Below, piece by piece: positions 1 through 64,000 of a DNA stretch of 64,000 bases (position 1 is its first letter; each line of letters starts with the position of its first letter). Under the pieces are notes generated by a model. The model had not been told where the DNA came from and did no database searches. It was given only the letters and a program-made list of their open reading frames with translations. The translations under genes were made by a program, and so were the position numbers. This DNA comes from Glycomyces algeriensis (GTDB taxonomy: Bacteria > Actinomycetota > Actinomycetes > Mycobacteriales > Micromonosporaceae), in contig NZ_JAPZVR010000009.1 of the NCBI RefSeq assembly GCF_027622855.1, positions 109,865-173,864 on the forward strand, in the 5' to 3' direction.

Positions 1-1
1 G

Positions 2-1210
<1,209 letters not shown>

Positions 1211-1312
1211 GGTCTGAGCGAGTCCGGGCCGGAGCGGCGCAGCTGCCGCATCGGCCCAGATTCGGGACCGGGCCCGAGCGGGCCAACTCGCCTTCGGGCG
1301 CGTCCGAACACG

Positions 1313-1346
1313 GCGGTGAGACTCGCGGTGCGGGCCGCCTCACCGC
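1313..1346 (+). terminator. Hairpin downstream of clpB
   Basis: GCGGTGAG (1313-1320) pairs with CTCACCGC (1339-1346), with a nested GCGG/CCGC inside the loop. It lies about 100 bp after the clpB stop and has no T-run. It is a candidate terminator; alternatively it is part of the leader of the next gene, whose likely -10 (TAGCAT, 1391-1396) lies further on. Confidence 0.4.
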
Positions 1347-1403
1347 TGTGATCTCGTCGCGCTTCGTAGCCGCCGCTCCCGCACCGTTCCTAGCATTGGC
1401 GCG

Positions 1404-2678
1404 GTGACCACGACCCCGGCAGGACCAGCAGGACCGGAGACTCCGGCGGGTCCGGCCATCCCGGAGTCGCGGAAGCGCCGCAGGTTCGACCCGCTCGACC
1501 TGGTCAGCCTCGGCATCCTCGCCGCCGGGCTGCTCTGCTGGGCCCTCGGCGTCCTCCCCACCGCCGACGCGCTCGACAACCTCACGCGCGTCGCGCCGCT
1601 CGTGCTCTTCCTCGGCACTGTCATGGTCATGGTCGCGATCGTCCAGGCCTCGCAGCTGTTCGACCTCGCCGCCGCGGCCCTCGCGCGGCTCGGCCGCGGC
1701 AGCCACGCCGCCCTGTTCGCGTGCTGCTACGCGCTCGCCACCGCGACCACCGTCTTCCTCAACCTCGACACGACGATCGTGCTGCTCACGCCAGTCATGC
1801 TCGCCCTCGCGGCGGCGACCCGCGCGCCCGCGCTCGCGCTGGCGATGACCACGGTGTGGCTCGCGAACACGGCGAGCCTGCTCCTGCCCGTGTCGAACCT
1901 GACGAACCTCCTCGCCGCCGACCGGATCGGCCTCGACCCGCTCGGGTTCGCGTCCCGCATGTGGGCGCCGCAGCTGGCGGTCCTCGCGGCCACGGCGCTG
2001 TGCCTGTGGTTCGGGTTCTGGCGGCGGCGCCACCGCGAGCGCGACCGCTATCTTGTGCCCGCGAGCCTCCCCGCGGTCGCCGACAAGCGGCTGCTCTGGA
2101 CGGCGGCGGCGGTCACCGCCGGGTTCGTCGTCGCCGTCGTGGCGGACGTCCCGATCCAGATCGTCTCGAGCTGCGCGGCCGGGCTCCTCCTCGTGCACTG
2201 CGTGCGCCGCCGCCGGGACCTGCTGACTTGGGAGCTCATCCCATGGCGGCTGCTCGTGCTCACTGCCGGCCTGTTCCTCGTGATCCCTGCGGTCATGCGC
2301 CACGGCGGCGCCGACGCCGTCGCCGCGCTCATCGGCACCGGGACGGGCGACGGCGCGGTGCTGCGCGCCGGATTCACCGGGGCGGGCCTGTCGAACCTCG
2401 TCAACAACCTGCCCGCGTACACCGCGGTCGAAGCGGTCGTCCCGCCCGGCGACGCGACCATGCTGCTGGGCCTGCTCATCGGCACGAACGTCGGGCCCCT
2501 GGTCCTCCCGTGGGGTTCGATGGCCACCCTCCTGTGGTTCGACCTGGTCTCGGGCCGGCGCCCGGGCATCGCCGAGTCGCAGCGCCTCCGCGTACCCTCC
2601 GGACGCTTCATCGCCTCCGGTGCAATCCTCGCCGCCACCGGCACATTCGTCGGTCTGGCCGCGCTCCTATGGCTCTGA
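1404..2678 (+). CDS. SLC13/ArsB-like multi-spanning anion or cation permease
   Basis: A 424-residue membrane protein with about ten hydrophobic segments after a 35-residue Pro/Gly- and Arg-rich cytoplasmic N-terminus. The duplicated helical-hairpin pattern (segments ending in TTIVLLTPVML and in LVNNLPAYTAVE, with LLIGTNVGPLVLPWGSMATLLW near the end) is characteristic of the ArsB/NhaD/SLC13 ion-transporter superfamily. The GTNxGP and PxGSMA stretch resembles the substrate-binding hairpin of ArsB-type permeases. The GTG start at 1404 lies only 8 bases past a -10-like TAGCAT, so the message may be nearly leaderless. There is no ars regulator or reductase nearby, so arsenite export is not supported; the substrate is unknown. 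Confidence 0.75.
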   Translation: MTTTPAGPAGPETPAGPAIPESRKRRRFDPLDLVSLGILAAGLLCWALGVLPTADALDNLTRVAPLVLFLGTVMVMVAIVQASQLFDLAAAALARLGRGSHAALFACCYALATATTVFLNLDTTIVLLTPVMLALAAATRAPALALAMTTVWLANTASLLLPVSNLTNLLAADRIGLDPLGFASRMWAPQLAVLAATALCLWFGFWRRRHRERDRYLVPASLPAVADKRLLWTAAAVTAGFVVAVVADVPIQIVSSCAAGLLLVHCVRRRRDLLTWELIPWRLLVLTAGLFLVIPAVMRHGGADAVAALIGTGTGDGAVLRAGFTGAGLSNLVNNLPAYTAVEAVVPPGDATMLLGLLIGTNVGPLVLPWGSMATLLWFDLVSGRRPGIAESQRLRVPSGRFIASGAILAATGTFVGLAALLWL

Positions 2679-2713
2679 CCGCAAACCAGGCGAATTACCG
2701 CCTTAGCGAGGCG

Positions 2714-2746
2714 AATGTCAGGCGCTGTGAGGACGCACCTGACATT
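2714..2746 (+). terminator. Hairpin after the SLC13/ArsB-like permease gene
   Basis: AATGTCAGG (2714-2722) and CCTGACATT (2738-2746) form a perfect 9-bp stem with a 15-base loop, 36 bp past the stop. There is no T-run, as is common for hairpin terminators in GC-rich actinobacteria. Confidence 0.45.
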
Positions 2747-2820
2747 GGCATGGCCCCGGCATTCTAAAGTGGTCCCTTCGTGTTTACAGTCATGTTCACC
2801 TTGCCCCGGAAGGACCGAAC

Positions 2821-4545
2821 ATGACTGTCAGCAACCCCTCTTCCGTGAACCGCAGATGGTTCATGCGCCTTGTCGGCGGTGCCGCGGCGGCCGCCACCGG
2901 AAGCACGGTCGGAGCTGTCGCGGTCGCGGAGTCGAGCGCCGCTGTAGACCTGCCGCAGCGTGCCTTCACGGCGCAGCTGCCAGGCAGGACCGCCGCCTCG
3001 ACCCCGCTCCCGCCGCTGCCGGAGCAGACGGAGGGCGGCCGTGTCACGCCGCCGAGCCGTCCTGTGCCCTCCCCGCTCGACGCGCCGGACGTCCAATCGC
3101 TGGACGTGGAGATTCCGACCACGCTGCCGTTCGAGTTCAACCGGAACGGATACCTCGCCGCCGTGGACCTGCCCGAGGCCATGCGGCCCTGGCGGGACCG
3201 ACCCACGAGGTGGGAGAACGTCACCCCCGACACCAGGTACACGTACCTGGACGAGGAGGGCGTGATCCAGTACCGGCCAGACTGGGACGTACCGGGCTAC
3301 GACCAGCCCGTCACCCAGATCCAGTTCGGACTCGGCTGCATCTCGAGCTACCGGACCGAGCAGGACCCCGCCCGCAAGGAGCTGTTCCTGGTTCGGGCGA
3401 AAGCCCAGGCCGGGCGCCTGATCGAAACCCGGGTGGAGACTCGCGGCGCCTGGTACTTCCCGTACCCCTTCGACTTCAACCTCAGCACCCACAGCGGCGT
3501 GACCTACAAGGCTCCCTGGTACTCCGGGATGGCCCAGGGCGAGTCGCTCAGCCTCTTCATTCAGCTCTCGGAACTCGACGGGGTCACCGACGAGGAGCGC
3601 ACCTTGTACCGCGAGGCGGCCGACGGCGCCTTCGCCTCGCTGCTCCGCGGCGACGACGGCACGCCCTGGGTCGTCCACCGCGACCGATCCGGGTACCTGT
3701 GGATCCAGGAGTACCCCGGCAGCACGCCGGGCACCGGGGACTTCACGTACAACGGCATGATCTTCGCGATTTTCGGCCTGTGGGACTACGTGCGGGCCAC
3801 CGGCAACGAGCTGGCCGCGGCGCTCTTCGACGGCACGTGCACGACGATCGACCGCTTCTATCCGCTGCTGCGGAACCCGCGCTGGATCTCGTTCTACTGC
3901 CAGCAGCACCGGATCCCCACGGCGACGTACCACCAGCATGAGATCAACCTGTTCCGCCAGCTCAGCTGGCAGACCGGCACTCCCGGGTTCGCCCAGAAGT
4001 CCGAGCAGCTCACGGACGACTATCCGTGGCCGCACCTGGCCGAGGGTTCCAACATCGCCTTCGCCGAAGGCGCCCATACCTTGTACAAGCTCGACACCGA
4101 CCCCGACGGCGACTATGTCGCGTCGAAGGGCGACGCGGAGCTCGACCGCAAGACGGTGACGTTCACCCGAGCCACCCAGGCGCCCGCGAATCGGCGCCGC
4201 CGGATCAAGGACCGCGGCATCTACTACCGGATCTCCGCCGGTGCTTACACGGGTTGGTGGGTCGGCGAGTTCTATCCGAAGGCCTACCTGGTCGGCGAGT
4301 ACCTGCCGGTCGTTTGCCACCCCGCCAGGACGCTCACCTTCGCGGCGAACACTACGGTCGACTGCTTCACGCTCGGAGCGGACGGGCGATTCGACACCAC
4401 CCGCAGCGTCACCTTCACGAAGAATTCCAGTGCCCCCTTCGACAGGCGTTCCATCGTCAACGGCAGGCCGATGTACCGCATCTCGGGCGGCTTCCTCACC
4501 GGCTACTGGGTGTGGTTCGGCAACGTCACGGTCGACGGGAGCTGA
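2821..4545 (+). CDS. Tat-exported D-glucuronyl C5-epimerase family protein
   Basis: A 574-residue exported protein. The N-terminus carries a twin-arginine signal (R11-R12 in NRRWFM, followed by a Gly/Ala-rich core ending near residue 40). The centre has the signature layout of the glucuronyl C5-epimerase family: WYSGMAQGESLSLFIQL, then WIQEYP and FTYNGMIFAIFGLWDYV, and later YHQHEINLFRQLSW. In animals this family converts GlcA to IdoA in heparosan; bacterial members are poorly characterised. The last ~200 residues contain two copies of a short unit (TVTFTRATQAP...RRRIKDRGIYYRIS...YTGWWVGEF and SVTFTKNSSAP...RRSIVNGRPMYRIS...LTGYWVWFG) that looks like a small beta repeat, perhaps cell-wall or glycan binding. 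The gene appears monocistronic and ends at a strong terminator. Confidence 0.8.
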   Translation: MTVSNPSSVNRRWFMRLVGGAAAAATGSTVGAVAVAESSAAVDLPQRAFTAQLPGRTAASTPLPPLPEQTEGGRVTPPSRPVPSPLDAPDVQSLDVEIPTTLPFEFNRNGYLAAVDLPEAMRPWRDRPTRWENVTPDTRYTYLDEEGVIQYRPDWDVPGYDQPVTQIQFGLGCISSYRTEQDPARKELFLVRAKAQAGRLIETRVETRGAWYFPYPFDFNLSTHSGVTYKAPWYSGMAQGESLSLFIQLSELDGVTDEERTLYREAADGAFASLLRGDDGTPWVVHRDRSGYLWIQEYPGSTPGTGDFTYNGMIFAIFGLWDYVRATGNELAAALFDGTCTTIDRFYPLLRNPRWISFYCQQHRIPTATYHQHEINLFRQLSWQTGTPGFAQKSEQLTDDYPWPHLAEGSNIAFAEGAHTLYKLDTDPDGDYVASKGDAELDRKTVTFTRATQAPANRRRRIKDRGIYYRISAGAYTGWWVGEFYPKAYLVGEYLPVVCHPARTLTFAANTTVDCFTLGADGRFDTTRSVTFTKNSSAPFDRRSIVNGRPMYRISGGFLTGYWVWFGNVTVDGS

Positions 4546-4553
4546 CCGCGAGC

Positions 4554-4598
4554 GCCGGCACGCCCGAGTACCCGACGGCGGGTCTCGGGCGTGCCGGC
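4554..4598 (+). terminator. Strong terminator after the C5-epimerase gene
   Basis: A perfect 15-bp stem (4554-4568 with 4584-4598, GCCGGCACGCCCGAG and its complement). The inner ACCCG/CGGGT pairs can extend it past a one-base bulge. It begins 9 bp after the stop. Confidence 0.8.
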
Positions 4599-4699
4599 AG
4601 CAGCGCCACAAAGGACCGAGGGCATTCGCGTAATCACACCGAGGGGTGAAGGTTCGCGATTCACCGGAATATCCCGGCATTATTGGTCATAGTGCTCAC

Positions 4700-5659
4700 A
4701 TGGCCGTTCCCGAACCACTGGGCCTGACACGTCGCACCGTCCTCACCGGTGCGGCAGCCCTCCTCGCCGCTGGAACCGCGGGTTTCACCGTTGCGCGGCC
4801 GGGCCGCGCGGCGAACCTGCCGCAGATCCGCGCCGCCGCGGCGGGCTGGATCGGCCGCGGCGGCGAACTGCTCGTCCTCACCGCCGACCCCGCGACCGAA
4901 GCCGACTACGCGCTCCGCCTGCTCAAAGCCACCGAGAACCCGGAGAGCGGCGCCGAACTCGGCCCGCCGCTGCCGCTCCCGCTGCCCTCCGGGTTCCACC
5001 CGCATTCGATGGCCGCGCTCGGCAGCGACCTGTGGATCACCGGCGCGACCGAACTCGCGCCCGACCAGGCCCGGCCCGCACTCGTCCGCCTGCACGAGTC
5101 GATGGCCGCGTACGTCGCACTGCCCGTGCCGAAGACGATCCGCTCCGGCATCGCGACCGGCATCGCCCCGGTCGGTGAACGCGGCCTCGCCGTCGCCGTC
5201 GAAGGCTGCCCCGACCCGCACCTGGCCGTCATCACCTGCGCCCACCTGCTCCGCAGCGCCGATTTCGGCCGGACCTGGACGGAGCGGCCGCTCGCCACCG
5301 GCCTCGGCGAGGGCTACGGCACCGTCCTCACCTCGCACGGCGAGGACCTGTTCGTCGCGGTCGGCGGCGGCGACGGCGCCCAGACCATCCACACCGCCCG
5401 CCCCCGGGCCCCGCTCACCCGGACCGCGACGATCGGCGGCGCCGGCCGGCCCATGGCCGCCGTCGCAGCGGAAGGCCACGTCAGCGTCTTCTCCGACCAC
5501 CACGGCACCGTCACCGAATCCCGCTTCACGACCGCGGGCGCGCCGCTCGAAGCCGCCCCCGCGTGCGCCTGCCAAGGCGAGATCCACGCCGTCCCGGGCA
5601 GGCCCGGCACCTGGCTCGAGACCGACGGCCAGACCATCCACATCAGAGGCACGAGCTGA
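4700..5659 (+). CDS. Tat-exported Asp-box (BNR/sialidase-fold) protein
   Basis: 319 residues from the ATG at 4700. The frame is open further upstream, but the twin-arginine signal (MAVPEPLGLTRRTVLTG, then an Ala-rich core to about residue 35) fixes the start here. The mature part contains SADFGRTWTE, a canonical Asp-box (SxDxGxTW) as found in sialidase-like beta-propellers, and repeated beta-strand segments ending in a compact C-terminus. Asp-boxes are structural, so enzymatic activity cannot be inferred. It lies 32 bp upstream of the extensin-like gene and is probably cotranscribed with it. Its role, perhaps cell-envelope or extracellular glycan handling, is unproven. Confidence 0.65.
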   Translation: MAVPEPLGLTRRTVLTGAAALLAAGTAGFTVARPGRAANLPQIRAAAAGWIGRGGELLVLTADPATEADYALRLLKATENPESGAELGPPLPLPLPSGFHPHSMAALGSDLWITGATELAPDQARPALVRLHESMAAYVALPVPKTIRSGIATGIAPVGERGLAVAVEGCPDPHLAVITCAHLLRSADFGRTWTERPLATGLGEGYGTVLTSHGEDLFVAVGGGDGAQTIHTARPRAPLTRTATIGGAGRPMAAVAAEGHVSVFSDHHGTVTESRFTTAGAPLEAAPACACQGEIHAVPGRPGTWLETDGQTIHIRGTS

Positions 5660-5690
5660 GACGCAGGCACCGCACGGCGAAGGAGGACCC

Positions 5691-6506
5691 ATGGCATTCC
5701 CCAGCAGCAGCACCGCATTCGCGCGCTCGACCTGCGACTACCCCGACATCACGCGCGACTGGCTCCACCAGAGCGCGCTCAAGACCCGCTACCGCACCGC
5801 GTTCGACGGCGACGGGAACGGCGTCCACCCCTCCACCACCTCGTTCACGATGCACGAGGAGACCCATGTCCAAGCCGGCCGCGTGATCCGCGACCTCCAC
5901 AACTTCGGCGTGCAGTACGCCCGCAGCGGAGGGCCCTGGACCTACCGGTGGACCGGCCTCGCGGGCGCGAAGGTCTGCAAGCCCGGCTACCACCGCTACG
6001 GCGCCGCGATCGACTTCACCCGCTTCGACTGGGGTTCAGGGAACTACGTCGACACCGCCCTGCACGGCAAGGACGGCCGCCTCTACCTGCGCCGCCGCTA
6101 CCTCGCCGTGATCGCCACCTGCCGCAAGCACTTCGGCACCGTGCTCCACTGCAACAACGACCCTGACGGCTCGCACTGGAACCACATCCACGCCGACCGG
6201 GGCCGCAAGGCTGTCGCCGCCAATTGGGGCTACCAGACCGACACCACCATCATCCAGTGGGCCGCAAGGGATCTCGCGGGCGTGAAGGACATGGTCATCG
6301 ACGGCGACTTCGGTCCCAAGACCAAGCGCGGCTACGAGGTCCTGCGCGAGCAGTTCGGGACCGGCGGCATCGATCCCACCGCCTCGGGCGACAACTTCCG
6401 GGTCTGGCTCGACCTCATCGGCCGCCACGGCATCGCCGACAAGCCCGCAGGGACCTTCCGCGCCACCGCCGCCACCACGGCCGAGGCCGCCGCCGCGGGC
6501 AATTGA
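5691..6506 (+). CDS. Extensin-like zinc peptidase-fold protein with C-terminal peptidoglycan-binding-like segment
   Basis: 271 residues from the ATG at 5691, preceded by an AGGAGG box (5681-5686). The frame is open upstream, but that part overlaps the previous gene. Conserved metal-site patterns of the extensin-like C-terminal domain family are present: YHRYGAAIDF (HRxGxAID) and HWNHIHAD (HxNHxHxD), after a region centred on VIRDLHNFGVQYARSGGPW. Residues ~195-240 (DMVIDGDFGPKTKRGYEVL) resemble a peptidoglycan-binding repeat. Related domains act as LAS-type peptidoglycan peptidases. No signal peptide is evident, so an export route or endolysin-like use is unclear. Confidence 0.65.
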   Translation: MAFPSSSTAFARSTCDYPDITRDWLHQSALKTRYRTAFDGDGNGVHPSTTSFTMHEETHVQAGRVIRDLHNFGVQYARSGGPWTYRWTGLAGAKVCKPGYHRYGAAIDFTRFDWGSGNYVDTALHGKDGRLYLRRRYLAVIATCRKHFGTVLHCNNDPDGSHWNHIHADRGRKAVAANWGYQTDTTIIQWAARDLAGVKDMVIDGDFGPKTKRGYEVLREQFGTGGIDPTASGDNFRVWLDLIGRHGIADKPAGTFRATAATTAEAAAAGN

Positions 6507-6527
6507 CCGACCAGTAAGGAGCATGCC

Positions 6528-7571
6528 TTGGACCACCCGCATCGCAGCGGCAGCCGCAAGCACCTCACGATCGCCGCAGTGCTCGCGCTCGCGGGTGCGC
6601 TCGCCGCCTGCGACCTCGACGCGGTGTCCGGCACCGGCAACGGCGCCGACGCCGGGGTGTTCTACGCCCTCGGCGACGACCACCGGCTCTACCGGTGGGA
6701 CCCGGGCGCAGGAGCGGAGGAAGGCGTCGACCCCGTCCTCGACCTCAGCGGCGTCTGGGAAGAGGAAGGCGACGTCGGCACCGTCTACCGCGCGTCCCTG
6801 AGCGTCGACCCGACCGGTCGGCACGCCGCCTGGGTCGCCGGGTCCACCCCGGCCGCGTCACTCAAGTTCGGCGACCTCGAAACCGGCGAGATCACCACCG
6901 CCGTCGAGTACCCCGTCGACCACGCCTGCATCGACCCCGTCTGGCTCCCGGACGGCTCCGCGGTCCTCGCCCACCGCGCGTCCGTATGGGGCGACGTCGC
7001 CGATACGGGCGACGCGATCCCGTTCCCCGTCACGACCTGGGGCGCCACCGAATGGCACTCGCCCGACGCCGGCCAGCTGCCGACCACTGTGGAACTAGGA
7101 CCGAAGGGCTGCCGATTGCGCTGGTACACCGCCGAGGACGGCTCGGCCCAGGCGCTCTACCACGACCTCGAACTCTCCGAGCTCTATCGCATCGACGCGA
7201 ACGGCCAAGTGCTGGAGACGATCCCGGTCTCGAGCCTCCAAGGCGCCGCCCCGCTCACCATCGGGCTCGTCAACGTGGACCCGGCCGGCCGCTACGCCTG
7301 CGTCGTCGAGGACTACGCGACCGACGGCGCCACCAAGGGCGGCTTCACCATCCGCGCCGAATCCGGCACCCGCGTCGTCGACCTCGCCTCCGGCGAAGCG
7401 ATCGGCCCCGATGAGGCCGGCTGCACCACGCTCCACGAGGACGGGTTCGTCTCCCGCAGCGACTCGGACGTCGCCTTCATCGACTACGACGGCAACAGCC
7501 AGTGGTCCACCGAGCTCCCAGGCCCGATCGTCGAGTCGCCCCTCCTGTACTTCATCCCGGACGGGCCCTGA
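6528..7571 (+). CDS. Lipoprotein with beta-propeller-like repeats, function unknown
   Basis: 347 residues starting at TTG 6528, chosen because AAGGA (6516-6520) is at normal spacing; the nearby ATG at 6523 is in another frame and too close to that box. The N-terminus has a positively charged stretch, a hydrophobic core and a lipobox LAAC, predicting lipidation and attachment to the outer face of the membrane. The mature protein has repeated tryptophan/aspartate-rich strands (HRLYRWDPG, RHAAWVAG, CIDPVWLPDGSAVL) like PD40/WD40-type propellers. It follows the extensin-like gene by 21 bp and is probably in the same operon. No catalytic motif was recognised. Confidence 0.6.
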   Translation: MDHPHRSGSRKHLTIAAVLALAGALAACDLDAVSGTGNGADAGVFYALGDDHRLYRWDPGAGAEEGVDPVLDLSGVWEEEGDVGTVYRASLSVDPTGRHAAWVAGSTPAASLKFGDLETGEITTAVEYPVDHACIDPVWLPDGSAVLAHRASVWGDVADTGDAIPFPVTTWGATEWHSPDAGQLPTTVELGPKGCRLRWYTAEDGSAQALYHDLELSELYRIDANGQVLETIPVSSLQGAAPLTIGLVNVDPAGRYACVVEDYATDGATKGGFTIRAESGTRVVDLASGEAIGPDEAGCTTLHEDGFVSRSDSDVAFIDYDGNSQWSTELPGPIVESPLLYFIPDGP

Positions 7572-7595
7572 ACGGCGCGGCATAGGATCGCAGGC

Positions 7596-8429
7596 GTGAA
7601 CCGCGTCATCGGCATCCGCCGCCATCCGCTCAAATCAGCCGCCGCTGAGCACGTGGCCGAGGCGTTCGTCGGCAAGCACGGCCTAGACGGCGACCGCACC
7701 TGGACCTGCCTCGATGCAGACGGCACCATCGGCAGCGCCAAGCAGCCGCGCCTGTGGGGGACCCTCCTCGCCGTCAGCGCCACTTACCAACCGGCCCAAG
7801 GCGACAGGGCCAGAGCCGTCCACATCGCCGCCCCCGGTGCCGCCCCCGCACAGGCTGGCACCCCGGAGGCCGACGCGGCCGTCTCGGCCTGGCTCGGCCG
7901 CCCGGTGCGGCTCACCCGCAACGCGCCCCAGCAGCTCAAACGCCACCACTGGTGGCCGGACGAGCCCGGCATGATCCCCGACTGGGTCGCCGACCAGACG
8001 CCAGGCGAGGACGACACGGTCGCCGCCCGCCACGACGCCGAAGGCGGCCGCTTCTTCGACTTCGGCCCCGTCCACCTCGTCACCACCGGCGCCCTCGAGC
8101 GGCTCGACAACGAGCACGGCAGTGAGGTCGATCCGGCCCGCTTCCGCCCCAACCTGATCCTCGACCTCCCCGCCGACCCCGAACCCGGCCAGCGGATCGC
8201 CATCGGGCCCGACGCCGTCCTCGAAGTCGCGATCCCGACCCCGCGCTGCGTCATCCCGTCCCTCGCCCACGGCGACGCGCCCGCCGACCGCGCCCTCCTC
8301 AAGACCCTCGCCGCGCACCACCGCATCGACGTCGCCGACTACGGCCGCGCCACCTGCTTCGGCCTCTACGCCAACGTGCTCGCCGTAGGCTCGATCGCCA
8401 CCGGCGACCGCGTCACCGTCGCCGGGTAG
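7596..8429 (+). CDS. MOSC-domain protein (molybdenum cofactor sulfurase C-terminal family)
   Basis: 277 residues from GTG 7596. The N-terminal MOSC beta-barrel region (IGIRRHPLKSAAAEHVAEAFVGKHGLDGDRTWTC) is followed by the MOSC domain with FRPNLILD and TPRCVIPSLAHG, which contains the conserved cysteine. Family members bind the molybdenum cofactor and move sulfur or reduce N-hydroxylated compounds (mARC/YiiM relatives). It lies 24 bp after the lipoprotein gene and its TAG stop is inside the left arm of the terminator at 8426. No molybdoenzyme genes are nearby, so the substrate is unknown. Confidence 0.8.
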   Translation: MNRVIGIRRHPLKSAAAEHVAEAFVGKHGLDGDRTWTCLDADGTIGSAKQPRLWGTLLAVSATYQPAQGDRARAVHIAAPGAAPAQAGTPEADAAVSAWLGRPVRLTRNAPQQLKRHHWWPDEPGMIPDWVADQTPGEDDTVAARHDAEGGRFFDFGPVHLVTTGALERLDNEHGSEVDPARFRPNLILDLPADPEPGQRIAIGPDAVLEVAIPTPRCVIPSLAHGDAPADRALLKTLAAHHRIDVADYGRATCFGLYANVLAVGSIATGDRVTVAG

Positions 8430-8474
8430 TGAACGGCCCGTGCAGCGCTGAGCACTGCACGGGCCGTTCACTAC
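8426..8474. terminator. Bidirectional terminator between converging genes
   Basis: A perfect 20-bp stem (8426-8445 with 8455-8474) around a 9-base loop. It overlaps the MOSC stop codon and lies 18 bp from the end of the opposing gene, so it can stop transcription from both sides. Confidence 0.85.
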
Positions 8475-8492
8475 TGGCCTGGTTCCGCTGAG

Positions 8493-9431
8493 CTAATTGA
8501 AGCCGGTCGCGTAGTACCGCGCCTTGTAGAACTCCGCGCCGCTGCGCGTCCGGTCGGCCGACTGCGAGAACACCACGGTCGGGCTGCCCCAGTCGCGCGA
8601 GCCGGCGTTGTCGCCGCGCACGTAGAAGTACTCGCCGCTGCGCATCTTCACGTACGCCTTGATCCGCGTGGTCGTGTGCAGCGTCGTCTTCGAGAGCGTC
8701 GACTTGCTGATCGAGTAGACCCCGTACGAGTCCGAGACCAGCAGCCGGTCCGAGTTCGAGTAGTCCGGCTGCAGGTCGTGCCCGAGTCCCGAGAGCGCCA
8801 CCTTCTTGCTGGACGCCGTGATCCGCACGTTCCGGTACGTGCCCGACACCGTGTACGCCTGCACGACCTTGTTCCCGCACGCCCACAACAGCTTGTTGTT
8901 CGGATCCCACAGCACGCCGTGCGCGCCCGCGAGCGTCACCCGCTGCACCTGCGCGAGCGTCGACGGCTTCGAAACCGCCGTCGGCCCGTACACCGTGAGA
9001 TACCCGTCCGACGATGCCGCGACGAACGCGCCGATGTCCGGAATGCGCTCCAGCGCATGCGGGTTCCCGCCCGGCGTCGCGCTCCACAGCACGTCGTTGA
9101 GCTCCTGGTCCTTCTCATCGGTGATGTTCCAGATCCCGACCCGCCCGCCCGACGCCGCGGCCAGCCCGATCGCCCCGAACTGCGACGTGTCCCGGATCCG
9201 GCAGTCGGACAGGTTCGCCCAACCGCTCGCGCCCGGGCTCCACGACTTGTACCGGTTGGCGTCGCTGAACGCCGCGTTCTTGTCGAACACCATCACCTTG
9301 TTCGCGACCTGCTCGGTCACCATGATCCTGAAGTTCGCCGTATCCGCCGTCGCCACACCGGCACCGACAACCCCGGCCGCCGCCAACGGCGCCCCAATGG
9401 CCGCTGCGCGCAAAAAGTTCCGCCGTCTCAT
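8493..9431 (-). CDS. Tat-exported DUF6528-type beta-propeller protein
   Basis: 312 residues from the ATG at 9431, preceded by GAGGAG at normal spacing; the longer open frame upstream is not used. The N-terminus MRRRNFLRAAAIGAPLAAAG is a Tat signal. The mature protein follows the pattern I associate with DUF6528 proteins: MVTEQVANKVMVFD, SGWANLSDCRIRD, GGNPHALERIPD and GAHGVLWDPNNKLLWACG, i.e. repeated propeller blades with the fourth blade HGVLWD. Function is unknown; members are secreted, often as single-domain proteins. It converges on the MOSC gene across a shared terminator. Confidence 0.6.
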   Translation of the reverse strand: MRRRNFLRAAAIGAPLAAAGVVGAGVATADTANFRIMVTEQVANKVMVFDKNAAFSDANRYKSWSPGASGWANLSDCRIRDTSQFGAIGLAAASGGRVGIWNITDEKDQELNDVLWSATPGGNPHALERIPDIGAFVAASSDGYLTVYGPTAVSKPSTLAQVQRVTLAGAHGVLWDPNNKLLWACGNKVVQAYTVSGTYRNVRITASSKKVALSGLGHDLQPDYSNSDRLLVSDSYGVYSISKSTLSKTTLHTTTRIKAYVKMRSGEYFYVRGDNAGSRDWGSPTVVFSQSADRTRSGAEFYKARYYATGFN

Positions 9432-9525
9432 GCTGCTCCTCGTGGGGGGTAGGAAGCGCCCGCACCCGATCCGGGCCGCGGACCACCCAACAGTGTGCGA
9501 CATAGGAACCAATAGCGGCAAGTAA

Positions 9526-10136
9526 CCCATCAGGCACTCGATCGGACCACCTCCAAGCGACCGCCTGTGCGGAAGTTTCGCCGAGAAGAAGAAATACCTC
9601 GCATGGAACAACGCGGGCGCGTTCCCCGCCAAGCGCCTGTACCTGAACCTCGTCGACGACCCCGATGGCTCCCCTCAGAGGCCTTGGTCCCCACGTACAT
9701 GTGGGCGGTCATCGACGAACTCGTCGGCGCCGAGCTCACCGACGTCCGGATCGGCGAAGCCCTCGACCAGGCCGAGGTCATCGGCACCGAACTCGTGAGG
9801 ACCGGCTGGAACTCGATGTTCGCCGAGGTGCCCACACCGCGCCCGGCCGCAGCGCCGGAGCCGTCCGCAGCACTGGGGCAAGAACAGGAGTCCGCCCCCA
9901 CTGCAATGGCGACGGCATCCGTCGGTCACGACTCCGAAGACGATTCGACCGACCCCGGAGTCCGGACCGTTGACGCCACCGGAGACCAGGGGAGAGACCG
10001 AAAGGGCGACGGTCTGGAGGACCAGGGGCGACAGAGCGACTACGCGGGCGACCGGCCGTGTGGCCGTGAGAGCGACGGCCCCGCGCACCAGACCGGTTCC
10101 CGAACCGAATCCGCCGATCAGGAGACCACCGCATGA
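9526..10136 (+). pseudogene. Frameshifted hypothetical gene (upstream partner of the gene at 10133)
   Basis: Two frames together look like one protein. Frame 1 is open from 9526 without a usable start and reads EKKKYLAWNNAGAFPAKRLY then LNLVDDPDGS, up to about 9660. Frame 3 then carries EALVPTYMWAVIDELVGAEL then TDVRIGEALDQ and ends at 10136 after a disordered acidic Gln/Ser/Asp-rich tail. The change of frame falls between about 9660 and 9690. If translated alone, the downstream part could start at ATG 9603 (177 residues), although its first ~25 codons look like noise. The stop overlaps the next start as ATGA. I do not recognise the family. Whether this is a real frameshift or a sequencing error cannot be told here. 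Confidence 0.4.
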
Positions 10137-10717
10137 CACCCGAAGAGCTGCACCGCAAGCACCTGGCCGCGTTGATCATTGAGAGCCCGGAGGAGGCGGA
10201 GCAGGTCCGCGAACGGTTCAAGCCGCTGGACCACACGACCGCAGCCAGGTACCTCCGGGCGGCCGTCGCAGCGAGCCTCGAATACCGGTTCGGGCCCGGC
10301 GCCGGGCCGGTCGGCCACGACGAGTTCACCGCGTTCATGGCCGAGCTGCACCGCGACGGCCGTGCCGTCGAGCACCCCTGGCCCACGGGATCGAACGTGG
10401 ACGTTCGACGCGGAAGGCCGCTGCTCGATCAGGGTGCTCCCAAGCGACAGAGGACCGGAACTCGAAGGCGCCCGTCTTCCGCAGCGAGTGCACGCCTCTT
10501 CATTCGGCCAGGTCGGTCACGTTCGCACCGACAGCGGGAAGGTACTCCTCCTGCAGCCACGCGACAAGATCCGAGGGGAGCACGCAGCCCTCGGCATCGC
10601 ACCGCTCCGCATCCGGAACTCGGTAGACCTCGAAGTCCACGAAGACCACCACGTTCGCGATCCGCGCGGCGACCTCGGTCGGCCCGGCGCGGTTCGAATC
10701 CGGCCTGCTCCAGATGA
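10133..10717 (+). CDS. Hypothetical protein, translationally coupled; 3' half probably out of frame
   Basis: It begins at ATG 10133 in an ATGA overlap with the previous stop, with AGGAGA 8 bp upstream. The first ~85 residues are convincing: a charged helical region (EELHRKHLAALIIESPEEAE) and AARYLRAAVAASLEYRFG. After HPWP (about 10385) this frame turns into Arg/Pro/Ser-rich noise and runs 218 bp into the opposing lipoprotein gene. The +1 frame from about 10385 reads TWTFDAEGRCSIRVLPSDRG, which looks more natural, so a frameshift near 10385 is likely. Function unknown. Confidence 0.4.
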   Translation: MTPEELHRKHLAALIIESPEEAEQVRERFKPLDHTTAARYLRAAVAASLEYRFGPGAGPVGHDEFTAFMAELHRDGRAVEHPWPTGSNVDVRRGRPLLDQGAPKRQRTGTRRRPSSAASARLFIRPGRSRSHRQREGTPPAATRQDPRGARSPRHRTAPHPELGRPRSPRRPPRSRSARRPRSARRGSNPACSR

Positions 10718-11177
10718 AGCCGTCCTCCCAGGGGTCAGGAACCTCTGAGACGATGTCCGCGGAATCCCGGAGCTCCGTGGCGGACAACTGCACACGTTCA
10801 GGGATCTCGATGGTCTCCTCGGCCTCCGAAGCGGATCCGTAGACCTCAATCCCGAACCGGAGCCACGAGTTGTACTGCTCCGCTTCGGATTCGTCCTCCG
10901 GAGCCGCCCAGTTCATGGAGACGGAGCAGAACGCCTCCTGCTCTACCTGAAGGTCCTCTGCCTTGATCTCGATGCCGTTCTCCGCGAAGAACTCGCTCAG
11001 CTCGTCGAAGCCTGCGGCGCTGCACTCCTCCGGGCCCGCGAGGTCGAGTTCGAGCACCTCCTCCTCAGGTGCAGACGAGTCGCCGCCGACGTCCTCGGCC
11101 TCACACGCTGCGAGGCCGAAGGTCAAGGCCGCCACCGATGCCAGCACTCGGAATCGACGCAGGGAGTGGTCAGCCAT
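10500..11177 (-). CDS. Lipoprotein in the WXG100-type cluster
   Basis: 225 residues from the ATG at 11177, which overlaps the stop of the upstream gene by 8 bp, so translation is probably coupled. The N-terminus (MADHSLRRFRVLASVAALTFGLAAC) has a signal core and a lipobox with Cys25. The mature protein is strongly acidic, has several more cysteines (two in DAERCDAEGCVLP) and no recognised domain. It is the last gene of a three-gene minus-strand unit (12867 to 10500). A membrane-anchored partner or immunity role for the upstream WXG100-like product is possible by context only. Confidence 0.65.
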   Translation of the reverse strand: MADHSLRRFRVLASVAALTFGLAACEAEDVGGDSSAPEEEVLELDLAGPEECSAAGFDELSEFFAENGIEIKAEDLQVEQEAFCSVSMNWAAPEDESEAEQYNSWLRFGIEVYGSASEAEETIEIPERVQLSATELRDSADIVSEVPDPWEDGFIWSRPDSNRAGPTEVAARIANVVVFVDFEVYRVPDAERCDAEGCVLPSDLVAWLQEEYLPAVGANVTDLAE

Positions 11178-12462
11178 TGATGTACCCCGGAATGATCTGG
11201 TAGACGAGGGAGTTCGAGAAGTACCCGTCCCACACGAGCGCCTCCGATTCGAAGAACCCTCCGGAGTAGTCCTTGCGGGACTCCTCGAGACCTTCAAGAC
11301 AGTCCTCGGCGCCTTCGGTGAGCATCTTCACCAGCTCAGCACAGGTGTCGCCGTCGGGGACGTCCTTGCCGGTCAGTCGATCGATGATGCCGTTGAAGAA
11401 GTTCGACATGGGCGATTGGACTTCGCCGCCACTGGCTGCTTCGACGACGAAGTCGGTGGTGGCCACGATGTCTCCGGCGAACGGGATCCGGTTGACCGTG
11501 ATGGTGGCCGCGAACTTCGAGACCGCCTTGTCCTGGGCGGAAGAGGAGTTGAGCTTCTCGAGTATGAGTTCCCACGCCTCCGCGATGTTGTTGTACGCCT
11601 GGACCACCGCGTGAGTCTGCGCCGTCGCCTCCGCTGAGCCCGCGTACACCAGAGCGGAAGCGCCGTTCCAGTGCGCGACGAGCGCCTGTCGGACCTGGTT
11701 GCCGAAATCCTGTACCGCGGGCTGCTCGATTTCGGAGGCCTGCCATTCGTCCCAGAGCGCACGGATCTCCAGGCACTCACGGTCGACATGAGTGTCGTGG
11801 ATCGTCTTCGCCTGTTCGCAGACCGCGTTCAGCTTCGTCAGGAGGTCGCCCATCGCAGGGAGATCACACGCTTTGAGCATGTCGCGGTAGGCCTCCTCGA
11901 TTGAGCCCATCTGGACGATGGTCCTGCCCATCGCCTGGTTGTGCACGTCATCGTCGTCCGATGCCGTGGTGCCGGTCCAAGTCGACTGGATCTGCGGCCC
12001 GTTGCTGAAGCTCTCCGCGACGGCATCGGGAATCGCAGCGGGCATGAGGAAGCCCAGCACCTCTGAGTGGCGATAGAACCCGGTGAGCGTTCTCCAGTCC
12101 TGCTGCCCCTCTGCCTCGGCGAATCCGCCTTCCATCGGGTACAGCGCCAGGTTCCCGACATGCCGCAGGGCGACGTCGTGCCCGAACCGGTCGAAGGCCT
12201 CCTGCCTCCGATAGCCTTCGAGAAGCACCTCCCTGATCGAGTCGAGCGCCTCCCACATCTGGTCCTCGGTCGGCGCGCCGTCGAGGTCCACCGGGGTGAC
12301 TGGCGCGTCATCGCCTGTGACCCAGTCGGTGACCGCGTCCCAGGCATTCCGGCCAGTCTCGACGGCTGAATCCAATGCGTCCGACGCTTGGTCGGAGACC
12401 CACTCGCGTGCGTCCGAGGCCTGGTCGGAAATCCACTCGCCTGCGTCGTTCAACCAGTTCAT
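11170..12462 (-). CDS. Large helical WXG100/LXG-like protein, possible type VII secretion substrate
   Basis: 430 residues. The N-terminus has a near-tandem repeat (EWISDQASDAREWVSDQASD) followed by VETGRNAWDAVTDWVTGDD, an amphipathic region. The rest is long alpha-helical sequence without catalytic motifs that I recognise, with a glycine-containing hydrophobic stretch near residues 325-345 (ITVNRIPFAGDIVATTDFVV). It lies 48 bp after the 118-residue WXG100-like gene and overlaps the lipoprotein gene. The size and arrangement fit ESX/T7SS-associated effectors or structural partners, but no secretion machinery is in the window. Confidence 0.5.
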   Translation of the reverse strand: MNWLNDAGEWISDQASDAREWVSDQASDALDSAVETGRNAWDAVTDWVTGDDAPVTPVDLDGAPTEDQMWEALDSIREVLLEGYRRQEAFDRFGHDVALRHVGNLALYPMEGGFAEAEGQQDWRTLTGFYRHSEVLGFLMPAAIPDAVAESFSNGPQIQSTWTGTTASDDDDVHNQAMGRTIVQMGSIEEAYRDMLKACDLPAMGDLLTKLNAVCEQAKTIHDTHVDRECLEIRALWDEWQASEIEQPAVQDFGNQVRQALVAHWNGASALVYAGSAEATAQTHAVVQAYNNIAEAWELILEKLNSSSAQDKAVSKFAATITVNRIPFAGDIVATTDFVVEAASGGEVQSPMSNFFNGIIDRLTGKDVPDGDTCAELVKMLTEGAEDCLEGLEESRKDYSGGFFESEALVWDGYFSNSLVYQIIPGYING

Positions 12463-12510
12463 CTCTGCCCCTTCAGTTTTCGCAGGCTAGTTGCGCCTTG
12501 TCGCAGGCGG

Positions 12511-12867
12511 TCAGCCATCGGTTTCGGCGAGGTTCTCGACGTAGGCGTCTTCGAGCCCGGCCAGCGCTGACTCGAGGTCGAGAGCGGCTTCCTGCTCGTC
12601 GGCGTCGTACCCGTCGGCGATCTCCACGAGGGTCCGGCCCATGTCCGCGAGAGTCTCGGGAGTCTCCTCGGCCACGGTGACGAAGCGTCCCCAGAGGGTG
12701 TTGAACTGGTCTGCTGCGCTTCCCGTGATGAAGCCGCCGAAGGTCGCGTCGGCGGAGGACTTGGCATCGACTACCAGCGTCTTGAGGTCCTCATAGCTGC
12801 TGGCCACGGCAGGGAGCGTTGTGCCACCTATTTGGCGGATGTTTTCAGGGGTGAACTCTCGAGTCAC
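12511..12867 (-). CDS. WXG100/ESX-like small helical protein
   Basis: 118 residues, predicted to form a helical hairpin: two long helices flank a central FNTLWGRF segment with the W-x-G turn of the WXG100 family. The usual length of the family is about 100 residues. The acidic C-terminal extension (EAALDLESALAGLEDAYVEN) has a YxxxE-like tail (YVENLAE), resembling the type VII secretion signal YxxxD/E. It is the first gene of the minus-strand unit, so it would be produced with the 430-residue protein and the lipoprotein. Confidence 0.65.
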   Translation of the reverse strand: MTREFTPENIRQIGGTTLPAVASSYEDLKTLVVDAKSSADATFGGFITGSAADQFNTLWGRFVTVAEETPETLADMGRTLVEIADGYDADEQEAALDLESALAGLEDAYVENLAETDG

Positions 12868-13159
12868 GTCTCAGGCCTCGACTTCCGGAGAGGGTGCGCC
12901 ACCTCAGGAGCGATTGGCATGGAGGGGACCGGGGTGCCTCACCGTCGAAGCAAGCCCGTCGATTAGTCGTATTCGGTCGGATTCTATCGATATTTTCACT
13001 TTCTGTGTGCCCCGGTCGCGACACGTTCCGTGCGCGTGACCGCCCGTGTTCACTATCAACGAACCTCCACCCGCGCAGGGTGAACAGGGGATTGGAGAGG
13101 CCCTTTGGGCGAGCCCGACCCCGCCGCTCCCCGAACTTCTTCGGAGAGCGGCGAGGCCG
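12868..13159. other. Intergenic region upstream of the WXG100-type operon
   Basis: This 290-bp stretch has no convincing gene. It contains a locally AT-rich patch (12970-13000) with TAGAAT on the minus strand (complement of 12981-12986), a plausible -10 for the WXG100-type operon about 115 bp from its start. An inverted pair GTTCAC/GTGAAC (13048-13053 and 13079-13084) follows. A terminator hairpin at 13122-13153 closes the nuclease fragment. Confidence 0.4.
13122..13153. terminator. Hairpin at the end of the OLD-nuclease fragment
   Basis: CGCCGCTC and CCGAA (13122-13129, 13131-13135) pair with TTCGG and GAGCGGCG (13140-13144, 13146-13153), with one C-A mismatch and a four-base loop. It lies 6 bp past the minus-strand stop at 13160 and is a likely terminator for that gene remnant. 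Confidence 0.6.
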
Positions 13160-13669
13160 TCAGAGGCTCGTGAGTGCGCGAGCGAGCGTGAGCACTTCCT
13201 CCAGGGCGGGGCTGATCAGTCCCTCGCACCGCCGTGCCGTCAGGCGGTACAGCGCGGGCCGCTTCGTCTTCTTGGAATCGAGTTCGTCGCGGACCGTCTC
13301 CATGGTCCGTTCCCAAGCGGCCCAGGAGGAATTGACCACGTGTTCCAGGTTGTCGTCCCAAGCGACCAGTGTCGGAGAGCATTTCCCGACCGGGAAGGGC
13401 ACGACGGTGGGCACCCCGTGGTGCTCCTGCAACACCACGTTGGCAGCGCGGTCGCCCGCGCGGGCTCGTGCGATCTCGTCCGGGTCCGTCCACTTCCGCC
13501 CGGCATTGCCGCTGTCGTTGTCGAAGACGGTCAGTGATGTGATGCCGAGCTGGTGAAGGATCGCCTGAGCGACGATGAGGTTCGCCTTCCCCGAAGCGTT
13601 GACGACGGTGACGCCGAAGCGTTCGAGCGCGCCCTTGCGGGAGGCGACCTCCTCGATGACGACCTTGTC
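13160..13669 (-). pseudogene. OLD-family nuclease remnant (TOPRIM end; GajA-like)
   Basis: About 170 residues at the C-terminal end of an open frame match the TOPRIM domain and tail of OLD-family nucleases: KVVIEEVASRKGALERFGVT then VVNASGKANLIVAQAIL, then LTVFDNDSG with the catalytic DxD, then a tail ending in LARALTSL. The ATPase half that normally precedes it (300 or more residues) is absent. Upstream of about 13669 the same frame is only the antisense of a helicase fragment. The open frame appears to continue to 14149, but that part is noise. OLD nucleases pair with a UvrD-like helicase in Gabija defence, and a UvrD-like piece abuts this one. Confidence 0.65.
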
Positions 13670-13672
13670 TGC

Positions 13673-14011
13673 ATGCCGAACGCGACGCCGATCCAGCACT
13701 ACGTCGACGCCCTGAAATCCTCCGGTATCCCGGCCCAGGCGATCAAGGACGACATCCCCGACGCCGACACCGTCCACGTCACCACCATCAACGGGCTCAA
13801 AGGAACCGAATACCGCTGCATCGTCCTCGTGGGCGTCGGCGCCGACCGGTATCCGCGCAAGTTCGCGGCCGAACTCGCGGCCACCGACCCCGTCGCATAC
13901 GAACTCGCACTCGAACGCGAGCGGAACCTCCTGTTCGTGGCGTTCACCCGGGCCTGCCGCGAGCTGACGGTGATCTGGTCCGGGGAGCCGAGCCCGCTGC
14001 TGCGCCACTGA
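13673..14011 (+). pseudogene. UvrD-like helicase remnant (C-terminal motifs V-VI; GajB-like)
   Basis: From ATG 13673 this frame reads 112 residues typical of the end of a superfamily 1 UvrD/PcrA helicase: YVDALKSSGIPAQAIKDD, motif V-like VHVTTINGLKGTEYR followed by CIVLVGVG, and motif VI RNLLFVAFTRACREL. Walker A and motifs Ia-IV are missing, so it cannot be a working helicase. There is no ribosome binding site before 13673. Its 5' side is fused head to head with the OLD-nuclease fragment within a few bases of 13670, which suggests a deletion combined with an inversion of a former two-gene locus. Confidence 0.65.
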
Positions 14012-14097
14012 GGCCGTGCACCGATCGGGGGACACCAGGGAGCCGCATGCCGGAATAGAATCGGAGGCGCTGTCCGCTCCCGACCTCTGGGATTCGT

Positions 14098-16299
14098 ATG
14101 ACAACTGCACCCCTCGACAAGTCCAAGGTCGGTGAACACGCCCGTTCACAGGTCGCCCACGCCCGCAACATCCTCCTTCAGTACGACCGCCTCGCCGCCG
14201 CCCCGGAGCAGCTGCGCGCCGCCGTCCGCGACCAGTACGCCGTCCTCGCCCGCGAGGAGGTCGCCGAGCGCCTCGCGAAGATGCCCGCCGGCGACCTCAA
14301 GAAGGTCGCGAAAGGCATGCGCCTGGGGAAGTTGGAGCAGGCCGGATTCCGCACCGTCGCCCTGATCCGCAGCGCCTCCCACCACCGGCTCCAGCAGGTA
14401 CCCGGTGTCGGGGCGCAGACCGTCGAAGAGGTCAAGGCCGCCGCCGACCTCCTGGCCGAGCGCGCAGCCGCCGACAGCCGCCCCCGCCTCGACCCGGTCC
14501 GCAAGGACCCCCGCCACACCAGGATCCTGGCGACCCTGGCCGCCGAGCGGGCCGCCGGAGCCGCCACGGACGGACTGCGGGACGCCGTGCAGCGCTTCAA
14601 AACCCGCACCGCGCCGCACATCACCGCCGCCGACCGCGCCGCCAGCAAGACCGCGATGTTCTGGTCCGGCCGCAAGCGCAAAGCCGAAGCGCTCGCCGGC
14701 CTCGACGCGCTCGAAGCGGTCATCGCCGACTTCGAGACCGGTTCACTCGTCCGCAGTCTCGCGGAAGCGCTCGAACGCGCCGACCCCGGCCGCTGGTCCG
14801 TCGACGAACTCTGGCGCGACTTCGAACTGCAGGCCGCGAACGTCAACACGTCGCTCGCGAAGATCACCGGTGCCGACATCGAGGACGCCGCGCGCGCCGA
14901 GGACTTCGTCAGTCCCGAACTGCGCCAGAAGATCGAGGCGCTGCCGTTCAACGCCAGCCTCATGCGCACCGACCTCCGCTTCTACCAGCTGTTCGGAGCG
15001 AAGTACACGATCCACCAGGAGCAGGCGATCATCGGCGACGAGATGGGCCTGGGAAAGACCATTCAGGCCCTTGCCGTCGCCGCGCACCTCGCCGCGAAAG
15101 GCCAGCGCCGCTTCCTCGTGGTCTGCCCGGCGAGCGTCGTCCCGAACTGGCTCAACGAGATCCGCAAGCACACGCACCTGGCGTCGTTCAGCCTCCACGG
15201 CAGTGGCCGTGAAGTCGAGGCCCGCAAATGGCTGCACCGCGGCGGCATAGCGGTCACCACGTTCAACACCATCGACCGACTGGAGACGCTGCGCCGCCAC
15301 GCGGACGCCGAGACCGCGCTGCTCGTAGTCGACGAGGCCCACTACATCAAGAACCCGGGCACGAAACGCACCCAGGCCGTCAGGGCCGCCATCGGCCGGT
15401 CCCAGCGGACCCTGTTCCTCTCCGGCACCCCGATGGAGAACCGGGTCGAGGAGTTCCAGGCACTCATCGGCTATCTCCGGCCTGACATCGCCAGGCGGGT
15501 CGATGCGGGTGACGCCGTGGTCGGGGCCAGGGCCTTCCGCCGCCTGGTCGCCCCGGTGTACCTGCGGCGCAACCAGGAAGACGTGCTCACCGAGCTGCCC
15601 GAGAAGATCGAGGTCGAGGAGTGGGTGCAGTTCACCGGGGATGACGCGAACGCTTACCGCGACCAGGTGCGGGCGCGGAACCTCATGGGCATGCGCCGCG
15701 CCTCCTCGGCCATGCCCGGCACCGCGAAACTGGACCGGCTGGTGGAACTCGTCGAAGACGCAGGTGCCGAAGGCCAGAAGGTCATCGTGTTCTCGTACTT
15801 CCTCGACGTCCTCGCCGCCGCCGCGTCCAGGCTCGGCAATCTCGCGATCGGCCCGATCACCGGGAGCGTTCCTGCGCCGAAGCGCCAGGACATGATCGAC
15901 GACTTCACCCGCCGCGAAGGCCCGGCGGTGATCCTGGCGCAGATCGAGGCGGGTGGAGTCGGCCTGAACATCCAGGCCGCGTCAGTGGTGGTCATCGCCG
16001 AACCGCAGTGGAAGCCGAGCGTCGAGCAGCAGGCGATCGCCCGCGCCCATCGCATGGGCCAGACCCGGCGCGTCCAAGTCCACAGGCTGCTCGCCAAAGA
16101 CGGTGTCGACGAGCGGATCCGTGAAGTCCAGGAGCAGAAGCAGCTGCTGTTCGACCACTATGCGCGCCAGAGCGACGCGAAATCGAGCGACGGCATGGCG
16201 ACCGACACCGGCATCGCCCGGCCCGCACCCCTCGACGACGAGTCGATCCCGCTGGAGCAGCGGATCATCGTGGCGGAACGGGCCCGACTCGGCCTCTGA
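14098..16299 (+). CDS. SNF2-family DNA-dependent ATPase/helicase with helix-hairpin-helix N-terminus
   Basis: 733 residues. Residues ~95-125 contain a helix-hairpin-helix-like unit (LQQVPGVGAQTVEEVKAAAD). The SNF2 ATPase core follows: DEMGLGKT at 314-321 (motif I), LVVCPASVVPNWLNEI (Ia), DEAH at 412-415 and LFLSGTPMENRVEEF (III). The second RecA domain contains QIEAGGVGLNIQAAS and the RAHRMGQT motif VI. Such proteins move along double-stranded DNA or remodel nucleoprotein. In bacteria they occur in repair (RapA-like) and in defence loci. There is no Sw2-type zinc finger and no nuclease domain. It lies directly after the broken nuclease/helicase pair and before tRNA-Arg, so it may belong to the same accessory island. 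Confidence 0.85.
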   Translation: MTTAPLDKSKVGEHARSQVAHARNILLQYDRLAAAPEQLRAAVRDQYAVLAREEVAERLAKMPAGDLKKVAKGMRLGKLEQAGFRTVALIRSASHHRLQQVPGVGAQTVEEVKAAADLLAERAAADSRPRLDPVRKDPRHTRILATLAAERAAGAATDGLRDAVQRFKTRTAPHITAADRAASKTAMFWSGRKRKAEALAGLDALEAVIADFETGSLVRSLAEALERADPGRWSVDELWRDFELQAANVNTSLAKITGADIEDAARAEDFVSPELRQKIEALPFNASLMRTDLRFYQLFGAKYTIHQEQAIIGDEMGLGKTIQALAVAAHLAAKGQRRFLVVCPASVVPNWLNEIRKHTHLASFSLHGSGREVEARKWLHRGGIAVTTFNTIDRLETLRRHADAETALLVVDEAHYIKNPGTKRTQAVRAAIGRSQRTLFLSGTPMENRVEEFQALIGYLRPDIARRVDAGDAVVGARAFRRLVAPVYLRRNQEDVLTELPEKIEVEEWVQFTGDDANAYRDQVRARNLMGMRRASSAMPGTAKLDRLVELVEDAGAEGQKVIVFSYFLDVLAAAASRLGNLAIGPITGSVPAPKRQDMIDDFTRREGPAVILAQIEAGGVGLNIQAASVVVIAEPQWKPSVEQQAIARAHRMGQTRRVQVHRLLAKDGVDERIREVQEQKQLLFDHYARQSDAKSSDGMATDTGIARPAPLDDESIPLEQRIIVAERARLGL

Positions 16300-16320
16300 C
16301 GACTGTGCCGACACAGCAGA

Positions 16321-16346
16321 AAAGCCAGGTCCGGAGACCTGGCTTT
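16321..16346. terminator. Terminator between the SNF2 helicase gene and tRNA-Arg
   Basis: AAAGCCAGGT (16321-16330) and ACCTGGCTTT (16337-16346) form a perfect 10-bp stem around CCGGAG. Its 3' TTT on the plus strand and TTT on the minus strand make it suitable for both converging transcripts. Confidence 0.75.
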
Positions 16347-16352
16347 CGTTGG

Positions 16353-16425
16353 TGCGCCGCGAGGGATTCGAACCCCCAACCTTCTGATCCGTAGTCAGAT
16401 GCTCTATCCGTTGAGCTAGCGGCGC
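16353..16425 (-). tRNA. tRNA-Arg (anticodon ACG)
   Basis: On the minus strand the 73-nt body starts GCGCCGC (complement of 16425-16419) and ends GCGGCGC plus discriminator A. The anticodon stem TCTGA/TCAGA encloses loop CTACGGA, with anticodon ACG. The T-arm GGGGGTTCGAATCCC is intact. CCA follows in the genome (16350-16352). An exact 26-bp copy of its anticodon-to-T-stem part lies at 16611-16636. Confidence 0.95.
16374..16399. repeat. 26-bp direct repeat, copy 1 (inside tRNA-Arg)
   Basis: These bases cover the anticodon arm, variable loop and the edge of the T stem, and are repeated exactly and in the same orientation at 16611-16636. Repeats of this length within tRNA genes are typical of integration sites (att) of tyrosine-recombinase elements, but no integrase gene lies nearby. 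Confidence 0.8.
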
Positions 16426-16485
16426 AGGTTGGCTTGATCGTTGCGATCAGGACCGGGCATAACCTTACCTGGGGCGAAAACCGAT

Positions 16486-16597
16486 CTGCAACCGGGTGTG
16501 TAATTGTGTCTTGGGCCATCGGACTCACATTCACACCCGACCTGCAACCGGGTGTGTAGATGTGACTTGGGCCTGGACTCAATTTCACACCGTGACC
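16486..16597. repeat. Two tandem imperfect 56-bp repeats
   Basis: Copies 16486-16541 and 16542-16597 both begin CTGCAACCGGGTGTGTA and share TTGGGCC and GGACTCA(C/A) blocks at matching offsets. Within each copy GGGTGTG can pair with CACACC(C), so each unit can fold into a hairpin. They lie between tRNA-Arg and the duplicated tRNA segment, with no gene in the 220-bp gap. Confidence 0.75.
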
Positions 16598-16610
16598 GCG
16601 AAAGATCTGA

Positions 16611-16636
16611 CCCCAACCTTCTGATCCGTAGTCAGA
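16611..16636. repeat. 26-bp direct repeat, copy 2 (tRNA-Arg fragment)
   Basis: An exact second copy of 16374-16399 with no flanking acceptor or D arm, so it is not a second tRNA gene. It ends 11 bp from the stop of the next minus-strand gene. It may be a recombination scar or att-like site. Confidence 0.8.
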
Positions 16637-16647
16637 CGGTCCGGGCC

Positions 16648-17337
16648 TCAGCAGTTGTCGAGGACGGTCTTCGCCAGGGCCCGCCAGGCCGCGGGTAGGG
16701 CCTCGGCGCGTTCGGGGAGCGGGGCGTTCGCGGCGGCCCAGACTGCGGCTTCGGCTTCGGGGACCTCGTCGCCCAGGAGGTAGCGCTCGACGAAGGCGGC
16801 GCGGTGCTCGTGGCCGGGGAAGAAGTAGCCGCCGGCCGCGAAGAGGGCCACGTAGGCGCGGTGGAGGCCCTCGGTGAGGGTTTCGGCCAGTTCCCAGGGG
16901 TCGGCAGCGTCGCCCAGGCGCTTCGCCAACGCGTCGACCTCGCCGGCCACGGCCTCGCGGGAGGCGTCGGCCAGGGCCTGCGGGAACTCGGTGACCTCGG
17001 CGCGGGCGCGGGAGCCGAGTTCGGAGTCGTCGGCGAGGAGGGTGCCCTCGGCGAAGCGGGCGATGACGCGGAGGGTCTCGTCGCCGGGGTGCTGCCAGCC
17101 CTCGCCGCGATGGAGGGCCTCGAGGTGGGACTGGAAGCGCGCGACGGTGAGGTGGACGGCATCGTCGCTGGCGTCGGCGGGGACGGTGTCGGTCTCCCAC
17201 ACGCAGACCAGCTCGGCCTCCTCCCCGAATCCGGACAGGGCGGGGCCGTGGGCGTAGGCGAACGCGAGGCGCTCGTCGTCGTTGATCTCGGCGAGGACGT
17301 CGGTGGAGAGCCTCAGGACCGCGTTGGGAAGGGACAT
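16648..17337 (-). CDS. Hypothetical protein, weakly nucleotidyltransferase-like
   Basis: 229 residues from ATG 17337. The N-terminal third has YAHGPALSGFGEEAELVCVWE, which weakly resembles the GS-x-D/E-x-D/E edge of nucleotidyltransferase folds, but the acidic catalytic pair is not clear. The rest is helical (ALADASREAVAGEVDALAKR; FVERYLLGDEVPEAEAAVWA), similar in layout to the helical halves of aminoglycoside nucleotidyltransferase-like or DUF4037-type proteins. The promoter must lie in the 140 bp shared with the divergent AlkZ-like gene. Function unknown. Confidence 0.5.
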   Translation of the reverse strand: MSLPNAVLRLSTDVLAEINDDERLAFAYAHGPALSGFGEEAELVCVWETDTVPADASDDAVHLTVARFQSHLEALHRGEGWQHPGDETLRVIARFAEGTLLADDSELGSRARAEVTEFPQALADASREAVAGEVDALAKRLGDAADPWELAETLTEGLHRAYVALFAAGGYFFPGHEHRAAFVERYLLGDEVPEAEAAVWAAANAPLPERAEALPAAWRALAKTVLDNC

Positions 17338-17479
17338 GCCGCAATTGTGGCCGCAGTTCGCAACCGCGTCTACCCGTGCGTTCGTGCGCGCACGCGGTGA
17401 TTCCGGCCATGCGGCCGGACGAGGTGGACAAGCTGATCGGCGGAGGGCTCATGTCGTAAGGGGCGGTTAGCATGTCCAC

Positions 17480-18622
17480 ATGGCATCACCCACCGGCCGT
17501 CTCGGCACGGATCTCGAGCCGGGCGCGGTCGCCGCCTGGCGGGCCCACTCCCAGCGCCTGTGGGGCGAGCCCTTCGCCACAGCCCTGGACGCGTTCCGGT
17601 ACCTCGGCGCGGTCCAGTCGCAGGAATACCAGCCCTCGAAGCTCACCCCCGCGATGCGAACCCGACCTGACGCGGAGGGCCTGCCGTTCGCGGGCGTCGA
17701 CGGGGTCGACGCGCTCATCGAGAAGGGCGCGGTGATCCGCACCCACGTGCTCCGCCCGACGTGGCACACCGTCCCGGTCGAGGACCTGCGGATGATGCTC
17801 GCGGCCACGTCCCACCGGGTCTTGCAGGTGGCCGGCACGCAGTTCCGCAGCCTCGGGCTCAGTGAGGCCGAGCTGCTGATCGGGGACGAGACGCTCGCGG
17901 CGGCCACTTCCGGCGGGCGGCACCTGCTGCGCGAGGAGGCCTCCGAGGCGCTGGCGGCCGCCGGGATCGCCGACCCGACCGGGCTGCGCCTGATCCACCT
18001 GCTGTTCCACGCCGAGCTGGTGTCGGCGATCTGCTCGGGGACGCCGAAGGACGGCAAGCAGACCTACGCGAACTTCGACGAGCGCGTGCCGGCCGGGGAG
18101 GTCGCACAGGACGAGGCGGTCCGGGCGCTGGCGCTGCGGTTCTTCTCCTCGCGCGGGCCCGCGACCGTGAAGGACTTCACGCGCTGGGCGACGTTGAAGG
18201 TGGCCGACGCGAAGGCGGCGATCGACGGGCTCGGGCTCGAGTCGCTCAAGGTCGGCGAGCGGGTGCTCTACTACGTGCAGGAGCAGCCGGCCGGGCGCGA
18301 GTCGGGCCCGGTGGTGGACTTCGTGCAGGGCTTCGACGAGATGATGTGCTCGTACACGGACACGAAGGAGCTCGTGACGCACCATTCGGTGCCGCCGACG
18401 CGGTTCCCGGGCCGGGCGCGGTTCACCTCGGTGATCCTGCTGGACGGCCAGGTGATCGGGAGTTGGAAGGCGACCCTGAAGCGCGAGAGCGTGCTGCTCG
18501 AGACGTGGCGGGTGCGGGGGTTCACGGCCGCGGAGATCGCGGCGCTTCGCCGCGGCGCGGACAAGCTGCGGGCCTGGTACGGGAAGCCCGAGATGGAGCT
18601 CGTGCTCGAGCACGACGAGTGA
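17480..18622 (+). CDS. Winged-helix DNA-binding protein of the AlkZ/YcaQ (HTH_42) family
   Basis: 380 residues from ATG 17480. AVQSQEYQPSKL at ~43 corresponds to the QxQ-type helix of the AlkZ family. VIRTHVLRPTWHTV and FFSSRGPATVKDFTRWATL are the conserved family blocks, and a C-terminal segment VVDFVQGFDEMMCSYTD...RVLLDG-like completes the fold. AlkZ glycosylases remove alkylated bases and unhook interstrand crosslinks; many relatives sit in antibiotic clusters as self-resistance factors. Here no biosynthetic cluster is visible, so the substrate is open. The motif is QSQ rather than the canonical QxQ/QxD read from memory, so catalytic competence needs checking. Confidence 0.7.
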   Translation: MASPTGRLGTDLEPGAVAAWRAHSQRLWGEPFATALDAFRYLGAVQSQEYQPSKLTPAMRTRPDAEGLPFAGVDGVDALIEKGAVIRTHVLRPTWHTVPVEDLRMMLAATSHRVLQVAGTQFRSLGLSEAELLIGDETLAAATSGGRHLLREEASEALAAAGIADPTGLRLIHLLFHAELVSAICSGTPKDGKQTYANFDERVPAGEVAQDEAVRALALRFFSSRGPATVKDFTRWATLKVADAKAAIDGLGLESLKVGERVLYYVQEQPAGRESGPVVDFVQGFDEMMCSYTDTKELVTHHSVPPTRFPGRARFTSVILLDGQVIGSWKATLKRESVLLETWRVRGFTAAEIAALRRGADKLRAWYGKPEMELVLEHDE

Positions 18623-18902
18623 TGAGCCTCCGATTCGCGCGCGGTGAAGGCGTGCCGCTCCGGGGCGCGTGCGGGGACCGGCTTCCGCTCCCGACCGTGG
18701 GCTCCTTCGCGCGCGGAGCGGGTCGGTTGTCGCGACGCGAGGGGCAAATCCGGAATGACGGATATGTTCCGAACGCAGCGCCCCCGTTCAACAACCAGTA
18801 CCTCGCGGGTACGACAACCCGCCTGGACACGAAACTGCTTCGCGCGCAACGCAAAACGGCCTCGCTCGCACTGCGAGCGAGACCGTTCCGTCAAGCGTAT
18901 TG
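18623..18902. other. Intergenic region between converging genes
   Basis: 280 bp with no convincing gene. It holds the element CCGGAATGACGGA (18750-18762), which recurs in inverted orientation at 28736-28748, and the terminator at 18855-18887. Confidence 0.5.
18855..18887. terminator. Terminator between the AlkZ-like gene and the DUF885 gene
   Basis: CTCGCTCGCA (18861-18870) pairs perfectly with TGCGAGCGAG (18872-18881) around a single base, extended by AACGG/CCGTT beyond one mismatch. It lies 16 bp from the minus-strand stop. Confidence 0.7.
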
Positions 18903-20600
18903 CTAGAGGCGGCCGAGGGCCTCGGCGAACGGGGCGAGGCCCATCGAGCCGAGGTTCAGCGAGTCCGAGTGGAACTGCTTGAGGCTGAAGTCGGCGCCCT
19001 TGCGGGCCTTGTAGTCCTCGCGGGCCTGCATCCAGAGGCGCTCGCCGACCTTGTACGACGGGGCCTGGCCGGCCCAGCCGAGGTAGCGGTTGACCTCGAA
19101 GTGGAGCATGTCGTCCTCGATCGTGCGGGTGTGCGCCCGCATGAACTCGAACATCTTCGCGCCGTCCCAGGTCTCGCCCGCGCGCCAGCCGAACGGGTTG
19201 TCCTCGGGGATGGCGAACTCGCAGTGGAGGCCGATGTCGACGACGACGCGGGCGGCGCGGAAGGCCTGCGCGTCGAGCATGCCGAGGCGCCCAGCAGGGT
19301 CCTCGTCGTAATAGCCGAGCTCGTCCATGAGCCGCTCGGAGTAGAGGGCCCAGCCCTCGCCGTGGCCCGAGCACCACATCAACTGGCGCTGGAAGCGGTT
19401 GAGGAGCTCGATGCGGGCCATGGTCTGGCCGACCTGGAGGTGGTGGCCGGGCACGCCCTCGTGGTACACAGTGGACTTCTCACGCCACTTGCCGAAGAGC
19501 TTCTGGCCCTCCGGGACGGACCACCACATGGCGCCGGGACGGGAGAAGTCCTCGCTCGGCCCGGTGTAGTAGATCGCCCCGTCCTCGGTCGGCGCGATCT
19601 TGCAGTCGATGGCGCGGATCTGCTCGGGGATGTCGAAGTGCTTGTCCGCGAGGTCGGCGATCGTGGAGTCGGCGAGGTCCTGCATCCAGTCGCGGAACAC
19701 GGCCTTGTCGGTCATGTTCTCGTCGGGGTCCTGGTCCAGGAACGCCACGACCTCTTCGATCGACGCGCCCGGCTTGATGCGCTCGCAGGTGGCGCGCATG
19801 TCGGCCTCGATGCGGGCGAGCTCCTGCCAGCCCCACGCGTAGGTCTCCTCGAGGTCGATCGCGGAGCCGATGAAGTAGCGGGACGCGCGCGAGTACCGGT
19901 CGCGGCCGACCGCGTCGTTCTTCGGCGCCTGCGGGGCCAGCTCCTCGCGCAGGAACAGTGCGAACTTCGTGGCGGCGTACCGGGCGCGGGTCGCGCCGTC
20001 GCTCAGGGCGATGCGCAGCGGGCCGGTCTTGACGGGCTCGCCGTCCACGGTGACCCCGTTGACCAGGTTCGCCCAGAAGTCGGTCTCGATGCCCTTGGCG
20101 CCGTTCCAGTTGTCGCAGTGGGTGGCGACTTCGAGGACCTGGCGCTCGGCGGCGACGCGGCCCGCGGCGGCCTCGGCGCGCAGCGTCTCGGTGTACTGCT
20201 CGAACGCGGTCGGGACGGCCTCGAGGCGGGCCGCGATGTTCTTCGCCGCCTCCTCGCCGTCCTTCGGCATGAGGTCGAAGATCTGGCGCACGCTGTGCAC
20301 GGGCGAGGCCAGGACGTTGAGGCTCAAGTAGGTGTCGCCCGCTTCGTGGCGCTCCATCTGGAGGCGCAGGCGCTCGAGGATGGCGTCCTTGGCGACGCGC
20401 TCGCGCTCGTCGACCGGTTCGGCGGCTTCCAGATCGGCGATCGCCTTGCGGGTCAGGGCCGCTTCGGCCTCGAGCCCGGCGGGCGAGAGGTCGTCGATCT
20501 CGTGGTCGTGTCCGGGGACGCCCATGCTCGTTGCCGTGAGGGGGCTCAGGGCGATGACGTCCTCTACGTACTGGTCGGCGATGCGATCGATGCTTCTCAT
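18903..20600 (-). CDS. DUF885 family metallopeptidase-like protein
   Basis: 565 residues from ATG 20600, which overlaps the tyrA stop as ATGA, so it is translationally coupled. The conserved DUF885 metal-site block YHEGVPGHHLQVGQTMA is present, with GEGWALYSERLMDELG downstream supplying the third ligand. The whole length is helical, as in the family. Members resemble M32/M3-like zinc carboxypeptidases, but substrates are unknown. No signal peptide is seen, so it is cytoplasmic. It is the last gene of a GroES-like/tyrA/DUF885 unit. Confidence 0.85.
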   Translation of the reverse strand: MRSIDRIADQYVEDVIALSPLTATSMGVPGHDHEIDDLSPAGLEAEAALTRKAIADLEAAEPVDERERVAKDAILERLRLQMERHEAGDTYLSLNVLASPVHSVRQIFDLMPKDGEEAAKNIAARLEAVPTAFEQYTETLRAEAAAGRVAAERQVLEVATHCDNWNGAKGIETDFWANLVNGVTVDGEPVKTGPLRIALSDGATRARYAATKFALFLREELAPQAPKNDAVGRDRYSRASRYFIGSAIDLEETYAWGWQELARIEADMRATCERIKPGASIEEVVAFLDQDPDENMTDKAVFRDWMQDLADSTIADLADKHFDIPEQIRAIDCKIAPTEDGAIYYTGPSEDFSRPGAMWWSVPEGQKLFGKWREKSTVYHEGVPGHHLQVGQTMARIELLNRFQRQLMWCSGHGEGWALYSERLMDELGYYDEDPAGRLGMLDAQAFRAARVVVDIGLHCEFAIPEDNPFGWRAGETWDGAKMFEFMRAHTRTIEDDMLHFEVNRYLGWAGQAPSYKVGERLWMQAREDYKARKGADFSLKQFHSDSLNLGSMGLAPFAEALGRL

Positions 20601-21532
20601 GGAGTGGACTTTACGCGAGGGCGCCGGGCGAGCGCGACCTCGCTTTCGACCGCTTCGAGCCAGCCGCCGGCCGCGCCGAGCTCCATGAGCGACGCCTTCG
20701 TGAGCGGGATGCGTTGCGCCGCTTCGGGTTCGACGGGCCAGTCGGTGCGCAGGGCCCGGGACCGGTCGAACCATTCACTGATTGAGTTTGGCCGATCGGT
20801 GTAGGCGTCCAGGTCCGCGGCCGCGGCGTCCAGCTCCGCGGCGAGGTCCTCCACGGCCGCCATGAGCTGGGCCCGGTTGCCCTCCACCATGCCCGTGAAC
20901 AGGGCGGTCGGGCTGGCCGCGACGCGGGTGCCGTCGCGGTACGAGCCGGCCGCGAGGGTGCGGGCCAGCGGCTCGTCGGCGACGCGCACGAGCGCGGCGG
21001 CGACCAGGTGCTCCAGGTGCGAGATGCGGGCGGCGGCCCGGTCGTGGTCGGCTGCGGTGGCGGGCACGACGTGCGCGCCGATCGACGTCCACAGCGCGGC
21101 GAGCGCGGTCCAGTCGGCGAGGTCGGTGTCGTCCTCGAGGCACAGCACCCACTTGCGGCCCTGGAACAGGTCCGCCTCGGCGGCGTCGAATCCGTTGGTC
21201 TCCTTGCCCGCCATGGGATGTCCGCCCACGAACCGGTGGTGCGCGAACAGCCGCGCGGGCTCGGCCTTCACTGAGGAGACGTCGGTGACCAGGCCCGTGT
21301 AGCCGTCCAGGGTCTCGTTCGCGACGGCGGCGAGGTGGCGGAACGGGGAGGCCACGACGGCGAGGTCGGTGCCCGCGAGCGCGGCCGGGTCGGCGGTGAC
21401 GGGGAAGTGCGCGGCGGCGGCCTCGCGGGTGGCGGGGTCGGGGTCGAGGCCGAGCACGTCGTGGCCGGCTGCGGCGAGGGCGAGCGCGGCGGAGCCGCCG
21501 ATGAGGCCGAGCCCGATGACCGCGACGCGCAT
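20597..21532 (-). CDS. tyrA: Prephenate dehydrogenase
   Basis: 311 residues from ATG 21532. The N-terminal Rossmann motif VIGLGLIGGSAALAL is followed by VVASPFRH and the prephenate dehydrogenase block VTDVSSVKAEPARLF, then FVGGHPMAGKETNGFDAA, which carries the catalytic histidine (GGHPMAG), and a helical dimerisation domain. It catalyses the NAD(P)-dependent oxidative decarboxylation of prephenate to 4-hydroxyphenylpyruvate in tyrosine synthesis. There is no ACT domain at the C-terminus, so feedback control by tyrosine through that module is not expected. The start overlaps the GroES-like stop by one base (TGATG). Confidence 0.9.
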   Translation of the reverse strand: MRVAVIGLGLIGGSAALALAAAGHDVLGLDPDPATREAAAAHFPVTADPAALAGTDLAVVASPFRHLAAVANETLDGYTGLVTDVSSVKAEPARLFAHHRFVGGHPMAGKETNGFDAAEADLFQGRKWVLCLEDDTDLADWTALAALWTSIGAHVVPATAADHDRAAARISHLEHLVAAALVRVADEPLARTLAAGSYRDGTRVAASPTALFTGMVEGNRAQLMAAVEDLAAELDAAAADLDAYTDRPNSISEWFDRSRALRTDWPVEPEAAQRIPLTKASLMELGAAGGWLEAVESEVALARRPRVKSTP

Positions 21533-21870
21533 CAGAGGTAGAGCCCCGTGCCGTCGTTGTCGACGCGTTTGGCGGCGACCGCGTGGATGTCGCGCTCGCG
21601 CAGGAGGAGGTAGGTGCGGCCCTGCATCTCGACCTCGGCCTTGTCCTCGGGGTCGAACAGGACGCGGTCGCCGGTGACGACCGAGCGCACGAGCGGTCCG
21701 ACGCCGACCGCTTCGGCCCAGTGCAGGCGCCGGCCCATGGCGGCGGTGGCGGGGATGACGATCCCGGCGGCGGATTTGCGTTCGGAGTCCGCGTCCTCGC
21801 GCACGAGGAGGCGGTCGTGCAGGAGCCGGACCGGCAGGCCGGTCGTGGAGTCCAACGGTGTATCGGTCAC
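21532..21870 (-). CDS. GroES-like co-chaperone family protein
   Basis: 112 residues. It has the GroES fold pattern: LPVRLLHDRLLVREDAD, AAGIVIPATA, the GDRVLFDP turn, and a final beta-strand. The mobile loop is replaced by ERKSAAGIVIPATAAMGRRLHW, and the protein lacks the usual end KYxGTE. No groEL is adjacent, so it is probably not the main GroES. Similar stand-alone GroES-like proteins occur in actinobacteria next to tyrA. It leads the three-gene minus-strand operon. Confidence 0.7.
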   Translation of the reverse strand: MTDTPLDSTTGLPVRLLHDRLLVREDADSERKSAAGIVIPATAAMGRRLHWAEAVGVGPLVRSVVTGDRVLFDPEDKAEVEMQGRTYLLLRERDIHAVAAKRVDNDGTGLYL

Positions 21871-22333
21871 AGCGCGCCAGCCTACCGGCAGCGGCGGCCG
21901 GGCGCGAAATGCGAGCGGGGAGTCTCACGCCCGCCCGTGAGGTCGCGGGTCGCGAGGCGGCGGTGCTTCCGGCAACCGGCACCCGTGGGCACCTGCCGGC
22001 TCAGGACCCGGCCGCGGCGAGCACTCCCGCCCCGGCTGCGCCGCCCGGCACTACGAACACCCAGGGTCCCCTACAGGTACGACATGCTGAGGCCGCCCAC
22101 CCGTGCTCCCCGGGACGCGAGCTGAGCGCGGCGCCGCCCGGCACCTGAGACGTCGTGCGACCGCTTCGAGCCGCCCCGCATATCCAGGTCCCGCACGGGT
22201 ACACCGCCCGCACCGCGAGGTGCCGACGGGCACTCGGTACAGGCTGCTGTATCGGCGGAGTCGCACCCAACCGGTACGGTACGTGTTGACGTTGCACCCG
22301 CCTCCTTTCGGAGGAACCGTCCTTGGAGAGACC
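21871..22333. other. Gene-free 463-bp region between divergent operons
   Basis: I see no credible coding frame on either strand. Near the plus-strand operon there is TTGACG (22286-22291), a possible -35, and a small hairpin CCTCC-TTTC-GGAGG (22301-22314) just upstream of the start. That hairpin could influence the leader, but it matches no riboswitch class I know. Confidence 0.4.
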
Positions 22334-23767
22334 GTGAGCCGATTCCGTCGCACCACCGCCCGGGCACGTCAACTGTGGATCGGCATGCGCCTCAACCCGG
22401 TCACCGAGCGCGCCCTGGCCCGGCGGGACGAACCGGGCGATGACGAGCCCGACATCCCCGGCGACATACCGCCGGATCTCGACAGGGACGGCGACGGCGA
22501 GGTCTCCGAGCGCGACTTCGTGCCGACCGGCCTCGCGGTCGGCGCGGCCTGGTCCTGGCGGCTCCTCATCATCGGCGCCGCGGTCGCGATCTTCCTGTAC
22601 CTCCTCAGCTACGTCACCACGGTCGTCATCCCGGTCGCGATCTCCTTCCTCCTCGCGGCCATGCTGCAGCCGCCCGCGGCCTGGCTGATCCGCAAGGGCT
22701 GGAACAAGTCCCTCGCCTCGATCTTCATGCTCGTCGCGGGCCTCGCGGCGGTCGGCGCGATCCTCACGTTCGTCGTCCAGCAGTTCATCGCCGGCATCCC
22801 CGACTTCTACGACTCGATCGTCACCGGCCTCAAGGACGCCCAGGCCTGGCTCGAATCGGGCCCCTACGGCCTCAACGGCGCGCAGGTCGCCGAGATCGTC
22901 GCGAACATCCAGGACAACATCACCAGCTGGTACGACGAGAACCAGCAGGCCATCGTCCAGACCGGCGTCGACGTCGCCACCTCGACCGCCTCCGGCCTCG
23001 GCAACTTCGCGACCGGCCTGTTCCTGGTCCTGTTCACCACCTACTTCTTCATCCGCGACGGCCGCAAGATCTGGACCTTCCTCACCGGCATGCTCCCGCG
23101 CACCGCCTCCGAGCCGCTGCGCTACGCCGGCGGCGCCGGCTGGTCGACCCTCGTGCAGTACATGCGCACCATCGTGGTCGTGGCCGCCGTGGACGCGATC
23201 TTCATCGGCCTCGGCCTGTACCTCCTCGAGGTGCCGCTGTGGCTGCCGCTGACGACGCTGATCTTCCTCGGCGCGTTCATCCCGATCATCGGTGCCACGA
23301 TCTCGGGGATCATCGCCGTCGTCGTCGCCCTCGTCGGCACCCCGAACGGCCTCGTCACCGCGCTCATCGTCCTCGGCATCGTCCTGGCCGTGCAGCAGCT
23401 CGAGTCGAACCTGCTGCAGCCCTTCCTGATGAGCCGCGCGGTCAAACTCCATCCACTCGCGATCGTCCTCGCCGTCACCGCGGGCGGCTTCGTGTGGGGC
23501 ATCATCGGCGCCCTCGTCGCCGTCCCCATCCTCGCGATCGTCAACGGCACCGTGCGCGCCCTCAACCGCTACCGAGAGGCCCGCCGCGAAGCCCAGGCGC
23601 GCGGCCTCGAAGGCGAGGACGCCACCGCCGAAGCGGTCAGGGTCAGCGCCGCCGCCGGCGCCGCCGAGCGCGCCCGCCGCGCCGCCGGCACCAAGAACGG
23701 CACCAAGGACAGCAACGGTTCGCAAGACGACACCGACGCCGGCGAGCAGGCGGCGCAGGAGGCATGA
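22334..23767 (+). CDS. AI-2E family transporter (YdiK/PerM-like permease)
   Basis: 477 residues from GTG 22334 with GGAGAG at 22325-22330; the open frame extends upstream but is not coding-like. After an acidic ~75-residue N-terminus come eight predicted membrane helices in the AI-2E exporter arrangement, including FLVLFTTYFFIRDG, LGAFIPIIGATISG and AVQQLESNLLQPFLM (conserved family blocks). The ~65-residue C-terminal tail is charged and low in complexity. The family includes autoinducer-2 exporters and Na+/H+ antiporters; the actual substrate here is unknown. The stop overlaps the next start (ATGA), linking it to the helicase gene. Confidence 0.8.
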   Translation: MSRFRRTTARARQLWIGMRLNPVTERALARRDEPGDDEPDIPGDIPPDLDRDGDGEVSERDFVPTGLAVGAAWSWRLLIIGAAVAIFLYLLSYVTTVVIPVAISFLLAAMLQPPAAWLIRKGWNKSLASIFMLVAGLAAVGAILTFVVQQFIAGIPDFYDSIVTGLKDAQAWLESGPYGLNGAQVAEIVANIQDNITSWYDENQQAIVQTGVDVATSTASGLGNFATGLFLVLFTTYFFIRDGRKIWTFLTGMLPRTASEPLRYAGGAGWSTLVQYMRTIVVVAAVDAIFIGLGLYLLEVPLWLPLTTLIFLGAFIPIIGATISGIIAVVVALVGTPNGLVTALIVLGIVLAVQQLESNLLQPFLMSRAVKLHPLAIVLAVTAGGFVWGIIGALVAVPILAIVNGTVRALNRYREARREAQARGLEGEDATAEAVRVSAAAGAAERARRAAGTKNGTKDSNGSQDDTDAGEQAAQEA

Positions 23768-25800
23768 GCACCGACGCCCAGATCGCCGAAGTCCCCGCCC
23801 AGCCCGCTGCGAAAGCCGCCGTAAAGAGCACTGCCAAAGGCGCTGTCAAAGGCGCCACCAAAGCGGAACGCGAAGCCCTCGCCATCCTCGACGCGGCCGT
23901 CGCCGCCACCCCCCACGGCCAGGCCCGCGAAGGCCAGCGCGAGATGTGCGCGGCCGTCGCCAACGCCGTCGACTCCGGCAAGCACCTGCTCGTGCAGGCC
24001 GGCACCGGCACCGGCAAGTCGCTCGCCTACCTGTGCGCCGCGCTCGCCGCGGGGCGGCCCGTGGTCGTCTCGACCGCCACGCTCGCGCTCCAGCACCAGC
24101 TCGTCGCCGTCGACCTGCCGCGCCTGGTCGAGGCCGTCGCGCCCGTCATCGGCCGCAAGCCGACGTTCGCGCTCCTCAAGGGCCGCCACAACTACATCTG
24201 CAAGCGCAAGATCGCCGGCGAAGAGGACGAGGACGACGGCGCGATCGAGGGCACCGAGACCCTGAAGTGGGCCGGGCAGCAGGCGTCCTTCGCCAAGCAG
24301 GTGCAGCGCCTCTTCGACTGGGCGGGCGACACCGACACCGGCGACCGCGACGACCTCGACCCGGGCGTCTCCGACCGCGCCTGGAAGCAGGCCTCCACGT
24401 CATCCTCCGAGTGCCCGGGCGCGAAGGACTGCGCTCAGGGCTCCGACTGCTTCGCCGAGTGGGCCCGCGCGAAGGCGCACGAGGCCGACATCGTGGTCAC
24501 CAACCACGCCCTGCTCTCGATCGACATGATGAACGAGCGCAGCGTCCTGCCCGAGCACGCCGTGCTCATCGTGGACGAGGCGCACGAGCTGGTCGACCGG
24601 GTCACCTCGGCCGCCCGCGCCGAGCTGCATCCGGCGCGGCTGCGCTGGCTCGCCCAGCGCGGGCGACGCCTCATCGACCCCGATGTGGCAGACCAGGTCC
24701 GGGAGGCCGCTGACGCGCTCGAGGGCGCCCTCACGGCGGCCGGTGAGCGCCGGTTCTCCGGCGACCTGCCCGCGCCGCTCGTGGAGGCGCTCAACCTGAT
24801 CAACGGCGCGTGCGTCAAGGCCACCACCCACCTGGGTTCGCTCGACGCGGAGACGAAGAAGCAGCTGAGCGCCCAGCAGCTCAAGGCCGGGCTCGTGGAG
24901 ACCATCGAGACGGCGGGGCGCTGCATCGGCCCGGCTGGGGACGACGTGATCTGGGCGGAGCCGAACGGCCCGCAGCTGGTCGCCGCGCCGCTGTCGGTGG
25001 GCGGCCTGCTCTCGGCGATGCTGTACGAGGACCGCACGGTGATCGCGGCGTCGGCGACGCTGACGCTCGGCGGCCGGTTCGACATCGTGGCGCGCAACCT
25101 CGGCCTGCCCGCGGACGGGCACGGCTGGACCTCGCTCGATGTCGGCTCGCCGTTCGACTACCGCAAGCAGGGCATCCTCTACGTGGCGGCGAAGCTGCCG
25201 CGCCCGACCGCGTCGGGCCTTTCGGACGAGTCCGGCAAGGAGCTGCTGCGCCTGGTCGAGGCCAGCCGCGGGGCGACTCTGGGCCTGTTCTCGTCGAAGA
25301 AGGCCGCCGAGGCGGCGGCCGAACTCCTTCGCGCGCAGACCGACTACGACATCCTGCTGCAGGGCGAGGAGACGCTCGCGAGCCTCGTGAAGCGGTTCAA
25401 GGAGGAGGAGTCGACCTGCCTCCTGGGGGTCATGAGCCTCTGGCAGGGCGTCGACGTGCCGGGCATGACGTGCCGTCTCGTGGTGGTGGACCGGATCCCG
25501 TTCCCGCGCCCGACCGAGCCGCTGACGGCGGCGCGTTCGGAGGCGGCCGACGCGGCGGGCCGCTCGGGCTTCACCGAGGTGTCGGTCCCGGCTGCGGCGA
25601 TCCGGCTCGCGCAGGGCGCCGGCCGGCTCATCCGCCGCACCACGGACCGCGGCGTGGTCGCGATCCTCGACTCGCGGCTGGAGACGAGCCGCTCGTACGG
25701 GAAGTTCCTGCGGGACTCGCTGCCGCCGTTCTGGTACACGACGAAGTCCGATTCGGTGGTGGGCGCACTGGGCCGTCTCGCCGAGACCGCGAACGACTGA
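23764..25800 (+). CDS. DinG/YoaA-family ATP-dependent DNA helicase (Fe-S cluster XPD-like)
   Basis: 678 residues from ATG 23764 (ATGA overlap with the permease gene); the ~35-residue Lys/Ala-rich N-terminus precedes the helicase core. Walker A GTGTGKS is at residues 80-86. Four cysteines suited to a 4Fe-4S cluster appear at C146 (YICKRK), C217, C223 and C229 (CPGAKDCAQGSDC). The DEAH box (IVDEAHEL) and the C-terminal motif VI QGAGRLIRRTTDRG follow. This XPD-like superfamily 2 group unwinds DNA 5'-3', resolving R-loops, G-quadruplexes or repair intermediates. No exonuclease domain is fused. Confidence 0.9.
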   Translation: MSTDAQIAEVPAQPAAKAAVKSTAKGAVKGATKAEREALAILDAAVAATPHGQAREGQREMCAAVANAVDSGKHLLVQAGTGTGKSLAYLCAALAAGRPVVVSTATLALQHQLVAVDLPRLVEAVAPVIGRKPTFALLKGRHNYICKRKIAGEEDEDDGAIEGTETLKWAGQQASFAKQVQRLFDWAGDTDTGDRDDLDPGVSDRAWKQASTSSSECPGAKDCAQGSDCFAEWARAKAHEADIVVTNHALLSIDMMNERSVLPEHAVLIVDEAHELVDRVTSAARAELHPARLRWLAQRGRRLIDPDVADQVREAADALEGALTAAGERRFSGDLPAPLVEALNLINGACVKATTHLGSLDAETKKQLSAQQLKAGLVETIETAGRCIGPAGDDVIWAEPNGPQLVAAPLSVGGLLSAMLYEDRTVIAASATLTLGGRFDIVARNLGLPADGHGWTSLDVGSPFDYRKQGILYVAAKLPRPTASGLSDESGKELLRLVEASRGATLGLFSSKKAAEAAAELLRAQTDYDILLQGEETLASLVKRFKEEESTCLLGVMSLWQGVDVPGMTCRLVVVDRIPFPRPTEPLTAARSEAADAAGRSGFTEVSVPAAAIRLAQGAGRLIRRTTDRGVVAILDSRLETSRSYGKFLRDSLPPFWYTTKSDSVVGALGRLAETAND

Positions 25801-25887
25801 TTAGACGCGGCCCGCTCTGGGAACCCGTGCTGCCGACAAGGCATGAGCGTCGCAGTGCGGCGCTTTAACGGCGTCCCCGAAGTCAAA

Positions 25888-25916
25888 GGTGAACACAAGA
25901 TGAATTCAAGTGAAAC
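25888..25916 (-). promoter_or_regulatory. PHO-box-like repeat upstream of the phosphate operon (minus orientation)
   Basis: GGTGAAC, GATGAAT and GTGAAAC repeat every 11 bp with 4-bp spacers; read on the minus strand these are GTTTCAC, ATTCATC and GTTCACC. Direct 11-bp repeats of GTTCACC-like units are the known PhoP-binding pattern in Streptomyces. They lie 170-200 bp before the DUF47/pit operon. Confidence 0.6.
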
Positions 25917-25987
25917 CTTTGCATAACCCCAGCTTGGAGCGGTTTCGTGGATTCTCACACAGCAGACTTCACGAGCTTGTGTCGCGT

Positions 25988-26009
25988 TCACCTGGATGTT
26001 AACTTCGCG
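25988..26009 (+). promoter_or_regulatory. Second PHO-box-like repeat
   Basis: GTTCACC (25988-25994) then GTTAAC (26000-26005), at about one helical turn. The first unit is a perfect PHO half-site. It lies 77 bp before the GTG start at 26086, with a possible -10 TACAGT at 26044-26049. Confidence 0.55.
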
Positions 26010-26085
26010 GTGACGATTTCCACCCGTCCCCTGAGCCGATCGGTACAGTGAGGACAGTCAAAACGACCGAAAGCAGGGGTGCCCA

Positions 26086-26715
26086 GTGCGGTTCTCGCTG
26101 AAGCCTCAGGACGACGCGTTCTACGCCTTCTTCAATGACGCGGCCGACAACATCCGCCGCGGCGTGGCGATCCTGGCCGAACTGGGGGACGAGTCGGCTG
26201 ACTACCAGAAGATCTCCGAGCGCCTCGTCGACGTCGAACACGACAACGACCAGCTCACCCACCGGCTGTTCAACAAGATCAACTCGACGTTCGTGACGCC
26301 GATGGACCGCACGGACATGTACCACCTGGCCGGCAAGCTCGACGACATCCTCGACCACATCGAGGCCGCCGCGAACCTGGTCTACCTCTACGGCCTCTCC
26401 GAGCTCCCCGACCTCCCGCGCGAGATGATCGAGCAGGTCACCGTCCTCGGCGCGCAGGCCGACCTCCTCGCCGAGTACATGCCGAAGCTCAAGGGCCTCA
26501 ACGCGACCATGGCCGACTTCTGGGTCGAGTGCAACCGCCTGGAGAACGACGGCGACCGCGCTTACCGGATGCTCCTGGTGCGCCTGTACTCCGGCGAGTA
26601 CCCCGCGCTCACGGTCATGAAGCTCAAAGAGGTCGCCGACGAGCTCGAAGCCGCCTGCGACTCCTTCGAGTCGGTCTCCAACGTCGTCGAGTCGGTCTAC
26701 GTCAAGGAATCCTGA
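26086..26715 (+). CDS. DUF47/PhoU-like protein, partner of the Pit phosphate transporter
   Basis: 209 residues from GTG 26086. The start MRFSLKPQDDAFYAFFNDAA and the all-helical length fit the DUF47 (TIGR00153) family, which resembles PhoU. Metal-binding PhoU-type acidic clusters appear (VEHDNDQLTHR; ECNRLENDGDRAYR). Genes of this family almost always precede pit, as here (2-bp gap), and are thought to regulate or couple phosphate transport. PHO-box-like repeats upstream suggest control by PhoRP. Confidence 0.9.
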   Translation: MRFSLKPQDDAFYAFFNDAADNIRRGVAILAELGDESADYQKISERLVDVEHDNDQLTHRLFNKINSTFVTPMDRTDMYHLAGKLDDILDHIEAAANLVYLYGLSELPDLPREMIEQVTVLGAQADLLAEYMPKLKGLNATMADFWVECNRLENDGDRAYRMLLVRLYSGEYPALTVMKLKEVADELEAACDSFESVSNVVESVYVKES

Positions 26716-26717
26716 AC

Positions 26718-27719
26718 GTGGACAGCGTGTTCATCGCGGTCGCGGTCTGTATCGGCGCGGCCCTCCTCTTCGGCTACACCAACGGGTTCCACGACTCCGC
26801 GAACGCCATCGCCACCTCGATCTCGACCCGGGCGCTCAAGCCCCGGGTCGCGCTCGGCATGGCCGCGATCGGCAACTTCGTGGGCGCGCACCTCGGCGGC
26901 AAGGTCGCGGCCACCGTGGCCAGCGGCCTGGTCGAACTCCCCGACGGCATCGACGGCATCCTGATCGTCATCGCCGGCCTCCTCGGCGCGATCACCTGGA
27001 ACTTCATCACCTGGTACTTCGGCCTGCCGACCTCGTCCTCGCACTCGCTGTTCGGCGGCATGGTCGGCGCGACCATCGCCGGCGGCGCGGTCGTGCTCTG
27101 GGGCGGCATCCTCGACAAGATCGTGATCCCCACGATCGTCTCCCCGCTCGTCGGCTTCACCCTCGGCTTCCTCGTCATGATCGCCGTGTACTGGCTCTTC
27201 CGCCGCGGCCGCCCCGACAAGCTCAACCGCGGCTTCCGCCACGCCCAGACCGTCTCCGCCGCCGCGATGGCCGTCGGCCACGGCATGCAGGACGCCGCGA
27301 AGGTCATGGGCATCATCATCCTGGCCCTCTCGGTCGGCGGGTACTACACCGACGGCGCGCCGATCCCCGAATGGGTCTACCTCGCCAGCGCCGCCGTCAT
27401 GGCCGCCGGCACCTACGCGGGCGGCTGGCGCATCATCAAGACCATGGGCCGCAAGATCATCGACCTCGGCCCGCCCCAGGGCTTCGCGGCCGAGACCGTC
27501 GCCAGCGCCGTGCTCTACACGAACACGTTCCTGCTCGGCGCGCCGATCTCGACCACGCACACGATCACCTCGGCGATCATGGGCGTCGGCTCGACCGGCG
27601 GCAAGCGCGCCGTCCGGTGGGGCGTGGCCCGCTCGATCGTGATCGCGTGGATCATCACGTTCCCGATCGCAGCGCTCGTGGGCGCCCTGTTCTACCTGCC
27701 GATCCAGTTCATCGGCTAG
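26718..27719 (+). CDS. pit: Inorganic phosphate transporter, PiT family
   Basis: 333 residues from GTG 26718, just after the DUF47 stop. It has the two signature PiT repeats: GYTNGFHDSANAIATSIST near the N-terminus and LGAPISTTHTITSAIMGVG near the C-terminus, with TSSSHSLFGGMVGATI between and about ten membrane segments. It carries out low-affinity uptake of metal-phosphate complexes driven by proton symport. Same operon as the DUF47 gene. A large inverted repeat at 27776-27878 lies shortly after the stop. Confidence 0.92.
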   Translation: MDSVFIAVAVCIGAALLFGYTNGFHDSANAIATSISTRALKPRVALGMAAIGNFVGAHLGGKVAATVASGLVELPDGIDGILIVIAGLLGAITWNFITWYFGLPTSSSHSLFGGMVGATIAGGAVVLWGGILDKIVIPTIVSPLVGFTLGFLVMIAVYWLFRRGRPDKLNRGFRHAQTVSAAAMAVGHGMQDAAKVMGIIILALSVGGYYTDGAPIPEWVYLASAAVMAAGTYAGGWRIIKTMGRKIIDLGPPQGFAAETVASAVLYTNTFLLGAPISTTHTITSAIMGVGSTGGKRAVRWGVARSIVIAWIITFPIAALVGALFYLPIQFIG

Positions 27720-27775
27720 GTCCCGCACCACGACCGGCCCGGCTCAGGGTCTGTCCGGCGCACCCCGATGGCCGC

Positions 27776-27878
27776 TATCCGGCCCATTCGCCCGCTCGCT
27801 GCGTTGTCGGGCCGTCTGCATACAACACCGGTATGCAGACGGCCCTCCGCCTTGCGAGCGAACGAATGGCCTCGGATA
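27776..27878. repeat. Large imperfect inverted repeat (103 bp) downstream of pit
   Basis: A perfect 15-bp core stem (27809-27823 with 27831-27845, GGGCCGTCTGCATAC and its complement) is nested in longer arms that also match: left TATCCGGCCCATTCGCCCGC and right, read in complement, TATCCGAGGCCATTCGTTCG. The whole can fold into one long hairpin. It may serve as terminator for the pit operon, but it is much longer than the terminators seen elsewhere here and could be a miniature mobile element. Confidence 0.75.
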
Positions 27879-27976
27879 TCGCCTCACCCGGATGCGCTGA
27901 ACCGACCCTAGGCCGGGCCGCTGTCGTTTCGGCCGTTGCGCACAGGAATCGCCCGCTCTTGGGTTAGCGTGATGGC

Positions 27977-28729
27977 ATGTCCATCCAGCGCTTCGGGAAA
28001 TGGGACTTCAGGGCGGTCGACTCGGTGTCGGCCGCTCGCGCTCTCGCCCGCCTCCGCAAGCAGGGCGCTCCCGCCGAGCCCGAGCGCGCCGCCGCCGTCG
28101 TGCTCCTGCGCGAGGCCCCGCTGCGGGTGTTCCTGCTGCGGCACGCGGCGAAGGAGCCGTTCGGGCTCCCGTCGAGCGGCCGCGCCGAGACGCTCCAGGT
28201 GCGCGAGCGGTGGTCGCACCTCGACGTCGACAACTACGAGAACGCCATGAACGGGCCCCGAGGCGCCCAGTACGGCTTCCCGGGCGGCCGGCACAAGCCC
28301 GACGACCCCGACGTGGCCATGACGGGCCTGCGGTCCGTAGAGGAGGAGACCGGCGCGATGGTCGCCCTGCAGCGCGCCTGGGCGCGCTGGGTGACCCCGG
28401 AGTACGAGCCGGTGCGGTTCGACTCGTGGATCTACGTCGCGACGCTCGCCGAGGGCTTCCAGCCGCGCATCAGGGTGCGCGAGCCGGAGTACGCGACGTG
28501 GATCGGCCCGGAGCAGGCGGTGTGCCAGTACGGCGGCCAGATGTCGATCCCGGAGGCGACGACCCTCGCCGAACTCGCGCGGTACTCCACGGTGGGCGAG
28601 GTGTTCGCCGCCGCCGAGCAGCGCGACATGTCGCCGATCCTGCCGCGGGTCGCGGTGGAGGGCGAGGACGCCCGCCTGGTGCTGCCGGGCGAAGAGGGCT
28701 ACCCGGCGGACGCGCTGGCCGCCGCTTGA
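27977..28729 (+). CDS. Nudix-like hydrolase (NUDT7/19-like)
   Basis: 250 residues from ATG 27977. It has a long Nudix domain with an inserted loop after AAAVVLLRE...RVFLLRHAA, then FPGGRHKPDDPDVAMTGLRS and VEEETGA. The Nudix box is degenerate: the REUxEExGU core reads RSVEEETGA, lacking the first Glu of RE but retaining EEE. The long form with FPGGxxxxxD resembles CoA-type Nudix proteins of actinobacteria. Substrate unknown; whether the altered box still binds Mg2+ is uncertain. Confidence 0.7.
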   Translation: MSIQRFGKWDFRAVDSVSAARALARLRKQGAPAEPERAAAVVLLREAPLRVFLLRHAAKEPFGLPSSGRAETLQVRERWSHLDVDNYENAMNGPRGAQYGFPGGRHKPDDPDVAMTGLRSVEEETGAMVALQRAWARWVTPEYEPVRFDSWIYVATLAEGFQPRIRVREPEYATWIGPEQAVCQYGGQMSIPEATTLAELARYSTVGEVFAAAEQRDMSPILPRVAVEGEDARLVLPGEEGYPADALAAA

Positions 28730-28730
28730 G

Positions 28731-28752
28731 CATTTCCGTCATTCCGGAAATG
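28731..28752. repeat. Short hairpin containing a dispersed 13-mer
   Basis: CATTTCCG (28731-28738) pairs with CGGAAATG (28745-28752), right after the Nudix stop. The 13-mer TCCGTCATTCCGG (28736-28748) occurs as its exact complement at 18750-18762, also between converging genes. It may serve as a terminator. Confidence 0.5.
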
Positions 28753-28828
28753 TCCTGAGCGAAGTCCCCCTTGCAGACCAAAGTACCGGCGCGGTCCGAC
28801 ATGACCGCACAGGCGAGTCTCGCTCACT

Positions 28829-29764
28829 TCAGCGCAGGCGCTTGGCCCACTGCACGTCGGTGCGCACGGTCTCGAACCCTTGCGAGCGGTACAGCTTGAG
28901 CGCCTTGGTGTTCGTCTCGTCCGCATAGAGGTCGACCTGCTGGATGCCATGCGCCGCAAGGTGGGCGAGCCCCGCGAGCGCTAGGGACCAGCCGAGTCCG
29001 GCGCCCTGCGCGCGGGGGTCGACGCCGAGGACGTAGATCTCGCCGATGCCGTCCTCCACTTTGGTCCAGTGGAAGCCCAGCAGCCCCTGCTCGTCCTCGG
29101 CCACCAGCAGGCCGTCGGGGTCGAACCAGGTCTCCTGCTCGCGCGCGGCGAGATCCGCTGCGGTCCAGCGACCCTGCTCGGGATGGGCGGCGAACGCGGC
29201 TGCGTTCACCCGCAGCAGCTCGGGCTCGTCTTGGCCGACCCTGAAGGGCCGCAAGCGGGCGCCGTCGGGCAGTGCCACAGCCGGCCCGTCGCCGACCGGC
29301 CAGTTCCGGCCGATGCCCTCCGGCCACGCCGCGGGCCAGACGAAACCGTCGAGGTCGCGCGAGAGCTGGAACAGCACGCGGTCGCGCGTGAAGCCGTGCT
29401 TCGCCGCGAACTGCTGCGAAACGGGCAGATCGCCGTGCGCCCACACGCGCAATATCGTGATGTCCGCCTCAATCCAATCCAGGACGTTGAGCAGCAACCG
29501 GTGCCCGACGCCCTTGCCGCGACGGGCCGGATCGACGGCCATCTCTGCCTCGGCGGCGTCCCCGAGCTTCTCCACGCCCGCGTAGGCGATCACCGTTTCG
29601 CCTAGGCGCACAACGAAATGCCGTCGATGTTTCTCGGGGTGGCGGGACAGTGCGAGGGTCGTCTGCTCGTTGAACGGCGCGATGCCGTCCGCCTCCTCGC
29701 AGCGGTGCGCCATCGTAACGATTCTGTGAATATCCCGACCCGGAAGTGAAGCATGTTGCGCCAT
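28829..29764 (-). CDS. mshD: Mycothiol synthase
   Basis: 311 residues from ATG 29764. Two tandem GNAT acetyltransferase domains are visible: the N-terminal one with VDPARRGKGVGHRLLLNVLD and the C-terminal one with VLGVDPRAQGAGLGWSLALAGL followed by VDLYADETNTKALKLYRSQGF. MshD acetylates Cys-GlcN-Ins with acetyl-CoA (C-terminal domain) to complete mycothiol, the actinobacterial thiol. Size and layout match the family. The gene stands alone, downstream of tRNA-Ser on the same strand. Confidence 0.92.
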   Translation of the reverse strand: MAQHASLPGRDIHRIVTMAHRCEEADGIAPFNEQTTLALSRHPEKHRRHFVVRLGETVIAYAGVEKLGDAAEAEMAVDPARRGKGVGHRLLLNVLDWIEADITILRVWAHGDLPVSQQFAAKHGFTRDRVLFQLSRDLDGFVWPAAWPEGIGRNWPVGDGPAVALPDGARLRPFRVGQDEPELLRVNAAAFAAHPEQGRWTAADLAAREQETWFDPDGLLVAEDEQGLLGFHWTKVEDGIGEIYVLGVDPRAQGAGLGWSLALAGLAHLAAHGIQQVDLYADETNTKALKLYRSQGFETVRTDVQWAKRLR

Positions 29765-29781
29765 GGGGTTACCCTAATCGT

Positions 29782-29817
29782 GGACTCAGCACCGTGCCGG
29801 GGTGCTGAGTCCTTTTT
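29782..29817 (+). terminator. Perfect intrinsic terminator on the plus strand, upstream of mshD
   Basis: GGACTCAGCACC (29782-29793) and GGTGCTGAGTCC (29801-29812) form a perfect 12-bp stem followed by TTTTT (29813-29817). The T-run is on the plus strand, yet both flanking genes (mshD and tRNA-Ser) are on the minus strand, and no gene is seen that would need this orientation. Confidence 0.7.
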
Positions 29818-29933
29818 CATGCCCCGGGCACGGCAAGACCCCCACGCGCACAGCGTCGGCAGGGGTTCGTGCGATCGGGATGCTCGCGCTGATGCGCTAT
29901 TCGCCAGAAATGTCGCGAACGTACGGCGACCGG

Positions 29934-30025
<92 letters not shown>

Positions 30026-30064
30026 AGGGCCCCTTGGGGCAAGCGCCAATCTACCAAACGACCG

Positions 30065-30946
30065 TCAGGGCCGCTCGTGGCGCACGCAGCAGGTCGAGCA
30101 GGTGCGGTTGCCGTCGATGGTGAGCGCGAGGCAGCAGGTGCGCCGCTGGTAGACCAGCCGGCCCGCTTGGTCCGTGCTGATGTCGACCAGGTCCCCGACG
30201 TCGAGCGCCGACAGGAGCGTCTTGGCGAGCACGTCGTCCGGGTCCGGCACGACCTGCGCGATCGACGCGACCGCGTAGGCGATCCCCGAGGCCACGGAGC
30301 CCATGAGGGTGCGCCGCCCGACGCGGGCCTTCGCGAGGAACACGTCCAGCACCGGTCCCAGATGCCCGTCGAACACGGAGGCGCGCAAGCGGTCCAGCAG
30401 GACCGCCTCGTTCGCGACCACTTCCGCCTCCGGGTGCGCCGCGCTCGGGTCGTGCGGCAGGACCAGGAAGTGCGGCCGCACCTGGCGCACCGAGAACATC
30501 GGGGCGTCCTCGGCGACGCGGAAGACCGCGTTCGAGGCGTCCATGACCGGGACGCGGCGGGCGGCGACGTAGCCGAGCACGACCGGCGCGAGCGTCCAGT
30601 AGCAGTAGGTCTTCCACGCCAGGGCCGCGTTCGCGTGGGCGGAGCCGCCCCACAGCGCGGCGGCCGTCCCCATGAGCTCCTCGACCCGCTCGCCGGCGGC
30701 CAGCTCGGCCGCGGGGAACTCGACGCCGTCCCGCGGCGCTTCGCCGTCGAGCCAGGCGCGCACGCCCGCGAGCGGGTGCTCGCTGACGTCGCGGTCGACC
30801 CGGTCGGCGACGGCGCGGAGCGCTTCGATCGGGTGGGGGAGCGGGGCCGGGAGGCGGTTCGGGCGCGTCGCCGGGAGGGGCGCCAGGGGGCGTCGCTCGA
30901 GTGCGGTGGTGCTCAGGACTTGAGCTCCCGCAGTCGCGAGCCGCAT
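30065..30946 (-). CDS. FhuF-like (2Fe-2S) ferric-siderophore reductase
   Basis: 293 residues. The C-terminus has the FhuF-type cysteine signature RRTCCLALTIDGNRTCSTCC (C271, C272, C283, C286), spaced C-C-x10-C-x2-C, which binds a 2Fe-2S cluster. The body resembles IucA/FhuF-type siderophore-interacting proteins (ALWGGSAHANAALAWKTYC, where the helix carries W). FhuF reduces ferric siderophore in the cytoplasm to release iron. An IdeR/DmdR-type box (30964-30982) lies just upstream, consistent with repression by iron. Confidence 0.8.
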   Translation of the reverse strand: MRLATAGAQVLSTTALERRPLAPLPATRPNRLPAPLPHPIEALRAVADRVDRDVSEHPLAGVRAWLDGEAPRDGVEFPAAELAAGERVEELMGTAAALWGGSAHANAALAWKTYCYWTLAPVVLGYVAARRVPVMDASNAVFRVAEDAPMFSVRQVRPHFLVLPHDPSAAHPEAEVVANEAVLLDRLRASVFDGHLGPVLDVFLAKARVGRRTLMGSVASGIAYAVASIAQVVPDPDDVLAKTLLSALDVGDLVDISTDQAGRLVYQRRTCCLALTIDGNRTCSTCCVRHERP

Positions 30947-30963
30947 AGCGTACCCCTCTCAGG

Positions 30964-30982
30964 TAAGGACTGGCTAACCTTA
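30964..30982. promoter_or_regulatory. Iron-repressor (IdeR/DmdR/DtxR-type) operator
   Basis: TAAGGACTGGCTAACCTTA matches the 19-bp consensus TTAGGTTAGGCTAACCTAA at 14 positions. It sits inside an overlapping perfect inverted repeat AGGTAAGG-N9-CCTTACCT (30961-30985), 18 bp upstream of the FhuF-like start. Confidence 0.7.
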
Positions 30983-31236
30983 CCTGATTCGCCTCGACGA
31001 GTGTCAAGAAACCGACAGACACCGGGCCGCGACAGGGTGTAGGAAAGCGAGGTGCCGTGAATGGTGAGCGTCGCCGAGTGGGATGAGATTCACAGCACCT
31101 CGCCTCGTTCCATGATCATCCCGGCCTCCCGGACCCCCGCGTCGCACACGCAGTGCGACCCGGCCGATCCGCTGCGATACCCGGGCGTGTCGACCGGTCG
31201 GCACTCGCGTGCCGCCGTTCTGGCAGGCTGGACCGC

Positions 31237-32028
31237 ATGTCGAACCGCCCCGAGACCGCCGAAGCACCCGCGTCGCTCCTCGCGCCCCGTGTCATCGGGC
31301 GCGAGATCTGGATCGTCCTCGCCCTTTCCCTAGGCGCGTCGGCGATCTGGTCGATCGTCAGCATCATCGGCACCCTCACGGAACCGGGAGGCCTCGCCGA
31401 CAGCGTCCAGTCCATGAACTCGGCGAAGGCCGAGGCCGAGCGGCCCTGGTACGACCTGGCGCGGCAGCTCGTGAGCCTCGCCCTCGCCATGGCGCCCGTC
31501 GCGCTCGCTCTGCACCTGCTGAGCCTCGACCGCGGCAACCCCTTCCGCGCCATCGGCCTCGACCTCCGCCGGCCCGGCTTCGACCTCCTCAGCGGGGCCG
31601 GCCTGGCCGCGTGCATCGGCATCCCCGGCCTCGCCCTCTACTTCAGCGCCCGCGCCCTCGGCCTCAACGCCGAGATCGCCGCCGCGAACCTCAACGACGT
31701 GTGGTGGGCCGTCCCGATCCTCGTCCTCGCCGCGCTCAAGAACGCCGTCATCGAAGAGGTCGTGGGGCTCGGCTACCTCGTCACGCGCCTGCGCCAGCTC
31801 GCCTGGAGCACGCCCGCGATCATCGTCGCCCACGCGCTCCTGCGCGGCACCTACCACCTCTACCAGGGCTTCGGCGGCTTCATAGGCAACGCGGTCATGG
31901 GCGCCGTCTTCGCGCTCTTCTACCTCCGCTGGAAGCGCACCGGCCCCCTCATCGTCGCCCACACTCTCCTCGACATCGCCGCCTTCGTCGGATACCTCCT
32001 GGTCGCACCCCACGTGAGCTGGCTCTGA
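31237..32028 (+). CDS. CPBP-family intramembrane glutamic protease
   Basis: 263 residues from ATG 31237; the frame is open upstream but the hydrophobic pattern starts here. Seven to eight predicted membrane helices. The CPBP (Abi/Rce1-like) motifs are present: the EE pair in NAVIEEVVGLGYLVTRL, the His in RGTYHLYQGFGGFIGN and a final AHTLLDIAA. These proteases cut within the membrane, and bacterial members are tied to bacteriocin immunity or prenyl-protein processing. No peptide gene is adjacent, so the substrate is unknown. Confidence 0.8.
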   Translation: MSNRPETAEAPASLLAPRVIGREIWIVLALSLGASAIWSIVSIIGTLTEPGGLADSVQSMNSAKAEAERPWYDLARQLVSLALAMAPVALALHLLSLDRGNPFRAIGLDLRRPGFDLLSGAGLAACIGIPGLALYFSARALGLNAEIAAANLNDVWWAVPILVLAALKNAVIEEVVGLGYLVTRLRQLAWSTPAIIVAHALLRGTYHLYQGFGGFIGNAVMGAVFALFYLRWKRTGPLIVAHTLLDIAAFVGYLLVAPHVSWL

Positions 32029-32103
32029 CCGAACCGAACCCGCTTGGGCATTCCGGGACCGGACCGGTATGCTCTGTGCTTGGTACGCGCTCCGGCGCGT
32101 CCT

Positions 32104-32191
32104 GGAGGATTCGCATAGTGGCCTAGTGCGCCCGCCTGCTAAGCGGGTTTCGGGTGATACCCGATCATGGGTTCAAATCCCATATCCTCCG
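32104..32191 (+). tRNA. tRNA-Ser (anticodon GCT)
   Basis: 88 nt starting GGAGGAT and ending ATCCTCC plus discriminator G. Anticodon stem CCCGC/GCGGG encloses CTGCTAA with GCT, the variable arm is long, and the T-arm is TGGGTTCAAATCCCA. No CCA is encoded (CAA follows). Confidence 0.95.
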
Positions 32192-32232
32192 CAACGAAGT
32201 GGACGAGGATCGAAAGCAGAGCCTCCGCCAGC

Positions 32233-32275
32233 AAGCCCCGTTGACCTGTGGAAACGCAGCGTCACCGGGGCTTTC
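32233..32275 (+). terminator. Terminator after tRNA-Ser(GCT)
   Basis: AAGCCCCG (32233-32240) pairs with CGGGGCTT (32266-32273), extended by TTGAC/GTCA(C), and followed by a short T-rich run, 42 bp past the tRNA. Confidence 0.65.
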
Positions 32276-32481
32276 TTCATTCCAGGCCTTCGAACTGCGG
32301 TCCATAGGGGCGAATCGGAGCGTTTGCGTGCCGTTGATCTGCGAAAACGTGCGCAGGCGGGTTCGCATCGACCAGTCATGTCCCGATTGGATGGAACGGC
32401 TTGGACTTGACGGTTGACGACTTCCGCCGCGTGCCGATCAGACTCAGCGGTGTTGTCGTGCCCCAGCGCTACCGTGGCACG

Positions 32482-33219
32482 GTGGTAGCGAAGCCGGTTT
32501 ACGAAGAGCGTCTGCCGCTGGGGCCGCTGCGTCCGTGGTCGCCTTGCGTGTGGGTCCGCCGCGCACCCGAGGTCGGTGCGAGCACCGCGCGGGTCGTGCC
32601 GGACGGGTGCACCGACCTGCTCTGGCGGCAAGGCGTCCTTGCGATCGCGGGACCGGACACCGGTCACCGCGAGGTGCCGCTCGCACCGGGCGAACTCATC
32701 GTCGGCGTCCGCCTGCGGCCCGGCGCCGCGCGCCCGCTGCTCGGCGAGACCCCGGCGACCGAAGTGGCCGACGCCCAACCGGACTTGTCCGAACTGTGGG
32801 GCGAAGCGGCCCTGCGGCTCCGCGAAGCACTCGCCGCACAGCCGGGCCCCTGGCAGATCGCCGCGACCCTCGCCGCTGCGCTCGGCGCCCGCTTCGACGC
32901 CCATGCGCCCGACCGGATCGCGGTCAGCGTCGCGGATGCCCTGGACTGTCCCCGTCCGCGCGCGATTGCAAGCCTCGCTAGGGAACTCGGCTACTCCGAA
33001 CGCCACCTGCGGCGCCGCGTCCAGGCCGCGACCGGGTACGGGCCGAAGACTCTGGAGCAGATCCTGCGCTTCCGACGCTCGCTCGAGGCCGCCGAGTCTG
33101 CACCGGACTGGAGCCGTATCGCAGCCGAGCAGGGCTACGCCGACCAAGCGCACCTGAGCCGCCAGGTGCGGCGCTGGTCGGGCGCAACCCCGCGTCGACT
33201 CGCGGCTCAGCGCGCCTGA
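32482..33219 (+). CDS. AraC-family transcriptional regulator
   Basis: 245 residues from GTG 32482, where the conserved start of the family (VAKPVYEERLPLGPLRPW) begins; the frame is open back to TTG 32401, which is less likely. The N-terminal ~140 residues match the DUF6597-type ligand domain (VVPDGCTDLLW, LIVGVRLRPGAARPLLG). The C-terminal double helix-turn-helix reads SLARELGYSERHLRRRVQ then AATGYGPKTLEQILRFRRSL. The 3' end overlaps the convergent gene by 13 bp. Target genes are unknown; no operator was identified. Confidence 0.8.
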   Translation: MVAKPVYEERLPLGPLRPWSPCVWVRRAPEVGASTARVVPDGCTDLLWRQGVLAIAGPDTGHREVPLAPGELIVGVRLRPGAARPLLGETPATEVADAQPDLSELWGEAALRLREALAAQPGPWQIAATLAAALGARFDAHAPDRIAVSVADALDCPRPRAIASLARELGYSERHLRRRVQAATGYGPKTLEQILRFRRSLEAAESAPDWSRIAAEQGYADQAHLSRQVRRWSGATPRRLAAQRA

Positions 33220-34118
33220 TCCCACGCGCGGAGCGTTCGCAGCGCCGACAACGTGAACCCGGGTCGGGCCTGCTGCTCGATCGCCGGATTCCAGCGCCGG
33301 TAGTAGATCGGCCAACCGCCGTCGTCGCGCTGCTCGGAGACGAGACGGTCCAGCGAAACACGCAGCTCCTCCTCCGAGAACCATTGGGCCGCAAGGCTCC
33401 ACGGCCCTCTGGCGAACTCGCACGGGTACGTGAACTCCTCCTCCGCGTATCCGGGAGGCGAGGCGATCCCGTCCGGGTTCGCCGGGTCGAGCAGCACCAG
33501 GTCGCCGTCCCGAACGAGCGCCCCGAACCGCTTCGCCTCGGCCTCGGCCCAGGCCCGCTCGGGCGCATGCTCAAGGAAGCGAAGCACGCTGAACACCTCG
33601 TACGGATGCGTCGTGTCGATCTCGCTGATCGCCTTGCGGCAGAACTCGGCGGCTCCTGCGACCCACGGGTGCTCGATCCCGTGCTTGAGGAGTATCCCGG
33701 CGATCCTCGCCGTGGTGAGCAGTCCGCCCCGGTCCTGCGGCGGCGGTTCGACCCAAGGCGGGCGCGGGTACGCGGCGATGCTCGGAAGCAGATCCGGAAC
33801 GCCGCCGTCCTCGGCCGTATGGCGCAGCAGCCAATCGCAGATGGACGCCGCCAGCTCCTGGTCGACCGCGTCGACCTCGTCGAGGACCTCCAAGGCCGCC
33901 ATCGCCGAAAGCGGCTGCGGCGCATGCCCCTTCACATCGGGTTCGATCGCGAACGCGTACCCGCCGTCGACCGTCCGGTGTCCCGCGAACGCCGCCAGGA
34001 CCGCGTCCCGGTCGCCCTCCCCCAGCCAGTACGCCATACGGCGCTGGACCAGCGTGCTCCCGGTCAGCCAGACGAACTCGGCTGCCCGTTCGATCATGGT
34101 ATCGGTGATTCGTGTCAT
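33207..34118 (-). CDS. Prenyltransferase/squalene-oxidase-repeat-like protein
   Basis: 303 residues, alpha/alpha-barrel-like. Repeats such as DGGYAFAIEPDVKG, EDGGVPDLLPS and DDGGWPIYYRRWNPA, with Asp-Gly-Gly pairs, are typical of the terpene cyclase/prenyltransferase toroid fold. It is much shorter than squalene-hopene cyclases (about 630) and no DxDD catalytic motif is evident, so it is not a normal cyclase. Proteins of this size occur in actinobacteria as uncharacterised enzymes or chaperone-like folds. Its 3' end overlaps the AraC-like gene by 13 bp. Confidence 0.6.
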   Translation of the reverse strand: MTRITDTMIERAAEFVWLTGSTLVQRRMAYWLGEGDRDAVLAAFAGHRTVDGGYAFAIEPDVKGHAPQPLSAMAALEVLDEVDAVDQELAASICDWLLRHTAEDGGVPDLLPSIAAYPRPPWVEPPPQDRGGLLTTARIAGILLKHGIEHPWVAGAAEFCRKAISEIDTTHPYEVFSVLRFLEHAPERAWAEAEAKRFGALVRDGDLVLLDPANPDGIASPPGYAEEEFTYPCEFARGPWSLAAQWFSEEELRVSLDRLVSEQRDDGGWPIYYRRWNPAIEQQARPGFTLSALRTLRAWDQAR

Positions 34119-34210
34119 GACCCCACGCTAAAACGGCGAACCCCCGCCCGGCTTGAACAGAACGGACCTCGAGGATCTGCTCCTGATGTCGGTCAGGCCT
34201 GGTGGCTCGG

Positions 34211-35128
34211 TTATTCGGTTGTTCCGCGGTGGTGGCGTTCTACGTCGGCGGCTACTCGCTTGAAGGCTTCGAGGACCTGTCTGACCGCGAGTCGTTCTGC
34301 GCGGTCGGGCCGCAGGATCGCGGTGATGTGGCGCCTCGTGGGGATGTCGGTGATCTCGCGCAGGACGAGGCCGTTTCCGGTGGGGGTGGTGAAGCGGGGG
34401 AGTACGGCGATGCGGCGGCTGCCCGCGACCAGGGACTCTACGAGCCGGTTGTCCCGGATGCGTTGGGACACTTGCAAGGTGGCGCCGGTGGCCCGTTCGA
34501 TCGATTCGAGGACGGAGTTGAAGGGGTAGCCCTGGGGCACGCCGATCCACTCGCAGTCGACCAGGTCCTCGGCGCGGACCGAGCCCTGTGCGGCGAGGGG
34601 GTGGTCGGCGGCCATCGCGACGTCGAGGGGTTCGCGTGCGAGCGGTTGGACGTGGAGGGCGTCGCCGCCCGCAGGGCGCACGCCGGTGAAGCTGTGGGCG
34701 ATCACGATGTCGTTGTCCGCCGCGAGCGGGGCGAACGCCGCCTCGGCGATGTCGATGTCGCTGCAACGGATCTCGATCGCGCTCCCCTCGAACTCCCGCA
34801 GGACCGCCGCGAGCATGAAGGTCGCGGCGCTGGGGAGGGCCGCGACGGTGACGGTGCCTGAGGGTTGGCCGCGGAACGAGTCCCATTGGGCGCGAACCTG
34901 TTCGATCGCGGTGGCGACCGCCGCCCCTCCCTCGGCCAGGAGCCTGCCCGCCTCGGTCAGGCGCAGGCCGCGGCCCGAAGGCTCCGCCAGCGCCATGCCG
35001 AACTCCCGTTGCGCGGCCTTGAGCTGCTGGGAGACCGCAGAGGGGGTCCGGTGGGTGGCGCGGGCGACCTCGGTGACGCTGCCGCGTAGCGCCAGTTCGC
35101 GAAGCAGCTCCAGATGACGCACGTCCAT
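34211..35128 (-). CDS. LysR-family transcriptional regulator
   Basis: 305 residues with the standard LysR layout. The helix-turn-helix is MDVRHLELLRELALRGSVTEVARATHRTPSAVSQQLKAAQREFG (residues 1-44, split here only by the count), and the effector-binding domain follows from about 85. It is divergent from the EamA transporter gene (71 bp apart), the usual arrangement for a LysR protein controlling its neighbour. Effector unknown. Confidence 0.9.
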   Translation of the reverse strand: MDVRHLELLRELALRGSVTEVARATHRTPSAVSQQLKAAQREFGMALAEPSGRGLRLTEAGRLLAEGGAAVATAIEQVRAQWDSFRGQPSGTVTVAALPSAATFMLAAVLREFEGSAIEIRCSDIDIAEAAFAPLAADNDIVIAHSFTGVRPAGGDALHVQPLAREPLDVAMAADHPLAAQGSVRAEDLVDCEWIGVPQGYPFNSVLESIERATGATLQVSQRIRDNRLVESLVAGSRRIAVLPRFTTPTGNGLVLREITDIPTRRHITAILRPDRAERLAVRQVLEAFKRVAADVERHHRGTTE

Positions 35129-35199
35129 GTAGCGATACTACAGAATGCCTTAAGCAGTTTTCATTTGTGCTTTACTGTCCGGGCTCGCATCATGGAGCC

Positions 35200-36156
35200 A
35201 TGCCTGTTCGCCACGTCCTGCTCGCCATGGCGGTCGCCGTCATGTGGGGCCTCAACTTCATCGCCATCGACGCCTCCCTCCAGCATTTCCCTCCGATGTT
35301 CCTCGTCGCACTCCGGTTCGCGCTCATCGCCGTCCCCACGGTGCTCCTCATCAAGCGCCCGGACGTGCCGCTGCGCTGGCTCATCGGCTACGGGCTCGGC
35401 TTCGGCACCGTGCAGTTCCTGTTCCTGTACTGGGGCATGGCCGCCGGCATGCCGGCGGGCCTGGCCTCGCTGGTCCTCCAGGCCTCAGGGCCGTTCACGA
35501 TGCTCCTGGGGGCCACCGTCCTTAGGGAGCGCGTGAGCGGCCCGCAGCTGATCGGCGTCCTGGTCGCGGTTGGCGGGCTCGCGGTGGTGGGCTGGCAGCG
35601 CGCCGAGCACGCCAGTGTGGTGCCGTTCCTGCTGACGCTGGCCGGGGCCCTCGGATGGGCGATGGGCAACATCTGCAACCGGCAGGCGAGAGCGGGGAAC
35701 CCGCTTCATCTGACGCTGTGGATGTCGGTGGTGCCGCCGCTGCCGATGCTGGCGCTGGCGATGTTGGTCGAGGGGCCGTCGCGCATCGGCGACTCGCTGA
35801 CGGGCTTCGGCGACCCGGGCGCGGTCGGCGCCGTGGTCGGCTTGGCCTACACGGTGGTGATCGGCACGATCCTCGGTTCGGGCCTGTGGACCTGGCTCAT
35901 GTCGAAGCACCCTGCGGGAGTGGTGGCGCCGTTCTCCATGCTGGTGCCGGTCACCGGCATGACCGCGGCCTGGCTGATCCTGGGCGAGACGGTGACCCGC
36001 GCCGAGGCCCTGGGCGGCGTCCTGGTGGTCGGAGGGGTCCTGCTGGGAAGCCTCCGCAAGCGGGCGAAGCCCAAGCAGGAGGAGACGGTCCCGCAGGCCA
36101 CTGTCGAAAACGATGTCGAAAGTGATGTCGAAAGCGATCGGGCCGCGGTCGCCTAG
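35200..36156 (+). CDS. EamA/DMT-superfamily transporter
   Basis: 318 residues from ATG 35200. Ten membrane helices in two EamA repeats: VMWGLNFIAIDASLQHFPPM with LASLVLQASGPFTMLLGATV, and IGTILGSGLWTWLMSKHP with VVAPFSMLVPVTGMTAAWLI. The C-terminal tail carries a tiny tandem repeat (VENDVESDVESD). The family exports amino acids or metabolites. Probably regulated by the divergent LysR protein. Confidence 0.85.
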   Translation: MPVRHVLLAMAVAVMWGLNFIAIDASLQHFPPMFLVALRFALIAVPTVLLIKRPDVPLRWLIGYGLGFGTVQFLFLYWGMAAGMPAGLASLVLQASGPFTMLLGATVLRERVSGPQLIGVLVAVGGLAVVGWQRAEHASVVPFLLTLAGALGWAMGNICNRQARAGNPLHLTLWMSVVPPLPMLALAMLVEGPSRIGDSLTGFGDPGAVGAVVGLAYTVVIGTILGSGLWTWLMSKHPAGVVAPFSMLVPVTGMTAAWLILGETVTRAEALGGVLVVGGVLLGSLRKRAKPKQEETVPQATVENDVESDVESDRAAVA

Positions 36157-36179
36157 CACGTCGAAATCCGGCCGGACGC

Positions 36180-37133
36180 TCAGTTGTGGACTGCCGCGCG
36201 CAGGCGTTCGGCGAAGCGGCTGAACCCCTCCCGGAAGGCGTCGGGGGCTTCGATCGTGAAGTCGGCGTCGAGGAACGCGAGGGTGACGAGCGGCCATTGC
36301 CAGGTGTCGAGGCGCAGGGCCACGCGGGTGCGTCCGTCGTCGAGCGCGCTCAGCTCGACGGTGTCGTGGCGGAACGCCTCGGCCACGGGCCCGGGCGGTC
36401 CCTCGATGACGAACACGACCGGCTGCCGGTCCTTCCCGATGCCCTCGATCAGGTAGTCGACCGCGGGAGGGGCGGGCCGGGGCTCGAACCGGGACGTGGA
36501 CAGCCGCAGGCCGGAGAGCCGGTCGGTGCGGAAGACCCGCCAGTCGCCCCGGTCGAGGTCCCAGCCGAGGAGGAACCAGCGCTGTAGGTGGTGCACCTGC
36601 CGGTAGGGCTCGACGCGGCGGGACGAGGCCGTGCCGTCCTTGCGCTCGTAGTCGAAGGCGACGACCTGCCGGGCCGCGATCGCGTCCGCGAGTTCGCCGA
36701 GGTCGCCCGCGCTCGTGCTCGGGGCGCGGACCTCGCTGGTCTCCAGACTGGAGCGGACGCGCGCGATCCGGTGGCGCAGCCGCTTCGGCAGGTACTGCTC
36801 GACCTTGCCGTAGGCGCGGGTGGCGGCCTCGTCGACCGAGCCCTCGTCGGCGCTGCCGGTCGCCGCGAGGGCGGCGAGGCCGAGGAGGACCGCGATGGCC
36901 TCGTCGTCCTCGAGCATGAGCGGGGGCATCACAGCGCCGGCGGTGAGCCGGTAGTGCCCGCCGGGCCCCGGGCGGGTCTCGACGGGGTAGCCGTACTCGC
37001 GCAGGCGGTCCACGTCCCGCCGCAGCGTCCGCGGGCTCACGCCGAGGCGCGCGGCGAGCTCGCCGCCGCCGAACGAGCGGCCGGTCTGCAGCGACGCCAG
37101 GAGCGAGAGCATCCGGCGGGTGACATCGGGCAT
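36180..37133 (-). CDS. WYL-domain transcriptional regulator (DeoR-type HTH)
   Basis: 317 residues from ATG 37133. The N-terminal HTH_11 (MLSLLASLQTGRSFGGGELA then ARLGVSPRTLRRDVDRLREY) is followed by the WYL core, here FDYERKDGTASSRRVEPYRQ then RWFLLGWDLDRGDWRVFRTD, and a C-terminal WCX domain. WYL regulators sense nucleic acids or small ligands and often control DNA-damage or defence genes. It is divergent (62 bp apart) from the UvrA-like gene, which is its likely target. Confidence 0.85.
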   Translation of the reverse strand: MPDVTRRMLSLLASLQTGRSFGGGELAARLGVSPRTLRRDVDRLREYGYPVETRPGPGGHYRLTAGAVMPPLMLEDDEAIAVLLGLAALAATGSADEGSVDEAATRAYGKVEQYLPKRLRHRIARVRSSLETSEVRAPSTSAGDLGELADAIAARQVVAFDYERKDGTASSRRVEPYRQVHHLQRWFLLGWDLDRGDWRVFRTDRLSGLRLSTSRFEPRPAPPAVDYLIEGIGKDRQPVVFVIEGPPGPVAEAFRHDTVELSALDDGRTRVALRLDTWQWPLVTLAFLDADFTIEAPDAFREGFSRFAERLRAAVHN

Positions 37134-37195
37134 GGATCCAGTGTGCCGGAAGACGCGGTCAGGAAACGGCCGCATCTGCGCCTAGCGTCGCAGGC

Positions 37196-39430
37196 ATGAA
37201 CGAACGCATGATCCGCATCCGCGGCGCCAGGTCCAACAACCTCAAGTCGGTCGACCTGGAGGTGCCGCGCGGGAGTCTGACCGTGTTCGCGGGCCCGTCC
37301 GGCTCCGGGAAGTCGTCGCTGGTGTTCGACACGATCGCCGCCGAGGCCGGCCACCAGGTCAACGAGACGTACCCGCCGTTCCTGCGGAACCGGCTGCCGA
37401 AGTGGACGCGGCCCGAGGCCGACGAGATCTCCGGCCTGTCGCCCGTGGTCGTCATCGACCAGCGCCGCCTCGGCGGCAACGCCCGGTCCACGGTGGGAAC
37501 GATCACCGACACGTGGACGTACCTGCGGCTGCTCTACTCGCGGATCGGCGACCCGCACCTCGGCGGCGAGTCGAACCGCTTCTCCTTCAACGACCCCGCG
37601 GGCATGTGCCCGACCTGCTCGGGCCTGGGCGAGGCCGTCGAGATCGACACCGCGTCGTTCCTCGACCTCGGCCGGACGCTGAAGGAGGGCGCGATCCTCC
37701 TGCCCGGCTTCGTGGACGGCGGCTACTGGCTCACCAAGTACACCGACCTCGGATGGTTCCCGGCCGACGAGCCGCTGCGGTCCTGGACCGAGGATCAACG
37801 CGGCGCGCTGCTGCACGGCGGCGCGCACCTCGACCGCCTCGGCGTCGAGCCGCCGGCCGACTTCGAGGGCCTGGTCGCGTGGTTCGAGCGCATCTACCTG
37901 CACACCTCCGACAACCTGTCGGACCGCAAGCGGGAGGCCATCGAGCGGTTCACGAGGTCCGGCACGTGCCCCGAGTGCGGCGGCGACCGGTTGAACGCCG
38001 AGGCCCGGGCCGTCACCGTGCTCGGCCGCACCATCGGCGAACTGGCCCTCATGGAGGTCGCCGAACTCGCGGACCTCGTTGCGGGCGTCCAGGACGCGGC
38101 CGTGGCACCGGTGGTGTCGGCGCTGGTGGAGCGGCTGCGGGCGATGGACGCGATCGGGCTCGGCTACCTGCACCTGGGGCGGGCCACGACGAGCCTCTCC
38201 GGGGGCGAGTCGCAGCGGGTGAAGACCGTGAAGCACTTGGGCAGCAGCCTGATCGAGATGCTGTACATCTTCGACGAGCCCACGGTGGGCCTGCACCCGC
38301 AGGACGTCCACGCCATGATCGGGCTCTTGGAGCGGTTGCGGGACAAGGGGAACACGGTGCTCGTGGTCGAGCACGACCCGGCGGTGATGGCGGTCGCCGA
38401 CCAGGTCGTCGAGATCGGGCCGGACGGCGGCGCCGCCGGCGGCAGGGTGGTCTTCCAGGGGCGGTTCGACCGGCTCCGAGGGGCCGACACGCCGACCGCA
38501 CTCGCGCTCGCGAAGCCGGCGCCGGTCGGCGCCGCACCTCGGGAACCCTTCGGGGCCATAACGATCGAGCGGGCCGCGCGCAACAACCTGCAGGAGGTCA
38601 CCGTCGACCTCCCGACCGGGGTGCTGACCGTGCTCACCGGCGTCGCCGGGTCCGGGAAGTCGAGCCTGGCGGCCGAACTGGTGGAGCAGCACGGCGCGAT
38701 CGTGGTCGACCAGCGGGCCGTCGCGGCCAACCGCCGGTCGACGCCGATCACGTACACCGGGATCGCCGCGCCGGTCCGGAAGCTGTTCGCGAAGGCGAGC
38801 GGCCTGCCCGCGAAGTACTTCAGCGCCAACTCCGAAGGGGCCTGCGCGGACTGCAAGGGGCTCGGCGTCGTCTACACCGACCTCGCGTTCATGGACGGGC
38901 AGGAGACCGTGTGCGAGACGTGCGGCGGACTCCGGTTCACCGCGGAGGCGCTGCGGCACCGCGTCGACGGGCTCACCATCGCCGAGGTGGGGGACCTGAC
39001 CATCTTGGAGGCGCTGCAGCGGCTCGCGGATCCGGCGATCCGCAAGGGGCTGCACCACCTCGACCGGGTGGGGCTCGGCTACCTGCGCCTCGGCCAGCCG
39101 CTCTCGACGCTCTCCGGCGGGGAGTGCCAGCGCGTGAAGATCGCGAGGGAGCTGCGCGAGGCCGCCGAGCCGTCGCTGTACGTGCTGGACGAGCCGACGA
39201 CGGGGCTGCACCTGCGCGACATCGACACGCTCATGGCGGTGCTGGACCAGTTGGTCGAGGGCGGGCACACCGTGGTCGTCATCGAGCACCACACCGAGGT
39301 GATCCGCCGCGCGGACTGGATCGTGGACCTCGGCCCGGGCGCGGGCCGCCACGGCGGGCGGGTCCTCTACGAGGGCCGGGTGGCGGACATGCGCGGCACG
39401 GCGACCGCGCGGGCGCTCGGGCAGGACTAG
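37196..39430 (+). CDS. UvrA-like ABC ATPase, short form (drug-resistance type)
   Basis: 744 residues; UvrA proper is about 950. It has two ABC halves: Walker A GPSGSGKSS (first) and GVAGSGKSS (second), signatures TSLSGGESQRVK and STLSGGECQRVK, and zinc-binding cysteine pairs (CPTCSGLG, CPECGGDR, CADCKGLG, CETCGG). The region that binds UvrB and much of the insertion domain are reduced, as in the UvrA2/DrrC-like proteins that give resistance to intercalating antibiotics. It is divergent from a WYL regulator. It is probably not the main repair enzyme. Confidence 0.85.
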   Translation: MNERMIRIRGARSNNLKSVDLEVPRGSLTVFAGPSGSGKSSLVFDTIAAEAGHQVNETYPPFLRNRLPKWTRPEADEISGLSPVVVIDQRRLGGNARSTVGTITDTWTYLRLLYSRIGDPHLGGESNRFSFNDPAGMCPTCSGLGEAVEIDTASFLDLGRTLKEGAILLPGFVDGGYWLTKYTDLGWFPADEPLRSWTEDQRGALLHGGAHLDRLGVEPPADFEGLVAWFERIYLHTSDNLSDRKREAIERFTRSGTCPECGGDRLNAEARAVTVLGRTIGELALMEVAELADLVAGVQDAAVAPVVSALVERLRAMDAIGLGYLHLGRATTSLSGGESQRVKTVKHLGSSLIEMLYIFDEPTVGLHPQDVHAMIGLLERLRDKGNTVLVVEHDPAVMAVADQVVEIGPDGGAAGGRVVFQGRFDRLRGADTPTALALAKPAPVGAAPREPFGAITIERAARNNLQEVTVDLPTGVLTVLTGVAGSGKSSLAAELVEQHGAIVVDQRAVAANRRSTPITYTGIAAPVRKLFAKASGLPAKYFSANSEGACADCKGLGVVYTDLAFMDGQETVCETCGGLRFTAEALRHRVDGLTIAEVGDLTILEALQRLADPAIRKGLHHLDRVGLGYLRLGQPLSTLSGGECQRVKIARELREAAEPSLYVLDEPTTGLHLRDIDTLMAVLDQLVEGGHTVVVIEHHTEVIRRADWIVDLGPGAGRHGGRVLYEGRVADMRGTATARALGQD

Positions 39431-39541
39431 GGGCGTGGGGGTCTTGCGGGGCGCGGCGATGATTTTCGGGCGGCCGTGGCGTCTCTGTTGGTGTAGAACG
39501 AGACGGTCTCGACGGGGGTCGGGCCGCGCTGAGGAGGGTCC

Positions 39542-40372
39542 ATGCTGAAACTGGTCGCTGAGGGCGTGCTGACGCATCAGAGTGCGCTGCTCGAGAACAA
39601 TGCCGTTGTGGTGCAGGGCGAGTCGGGCGTGCTGGTCGTCGATCCGGGGTTGACCGAGTCGGAGATGGCCTGTCTTGCCGGTGATCTCCGCAGGCTGGGG
39701 CACGGTGTTGCGGCGGGGTTCGCGACGCATCCCGACTGGGATCACGTGTTGTGGCATCCGGAGCTCGGGGAGGCGCCGCGTTACGGGACGGCTCGGTGTG
39801 CGGCGGTCATGCGGGAGTTCCGGGCGGATCCGGACTGGAGGGTCCGCGCTGCCGAGGGGCTGCCTCCGGAGATCGCGGAGGAGGTGCCGCTGGAGCTGTT
39901 CGGCCTCATCACGGCGTTGCCGGCAGGGGCGGCCCAGATCCCTTGGGAGGGACCGAGGGTCGAGGTGATCGAGCTTCCGGCGCATGCGCCGGGCCATGCG
40001 GCGCTGTTCATTGAGGAGTGCGGGGTGCTCATCGCCGGCGACATGCTCTCCGATGTCCTGGTGCCGAACCTCGACGTCTTGGGCGACACCAACGACCCGG
40101 TCGCGGAGTACCTCGTCGGGTTGGAGCGGCTCGAGGACGTCGCGGCGAAGGTCGATGTCGTCGTTCCCGGCCACGGGTCGGTGGGCGGTGCGGAGGCGGT
40201 TCGCACGCGGATCGACTTGGACCGGGCGTACGTGCTGGCGTTGGGCGAGGGCCGTGTGCCCAGTGACCTGCGGGTCGGTGCGACGGCCAAGCCCGGGTGG
40301 GAGTGGACCACCGATATCGCCGCCGAGCAGGTGCAGCGCCTGGCCGAGCGGTACGGGCGCGGCGTCGGCTGA
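39542..40372 (+). CDS. Metallo-beta-lactamase-fold hydrolase
   Basis: 276 residues from ATG 39542, with GAGG 8 bp upstream. The metal-binding motif is THPDWDHV (HxxxDH, with the first H of HxHxDH replaced by the spacing HPDWDH), with further ligands in PAHAPGHAALF, IAGDMLSD and VVVPGHGSVG. Such proteins hydrolyse thioesters, lactones or glutathione adducts. The first metal site lacks one His, so the metal content may be unusual. It appears monocistronic and converges on a SHOCT protein gene. Confidence 0.8.
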   Translation: MLKLVAEGVLTHQSALLENNAVVVQGESGVLVVDPGLTESEMACLAGDLRRLGHGVAAGFATHPDWDHVLWHPELGEAPRYGTARCAAVMREFRADPDWRVRAAEGLPPEIAEEVPLELFGLITALPAGAAQIPWEGPRVEVIELPAHAPGHAALFIEECGVLIAGDMLSDVLVPNLDVLGDTNDPVAEYLVGLERLEDVAAKVDVVVPGHGSVGGAEAVRTRIDLDRAYVLALGEGRVPSDLRVGATAKPGWEWTTDIAAEQVQRLAERYGRGVG

Positions 40373-40389
40373 CGGCTGCGAACGCGAGA

Positions 40390-40415
40390 GGGCGGGAGCC
40401 GTGCGGCTCCCGCCC
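40390..40415. terminator. Bidirectional terminator
   Basis: GGGCGGGAGCC (40390-40400) pairs perfectly with GGCTCCCGCCC (40405-40415) around a four-base loop, between converging genes. Confidence 0.85.
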
Positions 40416-40429
40416 TTCGTGCGTTCAGA

Positions 40430-40807
40430 TCATCGCGGTAAAGCGGCTGCACCGCCCAGGACCCGGGCCTTCTCGGCCTGGAACTCCTCGTCGGTGAGCT
40501 TGCCGCGATCGTGCAGGTCGGCGAGGACCCGCAATTGCTCGGCGCCGTTGTCCGGGGCGTACTTCGCGACGAACGCGCGGCTGTTCTGGTCGAGCGCCTC
40601 CCGTTCGGCGGCGGTCGCGCCGGCCGGGCGGGCGATCAGGTAGATCAGCGTGCCGAAGAACGGCAGGATGACCACGACCACGACCCAGAGCGCCTTGAGC
40701 CAGCCCTTGAGGTCGTCCCGGCGGAAGATGTCGAACAGCGCGAACGCCCACATCATCATCAGCGGCAGCCAGATCAGCAGCAGCCAGAAGAAATCCCAGA
40801 ACGACAT
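40430..40807 (-). CDS. Small membrane protein with PLDc_N-like helices and SHOCT domain
   Basis: 125 residues from ATG 40807. Two membrane helices (FFWLLLIWLPLMMMWAFALF and WLKALWVVVVVILPFFGTLI) with FDIFRRDDLKGW between them match the PLDc_N/DUF cardiolipin-synthase-like N-terminal module. The C-terminus LHDRGKLTDEEFQAEKARVL is a SHOCT motif. Function unknown. Upstream 200 bp before the divergent cupin gene have no recognised feature. Confidence 0.75.
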   Translation of the reverse strand: MSFWDFFWLLLIWLPLMMMWAFALFDIFRRDDLKGWLKALWVVVVVILPFFGTLIYLIARPAGATAAEREALDQNSRAFVAKYAPDNGAEQLRVLADLHDRGKLTDEEFQAEKARVLGGAAALPR

Positions 40808-41005
40808 GGCGTCCCCCTCGAGCCAGGATCGGGACCGCTTCGGTACCGACGATGCCCCACTCTCGCAAATCTGCGGCCGCAGCGTCGCGCATTCACGTAT
40901 TCTTTTCGCCGCGCTCAGATCAGCGACTTGTTCATGTTCGACATCGGACACACCGGGATACCGCGAGAGCGCCGCCGAGGCCATTGCTGCCGTTATGGTT
41001 TGGCC

Positions 41006-41416
41006 GTGAATGTGGTGATCATGAAGAACGAGGACGGCGCCTATGCGGGTGCGCAGGGCGGCCTGTTCTCCGCGGGGGTGTCCCGTGAGTCAGTGGGTTC
41101 CGAACGGCTGTGCCTGCACCGGGTGTTCATAGCCGCGCACACCGAGACGCACGCCCATATGCATGACGGCCACGAGTCGGCGATCTACGTGCTCGCCGGC
41201 CGCCACCAGATCCGCTACGGCGACCAACTGGAGCACCTGGCCGACCTCGAACCGGGCGACATGGTGTACATCCCGCCGGGCATGCCGCATCAGCCCATCG
41301 TGGGCTCCGAGGACGTCACGGCCATCGTCGCCCGGACCGACCCTGCCGAGCAGGAATCGCTGCGCCTGCACACCGCGCCGCACTACGAAACCGCTGGTGC
41401 CGGGCTCGCGAACTGA
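41006..41416 (+). CDS. Cupin-domain protein
   Basis: 136 residues from GTG 41006 (ATG 41021 is the alternative). Cupin motif 1 is HTETHAHMHDGHESAIYVLAG and motif 2 is PGDMVYIPPGMPHQPI, with the His/Glu ligands present. The small single-domain cupins of actinobacteria are mostly uncharacterised; metal-dependent isomerase or sugar-binding roles are possible. It ends at a strong terminator. Confidence 0.7.
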   Translation: MNVVIMKNEDGAYAGAQGGLFSAGVSRESVGSERLCLHRVFIAAHTETHAHMHDGHESAIYVLAGRHQIRYGDQLEHLADLEPGDMVYIPPGMPHQPIVGSEDVTAIVARTDPAEQESLRLHTAPHYETAGAGLAN

Positions 41417-41437
41417 GCTGAGGACCCGACCTGAAAG

Positions 41438-41468
41438 CCGACCGGCCCGCACGGGCCGGTCGGTTTTT
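41438..41468 (+). terminator. Intrinsic terminator after the cupin gene
   Basis: CCGACCGGCCC (41438-41448) and GGGCCGGTCGG (41453-41463) form an 11-bp stem around GCAC, followed by TTTTT. Confidence 0.9.
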
Positions 41469-41600
41469 CGCCGCGTCCGCGGAGAAATCCCGCCCGCCGA
41501 CCCATCCGCGGGCATGGCGGCTCCGAATCGGGGGTATGACAGGACGATGAGCGCCGCGACGGGTACTCGCGTCCGTACCCCGACTGCAAAGGAGTTCGAA

Positions 41601-42041
41601 ATGTCCATGCAAAGCACTCGCGGCCGCGCGCCCGTGCAGATCGTCACGATGGTCGTCTCATTGGTGTTCGTCCTGGTCGGCCTGCTCGGCTTCGTCCCGG
41701 GCATCACCACCGGCTTCGACTCGATGACGTTCGCCGGCCACCATTCCGAGGCCCTGCTGCTGGGCGTGTTCGAGGTGTCGGTGCTCCACAACATCGTCCA
41801 CCTGCTCTTCGGCATCGTCGGCTTCCTGATGATGCGCACGGTCTCAGGCGCCATCACGTATCTGGTGATCGGCGGCGCGATCTACCTCGTGCTGTGGATC
41901 TACGGCCTGCTCATCGACCTGGACTCGAGCGCGAACTTCGTGCCCGTCAACGACGCCGACAACTGGCTCCACCTGGTCCTGGCCGTCGGCATGATCGGAC
42001 TCGGCGCCCTCTTCGCGCGGAGCGCCAAGACCGCACAGTAA
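41601..42041 (+). CDS. DUF4383 membrane protein
   Basis: 146 residues from ATG 41601, with AAGGAG (41589-41594). Four membrane segments, including the family block LLLGVFEVSVLHNIVHLLFG and NWLHLVLAVGMIGLGALFA. Actinobacterial DUF4383 proteins have no known function. The open frame upstream to 41163 is only an overlap with the cupin gene. Confidence 0.85.
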   Translation: MSMQSTRGRAPVQIVTMVVSLVFVLVGLLGFVPGITTGFDSMTFAGHHSEALLLGVFEVSVLHNIVHLLFGIVGFLMMRTVSGAITYLVIGGAIYLVLWIYGLLIDLDSSANFVPVNDADNWLHLVLAVGMIGLGALFARSAKTAQ

Positions 42042-42055
42042 GGATGCAACGCGAG

Positions 42056-42084
42056 GCCCCGCCGACCTGCAGGTCCGGCGGGGC
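42056..42084. terminator. Bidirectional terminator
   Basis: GCCCCGCCG (42056-42064) pairs with CGGCGGGGC (42076-42084), and the 11-base loop contains the palindrome ACCTGCAGGT. It lies between the converging DUF4383 and AraC-type genes. Confidence 0.85.
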
Positions 42085-42090
42085 TGTTCG

Positions 42091-43011
42091 CTACCGGTGC
42101 TGGCGCCGGTAGGTCGCGGGCGGGGTGCCGCATTCGGTCTTGAACGCGGCGTAGAACCGGCTGACCGAGCTGAAGCCCGACTCGGCGGCGACGTCAGCGA
42201 TCGGGAGGTCGGTGGTGACGAGCAAGCGGCGCCCCTCGGCCAGGCGGCACCGGGTCAGGTAGTCGTTGATCGTGGTGCGCACGATCTTGCCGAAGTGCGT
42301 CATCGCGTACCCCGGGTGCAGGCGCGCCGCCGCGGCGACATCGGCCACGGTGAGCGGTTCGCGGAAGTGCTCGGCGATGTGCCGGGCCATCGTGACGACG
42401 TGGCGCAGTGCGGGATCGCCACCGGAATGCCGGGGGACCGGGTCCTGCGGCGCGTCCAGCGCGAGGCGCCGGACCCGCGCCTCGACCTCGAGCAGCAGGA
42501 TGCGGCGGCGCTCCGGCTGCGCACTCGACAGGTCGGCGGCCCACTGGGTGAAGTTCGCGTCGTCCGAAGCCATTGCGGCCGAAGGCGGGGCGATGAGCGG
42601 CGTGCCCGAGAGCAGGCGCCCGACGAGGGCGGTGGGCAGGCCCCAGCCGAGGAACGTCGCGAACGGGACGTGCACCCAGTGCGCGCGGGTCACGGAGTTC
42701 GCAACGAGCTGGTGCGGGACGGCCGCCCAGAACGCCGCGACCGAGCCGGGGCCGATCTCGACGGGCTCGCCGCCGAAGAGGTACAGCATGGTGCCGCCCT
42801 CGGCGATGAAGTTGATCTCCAGGTCGTCGTGCTGGTGGGCGGTGTCCATGAGGATCGGGCGCCCGGCCCAGCCCAGCAGTTCCGGCGGGAGTATCGCGAT
42901 CTGAGGATCCAAGAAGAACTCGTTCCAATCCGTGAAGACTTCTCCGATCGGAATGTATACGGTGAGGCCGCAGCGCCCGACACCGGTCGCACCACCAGCC
43001 TCGATCATCAA
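42091..43011 (-). CDS. AraC-family regulator, melibiose-operon (MelR)-like
   Basis: Up to 306 residues. The N-terminal cupin sensing domain (HQHDDLEINFIAEGGTMLYLFG) is followed by the double helix-turn-helix LTVADVAAAARLHPGYAMTHF and IADVAAESGFSSVSRFYAAF. The start is uncertain: the first ATG at 43011 leaves only 11 bp before the divergent Gfo/Idh/MocA gene, and there is no ribosome site. A start near the ATG at 42849 or an upstream TTG (42912) would leave room for promoters. MelR-like proteins usually regulate sugar catabolic genes such as the divergent dehydrogenase gene. Confidence 0.75.
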   Translation of the reverse strand: MMIEAGGATGVGRCGLTVYIPIGEVFTDWNEFFLDPQIAILPPELLGWAGRPILMDTAHQHDDLEINFIAEGGTMLYLFGGEPVEIGPGSVAAFWAAVPHQLVANSVTRAHWVHVPFATFLGWGLPTALVGRLLSGTPLIAPPSAAMASDDANFTQWAADLSSAQPERRRILLLEVEARVRRLALDAPQDPVPRHSGGDPALRHVVTMARHIAEHFREPLTVADVAAAARLHPGYAMTHFGKIVRTTINDYLTRCRLAEGRRLLVTTDLPIADVAAESGFSSVSRFYAAFKTECGTPPATYRRQHR

Positions 43012-43022
43012 GGAGTGTCGCC

Positions 43023-44219
43023 GTGTTCTCCATCGGCTTCGTCGGCGCCGGGCAGTTTGCCGGCTCGTTCGCCAAACTGTTCAACGCCCACCCCGGCGTC
43101 TCCCGGGTCACCGCCACCGATCTCCTCCCCGAGCGCGCCGCGGCCCTCGTCGGCGAGCTCGGCCTGGCAGGGGTGGAGGACGACTTCGACGCGATGCTCG
43201 CCTCCGATGTGGACGCCGTCGCGATCTTCACCCAGCGCTGGACCCACGGGCCGCTCGTGGAGCGGGCCCTGCGCGCGGGCAAGCACGTCTACTCGGCCGT
43301 GCCGATGGCCTTCACGGCGGAGGAGATCGCCGCGATCATCGACGCGGTCAAGGAGACCGGACTCACCTACATGATGGGCGAGACCAGCTACTACCACCCC
43401 TCCACCGTGTTCGCCCGCCAGAAAGCCGCCGACGGCGCGTTCGGCCGCGTCTTCTACGCCGAGGGCGACTACGTGCACGACATGGACCACGGCTTCTACG
43501 CCGCCTACCAGTACAGCGGCGGCGCGGACTGGAAGCGGACCGCCAGCTTCCCGCCCCTGAAGTACCCCACCCACGCCATCGGCGGCGTGCTCGGCGCCTG
43601 GAACACGCACGCCGTCAGCGTCAGCGCCATCGGCGTGCCCGACCAGCTCGGCGACGGCGTCTTCGACAAGTCCGTGAGCATGTTCGACAACGACTTCTCC
43701 AACGCCACCGCGCTCTTCGAGACGGCCGACGGCGGCAGCTTCCGCACCAACGAGTTCCGCCGGGTCGGCCTGGGCCACTGGCTTCCCGAGTCCCGGTTCA
43801 CCTTCTACGGCACCGAGAGCATCCTCGAGCAGAACTCGAGCACCACCCACTGGCACGAGAAGGGCGAACCCCTCAGCGACGTCACCGAGCTGCTGCAGCC
43901 CCTGTGGGCGAGCGGCGCCGACGACCCCGTCCTGGCCAATGTGGACCCTGCCCTGCACGACTCGTTCATCTCCGGGCACGCGCCCATCCACGACGTCTCC
44001 GAACTCCCGGTCGAGTTCAAGGGCCTCGGCAACGGCCACATGGGCAGCCACCAGCTGCTCACGCACGACTTCGTGACCGCCGTGAACGAGCAGCGCCTCC
44101 CCACGGTGAACGCCTGGGTGGCCGCCCGGTACACCATGCCGGGCATCGTGGCCCACGAGTCCGCGCTGCGCGGCGGCGAGCGGCTGCGGATCGACGACTT
44201 CGGCGACGCCCCGGCCTAG
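43023..44219 (+). CDS. Gfo/Idh/MocA-family sugar dehydrogenase
   Basis: 398 residues from GTG 43023, with AAGGAG 7 bp upstream. The Rossmann N-terminus is FSIGFVGAGQFAGSFAKLFN, with AGKHVYSAVPMAFTAEEIA taking the place of the usual EKP loop (the Lys is not at the normal place). The C-terminal half is the GFO_IDH_MocA_C beta-sheet domain. NAD(P)-dependent oxidation of a sugar or inositol derivative is the common reaction. The replaced EKP motif makes substrate prediction uncertain. The divergent AraC/MelR-like gene is the probable regulator. Confidence 0.85.
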   Translation: MFSIGFVGAGQFAGSFAKLFNAHPGVSRVTATDLLPERAAALVGELGLAGVEDDFDAMLASDVDAVAIFTQRWTHGPLVERALRAGKHVYSAVPMAFTAEEIAAIIDAVKETGLTYMMGETSYYHPSTVFARQKAADGAFGRVFYAEGDYVHDMDHGFYAAYQYSGGADWKRTASFPPLKYPTHAIGGVLGAWNTHAVSVSAIGVPDQLGDGVFDKSVSMFDNDFSNATALFETADGGSFRTNEFRRVGLGHWLPESRFTFYGTESILEQNSSTTHWHEKGEPLSDVTELLQPLWASGADDPVLANVDPALHDSFISGHAPIHDVSELPVEFKGLGNGHMGSHQLLTHDFVTAVNEQRLPTVNAWVAARYTMPGIVAHESALRGGERLRIDDFGDAPA

Positions 44220-44221
44220 CC

Positions 44222-45187
44222 TCAGGCGCGCTGCGCCCGGCCGAGGAGGACGGCGAAGCCGTCGAGGTGGCGGGCCAGCGCGTACTCGAACTGCGCGTCC
44301 AGGTCGCCGAAGGCGCCCGCCTGCGCCGCCGCGTGCAGCAGCGGGAACCGGCCGCCGTCGAGGAGTTCGGCGGCCCGCTCCCGCTGCGCCTGCAGCCAGC
44401 GGTCGAGGCTCACGCCGCTCTCCTGCTCGGCCTCGACCTCGTCCGCGACCGACAGGGCGGCCGAGTTGACGAGCGAGTGGAGCGCCATCGCCTCCTGGAC
44501 GCAGGTCCGCTGCGACAGCCCCAGGCCGGCGAGGACCCGCAGGGTCCACTCGGTGTAGGCGGCGAGACCGGGCACCATCAGCGGCCGGGTGAAGGAGATG
44601 GCGCGCGCCGCCCACAGGTGGCGGCGGTACAGCTCCCACTGGCGGCGCGCGATCAGCTCGAGCCCGGCGCGCCACCCGCCGGTGCCGGGTTCGGGGAGGT
44701 CGTCGGGGCCGACGATCTCCTCGACCATCTGGACCACCAGTTCCTCCTTGGTCGCCACGTGCCGGTAGAGCGACATCGGGCCGACGCCGAGCTCGGCGGC
44801 GAGCCGGCGCATGGTGACCGACTCCAGCCCTTCGCGGTCGGCGACGGCGACGGCGGTGCGCCGGATCCGCGCGGCGGTGAGCGGCGGCGGCAGCATGCCG
44901 CGCCGCCGCGCCGGCCTCGCACTGCCTTGCGGCGCATCGACTTCGACGGCACGCGGTGCCGTGCCCCGCTCACTGACGACCGTGCCGGCGCCGACCCGCG
45001 TGACGACCAGCCCTTCATCCCGCAAGGTCGCCATGACCCGGTTCGCCGTGGCGGCGGCGACGCCCCAGCGCTGGGCGATCTGCCGCACCGACGGCACCCG
45101 GTCGCCCGGACGCAGGTCACCGGCGGCGATGCCCGCGCGGATCTCGGCGGCGATCTGCCGGAACGGCGGTTCTTGCGGCGTCGACAT
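44222..45187 (-). CDS. GntR-TetR fusion transcriptional regulator
   Basis: 321 residues from ATG 45187, with GGAGGT at normal spacing; the longer frame is not used. Two DNA-binding domains are fused. Residues ~5-75 form a GntR winged helix (IRAGIAAGDLRPGDRVPSVR then QIAQRWGVAAATANRVMATL). Residues ~105-155 are a TetR helix-turn-helix (MRRLAAELGVGPMSLYRHVA), followed by a TetR C-terminal ligand domain to the end. Known in actinobacteria but uncommon. Direct repeats ACTAGTGCACT at 45237-45247 and 45257-45267 upstream of its start are likely operators. The next plus-strand gene encodes a GNAT protein. Confidence 0.85.
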   Translation of the reverse strand: MSTPQEPPFRQIAAEIRAGIAAGDLRPGDRVPSVRQIAQRWGVAAATANRVMATLRDEGLVVTRVGAGTVVSERGTAPRAVEVDAPQGSARPARRRGMLPPPLTAARIRRTAVAVADREGLESVTMRRLAAELGVGPMSLYRHVATKEELVVQMVEEIVGPDDLPEPGTGGWRAGLELIARRQWELYRRHLWAARAISFTRPLMVPGLAAYTEWTLRVLAGLGLSQRTCVQEAMALHSLVNSAALSVADEVEAEQESGVSLDRWLQAQRERAAELLDGGRFPLLHAAAQAGAFGDLDAQFEYALARHLDGFAVLLGRAQRA

Positions 45188-45236
45188 GGTGACCTCCGAG
45201 GCTGGGCGGACTCCCGGAACCATACCACCGAAGCGC

Positions 45237-45267
45237 ACTAGTGCACTTCAGTCTGAACTAGTGCACT
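45237..45267. promoter_or_regulatory. Tandem direct-repeat operator candidate (ACTAGTGCACT x2)
   Basis: Two exact 11-bp copies (45237-45247 and 45257-45267) start 20 bp apart, i.e. on the same DNA face, between the GntR-TetR and GNAT genes. Each contains the palindromes CACTAGTG and/or GTGCAC. A 12-bp palindrome CTTGCTAGCAAG follows at 45282-45293. Confidence 0.6.
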
Positions 45268-45307
45268 GATCACCAATTAGACTTGCTAGCAAGGCATCAC
45301 ACGTGAA

Positions 45308-45339
45308 TACGATGTACGCATGAACGTTGATACATCGTA
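45308..45339. promoter_or_regulatory. Inverted repeat spanning the GNAT start codon
   Basis: TACGATGTA (45308-45316) and TACATCGTA (45331-45339) are perfect complements with a 14-base spacer that includes ATG 45320. No ribosome binding site is obvious in front. It could be an operator for a repressor or an mRNA hairpin hiding the start. Confidence 0.5.
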
Positions 45340-45937
45340 CGCACTGATCCGCGCGGTCGACCGCTCAGCGCACGGCACGGTCCTCACCGCCCTCGCCTCC
45401 GCGTTCGACGCCGACCCGCTCGCCGCATGGCTCTTCCCCGAGCCCTCCGGCCGCGCCGCACTGCAGACCGGGTTCTACCGGTCGCTGCTCGACCACCCCG
45501 GCGCCGAGGGCCACCTGGCCGGCGACGACGCGGGCGCCGCGATCTGGCTGCACCTCCGCGCCGGCGAGCGGCTCCACGACGACCAGGCCGCCCCGCCGGA
45601 CCCTGACGCGCCGACCGCCCGGCTGCACGCCGTCGGCACCGCGCTCGCGGCCCGGCACCCCGTCGACGAACCGCACCTCTACCTGGCCGTCATGGGCGTC
45701 GCCCCCGACCGGCAGGGCCGCGGCATCGGCACGGCGCTCCTACGGCACCGCCTCGAACAGGCCGACCGCGACGGCATCGCCGCCTACCTCGAAGCCAGCT
45801 CACCGCGCAGCCGCGACCTCTACCGCAAGCACGGCTTCACCGACCTCGGCGCCCCCGTGCGGCTCGCCGACGCCCCGCCGCTCTACCCGATGCGGCGTCC
45901 CGCCACGACCTCGCCCGACCGATCCGACAACCGCTGA
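45320..45937 (+). CDS. GNAT-family N-acetyltransferase
   Basis: 205 residues from ATG 45320. The acetyl-CoA-binding motif A is LYLAVMGVAPDRQGRGIGTA, with Q/R-x-x-G-x-G. The C-terminal strand (LYRKHGFTDLG) completes the fold. Substrate unknown. The next gene begins 12 bp after the stop, so the two are probably cotranscribed. Confidence 0.85.
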   Translation: MNVDTSYALIRAVDRSAHGTVLTALASAFDADPLAAWLFPEPSGRAALQTGFYRSLLDHPGAEGHLAGDDAGAAIWLHLRAGERLHDDQAAPPDPDAPTARLHAVGTALAARHPVDEPHLYLAVMGVAPDRQGRGIGTALLRHRLEQADRDGIAAYLEASSPRSRDLYRKHGFTDLGAPVRLADAPPLYPMRRPATTSPDRSDNR

Positions 45938-45949
45938 AGGAGCACCACC

Positions 45950-46825
45950 ATGACCAGCAACTCCGCACCCACCCTCGTGTTCGTCCACGGCACCCACGTC
46001 TCCTCGTTCAGCTGGGTCGGCCTCACCCAGGAGCTGACCCTCCGCGGGTACCGCACCATCGCCGTCGACCTCCCCGGCCACGGCATCGACGGCTTCTACC
46101 CGCGCGCTTACCAAGCGCCGCAAGACCTCGCGGCGCTGGCGAAGGAGCCGTCCCCGCTCGCGGCCCTCACGCTGGACGACTACGCCGCGCACGTCGAGGA
46201 CGTGGTGCGCCGGGCGCGCCGCAACGGGCCGGTGGTCCTCGTGGGGGCCAGCCAGGGCGGCGTCACGCTCAGCCGGGTCGGCAATGCCGTGCCCGAGCTG
46301 CTCGACCACATCGTCTACATGGCCGCGTACTGCCCTGTGGACCTGCCGAGCATGGTGGCGTACCTCGCGACCCCCGAGAACGCGGGCAGCCTGGTCGACA
46401 AGGTCACCGCGGCGGTCGCCGGGGACCCGGCCGAGCTCGGGGTGGCCCGGGTCAACTGGCGCACCGCCGACCAGGACCTGCTCGACGGGATCCGCGAGTG
46501 CCTGGCCGCGAGGTTCACCGACGAGGAGCTGACCCGGACGCTCAACCTGTTCCAGCCGGACGAATCGGTCGCGATCCCGATGGCGGAGACCCGCGTCGAG
46601 GCGGACCGGTGGGGCCGGATCCCCCGCACCTACGTGCGGTTCACCGAGGACCGGCTGATCCCGCCGGCACTGCAGGACCGGTTCATCGCCGAGGCCGACC
46701 GCCTCACGCCGGGCAACCCGACCGAGGTCCACTCGGTCGCGGCACCGCATGTGGGCCCGTTCTACCTGCCCGAGATCGTCGAGATCCTCAGCGGTCTCGC
46801 GCGGCGCTCCGCGACCCGCCCCTGA
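45950..46825 (+). CDS. Alpha/beta hydrolase
   Basis: 291 residues, ATG 45950 with AAGGAG at 45937-45942. It has VFVHGTHVSSFSW (oxyanion hole HG), the nucleophile elbow VGASQGG with the serine, and a terminal His in EVHSVAAPHVGPFYLP. It resembles EstC/HNL-type plant-esterase-like hydrolases of actinobacteria. Probably in an operon with the GNAT gene. Substrate unknown. Confidence 0.8.
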   Translation: MTSNSAPTLVFVHGTHVSSFSWVGLTQELTLRGYRTIAVDLPGHGIDGFYPRAYQAPQDLAALAKEPSPLAALTLDDYAAHVEDVVRRARRNGPVVLVGASQGGVTLSRVGNAVPELLDHIVYMAAYCPVDLPSMVAYLATPENAGSLVDKVTAAVAGDPAELGVARVNWRTADQDLLDGIRECLAARFTDEELTRTLNLFQPDESVAIPMAETRVEADRWGRIPRTYVRFTEDRLIPPALQDRFIAEADRLTPGNPTEVHSVAAPHVGPFYLPEIVEILSGLARRSATRP

Positions 46826-46849
46826 CCGGCGGTCCGGACCAGATGCGGC

Positions 46850-47188
46850 TCAGTCGGAATGGCGGGCCACGGTGATGAGGACGACCGCGTCCTCGATCAC
46901 CTCGAGGTCGTAGTCGTCGTCCGCGGGGACGGGGAGGAGGTCGAAGGGGCCGCCGGTGGTGGACTCGCCGTCGGCGGTGAGGCGAACCCGGCCGCGGATG
47001 ACCAGGAAGGTCGTCTCGGCCGGGTTCGGGTTGTCGTCCAGGGCCGCACCGCGGTTCAGGGCGATGAGGGTCTGGCCGAGTATCCGTCCGCTGCCGCCGT
47101 GCACGGTCTTCCCGGCCCGGCCGGAGGGCGATGCCGCGGCGGCCCGCACGAGTTCCTCGACGACGGTTCCTTCTGCGTTGATCTGCAT
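46850..47188 (-). CDS. Small cupin-fold protein
   Basis: 112 residues. The pattern NPNPAETTFLVIRGRVRLTADGES then GPFDLLPVPADDDYDLEVIEDAVVL is cupin-like, though the first metal His is missing. It lies 62 bp after the sugar permease gene on the same strand and may read through or use its own promoter. Function unknown. Confidence 0.65.
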   Translation of the reverse strand: MQINAEGTVVEELVRAAAASPSGRAGKTVHGGSGRILGQTLIALNRGAALDDNPNPAETTFLVIRGRVRLTADGESTTGGPFDLLPVPADDDYDLEVIEDAVVLITVARHSD

Positions 47189-47250
47189 AGGCCGATGCTA
47201 AAGCGCTAGCACAGTTCACGTTGGCGTACGCGCAAATCGGTGGAACCCGG

Positions 47251-48195
47251 TCAGCCCTTGATGGCGCCGGTGATGACGGCCTTGGTGAAGTGCTTCTGGA
47301 TGAACGGGTACATGATCACGATCGGGATGATCGTGCAGACCACGGCGGCCATCTTGAGCGAGGCCGCCGGGGCGTTCTCCATCCCGGACGAGATCGCGGC
47401 CGCGGCGGCCGCGTCCTGGCCCGCGGGCCCGGTCGAGGCGATGAGCCACTGCTGGATGAGCACCTGGATGGGCTTGGTCTCCAGCCCCGGGGTGTAGAGC
47501 ACCGCGAGGAAGTACGTGTTCCAGTAGCCGACCGCGTAGAACAGCCCGATGACCGCGAGGATCGCCTTCGACATCGGCAGCACCACCTTGAAGAGGGTGC
47601 GGAACTCGCCGGCGCCGTCGATCTTCGCGGCGTCGATGAGCTCCCCGGGGACGCTCGTCATGAAGAAGGTGCGCAGCACGATGAGGTTCCACGCGGAGAA
47701 GCACACCGGCAGGATGAGCGCCCACATGTCGTTGAGCAGGCCCAGGTCCTGGACGACCAGGTACGACGGGTACATGCCGGGGGCGAACAGGAGGGTGACG
47801 AGGATGGCGGTCAGCATCTTGCGGTGCCACACCGAGCCGGGCCGCGACAGCCCGTAGGCCGCGCCCACGGTGAGCACCAGGCTGATGGCGGTGCCCACGG
47901 CGGTGAGCATGAGCGTGAACAGCAGCGACTTCGTGACCGCGCCGCCGGAGAGGATCTCGCGGTAGGCCTGGAGGCTGATGTCGGTGGGCAGGAAGATCAT
48001 GTCGCCGCCGGAGCGGACCAGGGCGTCCTCGGTGGCGAGGCTCGTCGCGAGCACCGCCCACAGTGGAACGATGATCGCGGCGGCGTAGACGAGCAGGAAC
48101 AGCGCCTTGACGGACTTGCCGAGGAACGACGGCTCCTCGTCCCAGGCGGGGCGCTGGTCGCGGCGGCGGGAGCGGGTGGCGGTGAGGGTGCTCAT
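47251..48195 (-). CDS. Carbohydrate ABC transporter permease (CUT1, LplC/YtcP-like)
   Basis: 314 residues from ATG 48195, overlapping the preceding stop as ATGA. Six membrane helices and the permease EAA-loop (ELIDAAKIDGAGEFRTLFKVVLP) that docks on the ATPase. It resembles YtcP/LplC of Gram-positive bacteria. Third gene of the importer operon (50958 to 47251). No ATP-binding subunit is encoded in the operon, so a shared MsiK/MsmK-type ATPase is expected. Confidence 0.9.
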   Translation of the reverse strand: MSTLTATRSRRRDQRPAWDEEPSFLGKSVKALFLLVYAAAIIVPLWAVLATSLATEDALVRSGGDMIFLPTDISLQAYREILSGGAVTKSLLFTLMLTAVGTAISLVLTVGAAYGLSRPGSVWHRKMLTAILVTLLFAPGMYPSYLVVQDLGLLNDMWALILPVCFSAWNLIVLRTFFMTSVPGELIDAAKIDGAGEFRTLFKVVLPMSKAILAVIGLFYAVGYWNTYFLAVLYTPGLETKPIQVLIQQWLIASTGPAGQDAAAAAAISSGMENAPAASLKMAAVVCTIIPIVIMYPFIQKHFTKAVITGAIKG

Positions 48196-49175
48196 GACTT
48201 CTGGTAGATCCCTTGCTCTCCGAGGCGGTGGGCGATGTTGTTGGCGGCGAGGATGAGCAGGAGCCCGATGACGCCCTTGAACAGGCCCGCCGCGGTGCCG
48301 AGGGATTCGCCGTTCGCCGACAGGATCGTCCGGTAGTAGACGAACGTGTCGAGCACTTCCGAAGCGCCCCAGCCGACTGACGCGCGCTGCAGCTGGTACT
48401 GCTCGAAGCCGACCGAGAGGATGCTGCCGAGCTGGAGGATGAGCAGCAGGACGATGACGGGCCGGATGCTCGGCAGCGTGATGTGCCACAGCCGCTTCCA
48501 GCGGTTCGCGCCGTCCACGGCGGCCGCCTCGTACAGCGCGGGGTTGATCGACGCGAGGGCCGCGAGGAAGATGATCATGCCCCAGCCGGCGTCCTTCCAC
48601 GTCCACTGCAGCCACGCCAGGAACATGAAGCTGTCCGGGTCGCGCATGATGTCGAGCCGGTCCCCGCCCATGCCGACCAGCCAGCGGCTGAACAGGCCGT
48701 CCTGGCCGAGCACCTGGGTGAAGACCGAGACGACCAGCACCCACGAGAAGAAGTACGGCAGGTACACGATGGACTGGAACGTGCTGCGCAGCTTCGTGGA
48801 GATCACGCTGTGCATGAGCAGCGCGAGCCCGATCGAGGTCGGGAACACGAACAGCAGCTGCGCGAACGCGAACTGCAGGGTGTTGAGCAGCGCGTCGACG
48901 AAGTAAGGGTCCTCGAAGAGGATCTGGAAGTGCGTGAACCCGACGATCGGGTTCTCCCACAGCGACCGGTACGGGCTGTAGTCCATGAACGCGATGACGC
49001 TGTACGCCGAAGGGGCGTAGAAGAAGACCGCGAGCTGCGCCAGCGCGGGCACGGTGAGGACGACCAGCGGCCAGTCCAGTCGCAGCCGGTGGCGCAAAGG
49101 CTTGCGCCGGGGCGCGGTCGCGCGGGTCTTCGGTGGCGCGGCGGTCGGCGCCGCCGGTTCTGCTGTCACTGCCAT
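48192..49175 (-). CDS. Carbohydrate ABC transporter permease (CUT1, LplB/YteP-like)
   Basis: 327 residues from ATG 49175; an Ala/Pro/Arg-rich N-terminus is followed by six membrane helices. The EAA loop is LYEAAAVDGANRWKRLWHIT. The LplB/YteP group works with large (over 500 residues) lipoprotein binding proteins, as here. It lies 82 bp after the binding-protein gene and is coupled to the second permease by an ATGA overlap. Confidence 0.9.
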   Translation of the reverse strand: MAVTAEPAAPTAAPPKTRATAPRRKPLRHRLRLDWPLVVLTVPALAQLAVFFYAPSAYSVIAFMDYSPYRSLWENPIVGFTHFQILFEDPYFVDALLNTLQFAFAQLLFVFPTSIGLALLMHSVISTKLRSTFQSIVYLPYFFSWVLVVSVFTQVLGQDGLFSRWLVGMGGDRLDIMRDPDSFMFLAWLQWTWKDAGWGMIIFLAALASINPALYEAAAVDGANRWKRLWHITLPSIRPVIVLLLILQLGSILSVGFEQYQLQRASVGWGASEVLDTFVYYRTILSANGESLGTAAGLFKGVIGLLLILAANNIAHRLGEQGIYQKS

Positions 49176-49257
49176 GTCGCTCTCGTCGTCTCCGAAGGGA
49201 TCGTGGGGGGCTGTCCACAATGGGGGTGCGGGCGGTGCCGTGCCGCCCGCGCCGCCG

Positions 49258-50958
49258 TCACTCGCCGTGGAGCTGCTTGTAGGCCTTCTCGTAGAACTCG
49301 CGGGCCTCGTCGCCGCCTTCGGACTTCCAGGTCGCGACGGCACCGTCGAGCTCGCTGAGTTCGGCGCGGCCGTAGATGATGTCGTTGACCTTCTCGTCGA
49401 AGACCGAGCCGGCGTTGGTGCCGGACTCGGGGCTGGTCAGGCGCAGCCCCGCGAACGGGTTCGTGTCCAGGTACGGGAGGATCGCCTCGTCGAACGCGAA
49501 CCGGGCCTCGATGACGTCGGCGGGGCCCTCGAGCAGGTACTCGGTGGTGCCGCTCATCGCGGTGTAGGACAGGGAGTCCTGGAAGCCGCGGACCCCGGCC
49601 TCGGTCAGCGCGGGGCGGCCGTCGGCGTCGTACTCGAACTGCTGCCCCTCGAAGCCGAACTGGACGGTCTCGTACTCCTTGGTGCCGTAGGGCGCAGCCA
49701 CGTAGTTCGAGACGTCGAGCAGCTCGGCGATCGCGTCCTCGCCGAGGTCCTTGCGGAAGAACAGCCAGCCGCCCACGCCCCACGCGGAGTGGTACATCGG
49801 CTCGCGCCCTTGGAAGGTGAGCGCGCCGACCGGGCCGAGCTCGAACGCGGGGTTCTCGCCGGTGGCCCGCACCTCCTGCGTCATCTGCCACCAGCGGCTC
49901 CAGCCGTCCTGGTCGAACAGGATCTCGCCGGTCCGGTGGAGGGTCTTGCCGTCGAAGTCGGCGCTGCCCACGCTGGGGTGGCGCAGCTTCTCGTCGGTCA
50001 GGGTGCGCTGGAACTCGACCCACTCCTTGAACTCGGAGCGCTCGTAGTTGTGGACCAGGCCCGAGCCGTCCCACAGCCAGCCGGTGGCCTCGAGCCGGAA
50101 CCAGGCCTTGGAGATGTAGTCGGTGCCGCCGATGGCCCAGCGGCCAGCCTTGTCGTCGGACCAGGCACGGGCGGTCTCGAGCAGTTCCTCCACAGTGGTC
50201 GGCACGGCGAAGCCGCCTTCCGCCAAGAGGTCCGCGCGGTGGAAGAACGCGTTGGACGGCCCGCCGAGCAGGCCCCACGGCACGCCGTAGATCCCGGCGG
50301 AGCCCACCGGGTCCTCGGGGTCGGAGGACCAGACCGAGTCGGCCCAGGCGTTGTCGCCGCGGCCGGCCAGCAGCGGCCAGCGCTCGGCGATGTCGCCCGA
50401 TACGATGTCGGAGATGTCGGCGAACCGGTTGACGACGGTCTCGTTGAAGCCCGCGTGCGAGTTGGTCATCCACCCGAACATGAAGATCGCGTCGCCGAAC
50501 TCCTCGGCCTGGATCCACTGGGTCGACGCCTCGGCGAACGCCTCGCCGTCGCTCTGCACGAACTCGATCTTCGTGCCGCCGGTGGCCTCCTGCATCGCCA
50601 GGAGGTACGGGTCGTCCTTCGCCAGCGCCGGACCCCAGTTGGGGACGTAGACCTGGTAGGACCCGGAGTTGCTCGGCGGGTTCGCGATCGCCTTCGCGGG
50701 CGGGTTCGGGTACGCGAGGTAGCCGCTGGGGTGGTTCGGCGGCTCGCCGACGAGGTCGGGCTCGATCGGGAGCGGCCACTCCTTGTACGTGGGCAGGATG
50801 TCGAGCGTCTGGTCGACCTCCTGCACGTTGCCCTCGCCGCCGCTGACCTCGGCGCACGCGGACAGCAGGGGGAATCCGGCGGCGCCGGCGGTGCCGATGC
50901 CGGCCGCCTTGAGCAGGGAGCGGCGGCGGAACAATGAACCGTCTGAGGGAGTAGGCAT
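49258..50958 (-). CDS. ABC transporter solute-binding lipoprotein (LplA/YtcQ-like)
   Basis: 566 residues from ATG 50958 (GAGGA upstream). The signal combines a twin-arginine-like RRRSLLKAAG with a lipobox LLSAC, i.e. a lipid-anchored binding protein. The size and the layout (YKEWPLPIEPDLVGEPP near the start; GIYGVPWGLLGGPSNAFFHR centrally) match the LplA/YtcQ group that binds complex oligosaccharides or glycosides. First gene of the importer operon, whose promoter carries the ROK-regulon motif at 51069-51086. The ligand is unknown; alpha- and beta-galactosidase genes nearby make a galactoside likely. Confidence 0.9.
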   Translation of the reverse strand: MPTPSDGSLFRRRSLLKAAGIGTAGAAGFPLLSACAEVSGGEGNVQEVDQTLDILPTYKEWPLPIEPDLVGEPPNHPSGYLAYPNPPAKAIANPPSNSGSYQVYVPNWGPALAKDDPYLLAMQEATGGTKIEFVQSDGEAFAEASTQWIQAEEFGDAIFMFGWMTNSHAGFNETVVNRFADISDIVSGDIAERWPLLAGRGDNAWADSVWSSDPEDPVGSAGIYGVPWGLLGGPSNAFFHRADLLAEGGFAVPTTVEELLETARAWSDDKAGRWAIGGTDYISKAWFRLEATGWLWDGSGLVHNYERSEFKEWVEFQRTLTDEKLRHPSVGSADFDGKTLHRTGEILFDQDGWSRWWQMTQEVRATGENPAFELGPVGALTFQGREPMYHSAWGVGGWLFFRKDLGEDAIAELLDVSNYVAAPYGTKEYETVQFGFEGQQFEYDADGRPALTEAGVRGFQDSLSYTAMSGTTEYLLEGPADVIEARFAFDEAILPYLDTNPFAGLRLTSPESGTNAGSVFDEKVNDIIYGRAELSELDGAVATWKSEGGDEAREFYEKAYKQLHGE

Positions 50959-51048
50959 GTCGTCCTCGTCCTTGAGCTGGGGATGCGGATGCGCCCGGAC
51001 CGGCCACGCCAAGATCGATGCATTTGGATGGCCCGCCTGGTGCGCAGT

Positions 51049-51086
51049 ACGGTACCCAGCCCGCAATACTTTGTCAACTGATGAAA
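51049..51086 (-). promoter_or_regulatory. Promoter and shared operator of the importer operon
   Basis: On the minus strand TTTCATCAGTTGACAAAG (51086-51069) includes the -35 TTGACA, and TACCGT (complement of 51049-51054) is a -10-like hexamer at exactly 17 bp. The same 18-bp element occurs before the GH36 and GH59 genes. Confidence 0.8.
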
Positions 51087-51145
51087 TCAAGTTGGCGAAC
51101 TAATCGGGCGGTTATCGCCTAAATTGCGGACGTATTGGTAATTAC

Positions 51146-51170
51146 GCCTACCCGGTTCCACTAGGTAGGC
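51146..51170. promoter_or_regulatory. Inverted repeat before the ROK gene
   Basis: GCCTACC (51146-51152) and GGTAGGC (51164-51170) are perfect complements 29 bp upstream of the ROK start. It may be an operator or a leader hairpin. It is unlike the 18-bp motif of the three regulated promoters, so any self-control would use a different sequence. Confidence 0.45.
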
Positions 51171-51198
51171 TTCACTCGAAACAAAGCGAGGAGCTGCA

Positions 51199-52359
51199 AT
51201 GACGAGTCCAACCGCCTTCGGCAACGCCGAGCCCGAGCCGTGGCCGGCGCTGGGCGGCGTCGAACGCCAGGCCCTGCGCGAGCTGCTCATCCACGGCCCG
51301 AAGTCCCGCGCCGAGATCGCACGCCAGCTCGGCATGTCGCGGGCGAGCCTCACCCGCGTCACCCGCACCCTCGTCGACCACGGCTTCGTCGCCGAAGGCG
51401 CCTCGGAACTGCGCGGCGCCACCGGCCGGCCCAGTGAACTCCTCCACGTCCGCCCCGAAGCCCGCAGCTTCCTCGGCGTCAAACTCACCGCCGAAGCCCT
51501 GTTCGCCGTGGTCACCGACCTCACCGCCAACGTCCTCACCGCCCACGACGAACCCCTGCGCTCCAAAGCCGTCGACGACGTCGTCGCCCAGATCGGCGAA
51601 GTCCACGACCGCCTCAAAGCCGCCCACCCGGACATCACGGCCGCCGGCATCGCCCTCCCCGGCGACGTCACCGAAAACGAAGGCCGCCAGGTCGTCGCCC
51701 AGTCCGTCTTCCTCGGCTGGCAGCAGGTCGAACTCGCCGGCCTCGTCAGCGACCGCCTCGGCATCCCCGTCGCCACCGAGAACGACGTGCGCTCCCTGAC
51801 CGCCGCCGAGCACTGGTTCGGCGTAGGCGCCGGATTCGACTCCATGGCGCTCCTGACCGTGGGCGCCGGCGTCGGCCTCGGCCTGGTCGTGGACGGCAAG
51901 GTCGTCACCGGCGCGCACGGCAAGAGCGCCCGGATCGACCACCAGCTCGTCGACTCCAACGGCCCCAAATGCGGGCAGGGGCACCGCGGCTGCGTCAGCA
52001 GCTACCTGCCCAACGGCTCGATCGTCGCCTCACTGCGCACCCCCGGACTCGACTACGACGCCGTCGTGGCGCTGGCCCGGGGCCGCGACCACGCGGCGAT
52101 GGCGGCCTTCGGCGACGCCGGCCGCGCGCTCGGTGTGCTGGTAGCGACCGTGGCCAACACGATGGACCCCGAGAAGATCGTGATCACCGGCGACGGCATC
52201 GCGGTCACCGAGATCGCCCGGAACGAGATCGCCTCCGCGATCGAGGCCCACCGCCACCCCTACGGCGCCCCGATCACCTTCGACATCCAGCCGTTCGAGT
52301 TCGGGGAGTGGGCCCGCGCCGGGGCGGTCCTGGCGATCCGCTCCTGCCTCCGGTTCTGA
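51199..52359 (+). CDS. ROK-family transcriptional repressor
   Basis: 386 residues from ATG 51199 (GAGGAG upstream). Residues ~20-75 are a MarR-like winged helix (SRAEIARQLGMSRASLTRVT). The ROK sugar-binding domain follows, with AGIALPGDVT, LTVGAGVGLGLVVDG and the ROK metal-binding cluster CGQGHRGCVSSYL (GHxGC with the third Cys replaced by a shifted pattern). ROK repressors of the XylR/NagC type bind sugars or sugar phosphates. It is divergent from the importer operon and just upstream of the GH36 gene, so it is the prime candidate to bind the shared 18-bp element. Confidence 0.9.
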   Translation: MTSPTAFGNAEPEPWPALGGVERQALRELLIHGPKSRAEIARQLGMSRASLTRVTRTLVDHGFVAEGASELRGATGRPSELLHVRPEARSFLGVKLTAEALFAVVTDLTANVLTAHDEPLRSKAVDDVVAQIGEVHDRLKAAHPDITAAGIALPGDVTENEGRQVVAQSVFLGWQQVELAGLVSDRLGIPVATENDVRSLTAAEHWFGVGAGFDSMALLTVGAGVGLGLVVDGKVVTGAHGKSARIDHQLVDSNGPKCGQGHRGCVSSYLPNGSIVASLRTPGLDYDAVVALARGRDHAAMAAFGDAGRALGVLVATVANTMDPEKIVITGDGIAVTEIARNEIASAIEAHRHPYGAPITFDIQPFEFGEWARAGAVLAIRSCLRF

Positions 52360-52370
52360 GACTACTTTAG

Positions 52371-52408
52371 TTTCGTCGATTGACAAAGAAACTTCCCGTG
52401 CCCATACT
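52371..52408 (+). promoter_or_regulatory. Promoter and shared operator of the GH36 gene
   Basis: TTTCGTCGATTGACAAAG (52371-52388) includes -35 TTGACA (52380-52385), and CATACT (52403-52408) is the -10 at 17-bp spacing. It begins 12 bp after the ROK stop, so GH36 need not depend on read-through. Confidence 0.85.
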
Positions 52409-52443
52409 TGGGCGTCCGCTGCAGTCGTCTCCGAGAGGCCCGC

Positions 52444-54645
52444 ATGAACGAGCCCGTATCCGGCATCGCCACGCCGCAGTCCCGCCCCGTGCCGGTCCGG
52501 TCCTCGCCCAGTACCGGCGCGCCCGAGACCGGCGAGCCGATCCTGGTCCTGCGCGGCGGCGGCGTCGCGGTCGTCGTGCACCTCCCTGACGACGGCCTCC
52601 CCGAAGTCCTCCACTGGGGCCGGGACCTGGGCGAACTCACCGGCGCCGACCTCGCCGGGCTGCGGTCGGCCCGTGCCCGGCCGGTCTCGCCGAGCGCGCT
52701 GGACGACCCCTGGCCGCTCACGCTGCTGCCCGGCGAGCACGACGGCTGGGAAGGCCGCCCCGGCTTCGCGGCCCACCGCGCCGGCCGCATCGAGCACCCC
52801 CGGTGGACGGTCGCCGAAGCCGCCGCGAAGCCCGAGAGCCTCCAGGTGCGCGCGGTGGCCGAGGGCCTCGCGCTCGACATCGAACTCGTCCTCGACGACG
52901 CCGGCGTCCTGCGCCTGCACCATGAACTCCAGAACACCGCTGCCGGACCGCTCGCGCTCACCGGCCTGGAAACCGTGCTCCCCGTAGGCGACCGCGCCGG
53001 TGAGGTCCTCGACTTCACCGGCCGCTGGACCCGCGAACGCGCCCCGCAGCGGCGCCCGCTCGCGCAGGGCAGCCACGTGCGCGAGACGCGCCGCGGCCGC
53101 ACGGGCCACGACGCCCCGTTCGTGCTCGCCCTCGGCACCCCCGGATTCTCAACGTCCACTGGGGAGGTCTGGGCGGTGCACCTCGCGTGGAGCGGCGACG
53201 CCGTCTACCGGCACGACGCGCTCCCGGAGGCCAAGCCGCTCATCGGGGCCGGGCCGCTCCTGCGCGCCGGTGAGATCGAGCTCGCGCCCGGGGAGTCGTT
53301 CCGCACGCCGGCAGGGGTGTTCGTCTGGAGCGACACCGGCACGGACGGCCTCGGCGCCCGCCTCCACCGCTCGCTGCGGTCCCGTGCGGCGCACCCGCGC
53401 ACGCCGCGTCCGGTCGTGCTGAACACCTGGGAGGCGGTCTACTTCCAGCACGACCTCGGCCGGCTCGCGTCGCTCGCCGACACGGCCGCGTCCATCGGCG
53501 TCGAGCGGTTCGTGCTCGACGACGGCTGGTTCAAGGGCCGCCGCGACGACTCCGCGGGCCTGGGCGACTGGACCGTCGACACCGGGGTCTGGCCCGAAGG
53601 GCTGCACCCGATCGCAGACAAGGTCCGCTCCCTCGGCATGCAGTTCGGGCTGTGGTTCGAGCCCGAGATGGTCAACCCCGACTCCGACCTCGCCCGCGCC
53701 CATCCCGAATGGCTGCTGCAGCCGCTGGACGCGGGCATCCGGACCTGGCGCGGCCAGTACGTGCTCAACGTGGCCCACCCGGACGCGTTCGACTACCTCC
53801 TGGACGCGATCGGCGCGCTCGTCGCCGAATACCGACTCGACTACATCAAGTGGGACCAGAACCGGGACCTGATCGAGGCCGTGCACGACGGCCGGGCGAA
53901 CGTCCACCGCCACACCGAGGCCGTGTACCGCCTGCTCGACCGCCTGAGGGCCGATCACCCCGGGCTCGAGATCGAGTCCTGCGCTTCGGGCGGCGCCCGC
54001 ATCGACCTGGGCGTGCTCGAACGCACCGACCGGGTGTGGGCCTCGGACACGAACGACCCGATCGAGCGCCTCGCGATCCAGCGCTGGACCGAGCTGCTCC
54101 TCCCGCTCGAGCTCATCGGCTCCCACATCGGACCGCCGGTCGCCCACACCACCCACCGCGCCGCGAGCCTGGACTTCCGGATCGCGACCGCGCTCTTCGG
54201 GCACGCCGGCATCGAATGGGACATCACCTCCTGCACCCCAAGCGAACTTGAACAACTGCGAGCAGGCATCAACGCCTACCGCCGCCTCCGGGGCCTGCTG
54301 CACACCGGGACGCTCACCCACTCCGAGACGGGCGACGACGGCGCGACCGCGACCGCGGTGACCAATGAGGACCGGAGCTGTGCGGTCGTCAGGCTCGCCC
54401 GGCACGCCACCGCGAGCCGCGCGCTCGCACCGATGCTCCGCGTCCCCGGACTCGACCCAAACGGACGCTATCGCGTTGCGCCCGTTGAGGAACTGACCGT
54501 CCCGCGCGGTCTGGACGACTCGCCGCCGCCGTGGCTCGCGACGGGGCTGGTCCTGCCCGGCTCGGTGCTCGCCGAGGTCGGCGTCCAGCCGCCGCTGCTC
54601 GCGCCAGGTGAAGCGCTCGTCCTCGAACTCACCCGCGACGCCTGA
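52444..54645 (+). CDS. Alpha-galactosidase, GH36 family
   Basis: 733 residues from ATG 52444. An N-terminal beta-supersandwich (~1-300) precedes the TIM barrel: NTWEAVYFQHD, FVLDDGWFKGRR, QFGLWFEPEMVNPDSDL, YIKWDQNRD with nucleophile D471, ESCASGGARIDLG, then WASDTNDPIERL, whose Asp (about 535) fits the acid/base position. A C-terminal beta domain ends the protein. There is no signal peptide, so it acts in the cytoplasm on imported alpha-galactosides. The promoter carries the shared ROK-regulon element. Confidence 0.92.
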   Translation: MNEPVSGIATPQSRPVPVRSSPSTGAPETGEPILVLRGGGVAVVVHLPDDGLPEVLHWGRDLGELTGADLAGLRSARARPVSPSALDDPWPLTLLPGEHDGWEGRPGFAAHRAGRIEHPRWTVAEAAAKPESLQVRAVAEGLALDIELVLDDAGVLRLHHELQNTAAGPLALTGLETVLPVGDRAGEVLDFTGRWTRERAPQRRPLAQGSHVRETRRGRTGHDAPFVLALGTPGFSTSTGEVWAVHLAWSGDAVYRHDALPEAKPLIGAGPLLRAGEIELAPGESFRTPAGVFVWSDTGTDGLGARLHRSLRSRAAHPRTPRPVVLNTWEAVYFQHDLGRLASLADTAASIGVERFVLDDGWFKGRRDDSAGLGDWTVDTGVWPEGLHPIADKVRSLGMQFGLWFEPEMVNPDSDLARAHPEWLLQPLDAGIRTWRGQYVLNVAHPDAFDYLLDAIGALVAEYRLDYIKWDQNRDLIEAVHDGRANVHRHTEAVYRLLDRLRADHPGLEIESCASGGARIDLGVLERTDRVWASDTNDPIERLAIQRWTELLLPLELIGSHIGPPVAHTTHRAASLDFRIATALFGHAGIEWDITSCTPSELEQLRAGINAYRRLRGLLHTGTLTHSETGDDGATATAVTNEDRSCAVVRLARHATASRALAPMLRVPGLDPNGRYRVAPVEELTVPRGLDDSPPPWLATGLVLPGSVLAEVGVQPPLLAPGEALVLELTRDA

Positions 54646-54652
54646 ACACGGG

Positions 54653-54689
54653 AAGAGGCCCTGCCGGGACCGACCCGGCAGGGCCTCTT
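54653..54689. terminator. Bidirectional terminator
   Basis: A perfect 16-bp stem (54653-54668 with 54674-54689) around ACCGA, starting 8 bp after the GH36 stop and ending 17 bp before the stop of the converging mannanase gene. Confidence 0.9.
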
Positions 54690-54705
54690 GCCTTGTGCGC
54701 CTAGG

Positions 54706-56073
54706 TCAGGCGGCGGCGCAGGTCACCTGCGCCGCATTGCTCGGGCCGGTGCCGATGAACCCGAAGACGCCGCGGGTCTGTCCCGCCGAGACCGTGGCGT
54801 TCCAGCCGACGTCGGAGGCCGTCACGGTCTTCCCCGCCTGGGCGAGGTCGGCGTTCCAGTGCGACGAGACCGTCTGGGAGCCGGGCCAGGTCCAGGTGAG
54901 CGTCCAGCCGTCGACCGCGCCGCTGTCGGCGGTGATGCTGACGTTGCCCTGCCAGCCCGAACCCCAGTCGCTCACGACCTCGATCTTCGCGGTGCAGTCG
55001 CCTCCGGCCGGAGTGCTCGGGTCCTCGGAGGTCGGCTCCTGCGACGTGGTCGGCTCGGTGCCGCCGTCGAAGACGGTGGCCCGCTCGGAGGTGGCCCCGA
55101 TGCCGTTGACGCCGTGGAAGACCCGCTCGCCCCACGGGCGCATCTGGGTCGGGTCGAAGCCGATCACCTGGTCGTGGTCGATGGCGCTGTTGCCGCTCCA
55201 GGACCACGCGATCCAGCCGATGCCGCGCTCCTGCGCCTCCTCCTCGATCGTCACCGGGGTGTCCGCGCCGAATTCGCCGACGATCAGCGGCAGGTTCTTC
55301 TCCTCGAACGCGTCGAAGTAGTCGATGACGGTCTGGCCTGCGGCGTACACGCTGTACATGTGGACCGAGAAGACGGTGTTGCTGAGGACGTCAGCGTCGA
55401 AGATGCGCTGGGCGGCATCGCCGTCGCGCATGGTGTTGGTCCAGTCCTGGCCCCAGTTCGGGGCGTCGACCACGAGGGTGTGCTCGAAGCCGATCTGGCG
55501 CATGCGCTGCACGGCGGCGGTGGTGGCCGGCTCCCAGCCGGCGACGTTGTCGTTGCCCCAGGCCTCGTTGCCGATGTTGATGAGGATGTACTCCTCCTCG
55601 CCGACGAGGACGTCCTTGATGGACTCCCAGTAGTCGACGGCCTGGTCGAGCGTGGCGGCGTTGGGGGCGTACTGGTCGCCGTAGCCGGTGGTGTCGTGGA
55701 CTTCGAGGACGCAGACGACCTTGTTGGCCTTGCACTCCTCGATGAGGTCCGCGACGGCGGCGGCGGGGCTGGGGCCCCACTGCTGGCCGGAGCCGAGCAC
55801 GACGCGGACCGTGTTGGCGCCGAGTGCGCTCATGTCCGAGATCGCCTCGGTCTCGCCCTGGTACCACTCGTGGGGGTGGGTGGAGCCGCGCATGACGAAG
55901 ACGTTCCCGTTGGCGTCCACCAGGTCGTTGCCGACGACGTGGAAACCGGAGGTCTGGGCCTGGGCGGCGGGGAGGAAGAACGCGGCGGCGGCTGCCGTGG
56001 CCGCGGCGGTGAGCACCGTGAGGAGCACTCGGCGAAGCGAACGCCGCCTGCCGGGCGCGGGTGTCGCTGACAT
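54706..56073 (-). CDS. Secreted GH5 (subfamily 8-like) endo-beta-mannanase with CBM2
   Basis: 455 residues. A Sec-type signal ends near AQA (residue 39). The catalytic domain (~42-340) closely matches bacterial GH5_8 mannanases: GFHVVGNDLVDANGNVFVMR, STHPHEWY, acid/base E170 in NIGNEAWGN and nucleophile E267 in IVGEFGA. A Thr/Ser/Pro linker (TEPTTSQEPTSEDPSTPAGG) leads to a CBM2 cellulose-binding module (~353-455) with the usual terminal cysteines and exposed Trp residues. It cuts beta-mannan backbones outside the cell. Its promoter does not carry the 18-bp ROK-regulon element. Confidence 0.88.
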   Translation of the reverse strand: MSATPAPGRRRSLRRVLLTVLTAAATAAAAAFFLPAAQAQTSGFHVVGNDLVDANGNVFVMRGSTHPHEWYQGETEAISDMSALGANTVRVVLGSGQQWGPSPAAAVADLIEECKANKVVCVLEVHDTTGYGDQYAPNAATLDQAVDYWESIKDVLVGEEEYILINIGNEAWGNDNVAGWEPATTAAVQRMRQIGFEHTLVVDAPNWGQDWTNTMRDGDAAQRIFDADVLSNTVFSVHMYSVYAAGQTVIDYFDAFEEKNLPLIVGEFGADTPVTIEEEAQERGIGWIAWSWSGNSAIDHDQVIGFDPTQMRPWGERVFHGVNGIGATSERATVFDGGTEPTTSQEPTSEDPSTPAGGDCTAKIEVVSDWGSGWQGNVSITADSGAVDGWTLTWTWPGSQTVSSHWNADLAQAGKTVTASDVGWNATVSAGQTRGVFGFIGTGPSNAAQVTCAAA

Positions 56074-56368
56074 GGTGGAACCTCTCTGCAGTCGATCGCC
56101 GTCGGAGGTCGGGCGTGCCGGGGCGATCGCGATTGATCACTGACCCGACCTCGGGATAGCTAAACATAAATGCCTCGATGAGTCAATCATCTATGTTCAA
56201 GTCAGAAACAAAACGAATGCGGCTGTCGCGGCCGTGTTTGGAACTAACCTGGCCTAATGCGCGAGTGCCTGCAGGCCGGTTTGTTCCATCCCAAGGACGG
56301 ACGCGACACGAGTCATCGGAAATAGGACGAGTTGCTCGCCACTGGAAACCAAGGCGACCATATGTTGG
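56074..56368. other. Divergent regulatory region between mannanase and GH59 genes
   Basis: A 290-bp stretch, AT-richer than the average of the window, with no gene. On the minus strand TTGACT (complement of 56181-56186), inside the perfect inverted pair GATGA/TCATC, is a likely -35 for the mannanase. An inverted repeat GAGGTCGGG/CCCGACCTC (56105-56113 and 56144-56152) lies in its leader. Confidence 0.5.
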
Positions 56369-56406
56369 TTTCATCCATTGACAAAGCGGAGCATCGTTCG
56401 TATCGT
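56369..56406 (+). promoter_or_regulatory. Promoter and shared operator of the GH59 gene
   Basis: TTTCATCCATTGACAAAG (56369-56386) includes -35 TTGACA (56378-56383), with -10 TATCGT at 56401-56406 and a 17-bp spacer, the third copy of the shared element. Confidence 0.85.
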
Positions 56407-56465
56407 TCTTCGCGGCGGGTGCCGGCGTGCCGTTCCCGCAGTGCAGTACGAATTGAGGAGCAGCG

Positions 56466-58505
56466 ATGAGCAGTGAAGCCGAGCCCCGAGTGATCGAGCT
56501 GCGATCCGGGCCGCGCGACCGGCGGTTCGACGGCATCGGGGCGGTGAACGGCGGCGGGGCGACCTCGGCGCTGTTCAAGGACTACCCGGAGCCGCAACGC
56601 AGCCAGATCCTGGACCTGGTGTTCGCGCCACGGTTCGGGGCGTCGGTGAGCGCGATGCTGGTCGAGGTCCCCGGCGACGGCAACTCGACCCAGGGCTCGA
56701 TGCCCAGCCACATGCACACCCCGGACGACCTCGGCACGCACCGCGGCTACACGTGGTGGGTCATGCGGGAGGCCAAGCGGCGCAACCCGGACCTGAGCCT
56801 CGACGCCGTCGCGTGGAGCGCGCCGGGCTGGGTCGGAGACGGCGAGTACTGGTCGCAGGACATGGCCGACTACTACGTCTCCTGGGTGCAGATCCTGCGC
56901 GAGGTGCACGGCCTCGAGCTCGACGCCATCGGGTGCCGCAACGAGAAGGGCGTGAGCATCCCGTTCGCCAAGCAGCTCAAGGCCTCCCTCGAGAAGGCCG
57001 GGTTCGGGTCGATCGCCTTGCACGCCTTCGACAACTGGACGCCCGACAAGTTCGACTTCATCGAGGACCTGAAGCGGGACCCCGAAGCGGCCCAGGCCAT
57101 CGACGTCCTCGGCGGCCACGTGATGTACGGCGGCGAGGGCTCCGGCTCCAGCCCGGAGGTGCGCGCGTGGGCCGAGGAGACCGGCAAGCCGATCTGGAAC
57201 ACCGAGGACCACGTCTACCGCCCCGGTTTCGACTGCCTCATCGGCATCGTCGAGTGCTTCAACGAGAACTACCTGCTCCACGGGGCCACGAAGGTGGTGC
57301 TCTGGTACGACATCGCCGGAGTCTACCCGGTCGAGCCGTACCCCGAGGAGCCGGCGATGGTCGTCGCCCGCGAGCCCTGGAGCGGCCACTACGCCGTGCG
57401 CGAGGCGCTCTGGGGTTACGCCCACTATGGACAGTTCACGGAGCTCGGCTGGACCTACCTGCACGACGCCTCCACGGTCCTGGAGGGCGGCGGCACGGTC
57501 GTCGCCCTCCGCTCCGAGACGGGGGACTTCAGCCTCATCGCCGAGACCAAGGACGCCACCGGTCCCCAGCGCCTGCGGTTGCGCATCGGCGACGGCCTCG
57601 CCAATACGCCGATCACGGTGTGGCGCAGCACCGCCGAGGAGCAGTTCGTCCACATCGGCGTCATTGCGCCCGTCGACGGCGAGTTCGAGGTCGAGTTCGC
57701 TCCCGACGCCGTGTACTCGCTGTCCACGACCACCGGGCAGCGGAAGGGCGGCTTCGACGACGTGCCCGAGAGCCGGCCGTTCCCCTTCCCGTACCGCGAC
57801 ACCTTCGACGGCTACGGGGACGCGGCCGCCCGCGGGTTCCTGCCGCGCTACACCGCCGACATCGCCGGCGCCTTCGAACTGGCGCCCGACCCCGACGGCC
57901 AGGGCACCCTCCTGCGCCAGGCCGTGCCGCAGGCGCCGCACTCCTGGTCGCCGGACTGGCTGCCGTACACCGTGATCGGCGACGAGGCCTGGGACGACTA
58001 CGAGGTCGGCGTGCGGGTGCGGCTCGAAGCGGGCGAGACCGCGGCCGTCATGGGCCGCGTCAACCACGTCGGCACCGGGTACGGGTTCGTCCCCAAGTGC
58101 TACCTGTTCGAGCTGAACGCTGACGGCACCTTCCGGCTCCTCAGCGTCAACGGCAAGGAGGACAAGGCCGAGCTCGTGGGCGACGCCGAGCAGCAGGCCA
58201 TCATCGCCGCCGCGAACGATCGCGACCCCGGCGGCACCCGCGTGCTCGCCGCCGCCTCGATCACCGCACCGGCCGGGCAATGGCGCCACTTGACGCTGCG
58301 CTTCGAAGGCGGCCGCATCACCGGCCTCGTGGACGGCGAACCCGTCCTGACCGCCGACGACGCCACCCACGCGCGCGGCATGGCGGGCCTGCTCGCGGGC
58401 GCCGACAACGCCTACAGCACCGCGAGTTTCGCGGACCTGGTCGTCAAGGCCACCGGGACCGCCGATCCCGAGCCGTTCACCGATGCGGCGGCGCCCCTGT
58501 ACTAG
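56466..58505 (+). CDS. GH59-family glycosidase (galactocerebrosidase homologue), intracellular
   Basis: 679 residues from ATG 56466 (GAGGAG upstream). The N-terminus FDGIGAVNGGGATSALFKDY then PEPQRSQILDLVFAPRFGAS matches human galactocerebrosidase almost block for block. Acid/base Glu is E160 (RNEKGV) and the nucleophile is E247 (IWNTEDHVY). After the TIM barrel come a beta-sandwich (about 300-430) and a C-terminal lectin-like domain (YEVGVRVRLEAGETAAVMGR), so the full GALC architecture is kept. There is no signal peptide, unlike the lysosomal enzyme. It should remove beta-galactose from a small aglycone or sugar. It ends in a CTAG shared with the opposing gene. Confidence 0.9.
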   Translation: MSSEAEPRVIELRSGPRDRRFDGIGAVNGGGATSALFKDYPEPQRSQILDLVFAPRFGASVSAMLVEVPGDGNSTQGSMPSHMHTPDDLGTHRGYTWWVMREAKRRNPDLSLDAVAWSAPGWVGDGEYWSQDMADYYVSWVQILREVHGLELDAIGCRNEKGVSIPFAKQLKASLEKAGFGSIALHAFDNWTPDKFDFIEDLKRDPEAAQAIDVLGGHVMYGGEGSGSSPEVRAWAEETGKPIWNTEDHVYRPGFDCLIGIVECFNENYLLHGATKVVLWYDIAGVYPVEPYPEEPAMVVAREPWSGHYAVREALWGYAHYGQFTELGWTYLHDASTVLEGGGTVVALRSETGDFSLIAETKDATGPQRLRLRIGDGLANTPITVWRSTAEEQFVHIGVIAPVDGEFEVEFAPDAVYSLSTTTGQRKGGFDDVPESRPFPFPYRDTFDGYGDAAARGFLPRYTADIAGAFELAPDPDGQGTLLRQAVPQAPHSWSPDWLPYTVIGDEAWDDYEVGVRVRLEAGETAAVMGRVNHVGTGYGFVPKCYLFELNADGTFRLLSVNGKEDKAELVGDAEQQAIIAAANDRDPGGTRVLAAASITAPAGQWRHLTLRFEGGRITGLVDGEPVLTADDATHARGMAGLLAGADNAYSTASFADLVVKATGTADPEPFTDAAAPLY

Positions 58506-59704
58506 GGCTTCGGCCCCGCCACGGCGAGGGCCGGGATGAGTGCGGCCGCGACCGCGCCCGCCATCGCGAGCGCGACGTAGCCGCCGTGCGCGACGAGCGG
58601 TCCGCACGCGAGGCCGCCGATCGCCGCGGCCACGCCCATCCCGACCTCGCCGAGGCCTTCGCGGGCGGCGCGCACCTCACGGGGCACCGCGGCGGTCAGC
58701 ATCGCGCTGCCCGAGACCAGGCCGAGGTTCCATCCGATCCCCAAGGCCGCCATGGCGATGCCGAGCATCCAGTGCGAGGCGGTGGCCGCGGCGAACGCGC
58801 ACGCCGCGGCCATCACGCATCCGGCGAGGACTGCGGTGCCGGTCGCACCGATGCGCTGCACGAGCCCGGCGCTCAGCGCCGAGGGCGCGAACATGCCGAT
58901 GATGTGCACGCTGATGACGAGGCCGATGAGTCCGAGTCCGCGCTCGCCGTGGTGGCTCATCTGCACCGGCGCCATGGTCATCACCGCCACCATGACCAGA
59001 TTGGACAGTGCGAGGACGGCCAGTCCCGGCCGCGCCGAAGGCAGCCGTCCCGGCCGGACCGCCGGTGCCTCGGCCTCCGGCGTCGGGGCGTCGCGCAGCC
59101 CCAGGTGCAGCATCGCCATGGTGATCGCGAAGGCCAACGCGCCGAACAGGAACGGCCCGGTGAGGCCGGGCAGCCCGAAGCGCTCGGCCATGATGCTCGT
59201 GGGCGCGAGGAGGTTCGGTCCGGCGACCGCGCCGACCGTGGTCGCGGTCAACACTGACGCCATCGCCTTGGGTCTCGATGCCTCCGATACCTGTTCGGCT
59301 GCGGCGTACCGGATGAGCATGACCACCGCGGTGCCCGCGCCCAGGAGTGCGCAGCCGCCGAGGACGAGCGCGAGCGAGGCGAGCAGTGCTCCGGCGACGA
59401 CGACGATCGCGCCCGCGGTCGCGGCGGCGGCACCTGCGGCGAGGGTGCGGCGGCGTCCGAGCGGGACCGCCAGGCGGGACGCGATCGCCGCCGCCGCAGC
59501 GGATCCGGCCACGAGCACGGTCTGCGGCAGGCCCGCCGCCGACGCCGAGTCGGTCATCTCGTAGGCGAGCAGCGAGCCGGCCGCGCCCGTCAGCGCCTGC
59601 GCGAAGCCGCCCAGGACGCAGGCCGCCTGCAGCACCCGCATCGCAGGCCGCGAGCTCGCGCGCGCGGGTTCGCCAAGGGCCGCGGCAGTACCGTGAATCT
59701 CCAT
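58502..59704 (-). CDS. MFS transporter
   Basis: 400 residues, 12 predicted helices, with the loop motif LAVPLGRRRTLAAGAAA after helix 2 and a charged central loop (TPEAEAPAVRPGRLPSARPG). It resembles drug-efflux MFS of the DHA1/EmrD type. Its stop overlaps the GH59 stop within a single CTAG. It is divergent from the Lrp-type regulator gene at 59794, which probably controls it. Substrate unknown. Confidence 0.8.
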   Translation of the reverse strand: MEIHGTAAALGEPARASSRPAMRVLQAACVLGGFAQALTGAAGSLLAYEMTDSASAAGLPQTVLVAGSAAAAAIASRLAVPLGRRRTLAAGAAAATAGAIVVVAGALLASLALVLGGCALLGAGTAVVMLIRYAAAEQVSEASRPKAMASVLTATTVGAVAGPNLLAPTSIMAERFGLPGLTGPFLFGALAFAITMAMLHLGLRDAPTPEAEAPAVRPGRLPSARPGLAVLALSNLVMVAVMTMAPVQMSHHGERGLGLIGLVISVHIIGMFAPSALSAGLVQRIGATGTAVLAGCVMAAACAFAAATASHWMLGIAMAALGIGWNLGLVSGSAMLTAAVPREVRAAREGLGEVGMGVAAAIGGLACGPLVAHGGYVALAMAGAVAAALIPALAVAGPKP

Positions 59705-59793
59705 GCGCCGAGGTTAGAAGCTCGCGGGGCCGATTTGAATGGCCGACGAAACGGTCTGCGGCCCTTCGGGTTAGCGAACGAAAGGCAGATTCG

Positions 59794-60303
59794 ATGCACA
59801 CCTCTCGATCATCGGAGCCCGATGACGTGGACTGGAAGATCCTCGCGGAACTGCAGGCGGACGCCCGCTTGTCGTTCAACGAGCTGAGCCGCCGCGTGCA
59901 CCTCTCGGCCCCGGCCGTGGCCGAGCGGGTGCGCCGGCTCGAGGAGTCCGGCGTCATCGCCGGGTACGCGGCGCGGGTGGCGCCCGCGAAGGCCGGGCAG
60001 CCGATGCTGGCGTTCATCCAGTTGCGCTGCAAGCTCCACCGCTGCCTGCTCAAGACCACCAGCGCCGAGGACTTCCCGGAGATCACCGAGATCCACAAGC
60101 TCAGCGGCGAGCACTGCACGATGCTCAAGGTCCGCGCCGCGTCCCTGGCCCACCTGGAAGGGCTCATCGAGCAGCTCGGGGAGCTCGGCGAGATGCGCAC
60201 GCACATCGTGCTCTCGACCCAGTACGAGGACCGGCCGGTCGGGCCGGTGGCCCCGGACCGGGACGTCAGCGATTCGGACGGCTGGTCGCGCACCGGCCGG
60301 TGA
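59794..60303 (+). CDS. Lrp/AsnC-family transcriptional regulator
   Basis: 169 residues from ATG 59794 (AAAGG upstream). It has the AsnC helix-turn-helix, VDWKILAELQADARLSFNEL then SRRVHLSAPAVAERVRRLEE, and the C-terminal RAM domain with IQLRCKLHRC and HCTMLKVRAASLAHLEGLIE. The C-terminal tail is Asp/Arg-rich. Divergent from the MFS gene (89 bp apart), its likely target. Confidence 0.9.
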   Translation: MHTSRSSEPDDVDWKILAELQADARLSFNELSRRVHLSAPAVAERVRRLEESGVIAGYAARVAPAKAGQPMLAFIQLRCKLHRCLLKTTSAEDFPEITEIHKLSGEHCTMLKVRAASLAHLEGLIEQLGELGEMRTHIVLSTQYEDRPVGPVAPDRDVSDSDGWSRTGR

Positions 60304-60363
60304 CGCCGGCCGCGCCCGTGCCCGGGGGGTCACGGACGCGGTCTGGCCTTGGAAAAAAGTTTC

Positions 60364-60416
60364 TGCAATCGGTTGCACGGTAGGCCTTGACCCCGGGAAA
60401 GGGCTTTCCCTACACT
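60364..60416 (+). promoter_or_regulatory. Pectate lyase promoter with two LacI-type operator candidates
   Basis: -35 TTGACC (60387-60392) and -10 TACACT (60411-60416) have an 18-bp spacer. The inverted repeat GGGAAAG-GG-CTTTCCC (60395-60410) fills the spacer, and a second perfect palindrome TGCAA-TCGG-TTGCA (60364-60377) lies upstream. Both resemble operators of LacI-family carbohydrate repressors. Confidence 0.65.
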
Positions 60417-60461
60417 CATTGACATATATCGATCTATCTTCGACGAAGGAGAACCCCCCTG

Positions 60462-62021
60462 ATGAGAAGAACCGTCACCCGCCGAATCGCCGCGGTGATC
60501 GCCACCGCTGCCGTGGTCGCAGCAGGCGTCGCCCTGTCGATCACCAACGCCTCCGCGGCAACCGGCGGCGTAACCGGCTACGCCACCCAGAACGGCGGCA
60601 CCACCGGTGGCGCCGGCGGCGCCGTCGTCAGAGCCACCACCGGCACCCAGATCAACCAGGCCCTGTGCAACCGGGCCAGCTCCAGCACCCCGATCACCAT
60701 CCAGGTCGAGGGCACCATCAACCACGGCAACACCGCGGACGTCTCCGGCAGCAGCTGCGACGTCGGCGCCACCCTCATCGACCTCAAAGAGGTCAGCAAC
60801 GTCACCATCGTCGGCGTCGGCTCCGGGGCCGTGTTCGACCAGATCGGCATCCACATCCGGTCCTCCAGCAACATCATCCTGCAGAACCTGACGATCAAGA
60901 ACGTCAAGAAGTCCGGCTCGCCCACCTCCAACGGCGGCGACGCCATCGGCATGGAATCCGGCGTGCGCAACGTCTGGGCCGACCACCTCACCCTCGAAGC
61001 CTCAGGCGGCGAAGCCGAAGGCTACGACGGCCTCTTCGACATGAAGGCCGACACCAAGTACGTCACGCTCTCCTACAGCATCCTGCGCAACTCCGAGCGC
61101 GGCGGCCTGGTGGGCTCCAGCGAGACCGACACGTCGAACAGCTTCATCTCCTACCACCACAACCTGTACCAGAACCTCAACTCGCGCGTGCCCCTCCTGC
61201 GCGGCGGCACCGCCCACGTCTACAACAACCACTACGTGGGCATCGTCGAGTCCGGCATCAACTCCCGCGCCGGCGGCAAGGCCAAAGTGGACAACAACTA
61301 CTTCGAAGACTCGAAGGACGTCCTCGGCACGTTCTACACGAACGAGCGCGGCACCTGGCAGACCAGCGGCAACATCCTCGACAACGTGACCTGGTCCAGC
61401 CAGGCCAGCGAGAACTACCCCGCCGGGCCCAGCATGCCCTCCACCACCACGATCAGCGTCCCCTACAGCTACACGCTGGACAACGCCTCCTGCGTCCCGC
61501 GGATCGTGGCCGCCACGGCCGGCGCCAACAAGGGCAACCAGGTCTCCGACGGCAGCTGCAACGCGCAGACCCCCTCGACGAACCCGACCGACCCGACGAC
61601 CGGCCCCACCGACCCCACCACAGGGCCGACCGACCCCGGCACCACCAACCCGCCCGGCGGCACCAACCTCGCCATCGGCGCCGGCGCCGACGGCTCCAGC
61701 AAGGCCAGCGGCACCAGCTTCGGCAACGTCATCGACGGCTCCATGAGCACGTACTGGTCGCCCTCCGGCACCACCGGCCGCGTCTCCGTCAAATGGGGCA
61801 CCGCGCAGACGATCGACACGATCAACATCCGCGAAGCCGCGGGCACCGAAGGCAACATCGACAACTGGCAGGTCGTGAACAACGCGACCGGCGCCGTCCT
61901 CGCCTCCGGCACCGGAGCAGGGGTGATCACCTTCACCGCCGTCTCCACGACCAAGCTCAACTTCGTCATCACGAGCGCGAGCGGCACGCCCCGCATCGCC
62001 GAATTCGAGGCCTACGCCTGA
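60462..62021 (+). CDS. Secreted pectate lyase (PL1) with C-terminal discoidin-type CBM
   Basis: 519 residues from ATG 60462 (AAGGAG upstream). A Sec-type signal ends near ASA (residue 32). The PL1 beta-helix domain has GVRNVWADHLTLEASGGEAE and YDGLFDMKADTKYVTLSYSI (Ca-binding Asp), with SRVPLLRGGTAHVYNNHYV (catalytic Arg). A Pro/Thr linker with three PTDPTTG-type repeats joins it to a ~125-residue F5/8-type (CBM32-like) domain starting NLAIGAGADGSSKASGTSFG. It cuts polygalacturonate by beta-elimination outside the cell. Confidence 0.9.
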   Translation: MRRTVTRRIAAVIATAAVVAAGVALSITNASAATGGVTGYATQNGGTTGGAGGAVVRATTGTQINQALCNRASSSTPITIQVEGTINHGNTADVSGSSCDVGATLIDLKEVSNVTIVGVGSGAVFDQIGIHIRSSSNIILQNLTIKNVKKSGSPTSNGGDAIGMESGVRNVWADHLTLEASGGEAEGYDGLFDMKADTKYVTLSYSILRNSERGGLVGSSETDTSNSFISYHHNLYQNLNSRVPLLRGGTAHVYNNHYVGIVESGINSRAGGKAKVDNNYFEDSKDVLGTFYTNERGTWQTSGNILDNVTWSSQASENYPAGPSMPSTTTISVPYSYTLDNASCVPRIVAATAGANKGNQVSDGSCNAQTPSTNPTDPTTGPTDPTTGPTDPGTTNPPGGTNLAIGAGADGSSKASGTSFGNVIDGSMSTYWSPSGTTGRVSVKWGTAQTIDTINIREAAGTEGNIDNWQVVNNATGAVLASGTGAGVITFTAVSTTKLNFVITSASGTPRIAEFEAYA

Positions 62022-62030
62022 TCCCGGCAC

Positions 62031-62057
62031 CCCCGCGCGGCCCTGGGCCGCGCGGGG
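62031..62057. terminator. Terminator after the pectate lyase gene
   Basis: CCCCGCGCGGC (62031-62041) and GCCGCGCGGGG (62047-62057) form a perfect 11-bp stem around CCTGG, 9 bp past the stop. Confidence 0.85.
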
Positions 62058-62170
62058 TGTCTTCCCCGTCACGCCCGACCCGAACGCCAGCGCTGGCCCC
62101 GTGACCTGCGACTTTGATAGAGTCGCTGGAGTGATCGCGGGGCCTCCGCGTTCGCGGGATCGGGGGAACG

Positions 62171-63412
62171 GTGCAACAGGACGAGCTCGACGGGCTGCCG
62201 CTCGAAGGACGCGCCCGCTACGCGGTGCTCGACGTCCTCCAGCGGGCCCGGAGTCTGCGCCTCGACTGGGTGGACGCCGCCTCCGACCTCGAGGGCGGCT
62301 CGGGCGACCCGGGCTGGCCGGGCGCGCTCGCCGGCGTCTTCGACGAGCTGGGCGCCGATGCGGCGCTCCGCGCGTGGGAGTGGGGCTGGATGCCGCGGGA
62401 GGCCTTGAGCGCCTTGCGGAAGTCCTTGAGCCCCGAGGCGGTGCGGGCCGGCGCGGTGATGATGCGCGGCCAGCTCGCGCGGTACCGGGACATGCAGTTG
62501 AGCGACCGCTGGAACGTGCAGCGCGAGGAGCTCGCCGCGATCGCCCCGTTCGCGGGCGTCGCGAAGGCGAGCGCGGGCTTGGGCCGCTGGGACCGGATCG
62601 TCCTGTGGGGCGCGGTCCTCGAGGCCCTCGACTTCCTCAGTGGACTTCCGAAGATCCCGAAGGTCGAACCGCTGCCGGGGGACCTGCTCATCACGCACGG
62701 CCTCGGTGTCGCCGAGTCCTCCCGCGTCTACGAGAAGATCCGGGCGCTCCTGGCGAAGGCCGAGTCGACCGACTCCGATGCGGAGGCCGAGGCGTTCACG
62801 GCCAAGGCGCAGCAGCTCATCGCCCGCCACAGCATCAATGAGGCGCTTCTTTCCGAAGCGGGGCAGGGCAAGCGCGACCCTGAGGCGCTGCGCGTCATCA
62901 TCGAGCGGCCCTACGAGCAGCCCAAGTCCGAGCTCTTGGCCCAGATCGCCGACGCGAACCACTGCCGCTCGGTGTACTGGCCCGACGGCGGCTTCACCAC
63001 CCTCATCGGCGACCGCGCGGACCTCCGCTCGGTGGAGCTGCTCTTCAACTCCCTTCTGGTGCAGGCGACTGCGGCGATGACCCGTGTCGGCTCTGTCTCG
63101 GCCAAGCGCGGGAAGTCGCAGACGCGCTCGTTCCGCCAGTCGTTCCTGGCGTCCTTCGCCATGCGCATCGGCGAACGCCTCCGCGAATCCGCCGAGGACA
63201 CGGCCCGCGAGTACACCGAGGAGACCGGCACCGACCTCGTTCCCGTGATGCGCCAACGCGACCAGCGGGTGGACTCCCGCACGGAGGAGCTCTTCCCCCG
63301 CCTCAAGTTCGGCCGCGGCACCCGCATCACCAACTACGAGGGCCACATCGCCGGCCTCGCCGCCGCCGACGCCGCCCGCCTCACGGCCCCGGAACCCATC
63401 ACCCGCCGCTGA
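62171..63412 (+). CDS. DUF2786-domain protein
   Basis: 413 residues from GTG 62171. Residues ~195-235 (YEKIRALLAKAESTDSDAEA then EAFTAKAQQLIARHSINEAL) are the DUF2786 signature. The protein is long for the family, with an N-terminal ~180-residue helical extension and a C-terminal helical part (FRQSFLASFAMRIGERLRES). DUF2786 proteins are found next to phage and plasmid genes, but no function is known. The gene stands alone between two terminators. Confidence 0.85.
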   Translation: MQQDELDGLPLEGRARYAVLDVLQRARSLRLDWVDAASDLEGGSGDPGWPGALAGVFDELGADAALRAWEWGWMPREALSALRKSLSPEAVRAGAVMMRGQLARYRDMQLSDRWNVQREELAAIAPFAGVAKASAGLGRWDRIVLWGAVLEALDFLSGLPKIPKVEPLPGDLLITHGLGVAESSRVYEKIRALLAKAESTDSDAEAEAFTAKAQQLIARHSINEALLSEAGQGKRDPEALRVIIERPYEQPKSELLAQIADANHCRSVYWPDGGFTTLIGDRADLRSVELLFNSLLVQATAAMTRVGSVSAKRGKSQTRSFRQSFLASFAMRIGERLRESAEDTAREYTEETGTDLVPVMRQRDQRVDSRTEELFPRLKFGRGTRITNYEGHIAGLAAADAARLTAPEPITRR

Positions 63413-63436
63413 TCCCGGCGTCCTGACCACACGGCA

Positions 63437-63465
63437 AAGCCCCCGGCGCCGCGCGCCGGGGGCTT
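63437..63465. terminator. Bidirectional terminator
   Basis: AAGCCCCCGGCGC (63437-63449) and GCGCCGGGGGCTT (63453-63465) form a perfect 13-bp stem around three bases, between converging genes. Confidence 0.9.
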
Positions 63466-63475
63466 CGCCGACGGT

Positions 63476-63850
63476 TCAGAGACGGTGCATGGGGCGGGGG
63501 CGGCGGTTGGCGTGGATGAGGTCGCAGTGGTCGAGGCGCCAGCCGTGCTGCGTCGCACGGAAGGTGAGGGTCATGGCCTGGTGGGCGGCGCCGTTCTCGA
63601 CCATGGCGACGATCTCGGCGGACTCCTTGGTGGGGAACTCGGCGCGCACGACTCGCACCTGCCGGAATCTGGTGGGCACGCGCCTGCGGACCCTGGTGAA
63701 GGCCCGCCAGCCGGCATCGGTGGCGAACAGGCGGGCCTCGGCGGCGGATTTGCGGCCGGTGAGCACGTTCAGGAAGAAGGTCGAGTACGAGACGGCCTGG
63801 CGGGGCGGGAAGCGGTTGGGCATGTCGCTGAAATCGTTGCGGCAGTGCAT
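63476..63850 (-). CDS. Rv3235-family protein
   Basis: 124 residues from ATG 63850, with GGAGGA at ideal spacing; the longer frame to 63931 is less likely. The pattern YSTFFLNVLTGRKSAAEARL then FATDAGWRAFTRVR, followed by FRQVRVVRAEFPTKESAEIV and WRLDHCDLIHANRRP, matches the Rv3235 family, whose members lie beside secA in mycobacteria and related organisms. The fold is small, NTF2-like in pattern. Function unknown. The next gene downstream on the minus strand is a terminator away, on the plus strand. Confidence 0.75.
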   Translation of the reverse strand: MHCRNDFSDMPNRFPPRQAVSYSTFFLNVLTGRKSAAEARLFATDAGWRAFTRVRRRVPTRFRQVRVVRAEFPTKESAEIVAMVENGAAHQAMTLTFRATQHGWRLDHCDLIHANRRPRPMHRL

Positions 63851-64000
63851 GGTTCCTCCATAGAGATCGATCGGTGGGGACCGGTCGAAGGAGAATCTAT
63901 TCATCACTTTGGGTGAAGTCAAGCACACCAACGGTGAAGGAGCTGCGGTTGCGGTGCGGAAATTGTGGGATCCGCACGAGGGCGGTTCGCCACGGCCGCT

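Follow-up and report, generated by a model that had tools for sequence, protein, structure and literature searches.

A predicted ROK-family operator that includes the −35 box at three promoters of a galactosidase locus in Glycomyces algeriensis

Results

Genes at the locus

The window, the whole 64,000-nucleotide stretch of Glycomyces algeriensis DNA that was analysed, contains a ROK-family regulator gene among genes for sugar import and galactoside hydrolysis (Table 1). The regulator matches Pfam ROK (PF00480; 9.5e-39, residues 93-351) and carries an N-terminal helix-turn-helix, to which HTH-type Pfam matches map within residues 21-69 and which was aligned to Lmo0178; its recognition helix starts at S47 (SRASLTRVTRTL), and its relatives of solved structure are Lmo0178 and Mlc. 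ROK proteins typically, though not obligatorily, have a sugar-site ExGH motif and a zinc motif, CxCGxxGCxE. The protein here has neither, reading RIDH and CGQGHRGCVS, and these positions are altered in most of the 40 orthologs shown. Such loss does not disqualify a regulator, yet it cautions against presuming textbook binding of sugar or zinc.

The putative solute-binding lipoprotein had no match in Pfam, NCBIfam or PDB, and its orthologs in four other loci (L037-L040) stand at 77-89%. No signal peptide was seen by eye in either the GH36 or the GH59 protein. Alignment of the latter with 3zr5 places its NE and TED motifs opposite NE and SED of that structure, and both catalytic glutamates are retained.

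Table 1. Coordinates in the window of the genes and predicted operators
Feature	Position	Strand	Basis or detail
ABC sugar permease B	47251..48195	-	BPD_transp_1
ABC sugar permease A (5' end uncertain)	48192..49289	-	BPD_transp_1
Importer solute-binding lipoprotein (putative)	49258..50958	-	LSAC lipobox, position, two permeases
Operator 1 (TTGATTTCATCAGTTGACAAA), importer promoter (predicted)	51070..51090	-	-35 TTGACA 51077-51072; -10 TACCGT 51054-51049
ROK-family regulator, 386 aa (predicted repressor of the three promoters)	51199..52359	+	HTH + ROK domain
Operator 2 (TTAGTTTCGTCGATTGACAAA), GH36 promoter (predicted)	52367..52387	+	-35 52380-52385; -10 CATACT 52403-52408
GH36 alpha-galactosidase	52444..54645	+	Melibiase 8.8e-113; PDB alpha-galactosidases
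GH5 beta-mannanase with CBM2 (neighbour; putatively secreted, by eye)	54706..56073	-	
Operator 3 (TTGGTTTCATCCATTGACAAA), GH59 promoter (predicted)	56365..56385	+	-35 56378-56383; -10 TATCGT 56401-56406
GH59 beta-galactosidase, galactocerebrosidase homologue	56466..58505	+	Glyco_hydro_59 1e-82; 3zr5 2.3e-84

Three copies of one promoter element

The original prediction placed an 18-bp element at three promoters, and we found it at all three: TTTCATCAGTTGACAAAG (51086-51069, minus strand), TTTCGTCGATTGACAAAG (52371-52388), in the gap downstream of the ROK stop codon, and TTTCATCCATTGACAAAG (56369-56386). As had been described, TTGACA lies inside each copy, the edges read TTT-N11-AAA, and the sequence 17 bp past TTGACA reads as a −10-like hexamer. 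The copies differ at three positions (5, 8 and 9 of the 18) rather than the four reported, and although these are indeed three separate promoters, to call them unlinked is loose, since all lie within 5.4 kb. The conserved element exceeds 18 bp, extending to TTNRTTTCATNNRTTGACAAA followed by G or C.

The mannanase promoter has no copy on its own strand and carries a different element (AACATAGATGATTGACTCATCG...CATTTATGTT), which is exact in the window and in one other locus (L137) and loose in a second (L138); the gene was therefore excluded. A degenerate minus-strand match at 56329 that faces the mannanase has no −35 box and was not counted. The predicted regulon here most likely comprises the ABC importer, the GH36 alpha-galactosidase and the GH59 beta-galactosidase.

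Chance agreement had been thought unlikely, and scanning bears this out: at up to 3 mismatches the window gave 3 matches, whereas 100 shuffles averaged 0.03. Across the genome (5,593,330 bases; 5.59 Mb) the 18-bp pattern matched the three sites perfectly and three further places with 3 mismatches, and the reversed-pattern control also gave 3 matches at 3 mismatches; the unrelated, equally scoring matches for which the original prediction proposed to look were absent. With the wider pattern the three sites stood at 0, 0 and 1 mismatch, the next best matches were two places at 3, and the control gave 0. A matrix trained on 19 promoter sites, solely from other Glycomyces genomes, ranked the three sites above all other window positions, with genome-wide expectations, on a background of simple base composition, of 9e-9, 4e-6 and 3e-4. 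When the −35 columns were omitted these became 1.5e-4, 0.054 and 2.6, and the GH36 site fell to rank 4, behind the non-promoter match at 56329, so that alone it is not outstanding without the −35 box. Seven TTGACA hexamers occur in the window, and the three with the best left halves are the three sites.

The element accompanies the ROK gene

Sites with 0-1 mismatch were present in 12 of the 13 Glycomyces genomes that bear the ROK gene and in none of the nine that lack it (22 genomes; Fisher 2e-5, uncorrected for relatedness, which inflates such p-values). Outside Glycomyces, five of 278 genomes of the family have such a site, one apiece. A check on orthologous loci had been proposed, and related species do keep the element there, at the promoters flanking the ROK gene on one side or both; the importer promoter orthologous to that of operator 1 has it in other Glycomyces. 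In other families the genes behind it are of GH42, GH36 and GH2 beta-mannosidase-like type. Among relatives, some sites stand before genes that are not clearly connected (for a desaturase and a 2-hydroxyacid dehydrogenase), and one genome, G049, has a perfect element after its ROK gene, yet no GH36 gene and no −10 hexamer behind it.

Membership of GH59 is lineage-specific. GH59 matches of some kind occur in 11 of the 22 Glycomyces genomes, full-length and strong in three (this genome, G049 and G145) and distant in the rest, and a GH59 operator as a genus-wide feature was rejected: the G049 locus had no match at up to 5 mismatches in the 1.4 kb upstream, the sole match at the G145 locus had 5 mismatches and lay on the opposite strand, and of the eight weak loci (L116-L123), none of the four scanned (L116-L119) had a match.

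The left half-site varies with the recognition helix

Among 78 named ROK loci, all 17 with the canonical helix carry the element at up to 2 mismatches and none of the other 61 do; the helix pattern was set post hoc, and Glycomyces loci included in the counts above make up 13 of the 17, leaving four new ones, from Agromyces, Rathayibacter, Microbacterium and a Micrococcales MAG. One canonical-helix ROK gene (G152b, L168) has no element beside it, the sole one being about 4 kb away, and a locus with a near-canonical helix (L227; SRASLTRIARTL) has no site.

Because column conservation computed from 45 sites is biased, the sites having been chosen with the same pattern, we relied on promoters placed by their −35 and −10 boxes. 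For the 19 ROK genes of the genus, rows in which no such promoter was found were not counted (importer side, G152b and G085b; GH36 side, G011, G069b, G152b, G108b, G153b and G085b), nor on the GH36 side were G049, whose element lacks a −10, and G132, with a 4-mismatch element lacking one. The importer promoters of G069a and G135a, whose −10, TAGCGT, falls outside the scripted pattern, were added by eye, and G011 was kept separate from both canonical and variant rows.

In one clade of these regulators the helix has changed from SRASLTRVTR to SRTSLTVVMR, and there the left half-site is altered and the −35-bearing half is not. Of 21 placed promoters next to ROK genes with the canonical helix, including the two of this genome, 19 have RTTTC as their left half, against none of six next to those of the SRTSLTVVMR clade; at one promoter each, G069b reads ATATC and G085a GTTCC. 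All three importer promoters of the variant clade read TACG, and the mismatch-free TACG pattern is limited to those three of the 22 genomes; a canonical ROK with TTTC sites is present in each of them as well. The variant ROKs form a single group with support (100/99), nested within a clade of canonical ROKs, and the helix change is a single event, at most two counting G011, where the right half has changed too (TCGACA). In the variant loci, the GH36 promoters have lost TTTC without gaining TACG (GTACT, GTGTT, GTGAT).

Discussion

We assign the element to the ROK protein encoded at 51199-52359 because it co-occurs with the ROK gene and because its left half co-varies with the recognition helix; with the rarity of the sites, this supports the small ROK-controlled regulon of the original prediction. 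From sequence evidence, the element is very probably the operator through which this protein represses the three promoters until a galactosyl sugar binds. We infer that a ROK dimer would contact GTTTCAT-NN-RTTGACAAA(G/C), with GTTTC as the left half-site and GACAAA as the right one, the −35 box itself lying in the right half. Since the site covers a consensus −35, bound protein would be expected to block the promoter, shutting RNA polymerase out of three promoters that would otherwise be strong (TTGACA with a −10-like hexamer 17 bp on). An imported galactosyl sugar, either galactose or a galactosylated oligosaccharide, would bind the ROK domain and release the protein from DNA, and the importer and both galactosidases would then be made together.

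One could instead suppose that what the sites share is chiefly membership of a class of strong promoters (TTGACA plus −10), with TTTC and AAAG on the flanks being incidental or determinants of promoter strength. The element does hold a perfect −35 with a −10-like hexamer usually 17-18 bp on, other promoter-like sequences such as TTTTTTTCATGACTTGACATA recur across many Glycomyces genomes, and once the −35 columns are removed the GH36 site loses genome-wide significance. However, the left half varies with the ROK helix while the −35 and −10 do not, ROK-lacking genomes are devoid of close sites (0 of 9 at 0-1 mismatch), and a good left half accompanies only three of the window's seven TTGACA hexamers, so we hold this explanation to be very unlikely. 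A similarly slim chance attaches to a different regulator, of LacI type or a second ROK, binding the element beside a ROK gene that is a mere neighbour. LacI control is frequent for actinobacterial sugar operons, and each Glycomyces genome has 22 to 60 loose first-look matches to the ROK protein, unconfirmed as ROK regulators; but the co-variation is with the local protein's own helix, the three genomes with two such ROKs hold two classes of site, each at its own locus, and TTT-N11-AAA is unlike the central CG palindrome of a LacI-type operator. Activation by the ROK protein from these sites is highly improbable, for a promoter with a consensus −35 and a well-spaced −10 should need no activator, even though CysR, a ROK-type protein, is termed a dual regulator (PMC2580772).

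Repression by the local ROK protein, our preferred reading, makes this a ROK-type local regulon of a known kind, in which the regulator-operator co-variation is unusually clean. Like the Firmicutes XylR, the protein here would be a ROK repressor of a local regulon of sugar import and hydrolysis, and the B. subtilis XylR operator is also edged TTT-N11-AAA. The operator here departs from that of XylR in showing scant dyad symmetry outside (G)TTT/AAA(C) and in having the −35 box within its right half, and its targets are galactosidase rather than xylose genes. XylR motifs are reported to vary between clades (PMC2873477). For two ROK regulators of actinobacteria, Streptomyces RokB and CsnR, the binding sites have been mapped (PMC4856308); the RokB sites given there (TVCVT centre, A-rich edges) and the sequence bound by CsnR (CCTCTTCTGGTAGGAAACTTTCCTATCAGT) are by eye unlike the element here, and the targets differ. 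Bifidobacterium RafR, named in the same paper, is a ROK regulator of a raffinose (alpha-galactoside) cluster, and resembles our protein in the type of regulator and of cluster.

Tentatively, and with rather more doubt than confidence, we suggest jointly that the regulon serves to take apart the side chains of beta-galactoglucomannan and that its operator is a switch evolving on one side. This polymer of eudicot cell walls bears branches of beta-Gal-(1,2)-alpha-Gal. If the suggestion holds, GH59 (GH42 in other families) would remove the outer beta-galactose and GH36 the inner alpha-galactose, the backbone would fall to the mannanase or a beta-mannosidase, and the role of bacterial GH59 would lie with plant walls and not with sphingolipids. 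The locus sets a bacterial homologue of the Krabbe disease enzyme in a likely plant-polysaccharide context. Mainly the left half would track helix changes because RNA polymerase holds the −35-bearing half; G011, with its altered right half, is a partial exception. The locus offers a natural experiment in which helix and operator change together where half of the operator doubles as a −35 box.

The ROK clade of Glycomyces, Agromyces, Rathayibacter, Microbacterium and others is apparently uncharacterised so far, and the present analysis supplies it with a testable operator, regulator and regulon. One element for all ROK regulators was rejected, as 61 of the 78 ROK loci lack it at up to 2 mismatches. 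In Plantibacter and four Microbacterium loci, whose helix is SRASLTRATR or close to it, the ROK gene is preceded by another palindrome (ACTTTNTNA...GTAATAAAGT). A pattern match placed it in L174 and L176 and inspection by eye in L175, L178 and L179; behind the copy in L174 lies a GH2 gene.

Results

Features of the ROK locus in the window
Feature	Position	Strand	Detail
Importer solute-binding lipoprotein			no Pfam or PDB match
Two importer permeases			BPD_transp_1
Importer promoter element	51086-51069	minus	-10 TACCGT
ROK regulator	51199-52359
GH36 promoter element	52371-52388		-10 CATACT
GH36 alpha-galactosidase
GH5 beta-mannanase	54706-56073	minus	with CBM2
Mannanase promoter element	56163-56197	minus	AACATAGATGATTGACTCATCG...CATTTATGTT
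Second left-half copy	56329-56354	minus	CCTTGGTTTCCAGTGGCGAGCAACTC, degenerate
GH59 promoter element (operator 3)	56369-56386		-10 TATCGT
GH59 galactocerebrosidase homologue

All three elements lie where the original prediction placed them, and each holds TTGACA followed after 17 bp by its -10 hexamer, although they differ at three positions rather than the four claimed. When the whole genome (5,593,330 bases) was searched with TTTCRTCNRTTGACAAAG at up to three mismatches for unrelated matches of equal score, the three elements were exact and the best of the remainder were three sites at three mismatches, no more than the three matches given genome-wide by the reversed pattern as a control. 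A scoring matrix trained solely on 19 promoter sites from other Glycomyces genomes ranks the elements 1 to 3 within the window; their expectations across the genome are 9e-9, 4e-6 and 3e-4. With the -35 columns removed, these become 1.5e-4, 0.054 and 2.6, and a non-promoter match at 56329 (expectation 0.26) ranks above the GH36 site; this match is the second left-half copy, 10 bp from operator 3 and pointing at the mannanase.

The element travels with the regulator. The ROK gene is present (E <= 1e-60) in 13 of 22 Glycomyces genomes (protein identity 86% in G. harbinensis, 85% in G. arizonensis and 82% in G. albidus), and TTNRTTTCATNNRTTGACAAA sites at no more than one mismatch occur in 12 of these 13 versus none of the other nine; the sole exception, G011, has a three-mismatch form at the orthologous promoter. 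Elsewhere in the family, 5 of 278 genomes have one such site each. At two or three mismatches, TTNRTTTCATNNRTTGACAAA also catches recurrent but unrelated promoters, whether or not the genome has the ROK gene. As had been proposed for checking, the element is kept at orthologous loci of related species, namely at the promoter of the importer and, in most loci with GH36 after the ROK gene, also at that of GH36. A perfect element in Glycomyces harbinensis (L037 9966, minus) that comes after the ROK gene but has neither a GH36 gene nor a -10 downstream of it looks like a relic. GH59 carries the element in one of the three Glycomyces genomes having a full-length GH59. In two relatives' loci (L039 4998, two mismatches; L043 3741, three mismatches), it lies in front of another solute-binding protein gene, on the side facing the mannanase that GH59 occupies in the window; GH59 looks as though it had been inserted downstream of a promoter that was already regulated.

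A change in the operator accompanies a change in the recognition helix. Promoters beside each ROK gene were placed by their -35 and -10 boxes, not by the left half (the GTTTC side), with two added by eye, and rows lacking such a promoter were left out of the counts. Where the helix is the canonical SRASLTRVTR, the left half is RTTTC at 12/13 importer and 7/8 GH36 promoters, our own genome counted. In three ROKs (G153a, G108a and G135b) the helix instead reads SRTSLTVVMR; all three importer promoters beside them have TACG as the left half, with TTGACAAA and TAC(C/G)GT retained, and the left halves of the GH36 promoters are GTACT, GTGTT and GTGAT. The exact TACG pattern is confined to these 3 of 22 genomes, which also have canonical ROKs with TTTC sites elsewhere, and the variant ROKs cluster with support (100/99) as a single group within a clade of canonical ROKs. 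In G011 the helix SPSSLTRVTR goes with a left half of TTGC and a right half of TCGACA. Fisher's test on RTTTC (19/21 vs 0/6 promoters) gives 9e-5, a value that ignores shared descent, the independent events numbering one, or two with G011. The joint change of operator and recognition helix is, in our view, unusually clear here.

A single scan of named genomes yielded 78 ROK loci. With the canonical-helix pattern fixed post hoc, a site at no more than two mismatches was found anywhere in the locus in 17/17 canonical-helix loci versus 0/61 others, the latter including L236 and L237, whose helix region is missing, and the near-canonical L227 (SRASLTRIARTL); 13 of the 17 are Glycomyces loci already counted, one of which (L168) has its site ~4 kb away from the ROK gene. 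The remaining four loci, new here, belong to Agromyces albus (L182), Rathayibacter (L183), Microbacterium sp. HD4P20 (L194) and a Micrococcales MAG (L181). L194 has two sites: the first is followed by a solute-binding protein, two genes whose position marks them as permeases, and a GH42 beta-galactosidase; the second is followed by GH36 and by a GH2 that in the PDB is closest to beta-mannosidases. The L182 site precedes importer-like genes (by position) and GH42, and those of L183 and L181 precede GH42.

Discussion

Local operators are a familiar feature of ROK regulons, several of which are described in PMC4856308, PMC2873477 and PMC3750489, and PMC2873477 gives clade-to-clade motif differences. 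Among titles and abstract openings of the open-licence PMC literature, neither this motif nor a ROK regulon of Glycomyces was found. A ROK dimer on the element would most likely cover the -35 box and block polymerase, and a galactosyl sugar would release it. Typical ROK proteins have an ExGH glutamate and a CxCG/GCxE pattern; both are gone from this ROK clade (residues 241-270, reading RIDH and CxxGHRGC), and its binding of sugar and zinc may therefore deviate from that of textbook ROK proteins. No signal peptide was seen by eye on GH36 or GH59, and both would therefore act on imported oligosaccharides.

Further Glycomyces sites, off the ROK locus, lie upstream of BNR-type proteins (for the one tested, xyloglucanases are the nearest PDB relatives) and of GH5 proteins with CBM46 (for the one tested, endoglucanases are nearest and xyloglucan-specific ones lower down), but also of esterase and GH127 genes and of a few that look unrelated. 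We infer that the common thread of the genes behind these sites is galactose-bearing hemicellulose. More boldly, a single operator shared by beta-galactosidase, alpha-galactosidase, beta-mannosidase and importer would suit beta-galactoglucomannan, a eudicot wall polymer with beta-Gal-(1,2)-alpha-Gal branches (PMC9614514), and GH59 would then replace GH42 in this species. However, several GH42 genes lie elsewhere in the window's genome, just one of the three full-length Glycomyces GH59 genes has the element, and the many extra sites in relatives suggest xyloglucan.

The mannanase is not counted in the regulon, having its own conserved promoter element (exact in L137, loose in L138), whose inverted repeat AACATA/TATGTT suggests another operator. 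In Glycomyces terrestris, the sequence in front of a 2-hydroxyacid dehydrogenase gene closely copies that promoter which elsewhere serves GH36, operator included (L106 16740, minus). Two Saccharothrix ROKs (L172, L177; helix SRTSLTRVTREL) share another form, TTAGTCACGCAGGTTGGCAAAC, upstream of the ROK. In Plantibacter and Microbacterium (L174, L175, L176, L178 and L179), a different long palindrome, ACTTTNTNA...GTAATAAAGT, lies upstream of ROKs with SRASLTRATR or near variants; the L174 copy is followed by a GH2 gene, perhaps for a beta-mannosidase.
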